The notes beneath the pieces are model-generated. The model made no database searches, was not told where the DNA came from, and worked only from the letters and a program-made list of their open reading frames with translations. Shown here in pieces: positions 1-59,945 of a stretch of DNA of 59,945 nt. The DNA comes from Candidatus Acutalibacter stercorigallinarum. Lineage in GTDB: Bacteria > Bacillota > Clostridia > Oscillospirales > Acutalibacteraceae. A program made the position numbers and the translations under genes. Within the stretch, counting starts at the first letter, position 1. Each line of letters starts with the position of its first letter. The DNA is taken from positions 1 through 59,945 of the forward strand of contig DXIW01000031.1 of the NCBI GenBank assembly GCA_019112625.1. The letters run 5' to 3'.

Positions 1-1
1 T

Positions 2-94
2 CTTCTCCGCTATAAAATGATGAAACAGGCGGGGGTTGTCCAGTCCCTGGACGAGTTCCTGGAGCGATGTTACCCCCATGGGGAGGAGGAATGA
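2..94 (+). CDS. 3' end of an unidentified gene of the mobile element (partial)
   Basis: An open frame enters from the left edge and reads LLRYKMMKQAGVVQSLDEFL followed by ten more residues ending GEEE and TGA at 92-94. The stop overlaps the ATG of the next gene (ATGA at 91-94), so the two are probably translationally coupled. Only 30 residues are visible and I do not recognise the family. Its position directly before mobC in a mobilizable element suggests an element-encoded accessory protein. This is an inference from context. Confidence 0.45.
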   Translation, partial: LLRYKMMKQAGVVQSLDEFLERCYPHGEEE

Positions 95-405
95 CCGTGA
101 CCCGGAACCTTTTTGTCCGCGCCCGTGTGGCAGATTGGGAGAAACATTATATCGATTCCAAGGCGAAGGAGGCGGGCATTTCGGAGAGCGAATTTGTCCG
201 CAGGGCCGCCATGGACAAGGATGTAACTGTCCTCCCAGGAGTGGATGAGCTGGTCCGGGAGCTCCGCTACCAGGGCAATAATCTGAACCAGCTGACGGTG
301 ATGGCCCGGCAGGGCCGCATCCGGCTGGTGGATCTACGACCGTTCCTGGAGGTGTACCAAAGGACATGGCAAGCGTTAAATTCGTTGCTGTCTCGCGTGG
401 GCTGA
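91..405 (+). CDS. MobC-family relaxosome accessory protein
   Basis: A 104-residue basic protein whose N-terminus (RNLFVRARVADWEKHYIDSK) and following AGISESEFVRRAA stretch resemble the ribbon-helix-helix part of MobC proteins. The later QGNNLNQL segment is the typical MobC signature (GNNLNQ). Such proteins help the relaxase open the DNA at the origin of transfer. I chose the ATG at 91 because GGAGG lies at 82-86 and the start overlaps the upstream stop by four bases. An earlier in-frame ATG at 67 has no ribosome site. The relaxase gene begins inside its last 40 bases, so the two are coupled. An oriT is expected nearby, possibly left of the window. Confidence 0.8.
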   Translation: MTVTRNLFVRARVADWEKHYIDSKAKEAGISESEFVRRAAMDKDVTVLPGVDELVRELRYQGNNLNQLTVMARQGRIRLVDLRPFLEVYQRTWQALNSLLSRVG

Positions 406-1322
406 GAGGTATCGTGGACTATGTGACCAACCGGGAGAAAACAAATGAATCGCTGATTTCCGGGGTGAACTGCCTACCTCAGACCGCTGTGGAGGAATTC
501 CAGGCGGTGAAGCTGCGGTTCCACAAGACAGAGGGGAGAAGCTATTACCACATCGTCCAGGCCTTTTCTCCCGACGACCCCCTGGATTTTGCCACAGCCC
601 ACGAGATCGGTGTTGCCTTTGCCCAGTATTTCCAGGGGTACCAATGCCTGGTGGCCACCCACCAGAACACGGCCCATATCCACAACCACATCATCCTCAA
701 CTCGGTGAGTTTTGAGACAGGAAAGAAATTTCACCAGAGCGCAAAAGAGATGCGCCAGGCCAAGGAATACTCCAACCAGTTGTGCAGGGAGCATGGGCTC
801 TCCGTTACAGAAGCCAAGGCAGACCCTTCCCGCATCCCACGCTGGAAGCGGAAACTGCGGCGGGATATCCGCGCCGCCATGGAACATTCCCATAGCCGGG
901 AGGAGTTTATCCACAGGCTGGAAACCATGGGGTATCGGGTGAAGTGGGAGCCTGGGCAGAAATATATCACCTACACCACAGAGGACAATATCCGCTGCCG
1001 GGACAGCAAGCTCTTTGACCCCACCCTCCTCCGGGAGAATATGGAGCTCTACTTTGCCATGGGCGGGGCGGCTTATTTGGATACCTACCAGGAGGCTTCG
1101 GCGGAAAACGGCCTGGGCTTGGACGACGCGGTGTGGGACCTTTCTTCTCTTCTGCAGGACTTTGCGGAAGAGGAGACCCGGTACCACTTGGAAACGATCC
1201 GCCACAGCCGGGAGGAGTTGGAGCATATCCTGGCGCGGGGCGGCAAGTTGGACCACGCCCAGTACACGGTGGACGAGGAAGAGGAATACGAACAGGCCCA
1301 CGGCTTTTCCATGGGAATGTAA
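366..1322 (+). CDS. relaxase/mobilization nuclease (MobA/VirD2 family, MOB-P type)
   Basis: A 318-residue protein with the relaxase core near the N-terminus. Tyr60/Tyr61 (GRSYYHIVQAF) form the candidate second motif, and the metal-binding histidine triad HIHNH is at residues 104-108. MOB-P relaxases nick one strand at oriT and stay joined to the 5' end during conjugal transfer. The C-terminal half (about 160-318) is charged and acidic. The protein is shorter than many relaxases (400-600 residues) and has no helicase or primase domain, which fits a small mobilizable element that borrows a helper conjugation system. The start overlaps mobC by 40 bases. Confidence 0.88.
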   Translation: MASVKFVAVSRGLRGIVDYVTNREKTNESLISGVNCLPQTAVEEFQAVKLRFHKTEGRSYYHIVQAFSPDDPLDFATAHEIGVAFAQYFQGYQCLVATHQNTAHIHNHIILNSVSFETGKKFHQSAKEMRQAKEYSNQLCREHGLSVTEAKADPSRIPRWKRKLRRDIRAAMEHSHSREEFIHRLETMGYRVKWEPGQKYITYTTEDNIRCRDSKLFDPTLLRENMELYFAMGGAAYLDTYQEASAENGLGLDDAVWDLSSLLQDFAEEETRYHLETIRHSREELEHILARGGKLDHAQYTVDEEEEYEQAHGFSMGM

Positions 1323-1353
1323 GAGACGAAAGGAGGACGCTACGAACTATTTC

Positions 1354-1548
1354 ATGCCAACACTGTATGCCAGCCACAACACGGTGATTCGAGGTGTGCG
1401 GTATATCACTTTCAGCGCCTTTCACGGGGAGAAGAGTATCTTTGACAAGGTGGAGGAGCTGATTGTAGGGGACAAGTCTCTGTCCCATTTTCACAAAGAA
1501 GAGGAAGAACATTCGGTGAGTTACGGTATGGATAAAGAGGAGGAGTAG
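1354..1548 (+). CDS. small TnpW-like element protein
   Basis: A 64-residue frame, MPTLYASHNTVIRGVRYITF..., between relaxase and recombinase. The pattern of a short strand with a glycine-tyrosine pair, a Phe-rich stretch and DKVEELI resembles the small TnpW proteins that sit beside serine recombinases in Clostridia elements. This is a remembered family resemblance, not a search result. AGGAGG at 1331-1336 is 17 bases before the ATG, which is long, so the start is uncertain. The C-terminus is rich in Glu and His (HFHKEEEEH). Longer readings of the same frame back to 1015 lie inside the relaxase gene and are not credible. Confidence 0.5.
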   Translation: MPTLYASHNTVIRGVRYITFSAFHGEKSIFDKVEELIVGDKSLSHFHKEEEEHSVSYGMDKEEE

Positions 1549-1582
1549 GAGTATGGTGTGGGAAGGAAAGGAGGCGGCCTCT

Positions 1583-3205
1583 ATGGAAAAAGCACAGGCA
1601 GCCATTTATTGCAGGCTCAGCCAGGACGATGGCAGCCTGGGGGAGTCGGGCAGCATCCAGACCCAAAAGGCGATCCTCACCCAGTATTGCCAGGAGCACC
1701 ACATGGAGATTGTGGATTGCTACTGCGACGACGGCTGGAGCGGGACCAATTTTGACCGGCCCGCGTTCCAGCGGATGATAGGGGACATCGAAGCCGGCAG
1801 GGTCAACACGGTGATTGTGAAAGACCTCTCCCGGTTTGGCAGAGAGTACGCCCAGATGGGCCTCTACATTGAGCACTACTTTGAGGAGAAAGGCGTTCGC
1901 TTCCTCTCCCTGGCGGAGAACATCGACTCCAGCCAGGGACTGAACAACCTTGTCCTTCCCTTTACCAACGTGATCAACTCCCTCTATGCACGCCAAGCTT
2001 CGGAAAAGACAAAGGCGGCCCATCGGGCTAGAGCCAAGAACGGGATGTTCCTTGGCTCGCGGGCCCCGTATGGCTACCAGAAGGACCCCAATGACCGCCA
2101 CCACCTCATCGTGGACCCGGAAGCCGCAGAGGTGGTGAAGGAGATTTTCCGAATGTTCGCGGATGGGATAGGATATGTACGGATGACCAAGATCCTCCGG
2201 GAGCGGAACATCCTCAATCCGCAGGCTTACTTCAACCAGAACAATCCGGACTACTACAAGCACAGCGACTACTGGCGCAAGCCTTTTGACTGGCACGCCA
2301 CCTCGGTGCGGGCCATCTTGAACAACCCGGTCTATTTGGGGAAGCTGACCTTTGGTAAAACCAAGACAAAGGGATTCTTCGATAAGCGCCGGGTAGCCAC
2401 CGAGGAATCGGACTGGATCGTGGTGGAGCACACCCACGAGCCCTTGGTGAGCCAGGAGCTCTGGGACACCGTTCACCAGATGATGAAGGCCCGGCGCCGG
2501 GAGAACAGCAGCGGCCACGTGCAGCCCTTTGCCGGGCTGGTGAAATGTGCCGGATGCGGTTCTTCCCTCAACGCCAGCTACGACAAAAAGAAAGGAAAGT
2601 ATACGGGCTTCTCCTGCTGGGTGTACAAGAACTACGGCAAGCAGCGGTGCACCTCCCATGCCATCGGTTGGCAGACGCTGAACCGTCTGGTGCTGGAGGA
2701 CATCCGCCGTAACGCCCAGGTGGCGAAGCTGGCTGCCGCCCGCTATGTAGGGGTGCTGCTCCGCACAAAGCTGGAAAAGGAGAAAGGGGAGACAGTCCGG
2801 GCGGAGCGGGAGTTGAAGAAAGCGGAAAAGCGTATAGGAGAGCTGGATAAGATTTTGGCGAAACTCTATGAGGACCAAGCCCTGGGAAAAATCAGCGAGG
2901 TACGGTACCAGGCCATGGCCCCTGGCTATGAGGCGGAACAGGCTTCCCTGCAGGAGCGGGTAAGCCAGCTTCGGGAACAGCTGGCCCACACCCAGGAGGT
3001 CCAGGACAATGTGGAGCAGTTCGTCCCCTTGATCCAGAAGTATACGGACATTCAGGAGCTCACGCCCCACATCCTCAACGAGCTGATTGAGAAAATCGTT
3101 GTCCATGAGAAAAAGGTGGAGGAGGACGGCTCCAAAAGCCAGATGGTGGAGATCCACTACAAATTTGTGGGGTGCATCGATTTGAGTGCGATGCTGAACT
3201 CGTAG
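1583..3205 (+). CDS. large serine recombinase (site-specific integrase of the element)
   Basis: A 540-residue recombinase that should integrate and excise the element. Domains in order: resolvase catalytic domain (about 1-150) with nucleophile Ser13 in IYCRLSQDDG and the YARQASEKT helix; recombinase domain (about 155-300); zinc beta-ribbon with cysteine pairs near 322/325 and 343/355; coiled coil (about 385-460); and a C-terminal DUF4368-like segment (ELIEKIVVHEKKVEEDG). I take the ATG at 1583 because AAGGAGG at 1568-1574 is eight bases upstream. An earlier ATG at 1553 is less well placed. It lies about 155 bases from the tRNA fragment that marks the element end, as expected for an integrase gene. 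Confidence 0.93.
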   Translation: MEKAQAAIYCRLSQDDGSLGESGSIQTQKAILTQYCQEHHMEIVDCYCDDGWSGTNFDRPAFQRMIGDIEAGRVNTVIVKDLSRFGREYAQMGLYIEHYFEEKGVRFLSLAENIDSSQGLNNLVLPFTNVINSLYARQASEKTKAAHRARAKNGMFLGSRAPYGYQKDPNDRHHLIVDPEAAEVVKEIFRMFADGIGYVRMTKILRERNILNPQAYFNQNNPDYYKHSDYWRKPFDWHATSVRAILNNPVYLGKLTFGKTKTKGFFDKRRVATEESDWIVVEHTHEPLVSQELWDTVHQMMKARRRENSSGHVQPFAGLVKCAGCGSSLNASYDKKKGKYTGFSCWVYKNYGKQRCTSHAIGWQTLNRLVLEDIRRNAQVAKLAAARYVGVLLRTKLEKEKGETVRAERELKKAEKRIGELDKILAKLYEDQALGKISEVRYQAMAPGYEAEQASLQERVSQLREQLAHTQEVQDNVEQFVPLIQKYTDIQELTPHILNELIEKIVVHEKKVEEDGSKSQMVEIHYKFVGCIDLSAMLNS

Positions 3206-3302
3206 AGGAAACGCGAGGAGGACATGGGCCCCGGCAGAAGAACATTGCGCGATACCAGCCGAGTGCTGCGCTGCTGTTTCTGTCTGCCGGGGCGCTCCTC
3301 TG

Positions 3303-3331
3303 TTGTAAAGCAGATGCCGCTGTGCTATAAT
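3303..3331 (+). promoter_or_regulatory. outward-facing promoter at the element right end
   Basis: TTGTAA (3303-3308), 17-base spacer, TATAAT (3326-3331), with TGTG before TATAAT giving an extended -10. It fires toward the tRNA fragment and host DNA. In the excised circle it would instead point into the left end of the element. Confidence 0.65.
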
Positions 3332-3359
3332 ACAGGAACTACCCTTACGAACAACCGCC

Positions 3360-3391
3360 GGTCAGCGGTTCAAGTCCGCTCACCAGCTCCA
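3360..3391 (+). other. 3' fragment of tRNA-Thr gene: probable attachment-site junction (attR)
   Basis: The bases starting GGTCAGCGGTTCAAGTCCGC and ending CACCAGCTCCA form a tRNA 3' part: variable-loop end, T-arm AGCGG/CCGCT with TTCAAGT loop, 3' acceptor strand CACCAGC, discriminator T and encoded CCA. The acceptor strand would pair with GCTGGTG, a start typical of Firmicutes tRNA-Thr. No 5' two-thirds lies upstream, and the sequence before GGTC is element-like. The tRNA gene is therefore split or duplicated here by the element, with the remainder expected at the unseen left junction. Confidence 0.7.
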
Positions 3392-3427
3392 AAACCTGCG
3401 GTGGGGTGTCCCTGCCGCGGTTTTTTT
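3391..3427 (+). terminator. terminator of the tRNA gene
   Basis: AAAACC-T-GCGG pairs with CCGC-GGTTTT (one bulged T) around a 13-base loop and runs into seven Ts at 3421-3427. Confidence 0.75.
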
Positions 3428-3459
3428 CTATCCAGTATTTTCCCCCAGGAGGCACACCC

Positions 3460-4047
3460 ATGGACCTTTACGGAGAGACCTTTTCCGACCTGCGCCTGCA
3501 GGGCGATACCTTTTCCTCCGGCGTGGTAGAGGACTGCCTGTTCACCCGCTGCCGCTTCCAGGAGCTCACCCTGGAGAACTTCCAGGTCACCGGCTGCCAG
3601 TTTGTGGACTGCACCTTTGCCGGACTGCACTACAAAAACATGTCCTGCCTCAATAACGCCTTCCAGCACTGCGCCGTCTCCGGGGTGGAGTGGTCCGCCC
3701 TGCTGGACCCCCGAAAGCTGGACCTGGGCTTTCTCCCCTTCGAGTCCTTCTCCCAGTGCGTCCTGCATCACAATGTGTTTTACAGCCTGGACCTGCAAAA
3801 GTTTGACTTCCACGGCTGCGACCTCACCGGCAGCTCCTTCGACGAGTGCGACCTGCGCCAGGCCGACTTCTCCGGCTGCGCCCTTTCGGGCACCATCTTC
3901 TCCCACAACGACCTGCGGGGCGCCGATTTCCGCCGGGCCTCCGGCTATTCTCTCTCCCTGGAGACCAACCAGGGGAGAGGGGCCCGCTTCTCCCTGCCCG
4001 AGGCGGTGGGCCTTCTCGCCGCCCTGGGCATCGTCCTGGAGGAGTGA
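3460..4047 (+). CDS. pentapeptide-repeat protein
   Basis: A 195-residue protein made almost entirely of pentapeptide repeats of the A(D/N)LXX kind, with residues such as CDLTGSSFDECDLRQADFSG. It should fold as a right-handed quadrilateral beta-helix. Qnr and McbG relatives protect DNA gyrase by mimicking DNA, but most family members have no known role and I see nothing that fixes one here. The ATG at 3460 has AGGAGG seven bases upstream. An earlier frame start at 3406 lies inside the terminator. It sits just outside the element junction, so it is probably a host gene. Confidence 0.85.
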   Translation: MDLYGETFSDLRLQGDTFSSGVVEDCLFTRCRFQELTLENFQVTGCQFVDCTFAGLHYKNMSCLNNAFQHCAVSGVEWSALLDPRKLDLGFLPFESFSQCVLHHNVFYSLDLQKFDFHGCDLTGSSFDECDLRQADFSGCALSGTIFSHNDLRGADFRRASGYSLSLETNQGRGARFSLPEAVGLLAALGIVLEE

Positions 4048-4055
4048 CCTCCGTC

Positions 4056-4084
4056 TTGACATTTCCCCCGCCGGGGGGTACAAT
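4056..4084 (+). promoter_or_regulatory. promoter of the ABC exporter operon
   Basis: TTGACA (4056-4061), 17 bases, TACAAT (4079-4084). The transcript would carry a GC-rich hairpin, CCCCGGGGG (4111-4119) with CCCCCGGGG (4127-4135), before the first gene. No T-run follows, so it is not an obvious terminator. Confidence 0.8.
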
Positions 4085-4171
4085 AGTCCCACGCAATTTT
4101 CACCACCGCACCCCGGGGGGAGCTTTCCCCCGGGGCTTGCGTCATGCCCAGAACAAAAGGAGGGAACGACC

Positions 4172-4960
4172 ATGATCCAGGTGTCCCATCTCCGCAAGAC
4201 CTTCCGGGTGGCCCGGCGGGGGGCGGGGTTCTCCCAGGCGGTAAAGGCTTTGTTCCACCGGGAGTACGAAGAAATCCACGCCTTGGACGACCTGAGCTTC
4301 ACCATCCGCGACGGGGAGATGGTGGGCTACATCGGCCCCAACGGCGCGGGGAAGAGCAGCACCATCAAGGTACTCAGCGGCATCCTCACCCCAGACAGCG
4401 GCCAGTGCCTGGTAAACGGCCGCACCCCCTGGAAGGACCGGGTGGCCCACGTCAAGGAGATCGGCGTGGTGTTCGGCCAGCGCACCCAGCTGTGGTGGGA
4501 CGTGCCCGTGGCCGACTCCTTCGAGCTCTTGAAAGAAATCTACACCGTCCCCGAAAAGACCTACCGGGAGAACCTGGAGGAGCTCACCCAGCTTTTAGAC
4601 CTGGGCGATTTGCTGCGCACCCCGGCCCGGCAGCTGTCCCTGGGCCAGCGCATGCGGTGCGAGATCGCCGCGTCCCTGCTCCACAGCCCGAAAATTTTAT
4701 TTTTGGACGAGCCCACCATCGGCCTGGACGCCGTGTCCAAGCTGGCGGTGCGGGACTTTATCCTGCGGCTCAACCGGGAGCGGGGAACCACCGTGCTCCT
4801 CACCACCCACGACATGCAGGACATCGAGGCCCTGGCCAGCCGGGTGCTGCTCATCGGCCGGGGGAAGATTTTGCTGGACGGTACCCTGGAGGACATCCGC
4901 CGGGGCGGGGAGAGCATCGACGAGACCGTGGCCCAGCTCTACCGCCAGTACGACATCTGA
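4172..4960 (+). CDS. ABC-2 type exporter, ATP-binding protein
   Basis: A 262-residue ABC ATPase that powers the two membrane proteins encoded next. Visible motifs: Walker A GPNGAGKS (55-62), Q-loop near FGQRTQLWWD, signature LSLGQ (155-159), Walker B ILFLDE (175-180) and switch histidine in TTHDMQD. The 20-35 insertion (FSQAVKALFHREYEEIHAL) is typical of the subfamily that works with DUF990/ABC2_membrane_6 permeases. The ATG at 4172 has AGGAGGG seven bases upstream. Eight bases separate it from the first permease. The substrate cannot be told from sequence. Confidence 0.92.
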   Translation: MIQVSHLRKTFRVARRGAGFSQAVKALFHREYEEIHALDDLSFTIRDGEMVGYIGPNGAGKSSTIKVLSGILTPDSGQCLVNGRTPWKDRVAHVKEIGVVFGQRTQLWWDVPVADSFELLKEIYTVPEKTYRENLEELTQLLDLGDLLRTPARQLSLGQRMRCEIAASLLHSPKILFLDEPTIGLDAVSKLAVRDFILRLNRERGTTVLLTTHDMQDIEALASRVLLIGRGKILLDGTLEDIRRGGESIDETVAQLYRQYDI

Positions 4961-4968
4961 GGTGCGCT

Positions 4969-5772
4969 ATGGGAAAATATCTGGCTTTCTTCCGGCTGCG
5001 CTTCTCCATGGGCCTGCAGTACCGGGCCGCGGCGGTGGCGGGCATCGTCACCCAATTCTTCTGGGGGGCCATGGAGCTCCTGGCCTTCCGGGCATTTTAC
5101 GACGCGGACCCCGCCGCCTTCCCCATGGCCTTCCAGGCCACCGCCTCCTATGTGTGGATGCAGCAGGCTTTTTTGGCTTTGTTCGGCGCCTGGTTTTTCG
5201 AGAATGAGATCTTCCAATCCATCCGGGACGGCTCCGTGGCCTACGAGCTCTGCCGCCCCACGGACCTCTACGCCATGTGGTTTGCCCGCAGCGCCGCCAA
5301 CCGCGTCTCCCGGGCGGTGCTGCGGTGCGTGCCCATCCTGCTGGTGGCGGCCTTCCTGCCCGCCCCCTACGGCATGACTCTCCCCGCGTCCCCCGCGGCC
5401 CTCCTCTGGTGGCTTGTCACCATGGCCCTGGCCGTTACCGTCACCGTGGGCTACAACATGCTGGTGTATTTCATCACCTTCTTCACCGTCTCCCCCAACG
5501 GGGTGCGGATCGTCGCCGTCTCCCTGGTGGAGCTCTTGCAGGGGGCCATCATCCCCCTGCCCTTTTTCCCCGACGGCCTCCGCCAGGTCCTGGAGCTACT
5601 CCCCTTCGCCGCCATGCAGAACGTCCCCCTCCGGGCCTGGAGCGGCGACCTGGCCGGCGGGGCCCTGTACGCTGCCGCGGGCCTGCAGGTGTTCTGGGCC
5701 CTGGTACTGGTGGGTGGGGGCTGGCTCCTGTCTCAAAAGGCCGTGAAAAAAACCGTGGTGCAGGGGGGATGA
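4969..5772 (+). CDS. ABC-2 family permease, subunit 1
   Basis: A 267-residue integral membrane protein with about six hydrophobic segments, starting MGKYLAFFRLRFSMGLQYRA. The short cytoplasmic start followed by a first membrane span, and the SVAYELCRPTDLY loop, match ABC2_membrane_6 (DUF990-like) permeases. With its neighbour it should form a heterodimeric channel driven by the upstream ATPase. The gene starts eight bases after the ATPase stop and ends four bases before the next start. The frame also reads upstream through the ATPase gene, but only the part from 4969 is protein-like. Confidence 0.87.
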   Translation: MGKYLAFFRLRFSMGLQYRAAAVAGIVTQFFWGAMELLAFRAFYDADPAAFPMAFQATASYVWMQQAFLALFGAWFFENEIFQSIRDGSVAYELCRPTDLYAMWFARSAANRVSRAVLRCVPILLVAAFLPAPYGMTLPASPAALLWWLVTMALAVTVTVGYNMLVYFITFFTVSPNGVRIVAVSLVELLQGAIIPLPFFPDGLRQVLELLPFAAMQNVPLRAWSGDLAGGALYAAAGLQVFWALVLVGGGWLLSQKAVKKTVVQGG

Positions 5773-5776
5773 GACC

Positions 5777-6553
5777 ATGAAACTCTACGGCAAATACCTC
5801 TCCATCCACATCCGCAGCATGATGCAGTACAAGGCCTCCTTTTTCCTCACGGCCCTGGGGCAGTTTCTCACCTCCTTCAACGTGTTTTTGGGGGTGTTCT
5901 TCCTGTTCCAGCGGTTCCACAGCGTGGCGGGCTTTTCCTACCAGGAGGTCCTCCTGTGCTTCGGCATCATGCTTTTGGAGTTTTCCCTGGCCGAGGCCTT
6001 CGCCCGGGGCTTTGACACCTTCCCCACCATGCTGGCCAACGGCGAGTTCGACCGCATCCTGGTCCGCCCCCGGAACGAGATCTTCCAGGTCCTGGCCAGC
6101 AAGGTGGAGTTTACCCGCCTGGGCCGGGTGCTCCAGGCGGTGGTCATGTTCGTCTACGGCATCGCCGCCTCCCACATCCAGTGGGACTTCTACAAGATCC
6201 TCACCGTGGTGTTCATGCTCCTGGGCGGCTCCCTGGTGTTTACCGGCATCTTCCTCATCTACGCCGCCATCTCCTTCTTCACCCTGGAGGGCCTGGAATT
6301 TATGAACGTCCTCACCGACGGCGCCAGAGAGTACGGCAAATACCCGGTGAGCGTCTACGGCAAGCGGGTGCTCCAATTCTGCACCTTCGTGGTGCCCTAC
6401 GCCCTCATCCAGTACTACCCCCTGCTGTACCTGCTGGGCCGCAGCGAGAACCCTCTCTACATCGTCCTGCCCCTCATCGCCGGGGTGTTTCTGCTGCCCT
6501 GCTGGCTCCTGTGGCGGCTGGGGGTGCGGCACTACAAATCCACAGGCTCTTAA
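5777..6553 (+). CDS. ABC-2 family permease, subunit 2
   Basis: A 258-residue membrane protein, homologous in layout to the preceding permease (start MKLYGKYLSIHIRSMMQYKA; loop GEFDRILVRPRNEIFQV, where a D-L-V-RP motif recurs). About six membrane spans are visible. It is the last gene of the exporter operon and is followed directly by a strong terminator. Heterodimeric permeases of this type are known in Firmicutes, but their cargo is generally unknown. Confidence 0.87.
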   Translation: MKLYGKYLSIHIRSMMQYKASFFLTALGQFLTSFNVFLGVFFLFQRFHSVAGFSYQEVLLCFGIMLLEFSLAEAFARGFDTFPTMLANGEFDRILVRPRNEIFQVLASKVEFTRLGRVLQAVVMFVYGIAASHIQWDFYKILTVVFMLLGGSLVFTGIFLIYAAISFFTLEGLEFMNVLTDGAREYGKYPVSVYGKRVLQFCTFVVPYALIQYYPLLYLLGRSENPLYIVLPLIAGVFLLPCWLLWRLGVRHYKSTGS

Positions 6554-6555
6554 AA

Positions 6556-6588
6556 AGCCGGGCCGGGTTTGACGCCCCGGCCCTTTTC
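6556..6588 (+). terminator. terminator of the ABC exporter operon
   Basis: GGGCCGGG (6560-6567) pairs with CCCGGCCC (6576-6583) and is followed by TTTT. Its loop contains the -35 box of the next promoter. Confidence 0.85.
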
Positions 6589-6597
6589 CGTTATAAT
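6569..6597 (+). promoter_or_regulatory. promoter of the MATE gene, nested in the terminator
   Basis: TTGACG (6569-6574), 17 bases, TATAAT (6592-6597). The -35 lies in the terminator loop and the spacer covers the 3' stem arm. Confidence 0.75.
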
Positions 6598-6650
6598 ATC
6601 AAGTTGGAAATAACCCGGGCCCGGCCCGGAACGATAGGGGAACGTGATCT

Positions 6651-8003
6651 ATGGTCAAAGCAGAAAAGGAATATCTCATCCACAAGCCCCCGGTGAGCGC
6701 CCTGCTCATCTTCGCCCTGCCCATGATGCTGGGGAATTTCTTCCAGCAGGCCTACACCATGGCGGATTCCGTCATCGTGGGCCGCTTCGTGGGGGAGGAC
6801 GCCCTGGCGGCGGTGGGGGCCTCCTACTCCCTTACCAATGTGTTCATCTCCATCGCCATCGGCGGGGGAGTGGGGGCCTCGGTCATCACCAGCCAGACCT
6901 TCGGCCGCCGGGACTACCCCCGGATGAAGCGCTCGGTGTCCACGGCGCTGCTGGCCTTTTTGGCCATCAGCATCGCCCTGGGGGGCGTGGGCCTCCTGTT
7001 CTCCCGGCAGATCATGGTGCTCCTCAACACCCCCCAGAACATCCTGGCCGACGCCACCACCTACCTAAACATCTACTTCATCGGCCTGCCCTTTTTGTTC
7101 ATGTACAACGTCCTGTCCTCCATGTTCAACGCCCTGGGCAAGTCCCGCATCCCCCTGTATTTGCTGATTTTCTCCTCTCTCCTCAACATCGGCCTGGACA
7201 TCTGGATGGTGGGCCCCCTGAAAATGGGCGTGGCCGGGGCGGCCTGGGCCACCCTCATCGCCCAGGGCATCTCCGCGGTGCTGTCGTTCTGTATCTTCCT
7301 CCGGGAGCTGAAAACCTACCCCGGCAAGCTGGAGGGCAGGTTCTTCGACCTGCGGGAGCTGCAAAACATGGGCCGGGTGGCCCTGCCCTCCATCCTGCAG
7401 CAGTCCACCGTGTCCATCGGCATGATGCTGGTGCAGTCGGTGGTCAACAGCTTCGGCTCCCAGATGCTGGCGGGCTACTCCGCCGCCATGCGCATCGAGA
7501 GCATCTGCATCGTGCCCATGAGCGCCATGGGCAACGCCATCTCCTCCTACACCGCTCAGAACATCGGCGCCGGGAAGGAGGACCGGGTCAAATCCGGCTA
7601 CCGGGTGAGCTACGGGATCATCTTCGCCATCGCCGCGGCCATCTGCCTGGTGGTGCAGCTGCTGGCCCGGCCCCTCATCTCCCTGTTTTTGGAGACCCCC
7701 TCCGCCGCCGCTTTCGATACCGGCATCGCCTGCGTGCGGTTCATGGGCTGGTTCTACGTGCTCATCGGCCTGAAGATGATCTCCGACGGCGTGCTCCGGG
7801 GCGCGGGGGACATGACCATGTTCACCGTGGCCAACCTGGCGAACCTGGGCCTGCGGGTCATCCTTGCGGTGACTCTGGCCCCCCGGTTCGGCATCCAGTT
7901 CGTGTGGATGGCCGTGCCCGCCGGGTGGCTCATCAACTATCTCATCAGCTTTTTCGAGTACCGCACCGGCAAGTGGAAAAAAGCCCTGGCCCAGCCCAAA
8001 TAA
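6651..8003 (+). CDS. MATE-family multidrug/cation efflux transporter
   Basis: A 450-residue protein with about twelve membrane spans in two homologous halves, starting in the first half with LPMMLGNFFQQAYTMADSVI and in the second with LPSILQQSTVSIGMMLVQSV. It matches the MATE (MatE) family at usual length. These transporters expel cationic drugs or metabolites using a Na+ or H+ gradient. It is a single-gene unit with its own promoter and terminator. The substrate is unknown. Confidence 0.92.
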   Translation: MVKAEKEYLIHKPPVSALLIFALPMMLGNFFQQAYTMADSVIVGRFVGEDALAAVGASYSLTNVFISIAIGGGVGASVITSQTFGRRDYPRMKRSVSTALLAFLAISIALGGVGLLFSRQIMVLLNTPQNILADATTYLNIYFIGLPFLFMYNVLSSMFNALGKSRIPLYLLIFSSLLNIGLDIWMVGPLKMGVAGAAWATLIAQGISAVLSFCIFLRELKTYPGKLEGRFFDLRELQNMGRVALPSILQQSTVSIGMMLVQSVVNSFGSQMLAGYSAAMRIESICIVPMSAMGNAISSYTAQNIGAGKEDRVKSGYRVSYGIIFAIAAAICLVVQLLARPLISLFLETPSAAAFDTGIACVRFMGWFYVLIGLKMISDGVLRGAGDMTMFTVANLANLGLRVILAVTLAPRFGIQFVWMAVPAGWLINYLISFFEYRTGKWKKALAQPK

Positions 8004-8010
8004 ATTCCAA

Positions 8011-8033
8011 GGACGCCTCCGGGCGTCCTTTTT
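8011..8033 (+). terminator. terminator of the MATE gene
   Basis: GGACGCC (8011-8017) pairs with GGCGTCC (8022-8028), followed by TTTTT. Confidence 0.9.
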
Positions 8034-8106
8034 GCTGCCCCAAAAGGCGTTTGGCCCACCCCTTCTGCATCTTGGTCCCCCATTTCACCCGGTGGGTCAA
8101 AAGCCC

Positions 8107-8135
8107 TTGCGCCGGGGCGGTACCCCCGCTATACT
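8107..8135 (+). promoter_or_regulatory. promoter of the LytTR/DUF3021 pair
   Basis: TTGCGC (8107-8112), 17 bases, TATACT (8130-8135). Confidence 0.6.
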
Positions 8136-8166
8136 GTTCTTGTAGCTACAGAAAGGAGTACAGCCC

Positions 8167-8628
8167 ATGAAGATCGTCATTGAGGAGGACCCCACCCTCC
8201 GCGAGACCCAGGTGCTCATCCGCTGCCGGGCCCGGGATTCCCAGGTGCTGGGCATGGTGGCGGCCCTGGGCAGCTTCGGCCAGCGCCTCACCGGGGAGCG
8301 GGAGGGCCAGACCTACCTGCTGGAGGCCGGGGAGGTGCTCTACGCCGAGTCGGTGGACAAGCGCACCTTCCTCTACACCAAAGCCGGCGTGTACGAGACG
8401 CCCCTGCGCCTCTACGAGCTGGAGGAGCGCCTGGCCCCCCGGGACTTTGTCCGGGCCAGCAAATCCGCGGTGGTCAACTTCAGCCGGGTCCACTCCATCC
8501 GCCCCGACCTGGGCGGCCGCCTGCAGCTCACCCTGGAAAACGGCGAGCGCCTGGGCGTCTCCCGCCAGTACGCCCCCGCCATCAAGGAAAAGCTGGGCAT
8601 TATAGAGAAAGGGAGGAAAGAGTTATGA
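8167..8628 (+). CDS. LytTR-domain DNA-binding transcriptional regulator
   Basis: A 153-residue protein with a C-terminal LytTR domain (about 45-145): EGQTYLLEAGEVLYAESVDK, then FVRASKSAVVNFSRVHSIRP and a final basic strand. There is no receiver domain, so it is not a phosphorylated response regulator. Stand-alone LytTR proteins paired with a DUF3021 membrane protein are a recurrent Firmicutes two-gene module, in which the membrane protein is thought to control the regulator. Its stop overlaps the next start (ATGA, 8625-8628). RBS AAAGGAG is a few bases upstream of the ATG. Confidence 0.88.
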   Translation: MKIVIEEDPTLRETQVLIRCRARDSQVLGMVAALGSFGQRLTGEREGQTYLLEAGEVLYAESVDKRTFLYTKAGVYETPLRLYELEERLAPRDFVRASKSAVVNFSRVHSIRPDLGGRLQLTLENGERLGVSRQYAPAIKEKLGIIEKGRKEL

Positions 8629-9062
8629 AAAAAATCCTGCAAGCCCTGCCGGAGCTGCTCACCAACCTGTGCATCTCCTTTACCGTCGCCACCCTGGTGT
8701 ACACCCTGTTCGACTGGGACAAGGAGACCATGCGCCGGGGCTGGGTGTTCGAAATATTGCTCCTCTGCGCCGTGGCCACGGTGCTCCAGTACCTGTTCTT
8801 CTCCGGAAAGGTGGTCAAGCGCCTGTCCTACCTGTGGCGCATGGTAATCTTCGCCGTCCTGCTGCTGGGGGTGGTGTCCGGCTGCGCGGTCGCCTTCCGC
8901 TGGTTCCCCCTGGACCAGGCCGCCTACTGGCTCACGTTCGCCGGCTTCTTCCTCCTGGGGTACCTGGCCATCTCCCTGGTGTTCGAGCTGTTCTTCCGCT
9001 TCCAGCGCAAGCAGTACGACGCGGCCCTGGGCCGCTATAAGCGGCAAAACCCCGGCCAATAA
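8625..9062 (+). CDS. DUF3021 family membrane protein
   Basis: A 145-residue protein with four hydrophobic segments (about 12-28, 43-60, 70-92, 100-125) and a short basic C-terminal tail (FRFQRKQYDAALGRYKRQ). Length, topology and four-base overlap with a LytTR regulator fit the DUF3021 family. The likely role is to hold or release the cognate regulator at the membrane, an inference from the conserved pairing. It is followed by a strong terminator. Confidence 0.85.
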   Translation: MKKILQALPELLTNLCISFTVATLVYTLFDWDKETMRRGWVFEILLLCAVATVLQYLFFSGKVVKRLSYLWRMVIFAVLLLGVVSGCAVAFRWFPLDQAAYWLTFAGFFLLGYLAISLVFELFFRFQRKQYDAALGRYKRQNPGQ

Positions 9063-9073
9063 ATAAAAAAAGA

Positions 9074-9096
9074 GGAGGGCCCCGGCCCTCCTTTTT
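9074..9096 (+). terminator. terminator of the LytTR/DUF3021 operon
   Basis: GGAGGGCC (9074-9081) pairs with GGCCCTCC (9084-9091), then TTTTT. Confidence 0.9.
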
Positions 9097-9098
9097 CC

Positions 9099-9128
9099 TT
9101 GCGCGCCCTCTGACCGCCGTGGTATACT
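9099..9128 (+). promoter_or_regulatory. promoter of the small membrane protein/SprT-like operon
   Basis: TTGCGC (9099-9104), 18 bases, TATACT (9123-9128), with TGG before TATACT (extended -10). Confidence 0.6.
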
Positions 9129-9155
9129 GTTCCCCAGAAGAAAGGAGCGACCGCC

Positions 9156-9332
9156 ATGCTGTACCCCGCCCTCATCACCCTGGCCGCCTGGCTCGTGGGC
9201 CTGCTCATCGACGCCAACATCCCCTTCGAGCCCCTGGGCTTTTTAGAGCTCCGGGTGCTCCTGCCTGTGCTGGCTATGGGACTTTGCATCCTCTGGCGCC
9301 TGCGCCAGAACAGCAAGAGGGACGACCCGTGA
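9156..9332 (+). CDS. small two-span membrane protein (58 residues)
   Basis: MLYPALITLAAWLVGLLIDA followed by a polar turn and a second hydrophobic stretch (LRVLLPVLAMGLCILWRLRQ), ending NSKRDDP. AAAGGAG at 9141-9147 sits eight bases before the ATG and a promoter lies just upstream, so the frame is credible despite its size. Its TGA overlaps the GTG of the next gene (GTGA at 9329-9332), which indicates coupled translation. I do not recognise the family. It could be a membrane partner for the zinc protein encoded next. Confidence 0.7.
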   Translation: MLYPALITLAAWLVGLLIDANIPFEPLGFLELRVLLPVLAMGLCILWRLRQNSKRDDP

Positions 9333-9817
9333 CCCAGCCGGAGCTGAACGCCCTCTTCGCCTCCCTGGCCGGGGAGCTGCGGGCCCTGGGCATCCCCCTG
9401 TCAAAGGACATCGACCCCCAGCCGGTGATCAATACCCGGGCCCAGCGCCGCCTGGGCTGCTGCGTCCACCGGGAGGGCCGCTACACCATCCAGGTCTCCC
9501 AAAGCGTTTTAGACGATCCCCCGCTGCTCCGGGTCACCCTGGCCCACGAGCTCCTCCACACCTGCCCGGGGTGTCTCAATCACGGGGCGGCCTGGAAAGC
9601 CTACGCCAAAACCGCGGGGGAGGCCCTGGGCCTCTCCATCACCCGGGCGGTGGCGCTGGAAGGGGACGCCGCGCCCCTCCGCCGTGAGGAGATGAAGTAC
9701 TTCCTCCGCTGTGAGAAATGCGGCGCGGTCATCGGCCGGTACCGTATGTGCAAGCTGGTCAAATACCCCTGGCGCTACCGCTGCGCCGCCTGCGGCGGCA
9801 AACTCAAGCGCGTCTAG
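9329..9817 (+). CDS. SprT-like zinc metalloprotein
   Basis: A 162-residue protein starting from GTG at 9329. It has the zinc-protease motif HELLH (73-77) and a C-terminal zinc ribbon with Cys128, Cys131, Cys152 and Cys155. This layout is the SprT-like family, related to the protease core of Spartan, which removes proteins crosslinked to DNA. In bacteria the role is mostly untested. The start is set by the GTGA overlap with the small membrane gene, because the frame further upstream lies antisense-like inside it. CCVHREGRYTIQVS is a typical beta-strand pair before the helix. Confidence 0.85.
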   Translation: MTQPELNALFASLAGELRALGIPLSKDIDPQPVINTRAQRRLGCCVHREGRYTIQVSQSVLDDPPLLRVTLAHELLHTCPGCLNHGAAWKAYAKTAGEALGLSITRAVALEGDAAPLRREEMKYFLRCEKCGAVIGRYRMCKLVKYPWRYRCAACGGKLKRV

Positions 9818-9835
9818 CGCCGCCCCCACCCCCAC

Positions 9836-9863
9836 AAAAAAGGAGCCCCCAGCCGGGGGCTCC
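9836..9863 (-). terminator. terminator of the lipoprotein gene (reverse strand)
   Basis: On the reverse strand GGAGCCCCC pairs with GGGGGCTCC (9842-9863), followed by six Ts (the A-run at 9836-9841). The SprT-like gene may use the same hairpin from the other side, with a poor T-run. Confidence 0.85.
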
Positions 9864-9868
9864 TCCCA

Positions 9869-10282
9869 TTATTCATACACATGGTTCACCAGGTCCAAAA
9901 ACTCCTCCGCCGAAAGGGACGAGCGGTAGATCACCTGGTCGGCCTCCGGGTAGGGGCCGGGGTAGATGAAGTCCACAAACTCCCCGTTGATGTCGATGAG
10001 GGCCGTCACCGTCTGGCCCTCCTCCTGCCGGGTGAGCTCCAACAGGTAGTCGGGGTAGTAGGCGAACAGGCGGATGTCCCGGTCCAGGGGCTCCGCGTCC
10101 TGGATGGCGCCGCCGAAGTCCTCCATCAGCTGGAGGTTCTCGCCGGTGCTGGCGTTCAGGTGCAGCAGCTTCAGCTGCTCCCCATACCCCCGGGAGAGGT
10201 CCATCTGGACGGCGTTGGGATTTTGGCAGCCGGCCAGCAGGCACAGGGCCAGGGCCAGCAGCAGGGCGGTGATCTTCTTCAT
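9869..10282 (-). CDS. small lipoprotein of unknown function
   Basis: A 137-residue protein with a lipoprotein signal peptide (MKKITALLLALALCLLAGC; lipobox LAGC, lipidated Cys19). The mature part is acidic and alternates short strands (IRLFAYYPDYLLELTRQEEG, TALIDINGEFVDFIYPGPY), suggesting a small beta-rich domain anchored outside the membrane. I do not recognise a family. It has its own promoter, whose -35 lies in the stop codon of the upstream amidohydrolase gene. Confidence 0.8.
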   Translation of the reverse strand: MKKITALLLALALCLLAGCQNPNAVQMDLSRGYGEQLKLLHLNASTGENLQLMEDFGGAIQDAEPLDRDIRLFAYYPDYLLELTRQEEGQTVTALIDINGEFVDFIYPGPYPEADQVIYRSSLSAEEFLDLVNHVYE

Positions 10283-10319
10283 GGCAAATCCTCACAACGT
10301 GGCATAGCTCTTTGCTGCT

Positions 10320-10348
10320 ATTGTACCCGCTTTCCGGGGAAATGTCAA
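10320..10348 (-). promoter_or_regulatory. promoter of the lipoprotein gene
   Basis: On the reverse strand: TTGACA (10348-10343), 17 bases, TACAAT (10325-10320). The TGA inside TTGACA is the stop codon of the upstream amidohydrolase. Confidence 0.8.
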
Positions 10349-11145
10349 ATGGAGATGCCGAAAAGCTCCTCCGCGTTTTTCCAGGCGATGGCCTCCTTCT
10401 CCGCCGGGGTCAGGTCCGCAGCGTCCAGCAGGGCCTTCTCCGCCGGCAGGGTGCTCCAGGGGCTGTCCGTGGCAAAGAGCACGTGGTCCGCCCCCCGCAG
10501 CTTCACCAGCTCCGTAAACCCGGCCACATCCAAAAAGTGGGAGGCAAAGGCGGTGTCGAAGTACACGTTGGGCTTGTTTGCCAAATGCTTGGCCGCCTCT
10601 TCCGGCAGGTCCATGCCCCCCATGTGGGCGGCGATGATGGTCAGCCTGGGGAACAGGTCGGCGATTTTCCCCAGCACGTCCGGCGGGCAGTGGATCAGGT
10701 TGGGGGAGAGGGGGTCCCGCCCGGTGTGGAAGGCCACGGGCAGCCCCAGCTTCTCCGCCTCAGCATAAATGGGCAGCGCCGCCTCGTCCCCGATGAAGAA
10801 CTCCTGGTAGTCCGGGTGCAGCTTGATACCGTGCAGCCCCGCCTCCTTGATCTCGCCCATGGCCTCTATGGCGTTCTCCGCGTAGGGGTACACGCTGCCA
10901 AAGCAGTACAGGCCGTCCCCCTGGCTCTCCACGGCGAACCGGTTGACAGAGGTCTGCTGGTGGGCGTTGGTGGCGATGTGCAGCACCATGCCCCCAACGC
11001 AGCCCCACTGGGCGAATTTGGCCAGGGTGTCCCCCCGGGTGCCGTCGGTGTAGGTGGGGCACTGGCTGATCTCCCGCAGCCGGGGCAAAGCCTTGCCCGC
11101 CAGCTTGTCCGGGAAGAAATGTACATGGGTGTCAAAGTATTTCAT
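10345..11145 (-). CDS. amidohydrolase-2 family metal-dependent hydrolase
   Basis: A 266-residue TIM-barrel hydrolase. Metal-ligand candidates are DTHVH (residues 5-9), the His in GIKLHPDYQ, the His in AHMGG and the Asp in FATDSPW. These match the PF04909 amidohydrolase-2 group, which includes decarboxylases and lactonases, so the substrate is open. The start ATG at 11145 has AAAGGA six bases upstream. A longer reading to 11289 runs through a repeat-rich intergenic stretch and is rejected. Confidence 0.85.
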   Translation of the reverse strand: MKYFDTHVHFFPDKLAGKALPRLREISQCPTYTDGTRGDTLAKFAQWGCVGGMVLHIATNAHQQTSVNRFAVESQGDGLYCFGSVYPYAENAIEAMGEIKEAGLHGIKLHPDYQEFFIGDEAALPIYAEAEKLGLPVAFHTGRDPLSPNLIHCPPDVLGKIADLFPRLTIIAAHMGGMDLPEEAAKHLANKPNVYFDTAFASHFLDVAGFTELVKLRGADHVLFATDSPWSTLPAEKALLDAADLTPAEKEAIAWKNAEELFGISI

Positions 11146-11287
11146 AGGCTGTCCTTTCTGTTGCGGTAGCGGCACATGCGGCATATTGTTTCGGATGGGC
11201 CTTCCCGGGCGAAAGTATAACGCTTTCCAATAAAATCCCGGCGGGCAAAAGCCCAGAGGGATTCTCCCGTCCCGTCTGGTGGCGTAC

Positions 11288-11359
11288 AAAAACCCCGGTT
11301 AGTGAACCGGGCAAACGGCGTCCTTTGCCGTTTGCCCGCGTGAACGGATAGGGGTTTTT
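11288..11359. repeat. nested inverted repeat (cloverleaf-like) in the rpsR-amidohydrolase gap
   Basis: An outer pair AAAAACCCC (11288-11296)/GGGGTTTTT (11351-11359) encloses an 11-bp perfect stem GGGCAAACGGC (11309-11319)/GCCGTTTGCCC (11327-11337) and a competing small stem CCCGGTT/AACCGGG (11294-11311). T-runs exist on both strands. The 11146-11429 gap otherwise holds no credible gene. Confidence 0.7.
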
Positions 11360-11381
11360 CCTGTCCAGTCCGGCCACGGAC

Positions 11382-11414
11382 AAAAAAGAGGCCCTCCCAA
11401 ACGGGAAAGCCTCT
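11382..11414 (-). terminator. terminator of the rpsF-ssb-rpsR operon
   Basis: On the reverse strand AGAGGC pairs with GCCTCT (11387-11414) with an inner TCCC/GGGA pairing, followed by six Ts. Confidence 0.85.
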
Positions 11415-11429
11415 CGTTCTGCCAAACAC

Positions 11430-11678
11430 TCAGTCGGAAGTGTAGGGGAGCAGGGCCAGATGTCTTGCGCGCTTGATGGCCACCGTCAGGGCGCGCTGGT
11501 GATACGCGCAGGTGCCGGTGACACGGCGGGGGAGGATCTTGCCTCTCTCGGAGATGAAGCGGCGCAGTTTGGCCACGTCCTTGTAATCAATAAACTCCGC
11601 GCGGTCTACGCAAAAGCTGCACACCTTTTTGCGGCCCTTGCGCCCGCGGCGGACTTCTCTTTCAGGCCTGTCTGCCAT
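11430..11678 (-). CDS. rpsR: 30S ribosomal protein bS18
   Basis: An 82-residue protein with the bS18 signature [17 protein letters not shown] followed by the basic [12 protein letters not shown] end. It keeps a full zinc-ribbon set: CSFC near the start and TCAYH later, i.e. the C+ form of S18. I use the ATG at 11678; a TTG two codons upstream (11684) is closer to the AAAGGAGG and cannot be excluded. It is the last gene of the rpsF-ssb-rpsR operon. Confidence 0.97.
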
Positions 11679-11741
11679 AGCCAAAAAAGCCTCCTTTGCT
11701 TTTGGATGGGGAGATGACCCCCGCTGCCCACAGCCTGTGGC

Positions 11742-12206
11742 TTAGAAGGGCAGGTCGTCGTCTCCCAGGATCTCTTCAAAATCTTCGCTGCTTCCGCTGG
11801 AATAGGCGGGGGCAGGCTCGCTGAACGCGGCGGGCCGGGGCGCGGGAGCGCTCTCGTAGCTGCTGCCGCCAGCGCTGCCGGATTCCCGCTTGGAACCAGT
11901 GAAGCTCACATCGCTGGCCACGATCTCGAACGCCTTGCGCTTATTGCCCTGCCGGTCCTCGTAATTCCGGGTCTGGATGGACCCGGTCACAGCGATCATG
12001 CTGCCCTTCTGGAAATATTTGCAGACGAACTCCGCCGTCTGCCGCCAGGCCACCACGTCGATAAAATCCGTCTGGCGCTCGGTACCGGCCCGGGCGTAAG
12101 AGCGGTCTACCGCAACGGTGAAGCTGGTCACAGCGATGTCGTTCTGGGTGTGTCTCAATTCCGGGTCGGCGGTAAGCCTCCCCATAATCGCGGCAACGTT
12201 CAGCAT
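11742..12206 (-). CDS. ssb: single-stranded DNA-binding protein
   Basis: A 154-residue SSB: OB fold from MLNVAAIMGRLTADPELRHT through FEIVASDVSFTGSK (about 1-108), a Ser/Pro/Ala-rich flexible linker, and the acidic interaction tip DDDLPF at the C-terminus. It coats single-stranded DNA and recruits repair and replication proteins through the tip. Position between rpsF and rpsR is the standard Firmicutes arrangement. Confidence 0.97.
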   Translation of the reverse strand: MLNVAAIMGRLTADPELRHTQNDIAVTSFTVAVDRSYARAGTERQTDFIDVVAWRQTAEFVCKYFQKGSMIAVTGSIQTRNYEDRQGNKRKAFEIVASDVSFTGSKRESGSAGGSSYESAPAPRPAAFSEPAPAYSSGSSEDFEEILGDDDLPF

Positions 12207-12234
12207 AATGCAGGCACTCTCTTTCGTAGCGTGA

Positions 12235-12657
12235 TTATTCCGCAGTCTCCTGGGCGGGAGCCTCTACCGCCTCGGCGGCAATGGCCTCCACGTCGATGTT
12301 GTTGGCCTCTTCAGCTTTCTGGGCCTGGGCCTTCTTGGCCTTCTCAATCGCCATCACGTGACGGGGGTCGCGCTTGACGATGAGGGTGCGCAGGATGCCG
12401 TCGGTGATCTGGTACCGGCGGTCCAGCTCAGCGGTAAAGTCGGGAGTGCTCTCGAAGTTGATCAGGGTGTAGTAGCCCTCGGTCTGCTTCTGGATGGGGT
12501 AGGCGAAGCGGCGCTTCCCCCAGTCGTCAACACTCTGCACAGTACCGTGCTCTGCGATGAGAGCCTTGAAGCGTTCCACGAGAGCGGCGCTGCCCTCCTC
12601 GCCCAGCTTGGCGGAAGTGACGATGACGGTCTCGTAGAGGTTCTTTCCATCTGCCAT
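12235..12657 (-). CDS. rpsF: 30S ribosomal protein bS6
   Basis: A 140-residue bS6 (start MADGKNLYETVIVTSAKLGE) with the conserved DDWGKRRFAYPIQKQTEGYY segment and an acidic/Ala-rich tail after residue 100. I choose the ATG at 12657; an upstream GTG at 12669 overlaps the AGGAGG. bS6 binds bS18 in the 30S platform. The gene leads the operon and has a structured leader where the S6:S18 complex may bind. Confidence 0.97.
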   Translation of the reverse strand: MADGKNLYETVIVTSAKLGEEGSAALVERFKALIAEHGTVQSVDDWGKRRFAYPIQKQTEGYYTLINFESTPDFTAELDRRYQITDGILRTLIVKRDPRHVMAIEKAKKAQAQKAEEANNIDVEAIAAEAVEAPAQETAE

Positions 12658-12745
12658 TTTGTATTGCACCTCCTTTTGGTCGTTTGGCCCCGGGCAGTTG
12701 CTTGTCCCGGAGCAAGGAGCTTGAGATCAGGTCTCAAACAACTGT
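12658..12745 (-). promoter_or_regulatory. candidate bS6:bS18 leader RNA of the rpsF operon
   Basis: The roughly 85-base leader contains TTGCT/AGCAA closing a CCGGGACA-containing loop and a nearby CCCGGGGC stretch. Many bacteria have an S6:S18-binding leader with a CCG motif in this place. The match is by position and the CCG element only; I could not fold or align it. Confidence 0.4.
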
Positions 12746-12748
12746 AAT

Positions 12749-12776
12749 ATTATAGCACACCCACCGGGAAAGTCAA
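12749..12776 (-). promoter_or_regulatory. promoter of the rpsF-ssb-rpsR operon
   Basis: Reverse strand: TTGACT (12776-12771), 16 bases, TATAAT (12754-12749), preceded by TGTGC (extended -10). Confidence 0.85.
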
Positions 12777-12803
12777 GCAAAATCTACCGGCTCCCCGTAT
12801 CTT

Positions 12804-13448
12804 TTATCCCTGCCAGGTCCCCATGCACAGCTCCATCAGATGGACGGCCTTGGCCCCGCCCAAAAGCAGCCCGGCGGTGCACCGGTTGCAGTAAGTCACC
12901 GCCAGGGGCGCGGTGAGCTTTTCCGCCTGCTCCGCCATCAGCTGCCGCTGTTCCTCTTCTGCATACTCGTAAAGCGGCACCCCGGGCCTGGACTGGACGA
13001 GGGCCAGGTTCTCCGGCCTTTTTGGCTCGAAGTGCAGATTCCCACAGAACACCGATTTCTCCCGGTTTTCCTCCATCTCTACAACAGCCACGCCCATCTT
13101 TCTGAGGCAGGCCCGCGCCCCATCAAAGATCTCCGGGTGTGCCCGATCCCGCCAGCAATCCTGCACGTTCACGGTAAGGCCGCTGTAGTCCGGCCAGGGA
13201 AAGTCCTCCTGCTCCGCCAGCCACACGAACAGGTTTTGCAGCACCAGTTGGTTGTCCGGTTTGGCCTCCAACGTTTCCCGGCAGGCCTGGCAGAAGTACA
13301 GCGCCGTCTCCCCGGCGGGCCAGGCAGTCTTGTCGAACCGGCAGCAGCCCGCCACCGGCATCTTTTCTTTGAGATAGGCCCGCAGCCTTCTGGCAGCCTC
13401 GGGGCTGGCCTTGGTAAAATTGCAGCTGGGAAAATAAACGCTCCCCAT
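12804..13448 (-). CDS. cysteine-rich (Fe-S)-type protein of unknown role
   Basis: A 214-residue soluble protein starting MGSVYFPSCNFTKASPEAAR. It has clustered cysteines: SCNF, AGCCRFDK, FCQAC, then NVQDCW and a late TYCNRCTAG. The CC motif and paired cysteines resemble CCG-type cysteine-rich domains of heterodisulfide reductase-like proteins, suggesting Fe-S or zinc binding. The start ATG at 13448 has AGAAAGG nine bases upstream. It stands between the rpsF operon and galU. Function unknown. Confidence 0.75.
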   Translation of the reverse strand: MGSVYFPSCNFTKASPEAARRLRAYLKEKMPVAGCCRFDKTAWPAGETALYFCQACRETLEAKPDNQLVLQNLFVWLAEQEDFPWPDYSGLTVNVQDCWRDRAHPEIFDGARACLRKMGVAVVEMEENREKSVFCGNLHFEPKRPENLALVQSRPGVPLYEYAEEEQRQLMAEQAEKLTAPLAVTYCNRCTAGLLLGGAKAVHLMELCMGTWQG

Positions 13449-13474
13449 GTCCCTCACCCTTTCTCACTTTTTAG

Positions 13475-13500
13475 AAAAAGGCCTCCCGCCTGGGGAGGCC
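13475..13500 (-). terminator. terminator of galU
   Basis: Reverse strand: GGCCTCCC pairs with GGGAGGCC (13480-13500), followed by TTTTTC. Confidence 0.88.
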
Positions 13501-13507
13501 CTTCTGG

Positions 13508-14386
13508 TCACAGCGTCTTGCTCAGCTCTTTCAGGTAGGCCCGAAAGGCCTGGCCAATCTCCGGGTGCTGCAGGCCAACCTCCACCGTGGCCTGCAAAAT
13601 GCCCAGCTTGTTGCCCATGTCGTACCGGGTGCCGGTAAAGTCCACGGCGGTCATGCCCTCCCGGCGGGCCAGCTCCTTCATGGCGTCGGTGAGCTGGATC
13701 TCACCCCCTGCCCCAGGGGCGGTGCGCTCTAAAATACCGAAGATCTCCGGGGGCAGTACGCAGCGCCCCAAAATGGAGTACAGGGACAGAATGTCCTCCT
13801 TGCGCTGGGGCTTCTCCACCATGTCGGTGCAGGAGAAGCAGTTGCCCTCCAGGGGCTCCACCTTCAGGGAGGAGTACTTCTTAATAGCCTCCTCGCTCAC
13901 TTCCTTTACCCCGACCACGCCTTTGCCGTACCGCTCCCAGGCCCGGATGAGCTGCCCGCAGGCCGGGTCCTCGCCCAGAATCACGTCGTCGCCGTAGAGC
14001 ACGGCAAAGGGCTCGTCCCCCACAAATTCCCTTGCGCAGAGGATGGCGTGGCCCAGCCCCTTGGTCTCCTTCTGCCGCACGTAGAAGATGTTGGCCAATC
14101 TGGAGATGGCCACCACCTGCTCCAATACGGCCTCCTTTTCCGGGCTGCCGGTGAGGCGGGCCTCCAGCTCCGGGGCCCGGTCGAAGTGGTCCTCCAAAAG
14201 CCCCTTGCCCCGGTTGGTGATGATGAGGATGTCCTCGATGCCGGCGGCCGCCGCCTCCTCCACAATATACTGGATGGCGGGCTTGTCCACAATGGGGAGC
14301 ATCTCCTTGGGCATGGCCTTGGTGGCGGGGAGCACCCGGGTGCCAAGCCCCGCCGCGGGGATGACTGCCTTGCGTACCTTTTTCAT
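13508..14386 (-). CDS. galU: UTP-glucose-1-phosphate uridylyltransferase
   Basis: A 292-residue nucleotidyltransferase. It has the N-terminal nucleotide loop PAAGLGTRVLPATKAMPKEM, the IVEEA segment, LYGDDVI with metal-binding Asp residues, and VEKPQRKE. It makes UDP-glucose for cell-wall and glycolipid synthesis. Start at 14386 (MKKVRKAVIPAAG); longer frames are not protein-like. The length is standard for bacterial GalU. It is 37 bases after the upstream zinc-ribbon membrane gene and may be cotranscribed with it. Confidence 0.95.
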   Translation of the reverse strand: MKKVRKAVIPAAGLGTRVLPATKAMPKEMLPIVDKPAIQYIVEEAAAAGIEDILIITNRGKGLLEDHFDRAPELEARLTGSPEKEAVLEQVVAISRLANIFYVRQKETKGLGHAILCAREFVGDEPFAVLYGDDVILGEDPACGQLIRAWERYGKGVVGVKEVSEEAIKKYSSLKVEPLEGNCFSCTDMVEKPQRKEDILSLYSILGRCVLPPEIFGILERTAPGAGGEIQLTDAMKELARREGMTAVDFTGTRYDMGNKLGILQATVEVGLQHPEIGQAFRAYLKELSKTL

Positions 14387-14423
14387 AACAGGCTCCTTTT
14401 CTGGCTGTGATAGGGCGCGCCCG

Positions 14424-15443
14424 CTACAGCAGCAGGGGCACCACATAGTTTAGCAGGAAATAGCACACGAACATGCAGGTGGCGATGGCCACGTTCACCC
14501 CGCCCCGGGCGTCCAGGGTCATGGTGGGGTCGTCCTCCACCCGGCTGGCCTTTACCATGCGCACCGTGCGCACACAGTGCTCCATATACCACTTGTTGCC
14601 CTTCACCCCGGTGACGATCATCACCACCAGCAGGGGCACCAGGCAGAACAGCGGGCACACCGCCTGGATATACAGGGCCGTGTTCTGGAGCATATACTGC
14701 ACCACCAGGGCAAATTCCGGGCTGCTGTAGGAGAGGGAGGCGGTCTGGTCCAGCCCCAGGGCCTCCACCGCCTGGAGGAACGCCGGCACGGACACAAAGG
14801 CCAGCAGGCACTGGAAGGTCAGGTACAGGCCGAACACCAGCAGCGTCACCACCGCCCCGGCCTTGTACATCTTCCGGTACAGCATCCAGGGCCCGGAGAA
14901 GAAGAACGCGCACACGCTGAACTTGTTTCGCCGGGTCTGCTTCATATAGCGGAACACCGTCATATAGTAGGCGGTGTTCTGCTTCACCACCTTCGAGGCG
15001 TCCCCGAAGGTGACCCCCTGGGCCAGCTCCTCCGCCGGGGACACGCCCCCCATGGGGTCAAAGACAAAGGGCATGGGCCCGCCGTAGGGGCTGCCCGGCT
15101 GGCCGCCGCCGTAGTAGGGGGGCGCCTGGTTCTGGTGGGCCTGGGGCTGCCCGGTGAGGGAGGCCCCGCACCGGCTGCAGAACAGGGCGCTGTGGCCGTT
15201 GAGCGTCCCGCACACCGGGCACTCCTGGTCCTTGATCTCCGCGGCGGGGTCCGGGGCCTTGGGGGGCTCCGGCGGCTGCCATTCCTTCCCCTGGGCGTGG
15301 AGGTCGCCGAACACGCACTTGCCCTCTTTTTGATAACACGCCCGGTGATAGGGCGCGCCGCACTCCGGACAGACCACGATGTCGTCCTCCGGCTGGAAGG
15401 GCACGCCGCACACAGGGCACTTCACACCAGTGTAATCCAACAT
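14424..15443 (-). CDS. zinc-ribbon/RING-like membrane protein (DUF2628-like)
   Basis: A 339-residue protein. The N-terminus has CPVCGVPFQ...CPECGAPYHRACYQ (RING/PHD-like zinc cluster, about 9-43), then a second ribbon CPVC...CSRCG (about 75-93). A Pro/Gly/Gln-rich linker follows. The C-terminal half has about four membrane spans, one after RRNKFSVCAFFFSGPWMLYR, a feature of DUF2628 proteins. Such zinc-ribbon membrane proteins are common in Clostridia but uncharacterised. It has its own promoter, divergent from the Sel1 gene. Confidence 0.8.
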   Translation of the reverse strand: MLDYTGVKCPVCGVPFQPEDDIVVCPECGAPYHRACYQKEGKCVFGDLHAQGKEWQPPEPPKAPDPAAEIKDQECPVCGTLNGHSALFCSRCGASLTGQPQAHQNQAPPYYGGGQPGSPYGGPMPFVFDPMGGVSPAEELAQGVTFGDASKVVKQNTAYYMTVFRYMKQTRRNKFSVCAFFFSGPWMLYRKMYKAGAVVTLLVFGLYLTFQCLLAFVSVPAFLQAVEALGLDQTASLSYSSPEFALVVQYMLQNTALYIQAVCPLFCLVPLLVVMIVTGVKGNKWYMEHCVRTVRMVKASRVEDDPTMTLDARGGVNVAIATCMFVCYFLLNYVVPLLL

Positions 15444-15481
15444 AGAGAAAAGCCTTTCTTTCTTCGCAGGATTTGTACCCT

Positions 15482-15510
15482 ATTTTACACGATTTGCGGC
15501 AAAAGCGCAA
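15482..15510 (-). promoter_or_regulatory. promoter of the zinc-ribbon membrane gene
   Basis: Reverse strand: TTGCGC (15510-15505), 17 bases, TAAAAT (15487-15482). Confidence 0.6.
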
Positions 15511-15569
15511 TCATCCCCCGCTAAATTTCCAATCTGTTAATATTTTGGGGGAGAAAAGCCGGTTTTCCC

Positions 15570-15598
15570 TTGCGCTCCCCCGCCGCCCCTATTATAAT
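15570..15598 (+). promoter_or_regulatory. promoter of the Sel1-repeat gene
   Basis: TTGCGC (15570-15575), 17 bases, TATAAT (15593-15598). Confidence 0.7.
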
Positions 15599-15641
15599 GG
15601 GGAGTAGAAAAACGCGCTTTCCGCGCACAGGAGGGAGTCCC

Positions 15642-17435
15642 ATGGGACTGTTTGGAAAAAAGGAAAAGAAGTCCCCGGCGGAGTATATCGCCGAGGGCCG
15701 GGCGCTCTTCGACCAGGGCCGCTACGGCAAGGCGGTCTTCGCGCTCCTCAAGGCCTCCGGCAAGGAGAACGGCGAGGGCGACTACTGGCTGGGCCGCTGC
15801 TACCTGGCCATGGATGAGGAGGACGGCAAAGCCCCCAGCAAGGGCGCCAAGCGGTATCTCCAATTCGCCGCCGACGACGGCCACAAGGAGGCCGCCCGCC
15901 TCCTGGCGGAGGTCTACGGCATGGAGGAATACCGCGCCCAGGCCGGGGAGCCGGAACCGCCCCGGCCCGCCCCTGCCCAGCCTGCCGTCCCCGCCCCCGC
16001 CCCGCCCGCACCGGCCCCCCAGCCGGTCCCCGTCCCCGACGACCCGGACGTCCTGTTCCAGCAGGGCGTGGCCGCCTACCAGGAAGAGGACTACGCGACC
16101 GCCCTGGCCCTCTTCGAGCAGCTGGCCCAGCGGGACCACGTGGAGGCCCAGTACAACACCGGGGTCCTGTACTACCACGGCCACGGCACGGCGGCGGACC
16201 CGGCGAAGGCCCTGTACTGGTTCCAGCGGGCCGCGGGCTGGGGCCACCGGGAGTCCCAGTACAACTGCGGCGTTCTGTACAAGGCCGGCCGGGGTACCGC
16301 CCCCGACCTGGCCGCCGCCCGCTCCTGGTTCGAGAAGGCCGCCGCCCAGGGCCACCAGGGGGCCCAGCAGGCCCTGGCCGCTTTGGACGCCCCCGCGTCC
16401 CAGGAGGAAGACCCCGCCGCCCTGTTCCGCCAGGGGGTGGAGGCCTACGACGCCGGGGACTACGAGACCGCCCTCTCCCTGTTCGAAGAGGGGGCCGCCC
16501 AGGGGGACCCCCAGGCCCAGTACAACTGCGCCATCATGTACGACAACGGCCAGGGCGCGATGGAAGATAAGTCCACGGCTCTGTACTGGTACGAGCAGGC
16601 TGCGGGCCATGGCCACCCCGAAGCCCAATTCAATGCCGCCGTGATGTACGACCAGGGCCAGGGCGCCCCCGTGGACAAGGCCAAGGCCCTCTATTGGTAC
16701 GAGAAAGCCGCCGCTCAGGGGGAGCCCACCGCCCAATTCAACTGCGGCGAGATGTACTTCCAGGGGGAGGGCACGGCCCAGGACCAGGCCAAAGCCCTGT
16801 ACTGGTACCAGCAGGCCGCCCAGCAGGGCCACAGCGGCGCCCAGCACAACTGCGGCGTCATGTACCAAAGCGGCTTCGGCACCCCGGTGGACCTGGAAAA
16901 AGCCCTCTCCTGGTATGAAAAGGCCGCCGAGCAGGGCAACACCATGTCCCAGGTCAACTGCGGCAGCATGTACCTGGCGGGGCAGGGCACACCCGTAGAC
17001 AAGGCCAAGGCCTTTTCCTGGTTCGAAAAAGCCGCCCGGCTGGGGGATGTGCGGGCCCAGTACAACTGCGGTCTCATGTGCGACATAGGCGCCGGCGTCC
17101 CCCAGGACCAGGCCAAGGCCCTCTATTGGTACGAGAAAGCCGGGGAGCAGGGCTACGCCGACGCCCAGTACAACTGCGGGTACATGTACTACCTGGGCGA
17201 GGGCACCGACCCGGACAAGGACCGGGCCTACGCCTGGTACGAGAAAGCGGCCCAGCAGGGCTTCCCCAAGGCCCTGCTGGCCTGCGCCAAAATGTGCCTG
17301 TGGGGCGAGGGCAGGGAAAAGGATGCGGAGAAAGACGAGAAGCTGGCCCTGGAGTACCTGGACCAGGCCGTCCAGTCCGGCGACCCCAAAGTCAGCGAGA
17401 AAGCCCAGCAGACCCTCATGGAAATCCTCCCATAG
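15642..17435 (+). CDS. Sel1/TPR-repeat protein
   Basis: A 597-residue soluble protein with no signal peptide. Residues 1-105 hold a degenerate TPR/Sel1 unit, followed by a Pro/Ala-rich linker (about 105-130) and then two modules, each opening with a TPR-like helix pair (LFQQGVAAYQEEDYATALAL and LFRQGVEAYDAGDYETALSL) followed by 36-residue Sel1 repeats: two in the first block, eight in the second. Most repeats read AQYNCGxMY...ALYWYEKAA, so a Cys recurs about every 36 residues. Sel1 arrays scaffold protein complexes. AGGAGGG six bases before the ATG fixes the start. Confidence 0.9.
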   Translation: MGLFGKKEKKSPAEYIAEGRALFDQGRYGKAVFALLKASGKENGEGDYWLGRCYLAMDEEDGKAPSKGAKRYLQFAADDGHKEAARLLAEVYGMEEYRAQAGEPEPPRPAPAQPAVPAPAPPAPAPQPVPVPDDPDVLFQQGVAAYQEEDYATALALFEQLAQRDHVEAQYNTGVLYYHGHGTAADPAKALYWFQRAAGWGHRESQYNCGVLYKAGRGTAPDLAAARSWFEKAAAQGHQGAQQALAALDAPASQEEDPAALFRQGVEAYDAGDYETALSLFEEGAAQGDPQAQYNCAIMYDNGQGAMEDKSTALYWYEQAAGHGHPEAQFNAAVMYDQGQGAPVDKAKALYWYEKAAAQGEPTAQFNCGEMYFQGEGTAQDQAKALYWYQQAAQQGHSGAQHNCGVMYQSGFGTPVDLEKALSWYEKAAEQGNTMSQVNCGSMYLAGQGTPVDKAKAFSWFEKAARLGDVRAQYNCGLMCDIGAGVPQDQAKALYWYEKAGEQGYADAQYNCGYMYYLGEGTDPDKDRAYAWYEKAAQQGFPKALLACAKMCLWGEGREKDAEKDEKLALEYLDQAVQSGDPKVSEKAQQTLMEILP

Positions 17436-17461
17436 CCCAACGCCCCACCCATCCAGCCCAC

Positions 17462-17493
17462 AAAGGCCCGCCTCCTACGCGAGGCGGGCCTTT
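17462..17493 (+). terminator. terminator of the Sel1-repeat gene
   Basis: AAAGGCCCGCCTC (17462-17474) pairs with GAGGCGGGCCTTT (17481-17493). Confidence 0.9.
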
Positions 17494-17624
17494 CCGCGCC
17501 CCGCCATCCGCAGCGGGGGAGAGGGTCCCAGCCCCCCGCCCCCTTGAAATTCCTATTAGCCGGGCACCAGGGCCCCCTTCCCCACAAAGGCGCACTTAGC
17601 CTTGGCCTAGCGCAAGGGGGTTCT

Positions 17625-17833
17625 CAAAGGGGGAGCGCCAGCTCCCCCTTTGAAATGAGATATATAGAATATCTTCCCCCTCCCGTTGCGGCAAGGCCCC
17701 CTCCCGCACAAACTAGAACAACGGGAGGGGGCAGGGGGAGAGAATCCTTTCTGTCATCGCTTTGCGATGACACCTCCCCCTATGGGGGAGGCGGCCTCCC
17801 TCTCTGAGGGAGGTGTCACGCCTCTGGCGTGAC
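17625..17833. repeat. stack of six inverted repeats in a 560-bp gene-free region
   Basis: The region 17436-17998 has no credible gene. It holds CAAAGGGGGAGC/GCTCCCCCTTTG (17625-17652), CCCCCTCCCGTTG/CAACGGGAGGGGG (17676-17731), then four adjacent perfect hairpins with 3-base loops: TGTCATCGC/GCGATGACA (17752-17772), CCTCCCCC/GGGGGAGG (17773-17791), CCTCCCTC/GAGGGAGG (17795-17813) and GTCACGCC/GGCGTGAC (17815-17833). It looks like a dispersed repeat of the REP/MITE type. Copies elsewhere in the genome cannot be checked here. Confidence 0.75.
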
Positions 17834-17933
17834 GGAGGGAGTACGAGTCAAGTCTCGCACACGCTCGGCTAACTCACCAAGCCCCCCAACCGCCCCGCCC
17901 CCGTGATTTTCCCGCCTCCAGCCCAACCTCCCC

Positions 17934-17962
17934 TTTACTTTTCCCGGGTTTTCCGGTATAAT
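17934..17962 (+). promoter_or_regulatory. promoter of prfB
   Basis: TTTACT (17934-17939), 17 bases, TATAAT (17957-17962). Confidence 0.65.
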
Positions 17963-17998
17963 AATCTCTAACTGCGAAGAAGAAAGGTTGCAAAGGAT

Positions 17999-19126
17999 AT
18001 GCTGCAATTCGAAGAACTCAAACGCCAGCTGGAGGAACAGGAGAGCGCCCTGGAGGAACTGGGCCAGGCCCTGGGCCTGGAGAAGCTCCGGGAAGAGGTG
18101 GACATGCTGGAGCACAAATCCGCCGAGCCCGGCTTCTGGGACAACATGGAGCAGGCCCAGAAGGTCACCCAGCGCATGGCCGCCTTAAAGGCCAAGGACG
18201 AGAGCTACCAGAAGCTCCGGGCCCGGGCCGAAGATTGCCTGGCCCTCATCGAGATGGGGGACGAGGCCGAGGACCTGTCCCTTTTGCCCGAAGCCCAGGG
18301 GGAGCTGGAGGCCATCACCAATGAGATTGCCTCCATGAAGCTGTCTACCCTGCTCACCGGGGAGTACGACAGCAAAAACGCCATTTTAACGTTCCACGCG
18401 GGCTCTGGCGGCACCGAGGCCCAGGACTGGGCCGAGATGCTCTACCGCATGTACAACCGCTGGGCCGAGCGCCATGGCTATACCGTTACCACCCTGGACT
18501 ATCTAGACGGGGATGAGGCCGGCTTAAAGAGCGCATCCATCCTGGTCAGCGGCGAAAACGCCTACGGCTATCTCAAAAGCGAGGCCGGGGTGCACCGCCT
18601 GGTGCGGGTGTCCCCCTTCGACGCCGCCGGGCGGCGCCACACCTCCTTCAGCTCCCTGGAGGTCATGCCCGAGATCGAGCTGGACAACACCGTGGAGATC
18701 CCCCCCGAGGACATCAAGATGGAGGTCTACCGGGCCAGCGGCGCTGGCGGCCAGAAGGTCAACAAGACCTCCTCCGCCGTGCGGCTCATCCACATCCCCA
18801 CAGGCATCACCGTGTCCTGCCAGGTGGAGCGCAGCCAGTACCAGAACCGTGACGTGGCCATGAAGATGCTGGTCTCCAAGCTCATGGAGATCAAAGAGCG
18901 GGAGAACCTGGAGAAAATCTCCGACATCAAGGGCGAGCAGAAGGAGATCACCTGGGGCAGCCAGATCCGCTCCTACGTGTTCATGCCCTACACCATGGTG
19001 AAAGACCACCGCACCGGCTATGAGACCGGCAACGTAAACGCCGTGATGGACGGCGACCTGGACGGCTTCATCAACGCCTACCTCACCGCCCAAAGCCAGG
19101 GCACCCTGGGCAGCCACAAGGAGTAA
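17999..19126 (+). CDS. prfB: peptide chain release factor 2, without programmed frameshift
   Basis: A 375-residue RF2 that ends translation at UGA and UAA. The stop-codon recognition tripeptide SPF is at 205-207 and the peptidyl-hydrolysis GGQ at 250-252, with GSGGTEAQDW near 136. The N-terminal coiled coil runs from residue 1 in a single frame; the usual CTT-TGA-C frameshift near codon 25 is absent (here LGQALGLEKLREE in frame). Autoregulation by frameshifting is therefore lost. The ATG at 17999 follows AGAAAGG and AAAGG. It has its own promoter and terminator. Confidence 0.97.
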   Translation: MLQFEELKRQLEEQESALEELGQALGLEKLREEVDMLEHKSAEPGFWDNMEQAQKVTQRMAALKAKDESYQKLRARAEDCLALIEMGDEAEDLSLLPEAQGELEAITNEIASMKLSTLLTGEYDSKNAILTFHAGSGGTEAQDWAEMLYRMYNRWAERHGYTVTTLDYLDGDEAGLKSASILVSGENAYGYLKSEAGVHRLVRVSPFDAAGRRHTSFSSLEVMPEIELDNTVEIPPEDIKMEVYRASGAGGQKVNKTSSAVRLIHIPTGITVSCQVERSQYQNRDVAMKMLVSKLMEIKERENLEKISDIKGEQKEITWGSQIRSYVFMPYTMVKDHRTGYETGNVNAVMDGDLDGFINAYLTAQSQGTLGSHKE

Positions 19127-19143
19127 AAACCGGGCAAATCAAC

Positions 19144-19177
19144 AGCCGCCGGAGGAAATAACCTCCGGCGGCTTTCT
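19144..19177 (+). terminator. terminator of prfB
   Basis: AGCCGCCGGAGG (19144-19155) pairs with CCTCCGGCGGCT (19162-19173), then TTTCT. The coiled-coil gene ends 36 bases further on the other strand. Confidence 0.85.
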
Positions 19178-19213
19178 CTATTATTATTTAATCGATTTGG
19201 AACAGGGGGGCGG

Positions 19214-19846
19214 TCAGCTGGCTCTTGTCCCGGCCTCCAGGGCGTCCACCCGCTTTTCCAGGGCGGTGATGCGCTCGGCGTTCATCACCACGCCGTCGGC
19301 GACCTGGGCGATCTCCTTCCCGGCCTTGGATTCCAGCAGCACGTTGAAGCCCCGGGCCATCTCCTCCCGCATCTCGGAGAACATGGCGGCCATGGTCTCG
19401 TTCTGCTGGCCGATCACCTCCGCCAGCTGGGTACTCAGGTTTCCGGCGATCCGGTCCTCCATGGCGGCCAGCTTGGCGTCCATCTTCTCATCCAGCTTGG
19501 TCTCCATCGTTTCGAACTTGGCATCCATGCGTTCGTCCAGCCTGGTCTCCATAGCTTCCATCCTGGCGTCCATGCGCTTGTCCAGCCGGTCCTCCATGGC
19601 GGCCAGCTTGGTATCCATCTTTTCGTCCAGCTTGGCCTCCAGCCTGGTCTCCATGGCTGCCAGCTTGGCATCCCAACGGGAGTCCATATCTGCCATCTTG
19701 GCGTCCCACCTGGAGTCCATGTCCGCCATCTTGGCATCCCAACGGGAGTCCATATCCGCCAGCTTAGCGTCCCACCTGGAGTCCATATCCGCCATCTTGG
19801 CATCCAGCAGCTGTTCGATGGCCTGTAAAAGTTGCTGATTCTCCAT
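19214..19846 (-). CDS. long coiled-coil protein with 11-residue tandem repeats
   Basis: A 210-residue acidic protein predicted to be nearly all coiled coil. Residues 15-58 are four near-identical copies of DAK(M/L)ADMDSRW, and degenerate 11-residue repeats (LAAMETRLEAK, DEKMDTKLAAM and so on) continue to about 140. Eleven-residue (hendecad) periodicity gives right-handed coiled coils. The last part, MREEMARGFNVLLESKAGKE to KRVDALEAG, is an ordinary coiled coil. The ATG at 19846 has AGGAGG eight bases upstream. No signal peptide or membrane span. Function unknown; a scaffold or phage-tail-like assembly factor is possible but unsupported. Confidence 0.75.
   Translation of the reverse strand: MENQQLLQAIEQLLDAKMADMDSRWDAKLADMDSRWDAKMADMDSRWDAKMADMDSRWDAKLAAMETRLEAKLDEKMDTKLAAMEDRLDKRMDARMEAMETRLDERMDAKFETMETKLDEKMDAKLAAMEDRIAGNLSTQLAEVIGQQNETMAAMFSEMREEMARGFNVLLESKAGKEIAQVADGVVMNAERITALEKRVDALEAGTRAS
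19673..19804 (-). repeat. four tandem 33-bp repeats inside the coiled-coil gene
   Basis: Four consecutive 33-bp units encoding DAK(M/L)ADMDSRW. Units 1/3 and 2/4 share base variants (GAGTCCATATC versus GAGTCCATGTC types), suggesting duplication of a pair. Copy number may vary between strains. Confidence 0.85.
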
Positions 19847-19868
19847 CCTCATCCCCTCCTTTTGCCCC

Positions 19869-19897
19869 AGTATACCACATTTCCTCCTCAAACACAA
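19869..19897 (-). promoter_or_regulatory. promoter of the coiled-coil gene
   Basis: Reverse strand: TTGTGT (19897-19892), 17 bases, TATACT (19874-19869), preceded by TGTGG (extended -10). Confidence 0.65.
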
Positions 19898-20009
19898 CCG
19901 CTACATCTAGTCCCCGCCTCCCCCGGCAGGCCGTTTTTTGCGAAAAACCCCGGGAAAATCAGAAATTTAAGAAAAAATTCCTTTTCTTTCCGCCCGCTTT
20001 GTGATAGGA

Positions 20010-20153
20010 TAGTCCCAGGCCAAAATCTAATACTACTCTCATTGGCCTCTTGCCGCTGGCCTCCCTCGGGAGGCAGACAGCCCCGTCTGGGCTTTTCCCG
20101 GGCGTTGATCGCTGAATCACGGGCAGCTCCCGTGGTAGAAAGGATGGTAACTG
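20010..20153 (+). other. structured leader upstream of the EctB-like gene
   Basis: The gap 19898-20153 has no gene. Its right half can form AGGCCAA/TTGGCCT, CCTCCC/GGGAGG and AGACxGCCCCGTCT hairpins in a row before the start codon. I recognise no riboswitch class. No clear -35/-10 pair is visible. Confidence 0.3.
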
Positions 20154-21428
20154 ATGAGCACTTCCATGAACACCCAGCCCTTCGAGGAGTACGAGTCCCA
20201 GGTGCGCTCCTACTGCCGCAACTTCCCCACGGTATTCACCACCGCCAAGGGGTCCTTCCTCTACGACGAGGACGGGAAAGAGTACATCGACTTCTTCTGC
20301 GGCGCAGGCGGCCTCAACTACGGCCACAACAACGAGTATATCAAAGGAAAGGTACTGGAGTACCTGCAGAGCGACGGCGTGATGCACGCCCTGGACATGT
20401 ACACCGCCCCCAAGCGGGAGTTTCTGGAATTCTACGAAGAGAAGATCTTAAAGCCCCGGGGCCTCAACTATAAGATCCAATTCCCCGGCCCCACGGGCAC
20501 CAACGCGGTGGAGGCCGCCCTCAAGCTGGCCCGCAAGGTAACGGGGCGCAACAACGTCTTTGCCATGATGGGGGGCTTCCACGGCATGACCCTGGGCTCC
20601 CTGGCCCTCACCACCGACGCCTCCTCCCGGGCCGGGGCAGGGGTGCCCCTCTACAACGTCACCCACATCCCCGCGCCCTATATGTTCCCCGAGCTGGACA
20701 CCATCCACTACATGGAGACCCTCCTCACCGACGACCACTCCGGGGTGGAGAAGCCCGCGGCCATCGTCCTGGAGACTGTCCAGGCCGACGGCGGCATCAA
20801 CCCCTTCCCCGTGGAGTGGCTCCAGCGGGTCCGGGCCCTGTGTGACAAGTACGACATCCTGATGGTGGTAGACGACATCCAGGTGGGCTGCGCCCGCACC
20901 GGCTGGTTCTTCTCCTTCGAGCGCGCCGGCATCGTGCCGGACATCGTCACCCAGTCCAAATCCATCGGCGGCTACGGCATGCCCTTCGCCCTGGTGCTCA
21001 TCAAGCCCGAGCTGGACATCTGGTCCCCCGGCGAGCACAACGGCACCTTCCGGGGCTACCAGCTCTCCATGGTGGCGGCCAAGGCCGGCCTGGAGGTCAT
21101 GCTGAACGAGCACGTGGAGGACAAGGTCCGCGGCCAGGAGAAGATCATCGCCCAGTACATGGACGAGATCACCGCCCTGGACCCCGCCCGGGTGCGCACC
21201 CGGGGCATCGGCTTTATCTGGGGCGTAGACCTGTACCACTGCGACCCGGAGGGCAAAGCCTCCAAGCAGGTGCTGGACCTGTGCTTCCAGAACGGCCTCA
21301 TTGTGGAGCGCGTGGGCCGGGGCAACGCCGTGGTCAAGGTCATGCCCGACCTGCTCATCGACGAAGCCACCCTCCGCCGGGGCCTGGACATCCTGAAAAG
21401 CGCCGTGGCCCAGGTGCTGGGCAAGTAA
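20154..21428 (+). CDS. EctB-like diaminobutyrate--2-oxoglutarate aminotransferase
   Basis: A 424-residue class-III PLP aminotransferase. Visible: FPGPTGTNAVEAALKLARK, GGFHGMTLGSLALT, VVDDIQVGCARTGWFF with the PLP-pyridine Asp, and Lys269 in QSKSIGGYGMPFA as Schiff-base lysine. The full-length match is to EctB/DABA aminotransferases, which make 2,4-diaminobutyrate from aspartate semialdehyde. There is no ectA or ectC beside it, so ectoine synthesis is unlikely here. It precedes an SGNH protein and an MBOAT. A strong hairpin (21452-21477) separates it from them. Confidence 0.85.
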   Translation: MSTSMNTQPFEEYESQVRSYCRNFPTVFTTAKGSFLYDEDGKEYIDFFCGAGGLNYGHNNEYIKGKVLEYLQSDGVMHALDMYTAPKREFLEFYEEKILKPRGLNYKIQFPGPTGTNAVEAALKLARKVTGRNNVFAMMGGFHGMTLGSLALTTDASSRAGAGVPLYNVTHIPAPYMFPELDTIHYMETLLTDDHSGVEKPAAIVLETVQADGGINPFPVEWLQRVRALCDKYDILMVVDDIQVGCARTGWFFSFERAGIVPDIVTQSKSIGGYGMPFALVLIKPELDIWSPGEHNGTFRGYQLSMVAAKAGLEVMLNEHVEDKVRGQEKIIAQYMDEITALDPARVRTRGIGFIWGVDLYHCDPEGKASKQVLDLCFQNGLIVERVGRGNAVVKVMPDLLIDEATLRRGLDILKSAVAQVLGK

Positions 21429-21451
21429 CACAGTAAAACAAGAGAGAAAGC

Positions 21452-21477
21452 GGCCCGCAGGGGAGACCTTGCGGGCC
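21452..21477 (+). terminator. hairpin after the EctB-like gene (weak terminator)
   Basis: GGCCCGCAGGG (21452-21462) pairs with CCTTGCGGGCC (21467-21477) over a 4-base loop. Only two Ts follow (after one C), so read-through into the next gene is likely. Confidence 0.5.
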
Positions 21478-21481
21478 CTTC

Positions 21482-22543
21482 GTGATAGAAAAGGGGGAAA
21501 CCGCCATCCGAAGCTGGAAAAAAGAGCTCCTGGGATTTGTATGCTGCCTCCTGGCGCTGGTGATCTTCTGCGCCGGGGCCTCCGCCGTGGTGCTGCCCAA
21601 GCGGTACGACTACGGCTCCACCTGGGACATGTATCTCAAAGAGGAGGAGGACACCATCGACGTCATGTTCTTCGGCTCCTCCCTGGCCTACTGCGACGTG
21701 GTGCCCGCCACCATCTACCAGGGGACCGGCATCACCTCCTACGTTATGGCCGGCCCAGAGCAGACCATGCCCATCACCTACCGGTACCTCCGGCAGGCCT
21801 GCAAGACCCAAAGCCCCCAGGTGGTATTTATCGAGGCCACGGGTATGTTCTACCCGGCCCACAGCCGCTCCACCGCCGTCAACATCTGCTATATGCCCTG
21901 GAGCCTGGACCGCCTGGCCCTCACCTTCCAGGTGGCCGAGCCCTCCGAGTGGCCGGGGCTCCTGTTCCCCCTGTACTCCTACCACAGCCGGTGGACGGAG
22001 CTCACCTGGCAGGAGGTGGGGGAGGGCCTCTTCGGCTACGGCCCCGACGACCTGGCGGGCTATACCTTCCTGGAACAGGTCTACCCGGTGACAGCCTTCA
22101 CCCAGCGGGACATGGGCAGCCACCCCGAGGCCTACCAGCAGAGCCTCCAGGCCGTGGAGGATATCCTCGCCTTCTGTGAGGAGGAGGGCATCCGGGCCGT
22201 GTTCTACCTGGCCCCCACCGCCGAGCCCCTCACCGGGGAGGAGCTCTCCCGGCTGGAGACGGACCTCGCCGCCCGGGGCGGGGAGCTCTGGGACTGCAAC
22301 CAGGACGTGGACGCCCTGGGCCTGGACCTGTCCGTGGACTTTTTCGACGCCGACCACTTCAACTACCGGGGCGCGGAGAAATTCTCCCGCTGCCTGGGGG
22401 AGCACCTGCTGTCCCTGGGCCTTACCCCCACCGAAGGGGAGGACGAAGCCCTCTGGCAGCAGCGGGTAGAGCACTTCACCACCCTGCGGGACGAAGCCGA
22501 TGAGAAGCCCATCCAGCTCAGCGGCGCCGCCCTGCAGCAGTAA
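21482..22543 (+). CDS. membrane-anchored SGNH-type protein (AlgJ/AlgX/DltD-like)
   Basis: A 353-residue protein with one N-terminal membrane span (about 16-38) and an extracellular domain. Catalytic candidates are the serine block FFGSSLAYCD (Ser66/Ser67) and DADH at 289-292, the usual SGNH serine and Asp-His elements. Together with the adjacent MBOAT it should move an acyl group to an exported polymer. The GTG at 21482 has no ribosome site; the only good one (AAGGGGG, 21491-21497) lies eight bases before an ATC codon at 21506, so the true start may be this rare codon. Confidence 0.8.
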   Translation: MIEKGETAIRSWKKELLGFVCCLLALVIFCAGASAVVLPKRYDYGSTWDMYLKEEEDTIDVMFFGSSLAYCDVVPATIYQGTGITSYVMAGPEQTMPITYRYLRQACKTQSPQVVFIEATGMFYPAHSRSTAVNICYMPWSLDRLALTFQVAEPSEWPGLLFPLYSYHSRWTELTWQEVGEGLFGYGPDDLAGYTFLEQVYPVTAFTQRDMGSHPEAYQQSLQAVEDILAFCEEEGIRAVFYLAPTAEPLTGEELSRLETDLAARGGELWDCNQDVDALGLDLSVDFFDADHFNYRGAEKFSRCLGEHLLSLGLTPTEGEDEALWQQRVEHFTTLRDEADEKPIQLSGAALQQ

Positions 22544-22566
22544 CGGGACAGAAAGGAGCGGACGCT

Positions 22567-24036
22567 TTGAATTTCAATTCCATCCAATACCTGCTGTTCC
22601 TGGGGCTCAACCTGTTGGTCTATTACCTGCTGCCCCGCCGCGCCCGGAACGTCCAGCTGCTGCTGGCCAGCTATTTCTTCTACATGTGCTGGAACCCCGC
22701 CTACGCCCTGCTCATGCTGTTCTCCACCGCCGTCACCTACGGCTGCGGCCTGCTGGTAGGCAACGCGGTGTGGGGCAAGCGGCGGCTCTGGGTGGCCCTC
22801 AGCCTCCTCCTCAACCTGGGGGTGCTGTTCTTCTTCAAGTATTACAACTTCGCCGCGGGCCTTTTGTCCGACGCGGTCCACGCCGCTGGCCTGGGCCTGG
22901 ACGTGCCCCTGCTGGACGTGCTCCTGCCCGTGGGCATCTCCTTCTACACCTTCCAGGCCCTGGGCTACACCATCGATGTCTACCGCGAGGACGTGGAGGC
23001 GGAGAAGAGCTTTATCGATTACGCTTTATTCATCTCCTTCTTCCCCCAGCTGGTGGCCGGCCCCATCGAGCGCTCCGGCCACATCCTCCACCAGCTCAAG
23101 GAGTACCACCCCTTCCGCTACGAGAACATCAAGACCGGCATCTATCCGGTGCTGTGGGGCCTGTTCAAAAAGGTGGTCATCGCCGACAATATGGCGGTAT
23201 TGGTCAACAATGTCTACAATAACCCCCAAAGCCAGGGGGGAGGCGCCTTCCTGGTGGCCACCGTGGCCTTTGCCTTCCAGATTTACTGCGATTTCTCCGC
23301 CTACTCCGACATCGCCCGGGGCTCCGCCAAAATGCTGGGCTTCCGCCTTATGGAGAACTTCGACTGCCCCTACTTCGCCACCTCCATCCAGGATTTCTGG
23401 CGGCGCTGGCACATCTCCCTGTCCAGCTGGTTCAAGGACTACCTCTACTTCCCCCTGGGCGGCAGCCGGAAGGGCAAGGCCCGCACCTGCCTCAACGTGA
23501 TGATCGTGTTCTTTGTCAGCGGCCTGTGGCACGGGGCGGCCCTCACCTTTGTGGCCTGGGGCCTCCTCAACGGCCTGTACCAGGTGGTGTCCAAGCTCAT
23601 CGACCCCCTGCGGCAGAAGCTCCTGTCCCGCCTCCCCATCCGGCGGGAGGGCGCCCCCTACCGGTGCTTCCAGGTGGCGGTCACCTTTGTGCTCACCTGT
23701 ATCGCCTGGGTGCTGTTCCGGGCCAACTCCCTCCCCGATGCCCTCACCGCCTACCAGGCCATCTGTTCCATCCCGGTGTGGGGCTTCGGCACCGCCCGGC
23801 TGGAGTTTTCCGGCCACACCCTGGGCCTGCCCGTGGCCGCCCTGGTGGTGGCCCTCTGCGCCCTGCTCCTGGGGGTCATGGACTGGCTCATCCACAGCAA
23901 AAACCTCTTCCAGCGGCTGGACCGCACCGTGGCCCTCCGCTACGCGGGCTATTTCCTGCTGGCAGCGGCCATCCTGCTCTTCGGCTCCTACGGCGAGGGC
24001 TACGACCCCCAGGCCTTCGTCTACTTCCAATTCTGA
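22567..24036 (+). CDS. MBOAT-family O-acyltransferase (AlgI/DltB-like)
   Basis: A 489-residue membrane protein with about eleven spans. MBOAT signatures: RRWHISLSSWFKDYLYFPLG with His282, and the catalytic histidine His322 in SGLWHGA. MBOAT proteins of this group pass acyl groups across the membrane to polysaccharides or teichoic acids, working with an SGNH/DltD-like partner, here the preceding gene. It uses a TTG start at 22567 with AAAGGAG eight bases upstream. Neither a DltA ligase nor a carrier protein is nearby. Confidence 0.9.
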   Translation: MNFNSIQYLLFLGLNLLVYYLLPRRARNVQLLLASYFFYMCWNPAYALLMLFSTAVTYGCGLLVGNAVWGKRRLWVALSLLLNLGVLFFFKYYNFAAGLLSDAVHAAGLGLDVPLLDVLLPVGISFYTFQALGYTIDVYREDVEAEKSFIDYALFISFFPQLVAGPIERSGHILHQLKEYHPFRYENIKTGIYPVLWGLFKKVVIADNMAVLVNNVYNNPQSQGGGAFLVATVAFAFQIYCDFSAYSDIARGSAKMLGFRLMENFDCPYFATSIQDFWRRWHISLSSWFKDYLYFPLGGSRKGKARTCLNVMIVFFVSGLWHGAALTFVAWGLLNGLYQVVSKLIDPLRQKLLSRLPIRREGAPYRCFQVAVTFVLTCIAWVLFRANSLPDALTAYQAICSIPVWGFGTARLEFSGHTLGLPVAALVVALCALLLGVMDWLIHSKNLFQRLDRTVALRYAGYFLLAAAILLFGSYGEGYDPQAFVYFQF

Positions 24037-24038
24037 GG

Positions 24039-24104
24039 GGGGCTGCGCCCCTTCCGGTTCGCGCCCTGGCGGGGGCTGCGCCCCAGGCAATTCGCGCCCT
24101 GGCG
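24039..24104. repeat. two tandem 33-bp GC-rich repeats
   Basis: Two copies of a unit starting GGGGCTGCGCCCC and ending TTCGCGCCCTGGCG (24039-24071 and 24072-24104), each with an internal GGGGC/GCCCC hairpin. They open the 665-bp gene-free stretch 24037-24701. Confidence 0.7.
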
Positions 24105-24244
24105 CACACTCCGTGTGCGTGTGCTGGTAAACAGCCGTGCCCCGCGCCGGAGCCCCGACACGATCCCCGGCCTTTTGCCACCCCACCCCGTCCGGGCCTA
24201 GGGGAGAAGCCCCCTCCCAAAACCCAACAGCGCACCCTCCCCAA

Positions 24245-24274
24245 GGGCGCCGGGCAGCTGCCCGGCGCCCTTTT
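24245..24274 (+). terminator. terminator of the MBOAT gene
   Basis: A perfect 26-base palindrome (24245-24270; half-site GGGCGCCGGGCAG) followed by TTTT. Confidence 0.88.
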
Positions 24275-24465
24275 CCTGTCCTCCTCTCTTCACATTCCCT
24301 TCACACTGTTGTGTAAAACCCCAAAAAACCCTCCCGTGTCCCTCGTCTATTTCCATAAATAATTCTATCTGGGAAATATGGCTAAATTTTTGTGGCTTCT
24401 CACCACCCAAAAACCGCATATTTCTGCGCAAATTTCATATTGTACAAAAACCTTCGAGAAACTTA

Positions 24466-24494
24466 TTGACTTTTGCGTCGAAACTGTCTATACT
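24466..24494 (+). promoter_or_regulatory. promoter of the sugar ABC-uptake operon
   Basis: TTGACT (24466-24471), 17 bases, TATACT (24489-24494). The 24290-24465 stretch upstream is unusually AT-rich for this window and may hold operator sites, none of which I can name. Confidence 0.8.
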
Positions 24495-24511
24495 TAAAGC
24501 AACGCAAAGCC

Positions 24512-24554
24512 GAAAAACGGCTAGCCGTTTTTTCCGTACTGGCAACCCAGTACG
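24512..24554 (+). promoter_or_regulatory. leader hairpins of the sugar ABC operon, including a terminator-like stem
   Basis: About 15 bases after the likely transcript start, AAAAACGGC/GCCGTTTTT (24513-24532) ends in a T-run, a complete intrinsic-terminator shape. It is followed at once by CGTACTGG/CCAGTACG with CAAC loop (24535-24554). The leader continues for about 150 bases to the start codon, with another GCCGG/CCGGC stem. This suggests transcription attenuation. Confidence 0.55.
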
Positions 24555-24701
24555 AAGTGTCCTGTCCGGGTGCGGAACATTCCCCGGCTGAGGCATAGGG
24601 TGGGAGGTGAAGCGAGATCAGGAACAGGGGCGTCATCCAAACGTCCCAGGGAGACCGATTTTCGGCCGGCTCATCCGGGCCGGCTACAGAGGAGTGATGT
24701 A

Positions 24702-25670
24702 ATGATGAAAAAAGCTGAAGCGGTTGCCACCATGCCCAGCACAAAGAAAAAGGGGTTTTTCCGGCGGGCTGTGGAACAGTGGGACCTCCAGGTGATGGTA
24801 CTGCCTGGCATCCTGCTGCTGCTGGTGTTCAGCTACCTGCCCATGTACGGCTTGATCATGTCCTTCCAGGAATTCCGCATCGGCGACTTCCCCGGCATGA
24901 GCGAGTGGGTGGGCTTCAAGCAGTTTGAGTCCCTGTTTAGCGATCCCAACTTTTTCCGGACTCTCCGCAACACCCTGGTCATCAGCTTGCTTAAGCTGAC
25001 CATCGGCTTTGTATGTCCCATCGTTTTCGCGGTGTTCCTCAACGAGCTGCGGAACCAGGGCATCAAAAAGACCGTGCAGACCATTAGCTACCTGCCCCAC
25101 TTCATTTCCTGGACTGTCTGCGCCCTGCTGATGATGGACTTCCTGTCCATCGACGGCGGCGCTGTCAACGAATTCCTCATGTGGACCGGCCTGGTCGACA
25201 AGCCCATCGAATTCTTCCAGGACGGCAAGTACTTCTGGGGCCTGGCCCTGTTCACCGACATCTGGAAGGAGCTGGGCTGGAACTCCATCATCTACATCTC
25301 GGCCATGGCCGGTGTAGACGCGGAGATGTACGAGGCCGCCGACATCGACGGCGCCACCCGCGCCCAGAAGATGTGGCACATCACAGTCAAGGCCATTAAG
25401 CCCACCATCGTCCTGTTGTTCATCATGAACGTGGGCGGCGTGCTCAACGCCAACTTCGACCAGATCATGATGCTCACCAAAAACATGGGCAACGCCACGC
25501 TCACCGAGTATGCCGACGTGATCGATACCTTCGTCTACCGCATGGGTATCTCCATGGGCCGGTTCTCCTTCGCTACGGCGGCAGGCTTGTTCAAGGCGGT
25601 CATCAACTTCGCCCTGCTCCTCGGCGCCAACTGGGTGGCCGGGAAGGCCGGCGAGACCGCGCTGTTTTAA
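24702..25670 (+). CDS. carbohydrate ABC transporter permease, LplB-like
   Basis: A 322-residue permease with six spans. The EAA loop is EAADIDGATRAQKMWHITVK, the cytoplasmic coupling helix. The N-terminus QVMVLPGILLLLVFSYLPMY is typical of the LplB/YtcP-type oligosaccharide importers of gut Firmicutes. It pairs with the next permease and the lipoprotein. No ATPase gene is in the operon, so a shared MsmX-like ATPase elsewhere must drive it. The ATG at 24702 has AGAGGAG seven bases upstream. Confidence 0.92.
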   Translation: MMKKAEAVATMPSTKKKGFFRRAVEQWDLQVMVLPGILLLLVFSYLPMYGLIMSFQEFRIGDFPGMSEWVGFKQFESLFSDPNFFRTLRNTLVISLLKLTIGFVCPIVFAVFLNELRNQGIKKTVQTISYLPHFISWTVCALLMMDFLSIDGGAVNEFLMWTGLVDKPIEFFQDGKYFWGLALFTDIWKELGWNSIIYISAMAGVDAEMYEAADIDGATRAQKMWHITVKAIKPTIVLLFIMNVGGVLNANFDQIMMLTKNMGNATLTEYADVIDTFVYRMGISMGRFSFATAAGLFKAVINFALLLGANWVAGKAGETALF

Positions 25671-25698
25671 CAACAAGACTGGAAAGGAGGCCAGCACT

Positions 25699-26646
25699 GT
25701 GGCAAACGCAACAAAGGCGGCGCGCCAGCGCCCCCATCGGATGAAAGTTAAAATGACGGTGAGCGACTATGTCATCGTCATCCTCATGGCCGTCATCATG
25801 CTCGTGGTTTTCGTGGCTACCCTGTATCCTTTCTTGAACTCGTTGGCCATCTCCCTAAACTACGCCGATGACACCATGCTGGGCGGTATCACCATCTACC
25901 CCCGTAAATTCACCCTCGACAACTACAAGAACATCTTTACCAAAGAGACCATCTGGAAGGCCTACGGCATCACCTTTGCCCGTACCATCATCGGCACCAT
26001 CGGCGGCCTGCTCATCACAGGCTCCCTGTCCTTCGCCCTCTCCCGGAAGAACCTGGCCGGCCGGGGCGTGTACACCATGCTGTGCCTGATCCCCATGTAC
26101 TTCGCGGGCGGGTTGATCCCCAGCTACTTCCTCATCCGGACCCTGGGCCTCACCAACACCTTCTGGGTCTACATCATCCCCAACCTGGTCAACGTGTGGA
26201 ACATGATCCTGATGCGCAGCTACTTCCAGTCTGTGCCCGAAGCCCTGGAGGAGTCCGCCCGCATCGACGGCGCCAACTACCTCACCATCTTCTGGAAGAT
26301 CTACTGGCCCGTGTCCACGCCCATCATCGCCACCATCGCCCTGTACTTCGGCGTGTTCCATTGGAACGACTGGTACACCACCTTCGTGTACATCACCGAT
26401 TCCGACCTCAAGCCCATGACCAGCGTGCTGCTGTCCATCATCAACGAGGCCAGCTTCGCCGAGCGCATGGCAGCCCAGGGCGCGGACGCCGCGGTCATCG
26501 GCCAGGCGGCCCAGGGCAAGGCGGTGAACGTGCGCTCCATCACCATGGCCACCATGATCACCTCCATCGTGCCCATCGTGGCCATCTATCCCTTCCTGCA
26601 GCGCTACTTCATCAAGGGCATCATGATCGGCTCCATCAAGGGCTGA
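25699..26646 (+). CDS. carbohydrate ABC transporter permease, LplC-like
   Basis: A 315-residue permease with six spans starting after a basic N-terminal tail. EAA loop: PEALEESARIDGANYLTIFW. The C-terminal GIMIGSIKG ending is characteristic of LplC/YtcP-type permeases. It starts with GTG at 25699 behind AAGGAGG eight bases upstream. It forms a heterodimer with the preceding permease. Confidence 0.92.
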   Translation: MANATKAARQRPHRMKVKMTVSDYVIVILMAVIMLVVFVATLYPFLNSLAISLNYADDTMLGGITIYPRKFTLDNYKNIFTKETIWKAYGITFARTIIGTIGGLLITGSLSFALSRKNLAGRGVYTMLCLIPMYFAGGLIPSYFLIRTLGLTNTFWVYIIPNLVNVWNMILMRSYFQSVPEALEESARIDGANYLTIFWKIYWPVSTPIIATIALYFGVFHWNDWYTTFVYITDSDLKPMTSVLLSIINEASFAERMAAQGADAAVIGQAAQGKAVNVRSITMATMITSIVPIVAIYPFLQRYFIKGIMIGSIKG

Positions 26647-26738
26647 TGTTACATTGTTCGTAAAGGGGAGACCCTTTTCGATAAAAACCCAATTCTCTGT
26701 CACCAGAGAGATTCCGTAAGGAAAGAGAGGATGAAAAA

Positions 26739-28523
26739 ATGAAAGCGAAACGGATCTTAGCACTGCTGCTGGCCCTTTGCTTGATCGTGACCGCCTTTGC
26801 GGCCTGCGGCAACAGCGAGGACGGCAGCTCCGCCACCAGCGGCGGCGGGACCAGCGAGGCCACCAGCGGCGGCGACGGCGACGACGCCGAGCCCAGCGAT
26901 GTCTCCACCGGCCCCGATGACACCAGCGAGCTCTACGAGTTCACCGTGTACTACAACTACACCGGCTGGTCCAAGGTGTGGGGCGAGGACGCCACCTCCC
27001 AGTACATCTCCGACAAGTTCAACATCGACATCGACTGGACCGCTCCCGACTCCGACCCCATGGCCAAGCTGAACCTGATGGTCTCCTCCAACGATCTGCC
27101 TGAGGTGATCGTTATGGACCGCGGCCCCGACCTGAACAAGATCGCCGCGGGCGGCTACCTGGTGGACCTGGAGCCCCTCATGTACGAGGGCTGCTCCTTC
27201 GCCGAGGATGTCCCCGAGGAGACCCGGGAGATGCTGAAGATCGACGGCACTCTGTACGGCATCCCCAACTGGCCCCGGAAAGCGGCCACCGGCGGCAACT
27301 ACCAGTGGATCATCAACACCTCCGCCTACGAGGCGGTGGGCGAGCCTGTCCTGGACAGCCTGGATGCTCTGCATGAGTACGCCACTGCTGTTAAGGAAGC
27401 CAACCTGACCTCCTACTCCGGCCAGAGCGTGTTCCCCTTCTGGTGCACCAACACCGATAACGGCTACTACGTATGGTGGCCCTTCTACCGCTCCCTGGGC
27501 GGCCGCCTGCCTGTCGATACCTACTTCACGCAGGATGACGGCGTGATCCAGTACGGCCTGGAGAACGAGCTGGTGGTCGAGGCCCTGCGCATCGCCAACC
27601 AGTGGTACCGCGAAGGCCTGTTCACCGCCGAGGTGTTCACTGACACCGCCGACCAGTTCCTGGAGAAGCTCACCAATGCCCGTCCCGCCCTGCTGTGGTA
27701 CGATTTCTCCCAGGACGACACCAACAACTTCCGCCGCATCGTCCGCGAGCAGACCAACAACGAGACCTCCTACGAGGTCCTGGGCACCGAGGCCATGCAG
27801 CCCGACGTGATGATGTTCCCCCCTGCCGAGGGTGTGGAGATCACCTACGGCGACGAGGCCGGTACCGTTGGCTGGAACGTCAACTGCATCACCACCACCG
27901 CCACCAACCCCCAGCGCATCTTCGACGTGTTCACCTGGATGCTCACCAAGGAAGGCTCCATCCACATCATGTACGGCCCCGAGGGCGGCCTGTGGGAAGG
28001 CCTGGATGAGAACGGCAACCCCAACCTCGTCAAGCCTCAGTCCGAAATGACCTCCGACGAGCTGGATGCTGCCGGCGCTTGGTTCTGGACCCAGCCCGCT
28101 CACTCCGACAACATCGACCTGACCAAGTACGCGGTCAACGAGAAGGAAGAGCCCGAGAACAAGAACTGGGTGGTCGACATTCAGGCTCACCTGTGCACCT
28201 ACGACGAGGAGAATCCTCGCATCGGCCAGAAGTTTATCACCGACGAGAACACCGGCCTCACCGATACCGTCGATCCTCAGTCTGACCTGGGCGTAAGCCG
28301 TCAGACCATCCTGGATCAGTCCAAGGCTCAGTGGCCCAAGATCATCATGGCTGCCTCCGACGAGGAGTTCGACCAGCTGGTGGCCGATATGCTGCAGTTT
28401 GCCAAGGACAACAACGTAGACGAGATCTGCGCCTCCTATCAGGGGAGACACGACTCCAACATCGAGGTCCAGGGCTTCTCCGCTTACGACCCCGAGTACG
28501 ACGTCTACAAAGTGAACGGCTAA
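26739..28523 (+). CDS. extracellular solute-binding lipoprotein, LplA-like
   Basis: A 594-residue lipoprotein: signal peptide MKAKRILALLLALCLIVTAF with lipobox FAAC (Cys23), a Ser/Gly/Asp-rich tether (about 25-60), then a large binding protein domain. The size (500-560 residue family) and pairing with LplB/LplC-type permeases mark it as a polysaccharide- or oligosaccharide-binding protein of this import type. The sugar cannot be predicted. RBS AGAGAGG is eight bases before the ATG. The operon ends with a terminator 44 bases downstream. Confidence 0.92.
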   Translation: MKAKRILALLLALCLIVTAFAACGNSEDGSSATSGGGTSEATSGGDGDDAEPSDVSTGPDDTSELYEFTVYYNYTGWSKVWGEDATSQYISDKFNIDIDWTAPDSDPMAKLNLMVSSNDLPEVIVMDRGPDLNKIAAGGYLVDLEPLMYEGCSFAEDVPEETREMLKIDGTLYGIPNWPRKAATGGNYQWIINTSAYEAVGEPVLDSLDALHEYATAVKEANLTSYSGQSVFPFWCTNTDNGYYVWWPFYRSLGGRLPVDTYFTQDDGVIQYGLENELVVEALRIANQWYREGLFTAEVFTDTADQFLEKLTNARPALLWYDFSQDDTNNFRRIVREQTNNETSYEVLGTEAMQPDVMMFPPAEGVEITYGDEAGTVGWNVNCITTTATNPQRIFDVFTWMLTKEGSIHIMYGPEGGLWEGLDENGNPNLVKPQSEMTSDELDAAGAWFWTQPAHSDNIDLTKYAVNEKEEPENKNWVVDIQAHLCTYDEENPRIGQKFITDENTGLTDTVDPQSDLGVSRQTILDQSKAQWPKIIMAASDEEFDQLVADMLQFAKDNNVDEICASYQGRHDSNIEVQGFSAYDPEYDVYKVNG

Positions 28524-28566
28524 ACCTCCCCTTCGGGCAACGGTTTTCCCGTAACTCCATAGCAAA

Positions 28567-28599
28567 AAGGGCCCCCCGTCCACCGGACGGGGGGCCTTT
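28567..28599 (+). terminator. terminator of the sugar ABC operon
   Basis: GGCCCCCCGTCC (28570-28581) pairs with GGACGGGGGGCC (28585-28596), followed by TTT, then CC and TTTTT. Reading the other way, it may also end the P-II-like gene. Confidence 0.88.
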
Positions 28600-28615
28600 C
28601 CTTTTTGTTTGTGCC

Positions 28616-29335
28616 TTACCGCTCCAGGCCAATGGCCTCGTCCACCGGCAGGGAGACCACCGTGCCGTGGGCGGGGGTGTGCAGGCCGCAGGCCTCGCAA
28701 ATGGCCGCCATAATCTTGCTCTTCTCCTCCCGGGGCGCCACGATCATCACAAAGTCCTGCTCATCCTGCAGGGAGATGCCCAGCATCTGGCTCACATGCT
28801 CCGAATTCCGCCGCCGGCCCCGCAGCACCGTGCCGCCCTTGGCCCCGGCCGCCCGGGCCGCGTCGATGACATCGTCGCTGTATCCGGCCCCCACCGAGAC
28901 CCAGATCACATTGTATCCCGATTTTTCACGAATTTCAGCCATATCCTTCCGTGTCCTTTCATCCATGCGTTGTTCCAGGTTAGCCCGGGCCTCGTCGTTT
29001 AGCACATGCAGCAAAGGCCCCTGCAGCCCGGTGACAGGGATGGTGATGACGATGCCGCCCCCCCGCTGGTGGAAGTGGAACTGCTGCCCTGCCAGCTCCA
29101 GCAGCTCCTTAACGGCAAACTTGGGCAGCAGCCCAATGGTGATGAGCCAGGTGGTGCCCCCCAGCCCGAAAATGTCCAGCAGCTCCGAGGGGGCGGTGCC
29201 CTGTCCCCGGCACTGGTATAAAATGGGCACGTGCACCGCGTCGAAAATAGCCTCCAGCTTTTTCTCCTCTTCCGGCCGGGTAATGGCCAGCAGCATCCGC
29301 GGCGCGGCCAGTTTAGCGTCTTGGGGAAAACTCAT
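28616..29335 (-). CDS. P-II-like nitrogen-regulator-type protein (tandem)
   Basis: A 239-residue soluble protein with two P-II-like halves. The first (about 12-110) carries PRMLLAITRPEEEKKLEAIF and GGGIVITIPVTG; the second (about 130-235) carries SGYNVIWVSVGAGYSDDVID, a GTVLRGRRRNSE loop resembling a T-loop, and MIVAPREEKSKIMAAICEAC. P-II proteins bind effectors and gate transporters or enzymes. The start overlaps the stop of the DUF1538 membrane gene (ATGA, 29332-29335), strongly suggesting that it regulates that transporter. The T-loop tyrosine of canonical GlnB is not evident. Confidence 0.75.
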   Translation of the reverse strand: MSFPQDAKLAAPRMLLAITRPEEEKKLEAIFDAVHVPILYQCRGQGTAPSELLDIFGLGGTTWLITIGLLPKFAVKELLELAGQQFHFHQRGGGIVITIPVTGLQGPLLHVLNDEARANLEQRMDERTRKDMAEIREKSGYNVIWVSVGAGYSDDVIDAARAAGAKGGTVLRGRRRNSEHVSQMLGISLQDEQDFVMIVAPREEKSKIMAAICEACGLHTPAHGTVVSLPVDEAIGLER

Positions 29336-30849
29336 TCAAACTCCTCCTCAATCTCTACCACAGTATCCTCGGGCAAAGCCACGGCAGGCTGGGGCGCCCC
29401 TTTCGACTTGCGCTCGTACAGCAGCCCCATCACCTGTATGGCGATCAGCGGCGCCATGGCCACCAGGGCCACCACCCCAAAGGCGTCGGTGACCACGTTG
29501 CCCCCCACCGCCGAACAGGCCCCCATGGCCAAAGGCAGCAGGAAGGTGGAGGTCATGGGCCCGCTGGCCACCCCGCCGGAGTCAAAGGCGATGCCCACGA
29601 ACACCGCGGGCGCCATCCGGCTCAGCACCAGGGCGATGAGATACCCCGGGATGATGACCCAGTAGATGTTGATCCCGGTGAGCACCCGCACCATGGCCAA
29701 CGCCACGGCACAGGCCACCCCCAGGGAGAGGGCGCTGTTCATCATCTTCCGGGAGATGGTCCCCCCGGTCAGGTCCTCCACCTGCTCGTTGAGGATCTGC
29801 ACCGCGGGCTCGGCCTTTACCAGGTAATAGCCGATGAGCACCCCAATGGGGATGAGCAGCCACTTGTACCGGCTGTCCGCCAGCCCGCTGCCGAACAGCC
29901 CGCCCACCGGCGCGAACCCCACGTTCACCCCGGTGAGGAATAAAATCAGCCCGGCGATGGTGTACACAAAGCCCACCGCCATGCGCAGCACCTGCCGCCG
30001 GTGGTAGGTGCGGGTAAACAGCTGGAACAGCACGAACACCCCCGCCACCGGCAGAATGCTCACCGTCACCTCTTTGCCGTACTGGGGCAGGGCGTAGAGG
30101 AACTGGTCCACCACGTCCCGGGTAGTGGCTACCCCGGCCACCTCGATGGTGGTGTACACCGCGCCGCTGGGGCTGTAGAAGATGCCCAGCAGCAGCACCA
30201 TCAGGATGGGCCCCACGCTGCACAACGCCACCAGGCCGAAGCTGTCGCTGGCGCCGTCCCGGTCGCTGCGGGCGGCCGAGAGCCCCACGCCCAGCGCCAT
30301 GATGAAGGGCACGGTCATGGGCCCGGTGGTCACCCCGCCGGAGTCGAACGCCACGGCGGTAAAGGAGTCAGGGGAGAAGAAGGACAGCCCGAACAGCAGC
30401 ACATAAAAGATGAGCAGCATGTTGGCCAGGCTGATGTGCAGCAGCACCCGCAGCACCGCCACCACCAGGAACACCCCGACCCCCACCGCCACCGTCCAGA
30501 TGAGCACCGGGTTGGGGATGGAGGCCACCTGGTTTGCCAGCACCTGCAGGTCCGGCTCGGCGATGGTGATGATCACCCCCATCAAAAAGCTCACCAGCAG
30601 GATGGGCAGCAGCTTCCGGCCCTTCATCAGCCGGCCGCCCACCCCCTGGCCCAGGGGGGTCATGGCCATCTCAGCCCCCAGCTGGAACAGCCCCATGCCC
30701 ACAATGAGCAGCACCGCCCCGGTGAGGAACAGCGCCAGGGTGCCGATCTCCATGGGCACCAGGGTCACGCTCAGGGCCAGTACAATGAGGGTGATGGGCA
30801 GCACGCTGGAAAGGGATTCCTTGATCTTTTCTTTCAGCTTTTCATTCAC
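29332..30849 (-). CDS. DUF1538 family membrane protein (putative transporter)
   Basis: A 505-residue protein with about twelve spans in two repeated halves. Each half has the same signature: AFDSGGVTTGPMTVPFIMAL in the first and AFDSGGVASGPMTSTFLLPL in the second. The duplicated, re-entrant-looking motif suggests a transport pathway. DUF1538 proteins have no firmly assigned substrate. It starts with GTG at 30849, 13 bases after AGGAGG, which is rather long. The next gene is a P-II-like protein overlapping by four bases. It may be cotranscribed with cca (51-base gap). Confidence 0.85.
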   Translation of the reverse strand: MNEKLKEKIKESLSSVLPITLIVLALSVTLVPMEIGTLALFLTGAVLLIVGMGLFQLGAEMAMTPLGQGVGGRLMKGRKLLPILLVSFLMGVIITIAEPDLQVLANQVASIPNPVLIWTVAVGVGVFLVVAVLRVLLHISLANMLLIFYVLLFGLSFFSPDSFTAVAFDSGGVTTGPMTVPFIMALGVGLSAARSDRDGASDSFGLVALCSVGPILMVLLLGIFYSPSGAVYTTIEVAGVATTRDVVDQFLYALPQYGKEVTVSILPVAGVFVLFQLFTRTYHRRQVLRMAVGFVYTIAGLILFLTGVNVGFAPVGGLFGSGLADSRYKWLLIPIGVLIGYYLVKAEPAVQILNEQVEDLTGGTISRKMMNSALSLGVACAVALAMVRVLTGINIYWVIIPGYLIALVLSRMAPAVFVGIAFDSGGVASGPMTSTFLLPLAMGACSAVGGNVVTDAFGVVALVAMAPLIAIQVMGLLYERKSKGAPQPAVALPEDTVVEIEEEFE

Positions 30850-30900
30850 AACAGTAACAGGACCTCCTTTGTGGGTGGGATGTATATGTCCAGCGCCCGA

Positions 30901-32265
30901 TCAGGGCGCGCCGTGCCGCGATGTCTCTTCCTTCAGGGCCAGGGCCCGCTTTTCCAGGGCCCCTTTTTCGTTGGGGATTTCCCCGGCCACCACCAGGTCC
31001 AGCAGCGCCTGCAAGGCCGCCCCCAGCTCCGGCCCGGGGGCATACCCCAGGTTTAGCAAGTCATTTCCCTTTACAGCCAGGCCTTTCAGGGTGAGGCACG
31101 CCCCCTGGGCCAAAATCGACTGGGCCAGCTCCCTGGCCTCCCCGATCAGCGCCAGCCGCGGGGGGCACAGGTCCGGCTGCTTGCCGGAGTTGTCCGCCGC
31201 CATCAGGTCCAGCAGCTGGAAGAACCATTCCTCCCCCTGCTTCCCCAGCAGCTTCTTCACCCGCTTCTCCGAGAAGGGCAGCCCCTGGCTGTGGGCCCCG
31301 ATGAGGGAGCACACCCGCTCCCGCTCTTTGTTGGAAAACCGCAGCCGGGCCAGCAGCCCCTGGGCCAGCTGCTCGCTCAGCCCCGCGTGACCGTAAAAGT
31401 GGGCCACCCCGTCGGGTGAGAAGAACTTCGCTCCGGGCTTCCCACTGTCGTGGAGGAACGCCGCCCACCGCAGGGTGGCATTCTGGGGGGCGTGCCCCAG
31501 GGCGTGGAGGGTGTGCTCCCACACGGTGTAGCAGTGGTAGGGGGTCTCCTGGGTGCAGCCGCACATGGGCACAAGCTCCGGCAGCAGGGTGAAGATGATC
31601 CCGCTGTACTCCCGCAGCACCTGGGGGGCTCTCTCCCCGCAGAGGAGCTTCGTCAGCTCCTCCCGCACCCGCTCCGCCGAGAGCCCCGGCAGCAGCCCCT
31701 GGTGCTCCCACAAAGCCCGGGCCGTGCCCTTTTCGATGGAAAACCCCAGCACCGCGGCGAACCGCAAACACCGCAGCACCCGCAGGGCGTCCTCGGGTAA
31801 CCGCCGGGCCGGGTCCCCCACGCATCGCAGGACCCGACGCTCCAGGTCCTCCCGGCCGCCGAAGCAGTCCCGCAGGCCCCGTTCCGGGTGCCAGGCCATG
31901 GCGTTCACCGTAAAGTCCCGGCGGCACAGGTCCTCCTCCAGCCGGGGGGAGAAGGTCACCCCGTCGGGGTGGCGGCTGTCGCTGTAGGCGCCGTCCCGGC
32001 GGAAGGTGGTCACCTCCACCGGGTGCCCCTCCACCGCCACCAGGATGGTCCCGTGTCTGGCCCCCACGTCCGCGGTGGAAAACTCCGCGAAGCAGGCCTG
32101 CACCTGCTCCGGCCGGGCGCTGGTGGCCACGTCCCAGTCCCCGGGGGCCCGGCCCAGCAGGGAGTCCCGCACGCAGCCCCCCACAAACCACGCCTCAAAG
32201 CCCGCCTGCTCCAGCCGCCGGAGCACCAGCAGGGCATAGGGGGGCGGCGCAAACCGATCCGCCAT
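30901..32265 (-). CDS. cca: CCA tRNA nucleotidyltransferase
   Basis: A 454-residue class-II enzyme that adds or repairs the 3' CCA of tRNA. Nucleotidyltransferase motifs: FVGGCVRD (27-34) and GDWDVAT with Asp43/Asp45, then [11 protein letters not shown] and [15 protein letters not shown]. The C-terminal half contains an HD motif ([11 protein letters not shown]), giving the HD-containing form of the enzyme with possible phosphohydrolase activity. Start [13 protein letters not shown] at 32265 with AGGAGGG upstream. It is divergent from the SEC-C gene. Confidence 0.95.
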
Positions 32266-32291
32266 GGGTCTCCCTCCTTTCCTTTTTTATC

Positions 32292-32320
32292 AGTATAACA
32301 TATTTGCCGCCCCAGGGCAA
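32292..32320 (-). promoter_or_regulatory. promoter of cca
   Basis: Reverse strand: TTGCCC (32320-32315), 17 bases, TATACT (32297-32292). Confidence 0.65.
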
Positions 32321-32324
32321 ATCA

Positions 32325-32353
32325 TTGACAAACCCCGGGAAAGATGGTACACT
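32325..32353 (+). promoter_or_regulatory. promoter of the SEC-C gene
   Basis: TTGACA (32325-32330), 17 bases, TACACT (32348-32353). Its -35 is only four bases from the -35 of the divergent cca promoter. Confidence 0.75.
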
Positions 32354-32390
32354 CTACACCGCAAGGAAATCGGTTTTAGGAGGGATCGCC

Positions 32391-32891
<501 letters not shown>

Positions 32892-32930
32892 AATAGCTCC
32901 CCCTGATTAAAACTTCCCCAAAGCGCAAAG

Positions 32931-32966
32931 AATACCTCCGTAAGAAACCCTTACGGAGGTATTTTT
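32931..32966 (+). promoter_or_regulatory. hairpin that ends the SEC-C transcript and masks the sigG ribosome site
   Basis: ATACCTCCGTAAG (32932-32944) pairs perfectly over 13 bp with CTTACGGAGGTAT (32950-32962), loop of five, T-run 32962-32966. The only ribosome site of sigG, GGAGG at 32955-32959 (eight bases before its ATG), is inside the 3' arm. Confidence 0.85.
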
Positions 32967-32967
32967 C

Positions 32968-33735
32968 ATGCAGGGAAAAGTGGAGATCTGCGGGGTGAAC
33001 ACCTCCCGCTTGCAGGTGCTCAAAAGCGACGAGATGCGGGAGCTGCTGGTGAAAAGCCACAACGGGGACAAGCAGGCCCGGGAGAAGCTCATCGCCGGGA
33101 ACCTGCGGCTGGTGCTCTCCGTCATCCAGCGCTTCGGCAACCGGGGGGAGAACCCCGACGACCTGTTCCAGGTGGGCTGCATCGGCCTGATGAAGGCCAT
33201 CGACCACTTCGACGTCACCCAGGGGGTGCAGTTTTCCACCTACGGCGTGCCCATGATCATCGGCGAGGTCCGCCGCTTCCTGCGGGACAACAACCCGGTG
33301 CGGGTCAGCCGCTCCATGCGGGACATGGCCTACAAGGCCATCCAGTGCAAAGAGCGCCTCACCGCGGAACACGGCCGGGAGCCCACCGTGGAGGAGATCG
33401 CGAAAGAGCTCCGCCAGAAGCGGGAGGACGTGGTGGTGGCCCTGGAGGCCATCGTGGAGCCCGTCTCCCTCTACGAGCCTGTGTACGACCACGGCGGCGA
33501 CACCCTCTACCTCATGGACCAGGTGGGGGGCGGCGGCGACCAGGACTGGCTGGAGGAGATCGCCGTCAAAGAGGCCATCCGCAATTTGAACCAGCGGGAG
33601 AAGCGCATCCTCTCCCTCCGCTTCCTCCAGGGCAAAACCCAGATGGAGGTGGCGGGGGAGATCGGCATCTCCCAGGCCCAGGTCTCCCGCCTGGAAAAAG
33701 CCGCCCTCCAGAAGATCAAAAAGGAGATCCGCTGA
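32968..33735 (+). CDS. sigG: RNA polymerase sporulation sigma factor sigma-G
   Basis: A 255-residue sigma-70 family factor. The N-terminus KVEICGVNTSRLQVLKSDEM is the hallmark of sigma-G (B. subtilis: KVEICGVDTSKLPVLK), which sets it apart from sigma-F. Region 2: NLRLVLSVIQRF and DDLFQVGCIGLMKAID; region 3 around VEEIAKELRQ; region 4 helix-turn-helix GKTQMEVAGEIGISQAQVSR. It directs late forespore genes. It is not beside spoIIGA-sigE as in Bacillus. No forespore-type promoter is obvious upstream, and its ribosome site lies in a hairpin. Confidence 0.95.
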   Translation: MQGKVEICGVNTSRLQVLKSDEMRELLVKSHNGDKQAREKLIAGNLRLVLSVIQRFGNRGENPDDLFQVGCIGLMKAIDHFDVTQGVQFSTYGVPMIIGEVRRFLRDNNPVRVSRSMRDMAYKAIQCKERLTAEHGREPTVEEIAKELRQKREDVVVALEAIVEPVSLYEPVYDHGGDTLYLMDQVGGGGDQDWLEEIAVKEAIRNLNQREKRILSLRFLQGKTQMEVAGEIGISQAQVSRLEKAALQKIKKEIR

Positions 33736-33757
33736 GCGCCGGAAACGCAGCCGGGGC

Positions 33758-33787
33758 TTGCGCAGGGGGCCGCGGCTGTGCTATAAT
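33758..33787 (+). promoter_or_regulatory. promoter of the YczE-like gene
   Basis: TTGCGC (33758-33763), 18 bases, TATAAT (33782-33787), with TGTGC before it (extended -10). Confidence 0.7.
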
Positions 33788-33837
33788 TCCCGGGGAAAAA
33801 CCTGCCCGCGGCACAGGGCAGGGCGCGAGGAAAGGGC

Positions 33838-34506
33838 GTGGTCTTTGTGAAACTCATCAAAAAGGACAGGTACCCCCGGCGGCTGGCCGTAATGCTGCTG
33901 GGCATCCTCATCATGGGGGTGGGCATCGGCCTGTTCAAAGTCTCCCTCATGGGGAACGACCCCTCCACCGCCCTGGGCATCGCCGTGGGGGACCAGGTGG
34001 GCATTGACTTCTCCCTCTGCATCATCGTCCTGAACTGCCTCTACTTTGTGGCAGAGCTCCTGTTTGCCCGGGACATGGTGGGGGTGGGCACCCTGGTGAA
34101 CTGGTTCCTGGTGGGCCCCATCGCCTCCTTTTTCGAGAAGCTGTTCGTGGGCGCCTTCGGCCACCCCCAGAACTTCCCCCAGCAGCTGGGGATTCTGGCG
34201 GTGGGGGTGCTGATCCTCAGCTTTTCCTGCGCTCTGTACCAGACCGCCGACGTGGGCATCGCCCCCTACGATTCCCTGTCCCTGCTGCTGGCCCGCAAGC
34301 TGCCGGTGCCCTATTTCTGGTGCCGCATCTTCACCGACGGGGTGTGCGTGGTGCTGGCCTTCCTGCTGGGCGGCCTCATCGGCCTGGGCACCCTGGTGTG
34401 CGCCCTGGCCCTGGGGCCCTTCGTGGCCTTCTTCACCCGCTACGCGGCGGAGGCCATGGTGTTCGGCCGGGCGTCGGCCCGGGCCCGCCGGGAGACCTCG
34501 CCGTAA
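33838..34506 (+). CDS. YczE/YyaS/YitT-family membrane protein
   Basis: A 222-residue protein with five or six spans, starting after KLIKKDRYPRRLAVMLLGIL. The conserved beginnings LLGILIMGVGIGLFKVSLMG and DVGIAPYDSLSLLLARKL match YczE-like proteins (COG2364). In B. subtilis YczE affects bacillaene-type product synthesis, but most homologues are uncharacterised. Start GTG at 33838 (AGGA six bases upstream); a second GTG three codons later is possible. Single-gene unit with its own promoter. Confidence 0.85.
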   Translation: MVFVKLIKKDRYPRRLAVMLLGILIMGVGIGLFKVSLMGNDPSTALGIAVGDQVGIDFSLCIIVLNCLYFVAELLFARDMVGVGTLVNWFLVGPIASFFEKLFVGAFGHPQNFPQQLGILAVGVLILSFSCALYQTADVGIAPYDSLSLLLARKLPVPYFWCRIFTDGVCVVLAFLLGGLIGLGTLVCALALGPFVAFFTRYAAEAMVFGRASARARRETSP

Positions 34507-34517
34507 AAAACGCCCGC

Positions 34518-34558
34518 AAAAAAGCTGCGGGAGAGGCGTCCCCTCTCCCGCAGCTTTT
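34518..34558. terminator. bidirectional terminator between the YczE-like gene and ppa
   Basis: A 16-bp stem, AAAGCTGCGGGAGAGG (34521-34536) with CCTCTCCCGCAGCTTT (34542-34557), flanked by A- and T-runs so it works on both strands. Confidence 0.92.
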
Positions 34559-34586
34559 CACAAGGCAGGGCCTGCGGAGCCGTGCC

Positions 34587-35162
34587 TCACTCCTCTTCCT
34601 CCGTTTCCTCCTCCAGGCCCTCCTCCTGGGGCCGGCAGAAGTCCCACTTGTACTGGTCCAGGCAGGCGGCGATGACCTCCTCCGCTGCGGTGCGCCCCAG
34701 TACCTCGGTGATGGTGGTGGGCTTGGCGTTCTCCAGCTCCTTGTACACGGTGAAGAAGTGCTCCATCTCGTCGAAGATGTGCTGGGGCAGGGCGGAGATG
34801 TCCCGGTACCCGTTGTAGGTGGGGTCGTCAAAGGGGATGGCGATGATCTTCTCGTCCCGGCTGCCGCTGTCGTCCATGATGATGACCCCGATGGGGTAGC
34901 ACCGCACCAAGGACATGGGGATGATGTTCTCCGAGCAGAGCACCAGCACGTCCAGGGGGTCGCCGTCGTTGGCGTAGGTGCGGGGGATGAACCCGTAGTT
35001 GGCCGGGTAGTGGGTGGAGGTGTACAGCACCCGGTCCAACCGCAGAAGCCCTGTCTCCTTGTCCATCTCATACTTGGCCTTGCCGCCCTTGGCGATCTCG
35101 ATCACCGCGAAGAAATCGTCCTGGTGGATGCGGTCGGGGGAGATGTCGTGCCAGATGTTCAT
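34587..35162 (-). CDS. ppa: inorganic pyrophosphatase (family I)
   Basis: A 191-residue enzyme that splits pyrophosphate to drive biosynthesis. Family I signature: DGDPLDVLVL with three active-site Asp residues, plus YGFIPRTY and KYEMDKETG. An acidic tail (EEGLEEETEEEE) extends the C-terminus. I choose ATG at 35162 (AGGAAGG nine bases upstream) over the ATG three codons earlier. Own promoter at 35195-35224. Confidence 0.95.
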   Translation of the reverse strand: MNIWHDISPDRIHQDDFFAVIEIAKGGKAKYEMDKETGLLRLDRVLYTSTHYPANYGFIPRTYANDGDPLDVLVLCSENIIPMSLVRCYPIGVIIMDDSGSRDEKIIAIPFDDPTYNGYRDISALPQHIFDEMEHFFTVYKELENAKPTTITEVLGRTAAEEVIAACLDQYKWDFCRPQEEGLEEETEEEE

Positions 35163-35194
35163 GTCGCTCATCCTTCCTGTCCATATTTGCCCCC

Positions 35195-35224
35195 ATTATA
35201 CCACAACCAGGGATACCCCCACAA
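35195..35224 (-). promoter_or_regulatory. promoter of ppa
   Basis: Reverse strand: TTGTGG (35224-35219), 18 bases, TATAAT (35200-35195), preceded by TGTGG (extended -10). Confidence 0.7.
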
Positions 35225-35240
35225 GGAAGCGCATACAATT
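35213..35240 (+). promoter_or_regulatory. possible sigma-E type promoter of the ymxH-like gene
   Basis: CATACAAT at 35232-35239 matches the -10 consensus of mother-cell sigma-E/sigma-K promoters (CATACANT). An ATAC-containing element (35213-35218) lies about 14 bases upstream. No sigma-A -35 is found at 17 bases. The -35 match is weak. Confidence 0.35.
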
Positions 35241-35272
35241 TTTTACCCACATTTCAGGGAGGAGGCGCCGCC

Positions 35273-35569
35273 ATGCTCTGCAGAATGGGCGACCTGCGCA
35301 GCAAGGAGGTCATCAATACGAAAGACGGCTCCCGCCTGGGCTTTGTCTGCGACCTGGAGCTGGACCCCAAAACCGCCAGCCTCGCCGCGGTGGTGGTCTA
35401 CGGCCGGCTGCGGCTGTTCGGCCTTTTGGGGCGGGAGCCGGACCTGGTCATCCCCTGGGGGGACATCGCCCTCATCGGGGACGACACCCTCCTGGTGCAC
35501 TACACGCCCCCCGCCAGCCGGGAGGGCACAGGGACCCTTACCCGCCTGCGGGAGCGCCTGGGCCTGTAG
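35273..35569 (+). CDS. YlmC/YmxH family PRC-barrel sporulation protein
   Basis: A 98-residue protein with one PRC-barrel: MGDLRSKEVINTKDGSRLGF, CDLELDPKTASLAAVVVYG, PDLVIPWGDIALIGDDTLLV. The family YlmC/YmxH occurs only in spore formers and is annotated as sporulation-related without a known activity. AGGAGG is seven bases before the ATG at 35273; an internal ATG four codons later matches the usual family start. Confidence 0.85.
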   Translation: MLCRMGDLRSKEVINTKDGSRLGFVCDLELDPKTASLAAVVVYGRLRLFGLLGREPDLVIPWGDIALIGDDTLLVHYTPPASREGTGTLTRLRERLGL

Positions 35570-35597
35570 AAAACCTGATTTTTCTGCGAAAAAAGCC

Positions 35598-35626
35598 TTG
35601 CGCGCCGCGGCCCCTTGTGCTATAAT
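35598..35626 (+). promoter_or_regulatory. promoter of rpsB-tsf
   Basis: TTGCGC (35598-35603), 17 bases, TATAAT (35621-35626), with TGTGC before it (extended -10). Confidence 0.8.
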
Positions 35627-35631
35627 ATTTC

Positions 35632-35755
35632 AGCAAAACGCACGCTGGGGTTCGGGAATGGTGCCCGGTTTCCGGGTCTGCCCCGAAAAAATCGACCCCG
35701 GCGGAGGAACGGACCGCCCCCTGGGCGGCCGCCAAACCATAGGAGGTATTTGCAA
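35632..35755 (+). promoter_or_regulatory. rpsB leader with hairpins
   Basis: A leader of about 120 bases containing CCGCCC/GGGCGG (35714-35728) and other GC stems before AGGAGG at 35741. S2 controls its own operon through the leader in some bacteria; I cannot confirm a specific motif here. Confidence 0.35.
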
Positions 35756-36514
35756 ATGGCAGTCGTATCTATGAAACAGCTGTTGGAGGCCGGCGTACAC
35801 TTCGGCCACCAGACCCGCCGGTGGAACCCCAAGATGGCTCCCTACATCTTCACCGAGCGCAACGGGATCTACATCATCGACCTGCAGAAGACCGTGAAGA
35901 AGCTGGAGGAGGCCTACAACTTCGTCCGCGACCTGGCCACCGAGGGCCAGAACGTGCTGTTCGTGGGCACCAAAAAGCAGGCCCAGGAGTCCATCCGCGA
36001 GGAGGCCACCCGCGCCGGCGCCTACTACGTCAACGCCCGCTGGCTGGGCGGCATGCTCACCAACTTCGCCACCATCCGCAAGCGCATCCAGCGCCTGGCC
36101 CAGCTGCGCAAGATGGAAGAGGACGGCACCTTCGACCTGCTGCCCAAAAAGGAAGTCAGCAAGCTGCAGCTGGAGATTGAGAAGCTGGAGAAATTCCTGG
36201 GCGGCATCAAGGATATGAAGTCCTTCCCCGGCGCCCTGTTCATCGTTGACCCCCGCAAGGAGCGCATCGCCGTTTCCGAGGCGAAGAAGCTGAATATCCC
36301 CATCGTGGCCATCGTAGACACCAACTGCGATCCCGATGAGATCGATTACGTCATCCCCGGCAACGACGACGCCATCCGCGCCGTGAAGCTCATCGCCGGC
36401 GCTATGGCCGACGCCCTCATCGAGGGCCGCGAGGGCCAGATGGGCGCCGCCGCCCGGGACGCCGAAGAGGAGTCCGCCCAGGCCGACGCCGAGGAAGAGT
36501 CCGCCGAGGCTTAA
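35756..36514 (+). CDS. rpsB: 30S ribosomal protein uS2
   Basis: A 252-residue S2. Conserved: [60 protein letters not shown] and [20 protein letters not shown]. The last 30 residues are an acidic Ala/Glu tail ([17 protein letters not shown]). The start ATG at 35756 has AGGAGG nine bases upstream; upstream readings lie in the leader. First gene of the rpsB-tsf unit. Confidence 0.97.
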
Positions 36515-36546
36515 GTCCCGTCCCCAACCAAGCCGAGACAGAGCAC

Positions 36547-36578
36547 AGCAGTTGCGCAACGCAGCAGTTGCGCTACGC
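36547..36578. repeat. two tandem 16-bp repeats between rpsB and tsf
   Basis: AGCAGTTGCGCAACGC (36547-36562) followed directly by AGCAGTTGCGCTACGC (36563-36578). One base differs. They lie in the 101-bp gap. Confidence 0.8.
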
Positions 36579-36615
36579 GCAGCTGCCACAAGATAAAGGA
36601 AAGTGGGTATAGAAG

Positions 36616-37533
36616 ATGAATTTTACCGCCAAAGACGTTGCCGCCCTCCGGGAAAAGACCGGCTGCGGCATGATGGACTGCAAAAAGGCCCTCACCGAGG
36701 CTGAGGGCAATATGGACAAGGCCATCGACCTCCTCCGGGAGAAGGGCCTGGCCGCCTCCGTGAAGAAGGCCGGCCGCATCGCCGCCGAGGGCGTGGCTTT
36801 CGCCACCGTCAGCGACTGCGGCAAGGTGGCCGTGGTCATCGAGGTCAACGCCGAGACCGACTTCGTGGCCAAGAACGCCGAGTTCCAGGCCTTCGTCAAG
36901 ACCTGCGCCGACACCGTCATGGCCCAGAACCCCGCCGACGTAGACGCCCTGCTCCAGTGCAAGGCCGAGGGCTCCGACCTGACTGTGGACGCCCTGCTGA
37001 AGGAGAAGATCCTGGTCATCGGCGAGAACATCAAGATCCGCCGCTTCGCCCGCTACGAGGGCGTGGTCACCTCCTACGTCCACGCCGGCGGCCGCATCGG
37101 CGTCATCGTCAAGTTCGACACCACCGACGACATCGCCGCCACCGACGCCTTCAAGACCTACGCCCACAACGTGGCCATGCAGATCGCCGCCATGAACGCC
37201 GAGTACCTGGACGAGGCCTCCGTCCCCGCCGAGCGCGTGGAGAAGGAGAAGGCCATCCTCACCCAGCAGATCGTGGACGAGGGCAAGCCCCAGAACATCG
37301 CCGAGAAGATTGTGGCCGGCCGTCTCAACAAGTTCTTCAAGGAGATCTGCCTGGTAGACCAGGTCTACGTCCAGGACAGCTCCATGACCGTGAAGCAGTA
37401 CACCGAGTCCGTGGCCAAGGAGCTGGGCGGCGACATCAAGATCGCTGCTTACACCCGCTTCGAGAAGGGCGAGGGCCTGGAGAAGCGCGACGACTCCAAC
37501 TACGCCGCCGAGATCGCCAGCATGGTGAAGTAA
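36616..37533 (+). CDS. tsf: elongation factor Ts
   Basis: A 305-residue EF-Ts, the guanine-nucleotide exchange factor of EF-Tu. Motifs: VAALREKTGCGMMDCKKALT and, for Tu binding, VVIEVNAETDFVAKN. The usual core and coiled-coil region follow with VDQVYVQDSSMTVKQY at the end. Length standard. A terminator follows directly, so rpsB-tsf forms its own transcription unit, apart from pyrH. Confidence 0.97.
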   Translation: MNFTAKDVAALREKTGCGMMDCKKALTEAEGNMDKAIDLLREKGLAASVKKAGRIAAEGVAFATVSDCGKVAVVIEVNAETDFVAKNAEFQAFVKTCADTVMAQNPADVDALLQCKAEGSDLTVDALLKEKILVIGENIKIRRFARYEGVVTSYVHAGGRIGVIVKFDTTDDIAATDAFKTYAHNVAMQIAAMNAEYLDEASVPAERVEKEKAILTQQIVDEGKPQNIAEKIVAGRLNKFFKEICLVDQVYVQDSSMTVKQYTESVAKELGGDIKIAAYTRFEKGEGLEKRDDSNYAAEIASMVK

Positions 37534-37548
37534 GTTTCCCCAAAACAC

Positions 37549-37583
37549 AAAAGAGCGAGTCCCCACCGGGACCCGCTCTTTTT
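37549..37583. terminator. bidirectional terminator after tsf
   Basis: AAAAGAGCG-A-GTCCC pairs with GGGAC-C-CGCTCTTTT around CACC, with Ts after it on the forward strand and TTTT on the reverse. Confidence 0.88.
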
Positions 37584-38114
37584 TCATGCCTCTGGCTTGC
37601 GCCACTTTTTCAAAAACAGGAGATAAACTAGAATTGCCAAAAACGGCAGGTCGTAATAGTGGAGGAAGTACCCCAAAAACAAATTCATCCCCACATAGCC
37701 CGCGAACACCCCCAGCTTCAGGACCAGCGCCAGGGCCCCGGGCCGCAGGGTCAGCCGGGCCAGGTACGCCAGGAAAGGGGAGAGGCAGGCAAACGCCGCC
37801 CAGAACCAGATAAAGCTCCACCCATAAACGGCCCCAGTCATTTCCGCGGTTATATAATAGGTCAGCAGCATCCCGGCGCAGAAAACGGGCAAGTCCACCA
37901 TGGCCCGCCTGGTGGAGGGGCTGTATAGGCTGATGGCCACCCCAATGACCACCCACACCCCTGCCTGGGAGAAAATATCCCCCAAAGATACCCCAAAGTG
38001 CTGGGCGTAGCAGTATACGTCCAGCAGCTTGACTGCCACCCCGGTCAACAGGCCCACCACCGCCATGCCCAGCGGGTGGAACAGGGTGCGGTATAGCTTT
38101 GCTTTCACAGGCAT
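37584..38114 (-). CDS. membrane protein of unknown function
   Basis: A 176-residue protein with five or six hydrophobic spans: HPLGMAVVGLLTGVAVKLLD, QAGVWVVIGVAISLY, LPVFCAGMLLTYYITAEM, SFIWFWAAFACLSPFLAYLA and a final GYFLHYYDLPFLAILVYLLF. The tail is basic (KKWRKPEA). I do not recognise a family. It lies on the reverse strand between tsf and pyrH with the VanZ gene, interrupting an otherwise conserved gene order. TGTGGTATACT at 38130-38140 (reverse) is its likely extended -10. Confidence 0.75.
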   Translation of the reverse strand: MPVKAKLYRTLFHPLGMAVVGLLTGVAVKLLDVYCYAQHFGVSLGDIFSQAGVWVVIGVAISLYSPSTRRAMVDLPVFCAGMLLTYYITAEMTGAVYGWSFIWFWAAFACLSPFLAYLARLTLRPGALALVLKLGVFAGYVGMNLFLGYFLHYYDLPFLAILVYLLFLKKWRKPEA

Positions 38115-38202
38115 CCCTCCTTCCTGTCAAGTATACCACATCTCCTCTCCATAAAACTACGTCCCCATTTCCCTTTTCCCCCTGGCCGTTCACAAACTAT
38201 CA

Positions 38203-38745
38203 TTAGTTCATCCAGATCAGGATGGCAAAGAAAGCCGCCCCGGCCACAGGCGCGGTCACCGCCGCCAGGGTGCGGGCCTTGTCCCAGCTGCCCAAAAGAC
38301 GGTACACCCCCTGGCACACCAGCACCCCCAGCGCCCCGCCGATGGCGTTGAGCAGCAGGTCGTCGATGTCCGCCACGCCCCAGGCGGTGATAAACTGCAG
38401 CACCTCCACCACCAGGCTGGCCCCGACGGGGAGGAGCATGCACCCCCACAGGGGCAGCCGCTCCCAAAACAGCTTTACATACACCCCCAAGGGGAAAAAG
38501 AGGACCAAATTTCCCAGCAGGTTGCTCAGGGCAAGGCCCTGGAGGAATTGCGCCTGGACCGCCGATGTCTCACCCCCCAGGGGGTCCGCCCCGGTGATGT
38601 ACTGCAGCACGCTGCGCAGGGGCACCAGGTTCAGCGAGCGCGTCTCGTGGTGCTGCCGGAACAGGATCAGGAGCAGGAGCAGCAGGTACAGCGCGAACAC
38701 GGCGTAAAGCGCCGCGTCCCGGACGATGCGGCTTTTCTTTTTCAT
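38203..38745 (-). CDS. VanZ-like family membrane protein
   Basis: A 180-residue protein with four or five spans. VanZ-family signatures: LNLVPLRSV after the first span, LLGNLVLFFPLGVYV, and SLVVEVLQFITAWGVADIDDLLLNAIGG, where the EVLQF and DIDDLLLN blocks are diagnostic (written here in parts). VanZ gives low teicoplanin resistance in enterococci, but most homologues are uncharacterised. Own promoter at 38773-38801; transcribed toward the 37584-38114 gene. Confidence 0.85.
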   Translation of the reverse strand: MKKKSRIVRDAALYAVFALYLLLLLLILFRQHHETRSLNLVPLRSVLQYITGADPLGGETSAVQAQFLQGLALSNLLGNLVLFFPLGVYVKLFWERLPLWGCMLLPVGASLVVEVLQFITAWGVADIDDLLLNAIGGALGVLVCQGVYRLLGSWDKARTLAAVTAPVAGAAFFAILIWMN

Positions 38746-38772
38746 AAAAAGTCCCTTCCCTTCTTTCGCACC

Positions 38773-38801
38773 AGTATAGCATGGAGGTGGGGGGGCGTCA
38801 A
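38773..38801 (-). promoter_or_regulatory. promoter of the VanZ-like gene
   Basis: Reverse strand: TTGACG (38801-38796), 17 bases, TATACT (38778-38773), preceded by TGC (extended -10). Confidence 0.7.
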
Positions 38802-38874
38802 CGTCCCCATTTCCGTTTTTCCCCCGGCCTGTTTGTAAACTTTTTTCCCTTTTCGCAAACTAGACTTTTTTGGC

Positions 38875-38918
38875 TTTACAAAACAATCGTTATCGGGTAA
38901 AATGATAACGAATATAAT
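38875..38918 (+). promoter_or_regulatory. pyrH operon promoter(s) with palindromic operator
   Basis: Two overlapping promoters are readable: TTTACA (38875-38880)-17-TAAAAT (38898-38903) and TTATCG (38890-38895)-17-TATAAT (38913-38918). An inverted repeat TCGTTATC (38887-38894)/GATAACGA (38904-38911) with 9-base spacer straddles the first -10, placed to block both. Confidence 0.6.
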
Positions 38919-38939
38919 CTCTAGGATGGGAGAGGTAAT

Positions 38940-39644
38940 ATGGCACCGAAATATAAGCGCGTTTTATTAAAGCTCAGCGGCGAGTCCCTGGCGGGCAGGG
39001 CCGGCCACGGCATCGATTTCGACACCGTGCTGGAGATCTGCAAGCCCGTCAAGGAAGTGGTGGACATGGGCGTGGAGGTGGCCATCGTGGTAGGCGGCGG
39101 CAACTTCTGGCGGGGCCGCTCCAGCGGCAAAATGGACCGCACCCGGGCCGACCACATGGGCATGCTGGCCACGGTCATCAACGCCCTGGGCGTGGCCGAC
39201 GGGTTAGAGCAGCTGGGGCTGGACGTCCGGGTCCAGACCGCCATCGCCATGCAGGAGGTGGCCGAGCCCTACATCCGCAACCGGGCGGTGCGCCACCTGG
39301 AAAAGGGGAGAGTGGTGGTGTTCGGCTGCGGCACGGGCAACCCCTTCTTCTCCACCGATACCGGCGCCGCCCTGCGGGCCGCGGAGATCGAGGCCGACGT
39401 AATCCTCAAGGCCACCATGGTGGACGGCGTCTACGACTCCGACCCCAAAAAGAACCCGAACGCCAAAAAGTACGACACCCTCTCCTATATGGACGTGCTC
39501 AACAAGAACCTGGGGGTCATGGACATGACCGCCGCCTCGTTCTGCCGGGACCGGAACATCCCCTTCCTGGTGTTCAGCATCGAGGACCCCCAGAACATCG
39601 TCCGCGCGGTGGCCGGCGAAAAGGTCGGCACCCTGGTAGAGTAA
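38940..39644 (+). CDS. pyrH: UMP kinase
   Basis: A 234-residue amino-acid-kinase-fold enzyme that makes UDP from UMP. Motifs: [14 protein letters not shown] at the start, [13 protein letters not shown], and [20 protein letters not shown]. It heads the pyrH-frr-uppS-cdsA-dxr-rseP-ispG-polC run. RBS GAGAGG is just upstream. Bacterial UMP kinase is inhibited by UTP and activated by GTP, as known for the family. Confidence 0.97.
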
Positions 39645-39673
39645 AAAAACACGAGAAAGGCTGGAAACCAACC

Positions 39674-40237
39674 ATGGCAGAGCTGAAAGAAGTCTTTGAA
39701 AAGACCGAGAACAAAATGAAGAAGTCCGTGGGCCACCTCCAGGAGGAGTACGCCACCATCCGGGCCGGCCGGGCCAACCCCGCCGTGCTGGACCACATCA
39801 TGGTCAATTATTACGACACCCCCACCCCCATCAACCAGCTGGCCGCCGTGTCCGTGTCCGAGGCCCGGGTGCTGCTCATCCAGCCCTGGGACATCTCCGT
39901 CCTCCGGGGCATCGAGAAGGCCATCCAGACCTCCGACCTGGGCGTCAACCCCCAGAACGACGGCAAGATCATCCGCCTGGTGTTCCCGCCCCTCAACGAG
40001 GAGCGCCGCCGGGAGCTGGTGAAAGAGATCAGCAAGCTGGCCGAGGAGGCCAAGGTGGCGGTGCGCTCCATCCGCCGGGACTCCATCGAGAAGCTGAAGG
40101 CCATGAAAAAGACCTCGGAGATCACCGAGGACGACCTGAAGCAGGCCGAGAAGAAGATCCAGGACCTCACCGATAAGTACGTCAAAAACGTGGACTCCTG
40201 CTTTGCTGCCAAGGAAAAGGAGATCATGGAGATCTGA
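39674..40237 (+). CDS. frr: ribosome recycling factor
   Basis: A 187-residue RRF with full-length domains: start ELKEVFEKTENKMKKSVGHL, IRAGRANPAVLDHIMVNYYD, and LNEERRRELVKEISKLAEEA. It splits post-termination ribosomes together with EF-G. It follows pyrH by 29 bases with AGAAAGG upstream, in the conserved order. Confidence 0.97.
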   Translation: MAELKEVFEKTENKMKKSVGHLQEEYATIRAGRANPAVLDHIMVNYYDTPTPINQLAAVSVSEARVLLIQPWDISVLRGIEKAIQTSDLGVNPQNDGKIIRLVFPPLNEERRRELVKEISKLAEEAKVAVRSIRRDSIEKLKAMKKTSEITEDDLKQAEKKIQDLTDKYVKNVDSCFAAKEKEIMEI

Positions 40238-40255
40238 AAGCGAGGGGGTGGCGTC

Positions 40256-40984
40256 TTGCCATCGCAGAAAACTACCTCTGGGCCGGGGGCTTTCCCGGCC
40301 CATATCGGCATCGTCATGGACGGCAACGGCAGGTGGGCGAAAAAGCGCTTCCTGCCCCGTTCCGCCGGGCACCGGGCCGGCGCCCAGAACTTCCGCGCCA
40401 TCACCCGCTACGCCTCGAAGATCGGCGTAAAATACCTCACCGTCTACGCCTTCTCCACCGAGAACTGGTCCCGCCCCCAGGAGGAGGTGGGCGCCCTCAT
40501 GGGCCTGTTTAAGGACTACCTGGAGGAGGCCCTGCGGGACTTTATGGACGAGAACATCCGGGTGCGCTTCATCGGCGACGTGTCCGCCTTCGCCCCGGAC
40601 CTCCAGGCCCTCATCCACCAGGTGGAGGAGGCCTCCGCCCCCAAGACCGGCATGGTCTTAAACCTGGCCATGAACTACGGCGGCCGGGCGGAGATCACCC
40701 GGGCGGCAAAGCTCTTCGCCCAGGAGGTGGCCGCGGGCCACGCCGCGCCGGAGGACCTCACCGAGGAAGCCTTCGGCCGGTACCTGTACACTGGGGGCCA
40801 GCCCGACCCGGACCTCATCATCCGCCCCAGCGGGGAGATGCGCCTCTCCAACTTCCTCTTGTGGCAGAGCACCTACGCCGAGTTTGTCTCCTTCGACATC
40901 CTCTGGCCCGACTTCAAGCCCAGCGACCTGGACCGTGCCATCCAGATCTACGCCTCCCGGCAGCGCCGCTTCGGCGGGGTTTGA
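40256..40984 (+). CDS. uppS: undecaprenyl (isoprenyl) diphosphate synthase
   Basis: A 242-residue cis-prenyltransferase that makes the C55 carrier for cell-wall synthesis. Motif I HIGIVMDGNGRWAKKR with catalytic Asp22; YAFSTENWSRP; the signature RPSGEMRLSNFLLWQSTYAE near the C-terminus. It starts with TTG at 40256 behind GAGGGGG. It is followed by cdsA after a 99-bp gap with no clear promoter. Confidence 0.96.
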   Translation: MPSQKTTSGPGAFPAHIGIVMDGNGRWAKKRFLPRSAGHRAGAQNFRAITRYASKIGVKYLTVYAFSTENWSRPQEEVGALMGLFKDYLEEALRDFMDENIRVRFIGDVSAFAPDLQALIHQVEEASAPKTGMVLNLAMNYGGRAEITRAAKLFAQEVAAGHAAPEDLTEEAFGRYLYTGGQPDPDLIIRPSGEMRLSNFLLWQSTYAEFVSFDILWPDFKPSDLDRAIQIYASRQRRFGGV

Positions 40985-41083
40985 GAGTGTCCCCCCCACT
41001 AGGATAGCCCGGGGGCCTCAACTTTTTCTCTCATCCGGGTGCGCTTTTCCCGGGTATCTCACCGGTAGCGAGGTGTTCTGTCT

Positions 41084-41899
41084 ATGTTAAAGCGGGTGCT
41101 GTCCGGCGTGGTGCTGGCGCTGTTTTTCGCCGCGGTCATCCTGTTCAACGAATCCTTCCCCCTGGCCCTGAACATCGTGGTGGCCCTCATCTCCGCCGCC
41201 TCCGTGTTCGAGCTCACCAAGGCCCTGGGGTTAGAGCGCAAGTGGTTCTTGTTCCTGCCCGCCCTGGCCATGGCGGCGGCTGCCCCCTTCTGCGGGGACG
41301 CCCTCTTCGCCGTGTACTGCCTGTTCACCCTGGTCATGTTCTCCGCCATGCTCCTCTACCACCGTGAGACCTCCTTCAAGGAGGTGGCGGTGCTCTACAG
41401 CATGGTGGTCATGATCCCCAGCGCCCTCAACACCCTGGTGCTGCTCCGGGCCATGGCCCCGGGCCACGGCATGTTCCTGGTGCTGGTGGCGGTGATGTCC
41501 GCCTGGGTGGCGGACGTGGGCGCCTTCTTTGCCGGCACCTTTTTCGGCAAGCACAAGCTCTGTCCCGAGATCAGCCCCAAAAAGACCGTCGAGGGGGCCG
41601 TGGGCGGCCTGGTGCTCAACGTGGCGGTCATGCTCCTGTGGGGGTTGCTGTTCTCCCAGTGGTTCTACGGCGGCACGGTGCAGGCCAATTACCTGTTCCT
41701 GTTCCTGGCGGGCTTTCTGGGCACCTTCGTCTCTATTTTGGGGGACCTGAGCTTCTCCCTCATCAAGCGCAGCTGCCACATCAAAGATTTCGGCCAGGTC
41801 ATCCCCGGCCACGGCGGTATTTTGGACCGCTTCGACAGCGTGATCTTCACCGCCCCGTTTTTGTACCTGTTGGCCACCTACCTGCCGCCGGTGTTCTAA
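41084..41899 (+). CDS. cdsA: phosphatidate cytidylyltransferase
   Basis: A 271-residue membrane enzyme with about eight spans that makes CDP-diacylglycerol for phospholipids. The CdsA signature is at the C-terminus: SLIKRSCHIKD, then QVIPGHGGILDRFDS. The EISPKKTVEGAVGG segment is also typical. GAGGTG lies about eight bases before the ATG. Standard position between uppS and dxr. Confidence 0.95.
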   Translation: MLKRVLSGVVLALFFAAVILFNESFPLALNIVVALISAASVFELTKALGLERKWFLFLPALAMAAAAPFCGDALFAVYCLFTLVMFSAMLLYHRETSFKEVAVLYSMVVMIPSALNTLVLLRAMAPGHGMFLVLVAVMSAWVADVGAFFAGTFFGKHKLCPEISPKKTVEGAVGGLVLNVAVMLLWGLLFSQWFYGGTVQANYLFLFLAGFLGTFVSILGDLSFSLIKRSCHIKDFGQVIPGHGGILDRFDSVIFTAPFLYLLATYLPPVF

Positions 41900-41945
41900 C
41901 GCCCGGCGGCGGGCCATACCATAGCATCACAAAGGAGGGAGCGCC

Positions 41946-43103
41946 GTGAAACTGGCCCTGCTGGGGTCCACCGGCTCCATCGGCATACAGACTTTACACG
42001 TCGTCCGCGAGCTTGCCCGCGGCGGCGATTTTCCTGTTTCCGTGGCGGTTTTGGCCGCCCGCTCCAGCGTCAAGCTCCTGGAGGAGCAGGCCCGGGAATT
42101 CCGCCCCCAGGCCGTGGCGGTGTTCGACCCCGCCGCCGCCAAGGACTTCCGCGCCCGCACCCGGGACCTGGACCTCACCGTATTGGAGGGTATGGAGGGC
42201 CTCTGCCAGGCCGCCGCCTGGGAGGGGGCGGACGTCACCCTCAACTCCGTGGTGGGCATGGTGGGCCTGCAGCCCACCCTGGCCGCCATCGCCGCCAAAA
42301 AGACGGTGGCCCTGGCCAATAAAGAGACCCTGGTGGCCGGCGGCCGTATCGTCATGGAGGCCGCGAGGCAGAATAAGGTCAGCATCCTCCCGGTGGACAG
42401 CGAGCACTCCGCCATCTTCCAGTGCCTCCAGGGCTGCCCGGAAAAGGGCGCGCTCAAAAAGCTGATCCTCACCGCCTCCGGCGGCCCCTTCTTCGGCAAA
42501 ACGAAGGAGGAGCTCCGCCACATCACCCCCGCCCAGGCCCTGCGCCACCCCAACTGGGACATGGGCGCCAAGATCACCATCGACTCCGCCACCCTGATGA
42601 ACAAGGGCCTGGAGGTCATCGAGGCCTCCTGGCTCTTCGGTATGGGCCCGCAGGACATCGACGTGGTGGTCCACCGGGAGAGCATCGTCCACTCCCTCAT
42701 CCAGTACCAGGACAACTCCGTCATCGCCCAGCTGGGCCTGCCGGATATGTGCATCCCCATCCAGTACGCGCTGACTTACCCGGCCCGGTACCCCTCCCCG
42801 GTGGGGGAGCTGGACCTGGCCGCCGTGGGGAACCTCACCTTCGCTAAGCCCGATCTGGACACCTTCCCCTGCCTGCGGGTGTGCATCGACGCCCTCAAAC
42901 AGGGAGGCCTGGCCCCGGCCGCCGCCAACGGCGCAAACGAGCAGGCCGTGTCCCTCTTCCTCCAGGAAAAGATCGGCTTTCTCGACATCCCCCGCCTGGT
43001 GGAGGCCGCCGTTGCCCGGCAGCCTGCCGCGGCCGGGGACACCCTGGAGTCCGTGCTGGAGGCGGACCAGGCGGCCCGCCGTTTCGTGCTGGAAAGCATC
43101 TAA
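41946..43103 (+). CDS. dxr: 1-deoxy-D-xylulose 5-phosphate reductoisomerase
   Basis: A 385-residue enzyme of the MEP isoprenoid pathway. NADPH-binding GSTGSIG at residues 8-14; NKETLVAGG; active-site PVDSEHSAIFQCL and MNKGLEVIEASWLFG. It starts with GTG at 41946 behind GGAGGGAGCGCC. With ispG two genes downstream it supplies precursors for UppS in the same cluster. Confidence 0.97.
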   Translation: MKLALLGSTGSIGIQTLHVVRELARGGDFPVSVAVLAARSSVKLLEEQAREFRPQAVAVFDPAAAKDFRARTRDLDLTVLEGMEGLCQAAAWEGADVTLNSVVGMVGLQPTLAAIAAKKTVALANKETLVAGGRIVMEAARQNKVSILPVDSEHSAIFQCLQGCPEKGALKKLILTASGGPFFGKTKEELRHITPAQALRHPNWDMGAKITIDSATLMNKGLEVIEASWLFGMGPQDIDVVVHRESIVHSLIQYQDNSVIAQLGLPDMCIPIQYALTYPARYPSPVGELDLAAVGNLTFAKPDLDTFPCLRVCIDALKQGGLAPAAANGANEQAVSLFLQEKIGFLDIPRLVEAAVARQPAAAGDTLESVLEADQAARRFVLESI

Positions 43104-43183
43104 AACCCGTGTCCCCGGCTGGCGGCCGGGGCCGTCCCATTTCTGCCTGCCCCGGCAGGCACATTTCGGAAGGAGCTGATCGT

Positions 43184-44251
43184 TTGCAGGTGCTCACCAC
43201 CGCCGCGCTGATCCTCATCGGCGTGCTGCTGTTTGGCTTTGTCATCTTTTTCCACGAGCTGGGCCACTTCCTGCTGGCCAAGGCCTCAGGGGTCCGGGTC
43301 AACGAATTCGCCCTGGGCATGGGCCCCAAGCTCTTCAGTTTCCGGAAGGGCGAGACCCAGTACGCCCTGCGCCTCCTGCCCATCGGCGGCTACTGCGCCA
43401 TGGAGGGGGAGGACGAGGAGAGCGGCGACCCCGGCTCCTTCGGCGGCAAACCGGTGTGGAAGCGCATCCTGGTGGTGGCCGCCGGGGCGGTGTTCAACAT
43501 CATCCTGGGCTTCTTCCTCATGCTTATCATCCTGGGCCAGGAGGACGTGTTCGCCACCACCACCATCTCCAAATTCGCCGACGGCTCCGCCTTAGAGGCC
43601 GCCGGCGCCCAGGTGGGGGACACCATCGTGGAGATTGACGGCTACGCCGTCTACACCGACCGCGACCTGTCCTTCGCTTTAGCCCTGGCCGACCCCGCCG
43701 CCGTCACCATGGAGGTCAAACGCGACGGCCAGAAGGTGGACCTCGGCACCTTCGCCCTCCACACCCAGACCCTGGAGGACGGCTCCCAGGCCGTTTCCCT
43801 GGACTTCTACGTCCAGCCGGAGGACCCCACCCTCCTGGGCCTCTTGCGCCGGGCCGGCGCCGATACCTTCTCCATGGCCCGCATGGTGGTGGAGAGCCTC
43901 AAGGGCATCCTCACCGGCCGCTTCGGCCTCAACGATATGGCCGGGCCCATCGGCACGGCCCAGGCCATCACCCAGGCAGCCAGCGCCGGCCTGGCCCAGA
44001 GCTTCGGCCAGGCGGTGAACAACATCCTCCTGATGATGGTCATGCTCACCGTTAACCTGGGCATCGTCAACCTCCTGCCCCTGCCCGCCTTAGACGGCGG
44101 CCGCCTGCTGTTCCTCATCTGGGAGGGCGTCACCCGCAAGCCGGTGCCCCAAAAGTACGAGGGCTACGTCCACGCCGCCGGCTTTGTGCTGCTGCTGGGG
44201 CTCATGGTGGTCATCGCCTTCAACGACATCCTGCGCATCGTCACAGGGTGA
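43184..44251 (+). CDS. rseP: RIP-type zinc metalloprotease (site-2 protease), RseP/RasP-like
   Basis: A 355-residue membrane protease. The zinc site HELGH is at 24-28 in the first span; a PDZ domain follows (about 120-200, GSALEAAGAQVGDTIVEIDG); the third zinc ligand is in LLPLPALDGG. It cleaves membrane-embedded anti-sigma factors and signal peptides. I start it at TTG 43184, with GGAAGGAG eight bases upstream; no ATG fits. It sits between dxr and ispG as usual. Confidence 0.93.
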   Translation: MQVLTTAALILIGVLLFGFVIFFHELGHFLLAKASGVRVNEFALGMGPKLFSFRKGETQYALRLLPIGGYCAMEGEDEESGDPGSFGGKPVWKRILVVAAGAVFNIILGFFLMLIILGQEDVFATTTISKFADGSALEAAGAQVGDTIVEIDGYAVYTDRDLSFALALADPAAVTMEVKRDGQKVDLGTFALHTQTLEDGSQAVSLDFYVQPEDPTLLGLLRRAGADTFSMARMVVESLKGILTGRFGLNDMAGPIGTAQAITQAASAGLAQSFGQAVNNILLMMVMLTVNLGIVNLLPLPALDGGRLLFLIWEGVTRKPVPQKYEGYVHAAGFVLLLGLMVVIAFNDILRIVTG

Positions 44252-44286
44252 GATCATTTTCGGAAATACAAAGGAGGAACCTGGAA

Positions 44287-45327
44287 ATGCGCACTTCCAA
44301 GCAAGTGATGGTGGGGCCCGTGCCCCTGGGGGGCGGCGCGCCGGTCACGGTACAGTCCATGCTCAACGTCCCCTCCACCGACATCCCGGGCAGCGTGGCC
44401 CAGGCCAAACGGCTGGAGGCCGCCGGCTGCCAGATCTTGCGGGCCGCCATTCCCGACATGGCCGCGGTGGCCCTCATCCCCGCTATCAAAGAGGCGGTGT
44501 CCATCCCCCTGGTGGCGGACATCCACTTCGACTACAAGCTGGCCCTGGAGTCCGTGGCCGCCGGGGTGGACAAGGTGCGCATCAACCCCGGCAACATCGG
44601 GGAGGACAGCCGGGTGCAGGCCGTGGCCAAGGCCTGCCGGGAGAAGGGCGTGCCCATCCGGGTGGGGGTCAACTCCGGCTCGGTGGAAAAGCACATCCTG
44701 GCAAAATTCGGCGGCCCCACCCCCGAAGCCCTGGTGGAGAGCGCCCTCTGCCACGTGTCCCTCCTGGAGAAATTCGACTTCACCGACATCGTGGTCTCCC
44801 TCAAGGCCTCCTCGGTGGACAGCACCATCCGGGCCTACCAGCTCATGGCCCAGCGCTGTAACTACCCCCTCCATCTGGGGGTGACCGAGGCCGGAACCGC
44901 CCGCATGGGCCTCATCAAATCCGCCATCGGCATCGGCAGCCTGCTGCAGCAGGGCATCGGCGACACCCTCCGGGTGTCCCTCACCGCCGACCCGGTGGAG
45001 GAGATCGCCGCGGGGAAGGACATCCTCAAGGCACTGGGCATGGGAACCGGCCCCCGGCTGGTGTCCTGCCCCACCTGCGGCCGCACCCGCATCGACCTCA
45101 TCGGCCTGGCCGGCCGGGTGGAGGAGGCCCTCCGGGGCTGTGAGAAGGACATCACCGTGGCGGTGATGGGCTGCGCCGTCAACGGCCCCGGCGAGGCCCG
45201 GGAGGCGGACATCGGCGTGGCCGGCGGCGTGGGGGAGGGCCTGCTGTTCAAAAAGGGCCAGATCCTCCGCAAGGTGCCGGAGGACCAGCTCCTCCCGGCT
45301 TTGCTGGAAGAGATCGAGAAACTGTAA
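44287..45327 (+). CDS. ispG: 4-hydroxy-3-methylbut-2-en-1-yl diphosphate synthase (flavodoxin type)
   Basis: A 346-residue Fe-S enzyme of the MEP pathway. TIM-barrel: VTVQSMLNVPSTD, VADIHFDYKLAL, KVRINPGNIG, VGVNSGSVEKHIL. The [4Fe-4S] ligands lie in VSCPTCGRT and VMGCAVNGPGEA. I start at ATG 44287 behind AGGAGG; a GTG at 44248 overlaps the rseP end and lacks a ribosome site. 12 bases separate it from polC. Confidence 0.96.
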   Translation: MRTSKQVMVGPVPLGGGAPVTVQSMLNVPSTDIPGSVAQAKRLEAAGCQILRAAIPDMAAVALIPAIKEAVSIPLVADIHFDYKLALESVAAGVDKVRINPGNIGEDSRVQAVAKACREKGVPIRVGVNSGSVEKHILAKFGGPTPEALVESALCHVSLLEKFDFTDIVVSLKASSVDSTIRAYQLMAQRCNYPLHLGVTEAGTARMGLIKSAIGIGSLLQQGIGDTLRVSLTADPVEEIAAGKDILKALGMGTGPRLVSCPTCGRTRIDLIGLAGRVEEALRGCEKDITVAVMGCAVNGPGEAREADIGVAGGVGEGLLFKKGQILRKVPEDQLLPALLEEIEKL

Positions 45328-45339
45328 CAAGATAGGGGA

Positions 45340-48300
45340 ATGGAAGGCTTGAACACACTGGGCACATTTTTTCAAAAGGAACTGGCAGGGGAGACCTTCC
45401 CCCAGGAGCTGCTGGCCGGGGAGATCTTACACCTCACCGTCAACCGCCAGGAGCGGCTGGTGCGGGTAGAGGCCCGCTTCCCGGCCTTCGTGGAGTACGG
45501 GGACCTGCAGCGCCTGTCCAAGGTGCTGGAGGGCCCCGCCCTTGGCCTGCCCTGCGTCAAGCTGGAGCCCCGGTTCCCGGCGGAGTGCTTCTCGGCCCAG
45601 TGCGTGCCCAGCCTGGTGGCCGCCGTCAAAGAGCTGGACGCCTGCCTCAACGGCACCTTCAAGCAGGCCGAGGCCAATTTGAACGGCAGCACCCTCTCCA
45701 TCTCCCTGGCCCACGGCGGCTACGACCTGCTGGCCGCCCGGGGCACCGGGGAAAAGCTCCAGGGCCTCATCCAGGCCTGGTTCGGGGTGGCTTGCCAGGT
45801 GGAATTCACCGGCAAGCGCACCGTGGCCCAGGGGGAGGAGTCCCTCATCCAGCGGGTGCGCACCCAGGAGGTCAAGCGCCAGCGGGAGGCCGCCATCCAG
45901 GAGATGGAGCAGTACGAGGAGGCCATGCAGGAGCGGGCCAGCCGCCGGAAGGTCAGCATCCGGGACAAGGAGCACCTGCTGCCCACCATCATCCCCGAGA
46001 CCGCCCGGCCCGTGCTGGGCCCTGTGCCCAAGGGCAAAACCACCCCCCTGGCCGAGGCCACCCTGGACGCCGGGAACCTGGTGGTCTGGGGGGAAATCAT
46101 CTCCCTGGAGTCCAAGGAGACCCGGGACAAGTCCCGGAAGATCTACTCCATCGACATCACCGACTACACCGGCTCCACCACCGTAAAGCTCCTCCAGGAT
46201 GCGGGCGACTGCCAGGCCCTGGACAAGCTGAAGGCCGGCCAGTCCCTGCTGGTGCGGGGCGCCCTGGAGTACGACAAGTACGACCGGGAGAACGTGATGC
46301 GTGCCAGGGCCATCGCCACCGTGGACCAGGTGGAGGTGGTGGACGACGCCCCCGAAAAGCGGGTGGAGCTCCACCTGCACACCAACATGTCCGATATGGA
46401 CGGCATGACCCCCGCGGCGGCCCTCATCAAGCAGGCCCACAAGTGGGGGCAGAAGGCCATCGCCATCACCGACCACGGGGTGGCCCAGGCCTTCCCCGAG
46501 GCCATGACCACCGCCGAGGCCATCCGCAAGGAGGACCCGGACTTCAAAGTCATCTACGGCACCGAGGCCTACTTCGTCAACGACCTGGTGCCCGCCGTGG
46601 CCGGGGACAGCGCCCACCCCCTCACCGGCGACTTCATCTGCTTCGACCTGGAGACCACCGGCCTCTCCCCCCACAGCGACCGCATCACCGAGATCGGCGC
46701 GGTACGCATCCACAATGGGGAGATCACCGACAAATTCGACACCTTCGTGGACCCGGAGATGCCCATCCCCGAGAAGATCACCAAGCTCACCTCCATCACC
46801 AACGAGATGGTGAAGGGCGCCCCCAAGGAGGCGGAGGCCCTGGAGCGGTTTTTCCAGTTCTGCGGGGAGGACGCGGTGCTGGTGGCCCACAACGCCTCCT
46901 TTGACGCCAGCTTTGTCCGGGCGGCCTTGCAGCGCCAGGGAAAGCCCTTTGAGAATACCTACATTGACACGGTGACAATGGCCCGGTCTCTGCTGCCGGA
47001 TTTGAAAAAGGCCACTCTGGATTCCGTTGCCAACTACTTAAAGCTGAAGCCCTTCCACCATCACCGGGCGGAGGACGACGCCGCCGTGCTGGGGGATATT
47101 TTCCTCAACTTCCTGGAGCGGCTGCGCCACGATCAGGGGATCCAGCGGGTGGACGAGATCAACGGCGCCCTGGCTGGAGGAGATCCCAAAAAGCTGCGTC
47201 CCTATCACATGATCCTGCTGGTGAAGAACCATACAGGGCTGAAGAACCTGTACCGGCTCATCTCCGCCGGGCATTTGGAATATTTTTACCGCACGCCCCG
47301 CACGCCAAAAAGCCTGCTGAACAAGTACCGGGAGGGTCTGCTGGTGGGCAGCGCCTGCGAGGCCGGCGAGCTGTTCCGGGCCGTGGTGAAGGGGGAATCC
47401 TTCGACAACCTGTGCAAAATCGCCTCCTATTACGACTATCTGGAGATACAGCCTCTGGGCAACAACATGTTTATGGTCCGCAACGGGGACACCGACATTG
47501 AGGGCCTGCGGGAGTACAACCGGACTATTGTGAAAATCGGCGAGAAGCTGAACAAGCCGGTGGTGGCCACCTGCGACGTCCATTTCAAAGACCCCAAGGA
47601 CGCGGATTACCGCCGGGTCATCATGGGAGGCCGGGGCTTTGACGACGCGGACCAGCAGGCGCCCCTGTACATGCGCACCACTCCGGAAATGCTCAAAGAG
47701 TTTGAGTATCTGGGCAAGGAAAAGGCCTTTGAAGTGGTGGTGAAAAACCCCAACAAAATCGCGGATATGATCGACTATATCCGGCCGGTGCCAATGGGCA
47801 ACTTCCCGCCCTTCATCGAGGGGGCCGAGGAGCAGCTGGTGTCCATCACCTGGGAGCGGGCCAAGAAGAAGTACGGCGACCCCCTGCCCCAAATCGTCAA
47901 GGAACGGCTGGACAAGGAGTTGAACTCCATTGTCAAGCACGGCTTCTCCGTGCTGTACATGACCGCCCAGAAGCTGGTGGCCGACAGCGAGGCTCACGGC
48001 TATCTGGTAGGCTCCCGTGGATCGGTGGGCTCCTCTCTGGTGGCCAGCATGTCCGGCATTTCCGAGGTGAACCCTCTGGCGCCTCACTATGTGTGTCCCA
48101 AGTGCTGTCACAGCGAGTTTTTCACCGACGGCAGCATTGACTCCGGCTTTGACCTGCCCCCCAAAAACTGCCCCGTCTGCGGGGAGCCGATGGACCGGGA
48201 CGGCCACACCATTCCCTTTGAGACCTTCCTGGGCTTTGACGGCGACAAGGTCCCCGACATCGACCTGAACTTTTCCGGCGAGTACCAGTCCGGCGCTCAC

Positions 48301-49695
48301 CGGTACACCGAGGTGCTTTTCGGCCGGGACAACGTGTTCAAGGCTGGCACTATCGCCACGGTGGCGGACAAAACCGCCATCGGCTATGTGCGAAAATACG
48401 CCGAGCTGAAGGGCGTCACCCTGCACAAAGCGGAGGAGCGCCGGCTGGCTTTGGGCTGCACAGGCATCAAGCGCACCACGGGCCAGCATCCCGGCGGCAT
48501 GATCGTCATTCCCCGGGGCATGGAGGTCTACGACTTCTGCCCGGTGCAGCACCCGGCCAACGACCAGAAAAACAGCAACATCACCACCCACTTCGACTTC
48601 CACTCCATTCACGACAACGTGTGCAAGCTGGACGAGCTGGGACACGACGTCCCCACCATTTACCGCTATTTGGAGGACTACACCGGCATTCCGGTGATGG
48701 ATGTCTCCATGAGTGACCCGGAGGTGATGTCCCTGTTCAATTCCCCGGCGGCTCTGGGCGTCACCGAGGAGGACCTGGGCGGTGTGCGGACAGGCACCCT
48801 GTCCCTGCCGGAGCTTGGCACCGGTTTTGTCCGGGGCATGCTGGAGGAGTCCAGGCCCACCAAGTTCTCCGACCTGCTGCAAATTTCCGGTCTGTCCCAC
48901 GGCACGGACGTGTGGCTGGGCAACGCGCAGGAGCTGATTAAAAACGGCACCTGCACCATTTCCGAGGTGATCGGTACCCGAGACAGCATTATGACCTATT
49001 TGATGAACAAGGGTCTGGAGCCGAAGATGGCCTTCAAGATTATGGAGATTGTCCGAAAGGGCAAGGCCACAAAGCTGTTGACCCAGGAGCATATTCAGGC
49101 CATGAAGGAGCACAATGTTCCCCAGTGGTACATAGACTCTTGCTTTAAGATCAAGTACATGTTCCCCAAGGCTCATGCCGCCGCCTACATGATTTCCGCC
49201 CTGCGTCTGGGCTGGTACAAGGTTCACCGCCCTCTGGAGTATTACGCCGCCTACTTCACCGTCCGCAGCGACGACTTCGACGGCGTCACCGCCATCCAGG
49301 GCAAAGAGGCCGTCGCCCGCAAGATGAAAGAGCTGGACACCAAGATCAAGAACCGGGAGGCCTCCGCCAAGGAGGAGGGGGAATTTTCCACCCTCCAGAT
49401 CATCAACGAGATGCTGGCCCGGGGCATCCAGCTGCTGCCCGTGGACCTGTACAAGTCCCACTCCTCCCGCTTCGCCGTGGAGGACGGGAAAATCCGCCTG
49501 CCCTTCTCCTCCCTGGGCGGCGTGGGGGACGCCGCCGCCGTCAGCCTGGTGGAGGCCCGGCAGACCGGGGGCGACTACATCTCCATCGACGACCTCCAGG
49601 CCCGGTCCAAGGTCTCCAGCGCCGTCATCGACACCCTCCGGGAGGCCGGGGCCCTCTCCGGCCTGCCGGAGAGCAGCCAGATCAGCCTGTTCTAA
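45340..49695 (+). CDS. polC: DNA polymerase III PolC-type alpha subunit
   Basis: A 1451-residue replicative polymerase of Gram-positive bacteria. Order: N-terminal domain, OB fold (about 240-330), PHP part 1 (ELHLHTNMSDMDGMTP), inserted 3'-5' exonuclease (DLETTGLSPHSD near 437), PHP part 2, palm with PDIDLNFSG near 970, zinc fingers CPKC/CPVC near 926-947, and C-terminal DNA-binding region. Codon use is strongly C-ending before about 46900 and after about 49245, but the middle has many TTT, ATT, CTG/TTG and GTG codons, so the gene looks mosaic. No frameshift or break is seen. Confidence 0.97.
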   Translation: MEGLNTLGTFFQKELAGETFPQELLAGEILHLTVNRQERLVRVEARFPAFVEYGDLQRLSKVLEGPALGLPCVKLEPRFPAECFSAQCVPSLVAAVKELDACLNGTFKQAEANLNGSTLSISLAHGGYDLLAARGTGEKLQGLIQAWFGVACQVEFTGKRTVAQGEESLIQRVRTQEVKRQREAAIQEMEQYEEAMQERASRRKVSIRDKEHLLPTIIPETARPVLGPVPKGKTTPLAEATLDAGNLVVWGEIISLESKETRDKSRKIYSIDITDYTGSTTVKLLQDAGDCQALDKLKAGQSLLVRGALEYDKYDRENVMRARAIATVDQVEVVDDAPEKRVELHLHTNMSDMDGMTPAAALIKQAHKWGQKAIAITDHGVAQAFPEAMTTAEAIRKEDPDFKVIYGTEAYFVNDLVPAVAGDSAHPLTGDFICFDLETTGLSPHSDRITEIGAVRIHNGEITDKFDTFVDPEMPIPEKITKLTSITNEMVKGAPKEAEALERFFQFCGEDAVLVAHNASFDASFVRAALQRQGKPFENTYIDTVTMARSLLPDLKKATLDSVANYLKLKPFHHHRAEDDAAVLGDIFLNFLERLRHDQGIQRVDEINGALAGGDPKKLRPYHMILLVKNHTGLKNLYRLISAGHLEYFYRTPRTPKSLLNKYREGLLVGSACEAGELFRAVVKGESFDNLCKIASYYDYLEIQPLGNNMFMVRNGDTDIEGLREYNRTIVKIGEKLNKPVVATCDVHFKDPKDADYRRVIMGGRGFDDADQQAPLYMRTTPEMLKEFEYLGKEKAFEVVVKNPNKIADMIDYIRPVPMGNFPPFIEGAEEQLVSITWERAKKKYGDPLPQIVKERLDKELNSIVKHGFSVLYMTAQKLVADSEAHGYLVGSRGSVGSSLVASMSGISEVNPLAPHYVCPKCCHSEFFTDGSIDSGFDLPPKNCPVCGEPMDRDGHTIPFETFLGFDGDKVPDIDLNFSGEYQSGAHRYTEVLFGRDNVFKAGTIATVADKTAIGYVRKYAELKGVTLHKAEERRLALGCTGIKRTTGQHPGGMIVIPRGMEVYDFCPVQHPANDQKNSNITTHFDFHSIHDNVCKLDELGHDVPTIYRYLEDYTGIPVMDVSMSDPEVMSLFNSPAALGVTEEDLGGVRTGTLSLPELGTGFVRGMLEESRPTKFSDLLQISGLSHGTDVWLGNAQELIKNGTCTISEVIGTRDSIMTYLMNKGLEPKMAFKIMEIVRKGKATKLLTQEHIQAMKEHNVPQWYIDSCFKIKYMFPKAHAAAYMISALRLGWYKVHRPLEYYAAYFTVRSDDFDGVTAIQGKEAVARKMKELDTKIKNREASAKEEGEFSTLQIINEMLARGIQLLPVDLYKSHSSRFAVEDGKIRLPFSSLGGVGDAAAVSLVEARQTGGDYISIDDLQARSKVSSAVIDTLREAGALSGLPESSQISLF

Positions 49696-49714
49696 GCCGC
49701 CTTTCACATTTTAC

Positions 49715-49743
49715 TTGACAAAAGCGGTTTGTTACATTATCAT
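49715..49743 (+). promoter_or_regulatory. promoter of the his operon
   Basis: TTGACA (49715-49720), 17 bases, TATCAT (49738-49743). The -10 is less perfect than others here. Confidence 0.65.
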
Positions 49744-49761
49744 AGTAGCGTAGTAAATCGA

Positions 49762-49840
49762 CGGGGCGGCCCGGCACTTTCACCGCCCCGCATTTTTTAC
49801 CTGGGACGCCGCGGGGCAGGGTTTTTGCCCCTGCCCCCGC
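49762..49840 (+). promoter_or_regulatory. terminator-like attenuator and second hairpin in the his leader
   Basis: CGGGGCGG (49762-49769) pairs with CCGCCCCG (49783-49790) and is followed by CATTTTTT, a terminator shape only about 15 bases after the likely start site. Next comes GCGGGGCAGG (49811-49820)/CCTGCCCCCGC (49830-49840). The leader is about 115 bases, too short for a T-box, and I see no His-rich leader peptide. The first hairpin may also end polC. Confidence 0.5.
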
Positions 49841-49863
49841 GCCCCGCAGAAAGGACGAGACCT

Positions 49864-51090
49864 ATGCGCACCTACAGCAAGGTGACTCCCGAGGGCACCC
49901 GGGACCTCCTCTTCGAGGAGTGCTCCGCCCGCCGGGAGGCCCAGGCCAAGCTCTCCCGGCTCTTCAGCCTCCGGGGCTACCGGGAGGTCATCACCCCCGG
50001 CCTGGAATATTTCGATGTGTTCAACCTCCCCGGCGCCGCCATCCCCCAGCAGGAGATGTACAAGTGCACCGATAACCACGGCAGGCTCCTGGTGTTCCGG
50101 CCGGACACCACCCTGCCCATCGCCCGCATGGCGGCCTCCCGGCTCCAGGGCCACAAAAAGCCCCTGCGGTTCTACTACTGCCAGAACATCTACCGCAACC
50201 GGCCCGACCTCTCCGGCCGCAGCGACGAGACCGCCCAGATGGGCATCGAGCTCATGGGGGCCGGTGGCCTCCGGGCCGACCTGGAGGCCATCGCCACGGC
50301 GGTGGCGGCCCTCTCCGCCTGCGTGGAGGACTTCCGGGTGGAGATCGGCCACGCCCGGTTCTTCCAGGTCCTGGCCGACCAGCTCCCCGTCACCCCCGGG
50401 GTAAAGGAGGAGCTCCGCGCCACTATCGAGTCCAAAAACTACGCCGCCCTCTCCGAGCTCCTGGACCCCCTGGGGGACCTGCCCGCGTCCCGGGCCATGG
50501 CCCAGCTGCCCCGGCTCTTCGGCGGGGAGGAGGCCCTTGCCCAGGCGGAGCGCTGGTTCCCCGCCGGGGAGGCCAAAGAGACCCTCGCCTACCTCAAAAC
50601 CCTCTACCAGGCCCTGCGCCGGCTGGGACTGGGGGACCGCCTCATGGTGGACTTAGGCCTGGTCCAGCGCAACGACTACTACACCGGCGTGGTGTTCTCC
50701 GCCTACGTCCACCAGCACGGGGACGCCGTGCTCCTGGGGGGCCGGTACGACGGCCTCTGCGAAAAGTTCGGCGACCCCATGCCCGCTGTGGGCTTTTCCC
50801 TGGACCTGGACAGCCTGGCGGAGCTCTCCCGGCAGCCCGCCGCCCACCCGGTGGAGGTGCTGGTCTACGGGGAGCCGGGCCACGAGATCGACGCCCAGCA
50901 AACCCTGGACCGCCTCTGCGACCAGGGCCTCCTCTGCGAGATGTCCCTCTTCGAGACCCAGGAGGAGACCCTGGCCTACGCCAGGGAAATGCACATCCCC
51001 AAGGTGCGTCTGGTGGGGGAGACCACCCGGGAGATCGGCCCGGAGGCCGTCTGCGAAGTCTTTCGAAATGAAAAGGAGGCCCGCCTATGA
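49864..51090 (+). CDS. hisZ: ATP phosphoribosyltransferase regulatory subunit
   Basis: A 408-residue HisRS-like protein (class-II aaRS fold: PEGTRDLLFEE, TDNHGRLLVFRPDTTLPIARM, YYCQNIYR, DYYTGVVFSAYV) with a C-terminal region unlike the HisRS anticodon domain. It lacks aminoacylation and instead binds short HisG to form the first histidine enzyme. Start at ATG 49864 behind GAAAGGA. It overlaps hisG by four bases, which fixes the partnership. Confidence 0.93.
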   Translation: MRTYSKVTPEGTRDLLFEECSARREAQAKLSRLFSLRGYREVITPGLEYFDVFNLPGAAIPQQEMYKCTDNHGRLLVFRPDTTLPIARMAASRLQGHKKPLRFYYCQNIYRNRPDLSGRSDETAQMGIELMGAGGLRADLEAIATAVAALSACVEDFRVEIGHARFFQVLADQLPVTPGVKEELRATIESKNYAALSELLDPLGDLPASRAMAQLPRLFGGEEALAQAERWFPAGEAKETLAYLKTLYQALRRLGLGDRLMVDLGLVQRNDYYTGVVFSAYVHQHGDAVLLGGRYDGLCEKFGDPMPAVGFSLDLDSLAELSRQPAAHPVEVLVYGEPGHEIDAQQTLDRLCDQGLLCEMSLFETQEETLAYAREMHIPKVRLVGETTREIGPEAVCEVFRNEKEARL

Positions 51091-51737
51091 AGCCCCTTCG
51101 CATCGCCCTCACCAAGGGCAGATTGGAAAAATCCACCGTGGAGCTGCTGGAGCAGATCGGCATGGACTGCCAGAGCCTCCGGGACAAGGGCCGCAAGCTC
51201 ATCCTCCCCGTGGGGGACGGCTCCCTGGAGGCCGTGCTGGCCAAAGCCGCCGACGTCATCACCTACGTGGAGCACGGCGTCTGCGATTTGGGCGTGGTGG
51301 GCAAGGACACCATCATGGAGAACGGCAGCCGCTTTTTCGAGATTCTGGACCTGGGCTTCGGCCGGTGCAGCTTCGCCCTGGCCGTGCCCAAGGGCGTGGA
51401 CTTTTACCAGGGCTACCGGGTCAAGACCATCGCCACCAAATACCCCGGGGTGGCCCGCCGGTTCTTCGAGAGTCGGGACATGGATGTGCGGGTCATCAAG
51501 ATCGAGGGCTCCGTGGAGCTGGCCCCCCTCCTGGGCCTGGCCGACGGCATCGTGGACATTGTGGAGACCGGCACGACGTTAAAGGAAAACGGCCTGGAGG
51601 TGGTGGAGCGCATCGCCGGCATCTCCGCCAGGCTCATCGTCAACGCCGCCAGCTTAAAACTGCGGAAGCAGGAGATCGAATCCCTGGCCGCAAAGCTGGA
51701 AGCCGCCATCGCGGCGGGAAAGGAGCAAGGGAAATGA
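51087..51737 (+). CDS. hisG: ATP phosphoribosyltransferase catalytic subunit (short form)
   Basis: A 216-residue short-form HisG: RIALTKGRLEKSTVELLEQI, DLGVVGKDTIME, and the PRPP-binding EGSVELAPLLGLADGIVDIVETG loop (in parts). It lacks the C-terminal histidine-sensing domain, so regulation passes through HisZ. Four-base overlaps on both sides (ATGA at 51087 and 51734). Confidence 0.96.
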   Translation: MKPLRIALTKGRLEKSTVELLEQIGMDCQSLRDKGRKLILPVGDGSLEAVLAKAADVITYVEHGVCDLGVVGKDTIMENGSRFFEILDLGFGRCSFALAVPKGVDFYQGYRVKTIATKYPGVARRFFESRDMDVRVIKIEGSVELAPLLGLADGIVDIVETGTTLKENGLEVVERIAGISARLIVNAASLKLRKQEIESLAAKLEAAIAAGKEQGK

Positions 51738-53023
51738 TCAAGACTGTAAAAGGGGACCGGGCCGCCTGCCGGGCCTTTGTAGAGGACCTGAAAAACCGGG
51801 TGGGCCAGACCTCCCCGGAGATCGAGAATTCCGTGCGGGACATTCTGGAAAACGTCCGCACCCGGGGCGACGCCGCCGTCCGGGAGTACGCCCAGCGCTT
51901 CGACGGCTGGTGCCCGGAACACCTGGAGCTCACCAGGGAGGACCTGGAGCAGGCCGCGGCCCAGTGCGACCCCGCCTTCCTGGCCTCCCTGCAAAAGGCG
52001 GCGGAGAACATCCGGGCCTTCCACCAGCGGCAAAAGCAGCAAAGCCGTATCGACCCCCTGCCCAACGGCATCATCACCGGCCAGCGGGTGCGGGGCCTCC
52101 ACCGGGTGGGGGTGTACGTCCCCGGGGGCACCGCGGGCTACCCCTCCTCCGTGCTGATGAACGTTATCCCCGCCCAGGTGGCGGAGGTGGGGGAGATCGT
52201 CATGGCCACGCCTCCCGGCCGCACCGGCCGTCCCGACCCCAATATCCTGGCCGCGGCCCTGGTGGCCGGGGTGGACCGGGTGTTCCTCATGGGCGGGGCC
52301 CAGGCCGCCGCCGCCCTGGCCTACGGCACCGAGACCGTCCCCAAGGTGGATAAGATCGTGGGTCCCGGCAACATCTTTGTGGCCACCGCCAAAAAGCAGC
52401 TCTACGGCGTGGTGGACATCGACATGATCGCCGGCCCCAGCGAGATCCTCATCGTGGCCGACAGCTCCGCCGACCCGGAGTACCTGGCCGCCGACCTGAT
52501 GAGCCAGGCCGAGCACGACCCCATGGCCTCCGCCATCCTCATCACCAACGACGGGGACCTGGCCGCCCGCACCGTAGACGCCCTCTACCGCCAGCTGGAG
52601 ACCCTCTCCCGCAAGGAGATCATCCAGACCTCCCTGGACCGCTACGGCGGCATCATCGTCTGCGACACCATGGACGAGGCCGTGGACTTCGCCAACGACC
52701 TGGCCCCCGAGCACCTGGAGGTCAGCGTCAATAACCCCTTCGACTACCTGGGCCGCCTGGACAACGCCGGCTCCGTGTTCCTGGGCCACTATTCCCCCGA
52801 ACCCCTGGGGGACTACTTCGCCGGGGCCAACCACGTGCTGCCCACCGGCGGCACCGCCCGGTTCTTCTCTCCCCTGTCCGTAGACGACTTCATCAAGAAG
52901 TCCAGCTTCATCTACTACCCCAAGGAGGAGCTCCTCAAAGCCGCCGACGACATCATCCGTCTGGCCGAGACCGAGGAGCTTACCGCCCACGCCAACTCCA
53001 TCCGGGTGCGGAAAAAGCCCTGA
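51734..53023 (+). CDS. hisD: histidinol dehydrogenase
   Basis: A 429-residue zinc enzyme for the last two histidine steps. Motifs: [49 protein letters not shown], and the zinc-site LSQAEHDP-type segment ([13 protein letters not shown]). ATG at 51734 overlaps the hisG stop. A 151-bp GC-rich hairpin-filled gap precedes hisC. Confidence 0.97.
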
Positions 53024-53174
53024 CACCCGGCCCGCCCCGGCCCAGGCCCCCTCCGGGGCCCTGGGCCCCGCCGCGGGAAAGACCGTCCCGCGGCGCCCTT
53101 CCGCCCGCCCACGGGCGGCCGGAAGGGGGCGGGCCCCAGCCCACCCCCACACCCATCCCCCAAGGAGGCCCCCT
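53024..53174. repeat. GC-rich inverted repeats between hisD and hisC
   Basis: CCGCGGGA (53071-53078)/TCCCGCGG (53086-53093) is followed by a longer imperfect stem (CCCTTCCG...CGGAAGGGGG, 53096-53127). No T-run, so termination is unlikely; the gap may act as an RNA-stabilising element. No gene. Confidence 0.55.
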
Positions 53175-54239
53175 ATGTACCAGCTCAACGAAAAAATACG
53201 CGACTTAAAGCCCTACGACCCCATCCAGGGCAGCTACCGGGTGCGGCTGGACGCCAACGAGAGCTTCCTGCCCCTGCCCCCGGCCATCCTGGAGGAGGCC
53301 CAGGCTCTCCTCTCCACCATCGACTTCAACCGCTACCCCGACCCCGCCGCCGGGGAGCTCTGCGCCGCCTTCGCCGCCTGCTACGGCGTCAGCCCCGAGC
53401 TGGTGGTGGCGGGCAACGGCTCCGACGAGCTCATCACTGTCCTGTTCGAAGCCTTCCTCCAAAAGGGGGACGCCTTCGCCACCGTGGAGCCCGACTTCTC
53501 CATGTACGCCTTTAACGGCCACCTCCACGAGGCCCGCCACGTCCCCCTGCAAAAGGACCCCGATTTTCGGCTGGATATTGACAAACTCACCGAGACCTGC
53601 CAAAATGAGGGGGTAAAGCTCCTCATCTTCAGCAATCCCTGCAACCCCACCTCCCTGGTGTGCCCCAGGGAGGACCTGCGCCGGCTCATCTCCGCCCTGC
53701 CGGATACCCTGGTGGTCCTGGACGAGGCCTATATGGACTTCTCCGACCAGTCCATGCTCCCCGAGGTGGAGCGTTACGACAACCTCATCATCCTGCGCAC
53801 CTGCTCCAAGGCCTTCGGCATGGCCGCCCTGCGCCTGGGCTTCGCCGTGTGCCAAAAGCCTTTGGCCGACGCCCTCCGGGCGGTGAAGTCCCCCTACAAC
53901 GTCAACAGCCTGTCCCAGGCGGTGGGGGCCGCGGTGCTGCGCCACCAAGAGGAACTCCAGGCCGCCCGCAAGACCATCCTGGCCTCCTGCCGGGAGCTGC
54001 GCGCCGGCCTGGAGCGCCAGGCCCGGCAATACCCCGGCCGCTTCACCCTCCTGCCCGGCGAGACCAACTTCGCCGCCCTGTCCATGCCCGATGGGGAAGC
54101 CCTCCTCCGCTTTTTGCGGGAGCGCGGGGTGGCCATCCGCTATACCGGGGGCCTGGTGCGCATCACCTGCGGTACACCGGAGGAAAACCGCATCCTGCTC
54201 ACCGAGCTGGAAGCCTATTGGAACCGAGAGAGGACGTGA
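53175..54239 (+). CDS. hisC: histidinol-phosphate aminotransferase
   Basis: A 354-residue class-I PLP aminotransferase: RLDANESFLPLPPAI at the start, NGSDELI, NPCNPTS, VLDEAYMDF with the PLP Asp, and the Schiff-base lysine in RTCSKAFGMAALRLGF. It turns imidazole acetol-phosphate into histidinol phosphate. AAGGAGG is upstream of the ATG. Four bases separate it from hisB. Confidence 0.95.
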   Translation: MYQLNEKIRDLKPYDPIQGSYRVRLDANESFLPLPPAILEEAQALLSTIDFNRYPDPAAGELCAAFAACYGVSPELVVAGNGSDELITVLFEAFLQKGDAFATVEPDFSMYAFNGHLHEARHVPLQKDPDFRLDIDKLTETCQNEGVKLLIFSNPCNPTSLVCPREDLRRLISALPDTLVVLDEAYMDFSDQSMLPEVERYDNLIILRTCSKAFGMAALRLGFAVCQKPLADALRAVKSPYNVNSLSQAVGAAVLRHQEELQAARKTILASCRELRAGLERQARQYPGRFTLLPGETNFAALSMPDGEALLRFLRERGVAIRYTGGLVRITCGTPEENRILLTELEAYWNRERT

Positions 54240-54243
54240 TCCC

Positions 54244-54831
54244 ATGACAGACCGGTACGCATCCCTGCACCGCCAGACCCGGGAGACCGACGTGACCCTG
54301 GAGCTCAGCCTGGACGGCGGCGAGCGGAAGATCTCCACCGGCGTGGGCTTTTTCGACCACATGCTCACCGCCTTCGCCGTCCACGGCCAATTCGGCCTCA
54401 ACGTAAAAACCATCGGCGACTGGGAGGTGGACTGCCACCACACCATCGAGGACACCGGCATCGTGCTGGGCCAGGCCTTCGCCGCCGCCCTGCCCACCAA
54501 ACGGGGCATCCGCCGGTACGGCCACGCCTATATCCCCATGGATGAGGCCCTGGCCTTCGCCGCTGTGGATGTCAGCGGCCGGCCCTTCCTGGTGTTCCAG
54601 GGTGACTTCCCCCAGGAGCGTGTGGGCGACTTCGACACCTGTATGGCCGAGGAGTTTTTCCGGGCCTTCGCCACAAACGCCGGCATCACCCTGCACCTGC
54701 GCTGCGAGTACGGCAAAAACTCCCACCACATGATCGAAGCCCTGTTCAAAGCCGCGGCCCACGCCTTAAAGGACGCCCTCTCCCAGGAGGGCGACGGCGA
54801 CGTGCTCCTGTCCTCCAAAGGCATGCTGTAA
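54244..54831 (+). CDS. hisB: imidazoleglycerol-phosphate dehydratase
   Basis: A 195-residue monofunctional HisB (no N-terminal phosphatase): the metal-binding motifs FFDHMLTAFAVHG and DCHHTIEDTGIVLG, then the second site KNSHHMIEALFKA. Histidinol-phosphatase must be encoded elsewhere. ATG at 54244 follows hisC closely. A 305-bp repeat-bearing gap follows. Confidence 0.97.
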   Translation: MTDRYASLHRQTRETDVTLELSLDGGERKISTGVGFFDHMLTAFAVHGQFGLNVKTIGDWEVDCHHTIEDTGIVLGQAFAAALPTKRGIRRYGHAYIPMDEALAFAAVDVSGRPFLVFQGDFPQERVGDFDTCMAEEFFRAFATNAGITLHLRCEYGKNSHHMIEALFKAAAHALKDALSQEGDGDVLLSSKGML

Positions 54832-55136
54832 GGCAGCACCGCCCGCCCTCCCGCTTCCGCCCTTCGGGCGAAACCGCCCTGGCCCGCCCCGCGGCCCAGG
54901 GCTGGCCCGGCTCCGCCGGGCCGGAGGGCGGCAGGGCAGTGAATCAGTAAGAAGTAATAGGGAAGAAGTGAAAGCACTCCCCCCATCCACGCTGTGTGCG
55001 GCCAGCCCCAGAGCTGCCGCCGCCCGGCGGCGAGGGAGTATAGGGCAGTTAATAAGTAAGAAGTAATCGTTGAGAAGCAATCGGGAAGAGGAAACCGGCC
55101 GCCAACCGCGGCCAACGAAAGAGGGGAGAGGACCAC
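54832..55136. repeat. 305-bp gene-free gap with two AT-rich direct repeats
   Basis: Two 26-bp copies of AGGGCAGT-(G/T)AAT-(C/A)-AGTAAGAAGTAAT lie at 54933-54958 and 55042-55067, set in GC-rich flanks with inverted repeats (GGCCCGG/CCGGGCC types near 54904-54922). This is where hisH would normally be. No coding frame of protein-like composition is seen. Confidence 0.65.
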
Positions 55137-56225
55137 ATGATCATTTTACCAGCCATCGACCTGCACCAGGGCCAGTGCGTGCGCCTGTTCCGGGGGGATT
55201 ACGACACCGCCCAGGTGGTGGCCCGGGACGTTTTAGAGACCGCCCGGCATTTCCAAGAACAAGGGGCCAGATGGCTCCATATGGTGGACCTGGACGGGGC
55301 CAAGGACGGGAAGCCGAAAAATTCCCAGTTGATCTTCGATGTAGTGGACCACACCGACCTCCAGGTGGAGGTGGGCGGCGGCATCCGGGACATGGAGACC
55401 GTGGCCCACTACCTGGACCGGGGCGTGGGCCGGGTGATCCTGGGCTCCGCCGCTCTCCGGGACCCGGGCTTTGTGAAGGCTGCGGTAGACCGCTACGGCA
55501 AGCGCATCGCCGTGGGCATCGACGCCCTGGACGGCAAGGTGGCCGCCGAGGGCTGGCTCCAGCAGAGCCAGGTGGACTACGTGGACTTCGCCAAAGAGAT
55601 GGAGTCCCTGGGGGTGCGGTACCTCATCTGCACCGACATCCACCAGGACGGCACCATGAACGGCCCCAACCTCACCATGCTGGACCGGCTCAACCAGGCG
55701 GTAAACTGCCACATCATCGCCAGCGGCGGCGTGGCTAGCCTCCTGGACATCGTCAGTATCTACGACCTGGGGCTCTACGGCGCCATCGCCGGCAAGTCCC
55801 TGTACACCGGGGCTCTCGACCTGCGCACCGCCATCATCGCCTGCCATAAAATCTCCGGCAAGTGGGCCGCCGGCGATTTGCCCGAGGACGAGCTGGACCT
55901 GTACTTCCTCAAGTCCGACCTGATCCCCGCCGTCATCCAGGACGACGACACCGATGAGGTGCTCATGCTGGCCTACATGAACCGGGAGGCCTTCCGCCGC
56001 ACCTTAAAAACAGGCTATACCTGGTTCTACAGCCGCAGCCGCAAGACCCTGTGGAACAAAGGGGAGACCTCCGGCCACGTCCAGAAGGTGGTCAGCATCT
56101 TCTCCGACTGCGACGATGACACCCTGCTCCTGCGGGTCAAACAGACAGGCCCTGCCTGCCACACCGGCAGCCACAGCTGCTTCTTCCACAAATTACGGGG
56201 CGAGGACTCGCCGAAAGGGGAATGA
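55137..56225 (+). CDS. HisA-HisI fusion: ProFAR isomerase plus phosphoribosyl-AMP cyclohydrolase
   Basis: A 362-residue fusion. Residues 1-240 are His[18 protein letters not shown] with Asp8, [16 protein letters not shown] with Asp129, and [13 protein letters not shown]; this is HisA rather than HisF. Residues 250-360 are His[42 protein letters not shown] with Cys325, and [10 protein letters not shown] with Cys341 and Cys348. These are steps 3 and 4 of the pathway in reverse order. hisF and hisH, normally either side of hisA, are absent. Confidence 0.92.
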
Positions 56226-56228
56226 CCC

Positions 56229-56552
56229 ATGGATATGCTCAAAGAACTGTACGAGACCGTGGAGGACCGCCGCCGCCAGCAGGCGGAGGGCTCCTACACC
56301 TGCTACCTGTTCCAGCAGGGGCTGGATAAAATCCTGAAAAAGTGCGGCGAGGAGTGCAGCGAGGTGATCATCGCCGCCAAAAACGGCAAACAGGAGGACA
56401 CCGTGGGCGAGCTCTCCGACCTGCTGTACCACCTCACCGTGCTCATGGTCAACGAGGGCATCCCCTATGAGGCCGTAGAGGCCGAGCTGGCCCGCCGCCA
56501 CCAGAAGCAGGGGAACCTCAAGACCTTCCACCAGGTGGACAAAAACACATGA
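56229..56552 (+). CDS. hisE: phosphoribosyl-ATP pyrophosphatase
   Basis: A 107-residue MazG-fold enzyme: LKKCGEECSEVIIAAKNG with metal-binding Glu residues, and VGELSDLLYHLTVLMV. It makes the substrate for the HisI part of the upstream fusion, three bases away. It overlaps the next gene by four bases. Confidence 0.95.
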   Translation: MDMLKELYETVEDRRRQQAEGSYTCYLFQQGLDKILKKCGEECSEVIIAAKNGKQEDTVGELSDLLYHLTVLMVNEGIPYEAVEAELARRHQKQGNLKTFHQVDKNT

Positions 56553-57313
56553 ACCGGGCGGAGCTTCTGGCCCAGTGGCGCCGCGAGGCCTCCCTGGGCA
56601 TGACCGGCTGGGACTTCTCCCACCTAGACGGCCGCTATCTGCCCCCCGCCCTCCCCTGGGACTACGCCGCCAAAGTCCGGGACTTCTTAAAGCCCGGGGT
56701 GCGGCTGTTGGACATGGGCACCGGCGGCGGGGAGTTTCTCCTCACCCTGGGCCACCCCTACGCCCTCACCAGCGTCACCGAGGGCTGGCCCCCTAACCTG
56801 GCGCTGTGCCAGCAGCGCCTGGCCCCCCTGGGCATCACCGTCAAGGAGTACGACAGCGAGCGGGGCCAGCCCCTGCCCTTCCCGTATGACAGCTTCGACC
56901 TGGTGCTCTCCCGCCACGAGAGCTACCACCTGCCGGAGGTCCGCCGCGTCCTGAAAAACGGCGGCTACTTCCTCACCCAGCAGGTGGGCGGCGAAAACGA
57001 CCTGCCCCTCATCCGCCGCCTGCTCCCGGGCTACCCCGGCAGCTTCGTGGGCTTCAACCTGGAAAACGAGCTCCCCAAATTCCGGGCCGCCGGCTTCCGG
57101 GTGCTCCAAAGCCTCCAGTCCTACGGCGAGGGCCGCTTCCTGGACGTGGGCGCGGTGGTCTACCAAATGAGCGTCTGCCCCTGGGAGTGCCCCGGCTTCT
57201 CCGTGGACCGCTGCCAGGACGCCCTCTTCCAGCTCCAGGACCAGCTGGAGCACCTGGGCTTCCTCCCCAACCTAGAGCACCGCTTCCTCATCGTGGCCAA
57301 AAACAAAAAGTAA
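56549..57313 (+). CDS. class I SAM-dependent methyltransferase
   Basis: A 254-residue methyltransferase (Methyltransf_11 type): SAM-binding VRLLDMGTGGGEFLLTLG, then PYDSFDLVLSRHESYHLPEV and RRVLKNGGYFLTQQVGGEND. The target is unknown; small-molecule or ubiE-like enzymes share this shape. Its ATG overlaps the hisE stop, so it is made with the his enzymes. Similar genes follow hisE-type genes in some Clostridia, but the link to histidine is not established. Confidence 0.85.
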   Translation: MNRAELLAQWRREASLGMTGWDFSHLDGRYLPPALPWDYAAKVRDFLKPGVRLLDMGTGGGEFLLTLGHPYALTSVTEGWPPNLALCQQRLAPLGITVKEYDSERGQPLPFPYDSFDLVLSRHESYHLPEVRRVLKNGGYFLTQQVGGENDLPLIRRLLPGYPGSFVGFNLENELPKFRAAGFRVLQSLQSYGEGRFLDVGAVVYQMSVCPWECPGFSVDRCQDALFQLQDQLEHLGFLPNLEHRFLIVAKNKK

Positions 57314-57343
57314 AAGGGATGCCTTCCGGCATCCCTTTTCTGC
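57312..57343. terminator. terminator of the his operon (works on both strands)
   Basis: AAAAGGGATGCC (57312-57323) pairs with GGCATCCCTTTT (57328-57339) over TTCC. Confidence 0.9.
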
Positions 57344-57452
57344 ATCTATGTCCCGGCGGGCGGCAGGCGACCCCTGCCCGTCCCAGCCGGGACCAACCCC
57401 ATAAGTATATCTCACGCGCGGGCCGCTGCCCAACGCGGTCTCAAGCCTGGTC

Positions 57453-59258
57453 TCAGTAGCGCTCGTAGTAGTTGGCGAACACCTTGCAGGCCGCCGCCCG
57501 CTCGGTGTAGCCCTGGGGGTCAAAGCTGTTTTCCCCCACCCCGCTGATGAGCCCGGCGTCCCGGCAGGCGTACACCGCCTCCCTGGCCCAGCTGCTGATC
57601 TCACTGTCGTCCGCGAAGGTGCCCGAATTGCTGGAGCTCAGGTTCCCGTACTTCATCAGGATCACGCACATGGCCTCCCGGCTGATGGGCTCCTCGGGCT
57701 CAAAGGCGGTGGCGCTCACCCCGTTGATGTACCCCATAGAGGAGGCCCACTGGATAGCTTTTGCGTAGTAGATGTCCGGGTCCACGTCCTGGAAGGCCGT
57801 CTCCCCGGAGTAGCTGTCCAGGTCCACCCCGTCCATGTTGGCCAGCGCTTTTACGAAATCCCCCCGGGAGATGTTCTCCGTGGGCTCAAAGCTGCCGTTG
57901 CCGCTGCCGCCGAAAATGCCGTATCCCACGGCCCGGTCCACATCGTCAAAGAACCAGTCCTCGCTGGTAAAGTCGGTGAAGATGGCCCCATTGGAGAGCA
58001 CCGTGGCCATGGCCTCCCCGCTCTTCTGCCCGTCCAGAATGGACACGGCCCGGTAGGTGAGCCCCACCATATAAATAGGCCCGGTGTAGGGGGTGCTGTC
58101 CTCGGTGGGGGTGGTGTTGTCGGTGGTGTAGTAGATGGTCTCCTCCTCGGAGTTGGCGGTCATGGTCACATAGCCGTCCTCATAGGAGATTACCGGGGTG
58201 TCGGGCATGTCCAGGTCGCCGGTGATCTCCACATACAGGGAGGAGATGTACCCGGTGGCCCCGTTGCTGGGCAGCACGATCTCGTACCACAACGTAGAGC
58301 TCTGGCCGCCGCTCACAATGTTCTGGCCCTCCTCCTGGCCGGTGACCAGGATCTGGGTGCCATAGGACAGGGTGGTGAGCACCGAGGACTGGGTGTTGGG
58401 CTGGGAGCGGACGTTCACCCCGCTGCCGGTGACCCGGGCGTTGGTGTGGCTGTCAGAGCCGCCCCCGTTGCCGCCGCCATAGCCGGCCCCCACCTCATAG
58501 CCGATGCCCTGGGCCTTCAGGTAGTCCCGCACCGTGGCCGCGTTCACAAAGCCCTCGTTCTGCAGGGTGTCGCTGTAGGCCAGGGGGGTGCCGTCGTCGT
58601 TATAGGCGATGCCGTCGGACCCGATGGTGTAGCCGTCCACCACGGTGTCCACGTCGTACTGGTAGTCGGTGTAGTGGTACATGTTCCCGTCAAACTCATA
58701 CCAGCCATTCACGGGGAACAGCAGCCCGCAGTCGAACAGATGCCACTCCGACCAGCCCCGGCTGTATACGCTGTCGTACACCATGTCGGTGCCGTAGGTG
58801 CTGTTGTCGGTGACCATCCCGTTGCCCACGTAAATGCCCACGTGGCCGTAGGGGTACTGGTAGTCGTAGGGGTCCATCATGGTGACGGACAGCCCGTGGA
58901 TGCGGGGCAGCTCGTCCAGGCTGCCGTGCCAGATGGTGTTCAGGCGCACCTGGGAGCTGGCGCCCCCCATGCAGGAGTAAATGCCGTGGTCCGTAAAGAA
59001 GGCGTACAGCAGCCCCGCGCAGTCAGAGGCCCGGGTGTCGCCGTACTGCTCCCCCTTGCCGCCGTATTGGTAGACCCAGCCATCCCGCCAGGCCATCAGG
59101 CCGTGCTCCGCGAATTCCAACGAGGTGACGCCTTCGGCGGCGGAGGCCGTAAGCCCCGGTACCGCGTAAGCGGCCCCCAGCAAAAGCACCACCGCCAGAA
59201 GCAGACTGAACATTCGCATGGCCTGCCGTTTCATGGTCGCGTGTCGTTTCATCGTCAT
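57453..59258 (-). CDS. secreted NlpC/P60-like, SH3, CHB_HEX_C-type, SLH surface protein
   Basis: A 601-residue exported protein. Signal peptide 1-40 (cleavage after TASA). NlpC/P60-like domain about 45-180 with Cys80 (ASDCAGLLYAFF) and His139 (YPYGHVGIYVGNG). A WYEFDGNMYHYTD wall-binding-like repeat (186-220), Gly-rich linker (258-270), SH3b (275-345), a chitobiase-C-terminal-like repeat (352-420), and three SLH modules (425-601) that tether it to the wall. It should cut peptidoglycan at the cell surface. I take the ATG at 59258. The tandem array begins about 115 bases upstream of it. Confidence 0.85.
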   Translation of the reverse strand: MTMKRHATMKRQAMRMFSLLLAVVLLLGAAYAVPGLTASAAEGVTSLEFAEHGLMAWRDGWVYQYGGKGEQYGDTRASDCAGLLYAFFTDHGIYSCMGGASSQVRLNTIWHGSLDELPRIHGLSVTMMDPYDYQYPYGHVGIYVGNGMVTDNSTYGTDMVYDSVYSRGWSEWHLFDCGLLFPVNGWYEFDGNMYHYTDYQYDVDTVVDGYTIGSDGIAYNDDGTPLAYSDTLQNEGFVNAATVRDYLKAQGIGYEVGAGYGGGNGGGSDSHTNARVTGSGVNVRSQPNTQSSVLTTLSYGTQILVTGQEEGQNIVSGGQSSTLWYEIVLPSNGATGYISSLYVEITGDLDMPDTPVISYEDGYVTMTANSEEETIYYTTDNTTPTEDSTPYTGPIYMVGLTYRAVSILDGQKSGEAMATVLSNGAIFTDFTSEDWFFDDVDRAVGYGIFGGSGNGSFEPTENISRGDFVKALANMDGVDLDSYSGETAFQDVDPDIYYAKAIQWASSMGYINGVSATAFEPEEPISREAMCVILMKYGNLSSSNSGTFADDSEISSWAREAVYACRDAGLISGVGENSFDPQGYTERAAACKVFANYYERY

Positions 59259-59288
59259 AAAAATACCATTCCTTTCCAAAAGCCAAAA

Positions 59289-59340
59289 CACCTTTCCAGG
59301 TGAACGGGGAACAGCTCCCCAAAGCGGGGAATCACTCCCC
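59289..59340 (-). other. leader hairpins of the surface-protein gene
   Basis: GGGGAACAGCTCCCC (59306-59320) and GGGGAATCACTCCCC (59326-59340) are repeated 20 bases apart, with CACCT/AGGTG (59289-59302) next to the ribosome site. No known riboswitch is recognised. A clear -35/-10 pair was not found. Confidence 0.4.
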
Positions 59341-59373
59341 TGTAAAGTTTTTGGACTTGTCATCTGATTTTCC

Positions 59374-59945
59374 CGGCTCCCACAGGGGAACCACCGCCCG
59401 GCTCACCGGAACTCTCTCGCCCGGTCTCCGCCCGGCCCGAATCCCTCCCGAGACCCACGGCCCAGCGCCGCCGGAACCATCCCGGCTCATTTTCTACCCG
59501 GCCGCCAGCTCCCCGAAGGGCACCCGCCGCCCGGCACACCGGAACTCATTCGTCCCAGCTCCCGCCCGGCCCGTGCCCCTCCCGAGACCCGCGGCCCAGC
59601 TCCACCGGAACCAACCCGGCTCAACTTCTACCCGGCGCCAGCTCCCCGAAGGGCAACCGCCGCCCGGCTCACCGGAACTCACTTGCCCCAGCTCCCGCCC
59701 AGCCCGTGCCTCTCCCGAGACCCGCAGCCCGGCTCCACCGGAACCAACCCGGCTTAATTTCCATCCGACCGCCAGCTCCCCACAGGGCAACCGCCGCCCG
59801 GCACACCGGAACTCCCTCATCCCGGCTCCCGCCCGGCCCGAATCCCTCCCGAGACCCGCAGCCCAGCGCTGCCGAAACCATCCCGGCTCATTTTCTACCC
59901 GGCGCCAGCTCCCCGAAGGGCAACCACCGCCCGGCTCACCGGAAC
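59374..59945. repeat. tandem array of about 133-bp GC-rich units, open at the right edge
   Basis: The marker CACCGGAACTC recurs at 59404, 59537, 59670 and 59804 and, cut by the window edge, at 59937, giving periods of 133, 133, 134 and 133. A second marker, CCGGAACC, lies about 66 bases after each one (59471, 59605, 59738; CCGAAACC at 59872). Units share blocks such as CTCCCGAGACCC, CCCGGCT and GCCAGCTCCCC and differ at scattered bases. The period is not a multiple of three, so it is not a coding repeat. Confidence 0.85.

Follow-up and report, generated by a model that had tools for sequence, protein, structure and literature searches.

A large-unit, dimer-based tandem array in the probable mRNA leader of a wall-hydrolase gene of Candidatus Acutalibacter stercorigallinarum

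As of 2015, only two tandem repeats located between a promoter and a start codon had been studied experimentally. Both precede surface-protein genes of Moraxella catarrhalis and have units of 1 to 4 bp: the AGAT repeats of uspA2 (Attia and Hansen 2006) and a G tract (summarized in PMC4679880). The same source states that uspA2 expression is affected by the AGAT repeats of its leader. Longer units are described for Mycobacterium tuberculosis, in which promoter repeats of 54 to 58 bp vary in copy number (VNTR3690; lpdA, cysG, and dop; PMC12817950). Prokaryotic satellites, including unique ones with long repeats, were reviewed by Subirana and Messeguer in 2019 (PMC6749651). Among wall hydrolases, RNase Y of Bacillus subtilis is reported to cleave the cwlO mRNA within the leader and so to make it unstable (Noone et al. 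2014, as cited in PMC7430163), and cwlO is under WalR (PMC6705773).

Here, we describe an array of 133-bp units in Candidatus Acutalibacter stercorigallinarum. The stretch of DNA that we analyzed (the window; 59,945 nucleotides) is one entire contig, C22 of genome G000, and the contig end falls inside the array. The array is very probably a leader-located, dimer-based minisatellite ahead of a wall-hydrolase gene. As in the uspA2 leader, tandem repeats lie between a promoter (putative here) and the start codon of a surface-protein gene. The unit is 4 bp in uspA2 and 133 bp (a 66+67 dimer) here; copy number variation and an expression effect were shown for uspA2 and are predictions here. VNTR3690 has longer intergenic units near a gene, as our array does, and its copy number is linked to expression in M. 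tuberculosis. Its repeats are, however, called promoter elements (lpdA and cysG are leaderless), whereas here the putative promoter is on the far side and the array would be transcribed. The Clostridium difficile satellites in the 2019 review are likewise long-unit tandem arrays unique in the genome; the sections of the review on which we draw describe no leader position or dimer structure. C. difficile satellites of 66 to 67 nt are CRISPR arrays according to that review, but the half-units of 66 and 67 bp here are not, as they have no long shared repeat. The likeness to cwlO, an analogy, would lie in a D,L-endopeptidase-type wall hydrolase under putative WalR control. Post-transcriptional control through the leader is reported for cwlO and is proposed here; the material cited does not describe the cwlO leader as repetitive, unlike the array leader of the present gene. 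The first-pass annotation of this DNA knew of no described element of this kind. Promoter-to-start-codon repeats and promoter VNTRs are in fact described, with units of 1, 4, and 54 to 58 bp in the sources above, and the array is a larger-unit form of such leader or promoter satellites. Among the matches listed by a literature search (open-licence papers; titles and abstract starts), none concerned a satellite of large units in the leader of a wall-hydrolase gene.

Table 1. Features of the array locus (unprefixed positions are in the window; L004 positions are on the partner contig, C38)
Feature	Position	Strand	Remark
NlpC/P60-SH3-SLH gene	57453..59258	-	Downstream of the leader; putative start codon, ATG at 59258
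Gap between array and putative start codon	59259..59373	-	GGAAAGGAAT, ribosome-binding-like stretch (by eye)
Tandem array, window part	59374..59945	-	Read as mRNA leader; goes on into G000:C38, L004:84 to ~335
Partial unit	59374-59405	-	Array edge nearest the NlpC gene
Full units	59406-59538, 59539-59671, 59672-59805, 59806-59938	-	Followed by the start of the next unit
Four full window units	59406..59938	-	mRNA-sense fold z of -2.2 to -3.7 against dinucleotide shuffles; plus strand about +1.2 (three of these four)
Exact 83-bp shared end	59863..59945	.	Equals the first 83 bases of C38; C38 holds the array remainder, the promoters, and the neighbor gene
Transglutaminase-SLH gene	L004:722-2398 (C38)	Divergent from NlpC gene	Far side of the array

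TRF called the array in the window at 59384-59945, with a period of 133, 4.2 copies, and 85% matches; visual inspection puts the beginning of the repeat near 59374. From the letters alone, it had been described as at least four similar but nonidentical units, of a length not divisible by three, that run past the window edge. All of this held. Within the window, the unit lengths are 133, 133, 134, and 133 bp, and the same array resumes on a second contig, C38, with a unit of 132 bp followed by a decayed last unit. The whole array thus has at least six units, or about 0.82 kb if C22 and C38 join at their overlap, six being a minimum, since the assembly is interrupted within the array. Markers of the CCGGAAC type stand at 59406, 59471, 59539, 59605, 59672, 59738, 59806, 59872, and 59939. 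Two of them per unit, about 66 bases apart, had been noted, and the spacing measured along the array is 65 to 68 bases. The marker at 59872 is a variant, CCGAAAC, which occurs once among the markers of the window array. With imperfect copies arranged head to tail at one locus, the array has the build of a minisatellite, and it would be a VNTR if copy number varies between strains.

Each 133-bp unit is a diverged 66+67 dimer of two halves, A and B, as had been suspected. The A and B halves are 59 to 71% alike, and halves of the same class are 74 to 93% alike. For three of the six units, the A-B alignment score was reached by 2, 0, and 6 of 1,000 shuffles, and the A-B identity in the three units tested was 64 to 66%, versus a shuffled mean of 60%. 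On C38, TRF also reported a period of 66 at 65% matches. A period of 267 was called on the window array as well, with a higher TRF score than that of period 133. We do not claim the tetramer that this score would suggest, since the half-by-half identities lacked a clean alternation.

The array sits between two divergent surface-protein genes, an NlpC/P60-SH3-SLH gene in the window, in line with the earlier placement of the array upstream of such a gene, and a transglutaminase-SLH gene on C38. The NlpC gene product has Pfam matches to NlpC/P60, bacterial SH3, a chitobiase C-terminal-like domain, and three SLH stretches; the NlpC/P60 match, at 23.9 bits, is just above the Pfam cut-off of 23. We searched for both flanking proteins in the genome itself and in 28 congeners, using an NlpC protein query that starts at 59237. 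The two genes were divergent on one contig in 22 of the 28 (the others being G004, G005, G009, G011, G015, and G017). The distance between the aligned parts, which includes unaligned N termini, was 269 to 658 bases in the 22 congeners versus about 1,346 here. Between the array and the NlpC start codon, the mRNA strand also carries a weak terminator-like hairpin at 59302-59289 (CACCTGGAAAGGTG followed by TTTT), a possible attenuator, which we count against the leader reading proposed below.

In a search of the genome itself, bases 1 to 311 of C38 matched the array. On C38, the end of unit 4 is followed by unit 5, a decaying unit 6, roughly 390 bases outside the array, and then the transglutaminase-SLH gene. 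The adjacency of C22 and C38 is strongly supported. A false join, with an array that is real or chimeric on contigs that are not neighbors, would suit a draft of 70 contigs in which C22 and C38 both end inside a repeat. It is nevertheless very unlikely: the units are nonidentical, the exact overlap includes the variant CCGAAAC marker, and the two flanking genes lie side by side in most relatives. Because same-class halves differ by 7 to 26% and the gene pair is adjacent in 22 of 28 relatives, the array itself is unlikely to be the assembly artefact of which the first-pass annotation had warned; its reality is further borne out by the TRF call and the continuation on C38.

Several known kinds of element were considered and rejected. 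CRISPR had already been dismissed because of unit length and the lack of unique spacers, and our comparison agrees: the units are contiguous, without spacers, and there is no long repeat common to neighboring halves, which share at most 7 to 11 identical bases in a row (neighboring units share 19 to 39). A dispersed repeat of the REP or MITE type does not fit, as matches in the genome itself were found only at the end of C22 and the start of C38. Nor does a phage or plasmid iteron array: blastn gave no match in phages or plasmids, viral contigs gave none either, and from their translations the neighbors read as his genes and, downstream of the transglutaminase-SLH gene on C38, as valS. A scan of the entire window against Rfam yielded no hit at gathering score, and 59200-59945 had none at E <= 1.

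A coding repeat was also considered. On the plus strand, an open frame extends from 59300 up to the right edge of the window, and the frame on C38 is open from the contig start to L004:706, across the array and past both of the promoters described below, as might be expected of a repeat in a proline-rich protein. The plus strand is C-rich, however, and hence poor in stops, and units of 132 to 134 bp rotate the frame. Neither open frame had a Pfam match at E <= 0.1, and the frame on C38, which matches no family, stops shortly ahead of the gene that follows. We regard plus-strand coding as extremely unlikely. The related possibility raised earlier, that the repeat belongs to a gene lying outside the window, is unlikely too, with the array on C38 ending before two divergent promoters.

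Before the NlpC gene, all 28 congeners have a TTGCAA-like -35 element separated by 17 bases from a TAnnnT -10 element, and in all of them a TGTWAC-N5-TGTAA box directly follows the -10 element. The -35 element of the congeners starts 80 to 185 nt ahead of the NlpC gene, as counted to the first codon in the alignment. In the genome under study, the corresponding promoter (TTGCAA-17-TAAAAT) is on C38 at L004:476-448 on the minus strand, beyond the array, with the WalR-box-like repeat at L004:448-432 (minus). By the same measure, it lies about 1,101 nt from the NlpC gene if the contigs join at 83 bp. One simple consensus scan found no sigma-70-like promoter in the window at 59200-59945 or in the array part of L004, so in sequence the promoter is upstream of the array and none is found between array and gene. 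Because the conserved promoter lies on the far side and none was found between, the array is most likely within the transcribed leader, with the G-rich strand as RNA.

A second promoter-like site, on the plus strand at L004:632-660, precedes the transglutaminase-SLH gene. The two divergent promoters both lie beyond the array, close to each other at L004:448-660; between them, at L004:515-619, are degenerate tandem repeats of 21 and 31 bp of the GGGCGATTTTGGGC type. This arrangement bears on the idea that the array acts as DNA, its units binding a protein or setting the spacing of the two divergent promoters, with no need for the array to be transcribed. Such a role would be in keeping with the place of the array between divergently oriented genes for surface proteins and with the conserved blocks in the unit alignment, such as the CCGG markers. 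The array, however, parts a promoter from its gene, not one promoter from the other, and we consider a DNA-level element quite improbable.

The box after the -10 element fits the WalR consensus TGTWAH-N5-TGTWAH as given in PMC9210968, which also places WalRK in all Firmicutes. The pattern TGTWAM-N5-TGTWAM had three exact sites in the genome under study versus one for a reversed-pattern control. Besides the site at the NlpC gene, a second (L123:1501-1517 on C42) adjoins an ABC-ATPase gene and the FtsX gene that comes after it, a pair that reads as ftsEX, with the box oppositely oriented. The third (L124:1501-1517 on C57) precedes an adenosine deaminase gene followed by a gene for a PcsB-like coiled-coil M23 peptidase. 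In B. subtilis, cwlO and lytE are under WalR and FtsEX is the partner of CwlO, as stated in PMC6705773 and PMC7299342, and an FtsEX-PcsB pairing is reported for the pneumococcus (PMC5061712). The three sites (NlpC/P60-SLH, FtsE-like/FtsX, and adenosine deaminase-PcsB-like M23) may represent a candidate WalR regulon of wall hydrolases, three being a small number.

We then compared the predicted folding of the array with that of shuffled and control sequences. In the mRNA sense, five of the six units had z scores of -2.57, -3.25, -2.24, -3.66, and -3.64 against dinucleotide shuffles, while three of the six gave +1.28, +1.23, and +1.20 as plus-strand sequence. For the 686 nt at 59260-59945 (mRNA sense), z was -6.27 (20 shuffles). 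The 111 nt from the promoter to the array had a z of -3.1; the 116 nt after the array showed no special folding (z of -0.2), nor did the leaders of the 28 relatives (mean z of -0.15). Among random 133-mers of the window, z <= -2.24 was reached by 13 of 240 and z <= -3.25 by 3 of 240; the corresponding counts for G-rich skewed 133-mers were 9 and 1 of 160. The folding signal of the units amounts to about one observation, because the units are copies of one another. Six motifs of the G-quadruplex type are present on the mRNA strand of 59374-59945, versus 2.1 expected (2 of 500 shuffles reached six), and the other strand of the same interval has none.

Covariation among the units gave no clear signal in either direction. 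Paired cells made up 95.5% of the 267 in the consensus structure and no pair had changed on both sides, and all 500 partner shuffles reached every covariation measure. With all columns, column permutation gave P values of 0.066 for the six units and 0.075 for units 1 to 5; when restricted to paired columns, it gave 0.31 and 0.23, respectively. Inverted repeats of 10 bases or more were absent from 59200-59945 and from L004:1-720. The leader RNA is G-rich and predicted to be hairpin-rich. In view of the random-window control and the covariation tests, we tone down the folding signal: the folding is suggestive and falls short of demonstrating selection for it.

A search of relatives had been recommended at the outset, and it yielded no second array; the flanking pair, where adjacent, had a shorter gap. 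No other array was found in the genome itself and 98 relatives by either DNA search or RNA model search. The DNA search matched 2 of these 99 genomes and, among family genomes, 4 of 398, the own genome included in both counts; the RNA model search, with stricter filters, matched only the own genome of the 99. The short matches, in G004, G045, and G138, span 21 to 41 bp (E values of 1.8e-4 to 8.5e-4), and inspection of the G004 site showed no array there. One exact degenerate pattern had no match in genome_contigs (84,980 species, near relatives possibly left out) or in viral contigs. In the own genome, which is 86% complete, there was no second array locus at E <= 0.001. In 27 relatives, TRF found no array with a period of 40 to 500 in the 242,314 bases around the NlpC gene. 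As far as searched, the expansion seems to be confined to Candidatus Acutalibacter stercorigallinarum, as represented by one genome.

We propose that a noncoding, dimer-based minisatellite has expanded in the mRNA leader of the gene for an SLH-anchored NlpC/P60 peptidoglycan hydrolase and would act on the hydrolase post-transcriptionally, a reading to which we give about an even chance. Transcription would start at the conserved TTGCAA-17-TAAAAT promoter, beside the WalR-box-like repeat, cross at least six 133-nt units, and enter the NlpC gene at 59258. Copy number would shift by slippage or unequal recombination. The long structured leader may then alter the stability, processing, or translation of the hydrolase mRNA, an effect that would add to WalR-type control at the promoter. 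Alternatively, slippage and unequal exchange may have multiplied G-rich sequence in a leader under no constraint, giving a minisatellite that is transcribed and has no selected effect. The lack of an array in the other genomes searched, with three short matches of 21 to 41 bp, speaks for such a neutral origin, as do the divergence of the halves, which left no pair altered at both positions, and the nonsignificant permutation tests; neutral expansion would equally lead one to expect presence in a single species. Set against it are the strand-specific folding that beats shuffles, the excess of G-quadruplex-type motifs on the mRNA strand, and a leader lengthened here and short in all 28 relatives, each of which is by itself compatible with neutrality. 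Neutral expansion is a serious contender, if a somewhat less probable one, and the post-transcriptional effect is our best guess, near even with it.

A more specific version of the post-transcriptional reading seems doubtful to us. In it, the leader would consist of about 12 folded RNA modules (six A/B dimers) that serve as a copy-number-adjustable post-transcriptional regulator of a putatively WalR-regulated hydrolase, through contacts with a protein, G-quadruplexes, or an RNase. If this were so, an mRNA leader would have been built from a satellite whose repeat is a structured RNA.

Wall hydrolases are a class of enzymes that cells must keep balanced. If the array does lie in the leader, a single-locus, large-unit satellite separates a conserved promoter from a wall-hydrolase gene, and nature would have provided an experiment on whether a wall hydrolase can be tuned by the length and structure of its leader. 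The locus also illustrates that a key element can go unseen when a contig stops within a repeat, as the promoter beyond the array is visible only on the partner contig. The window has two other TRF arrays, at 16494-17261 (period of 108/216) and 19451-19805 (33/45/66/135), with periods divisible by three, which suggests that these repeats are coding.
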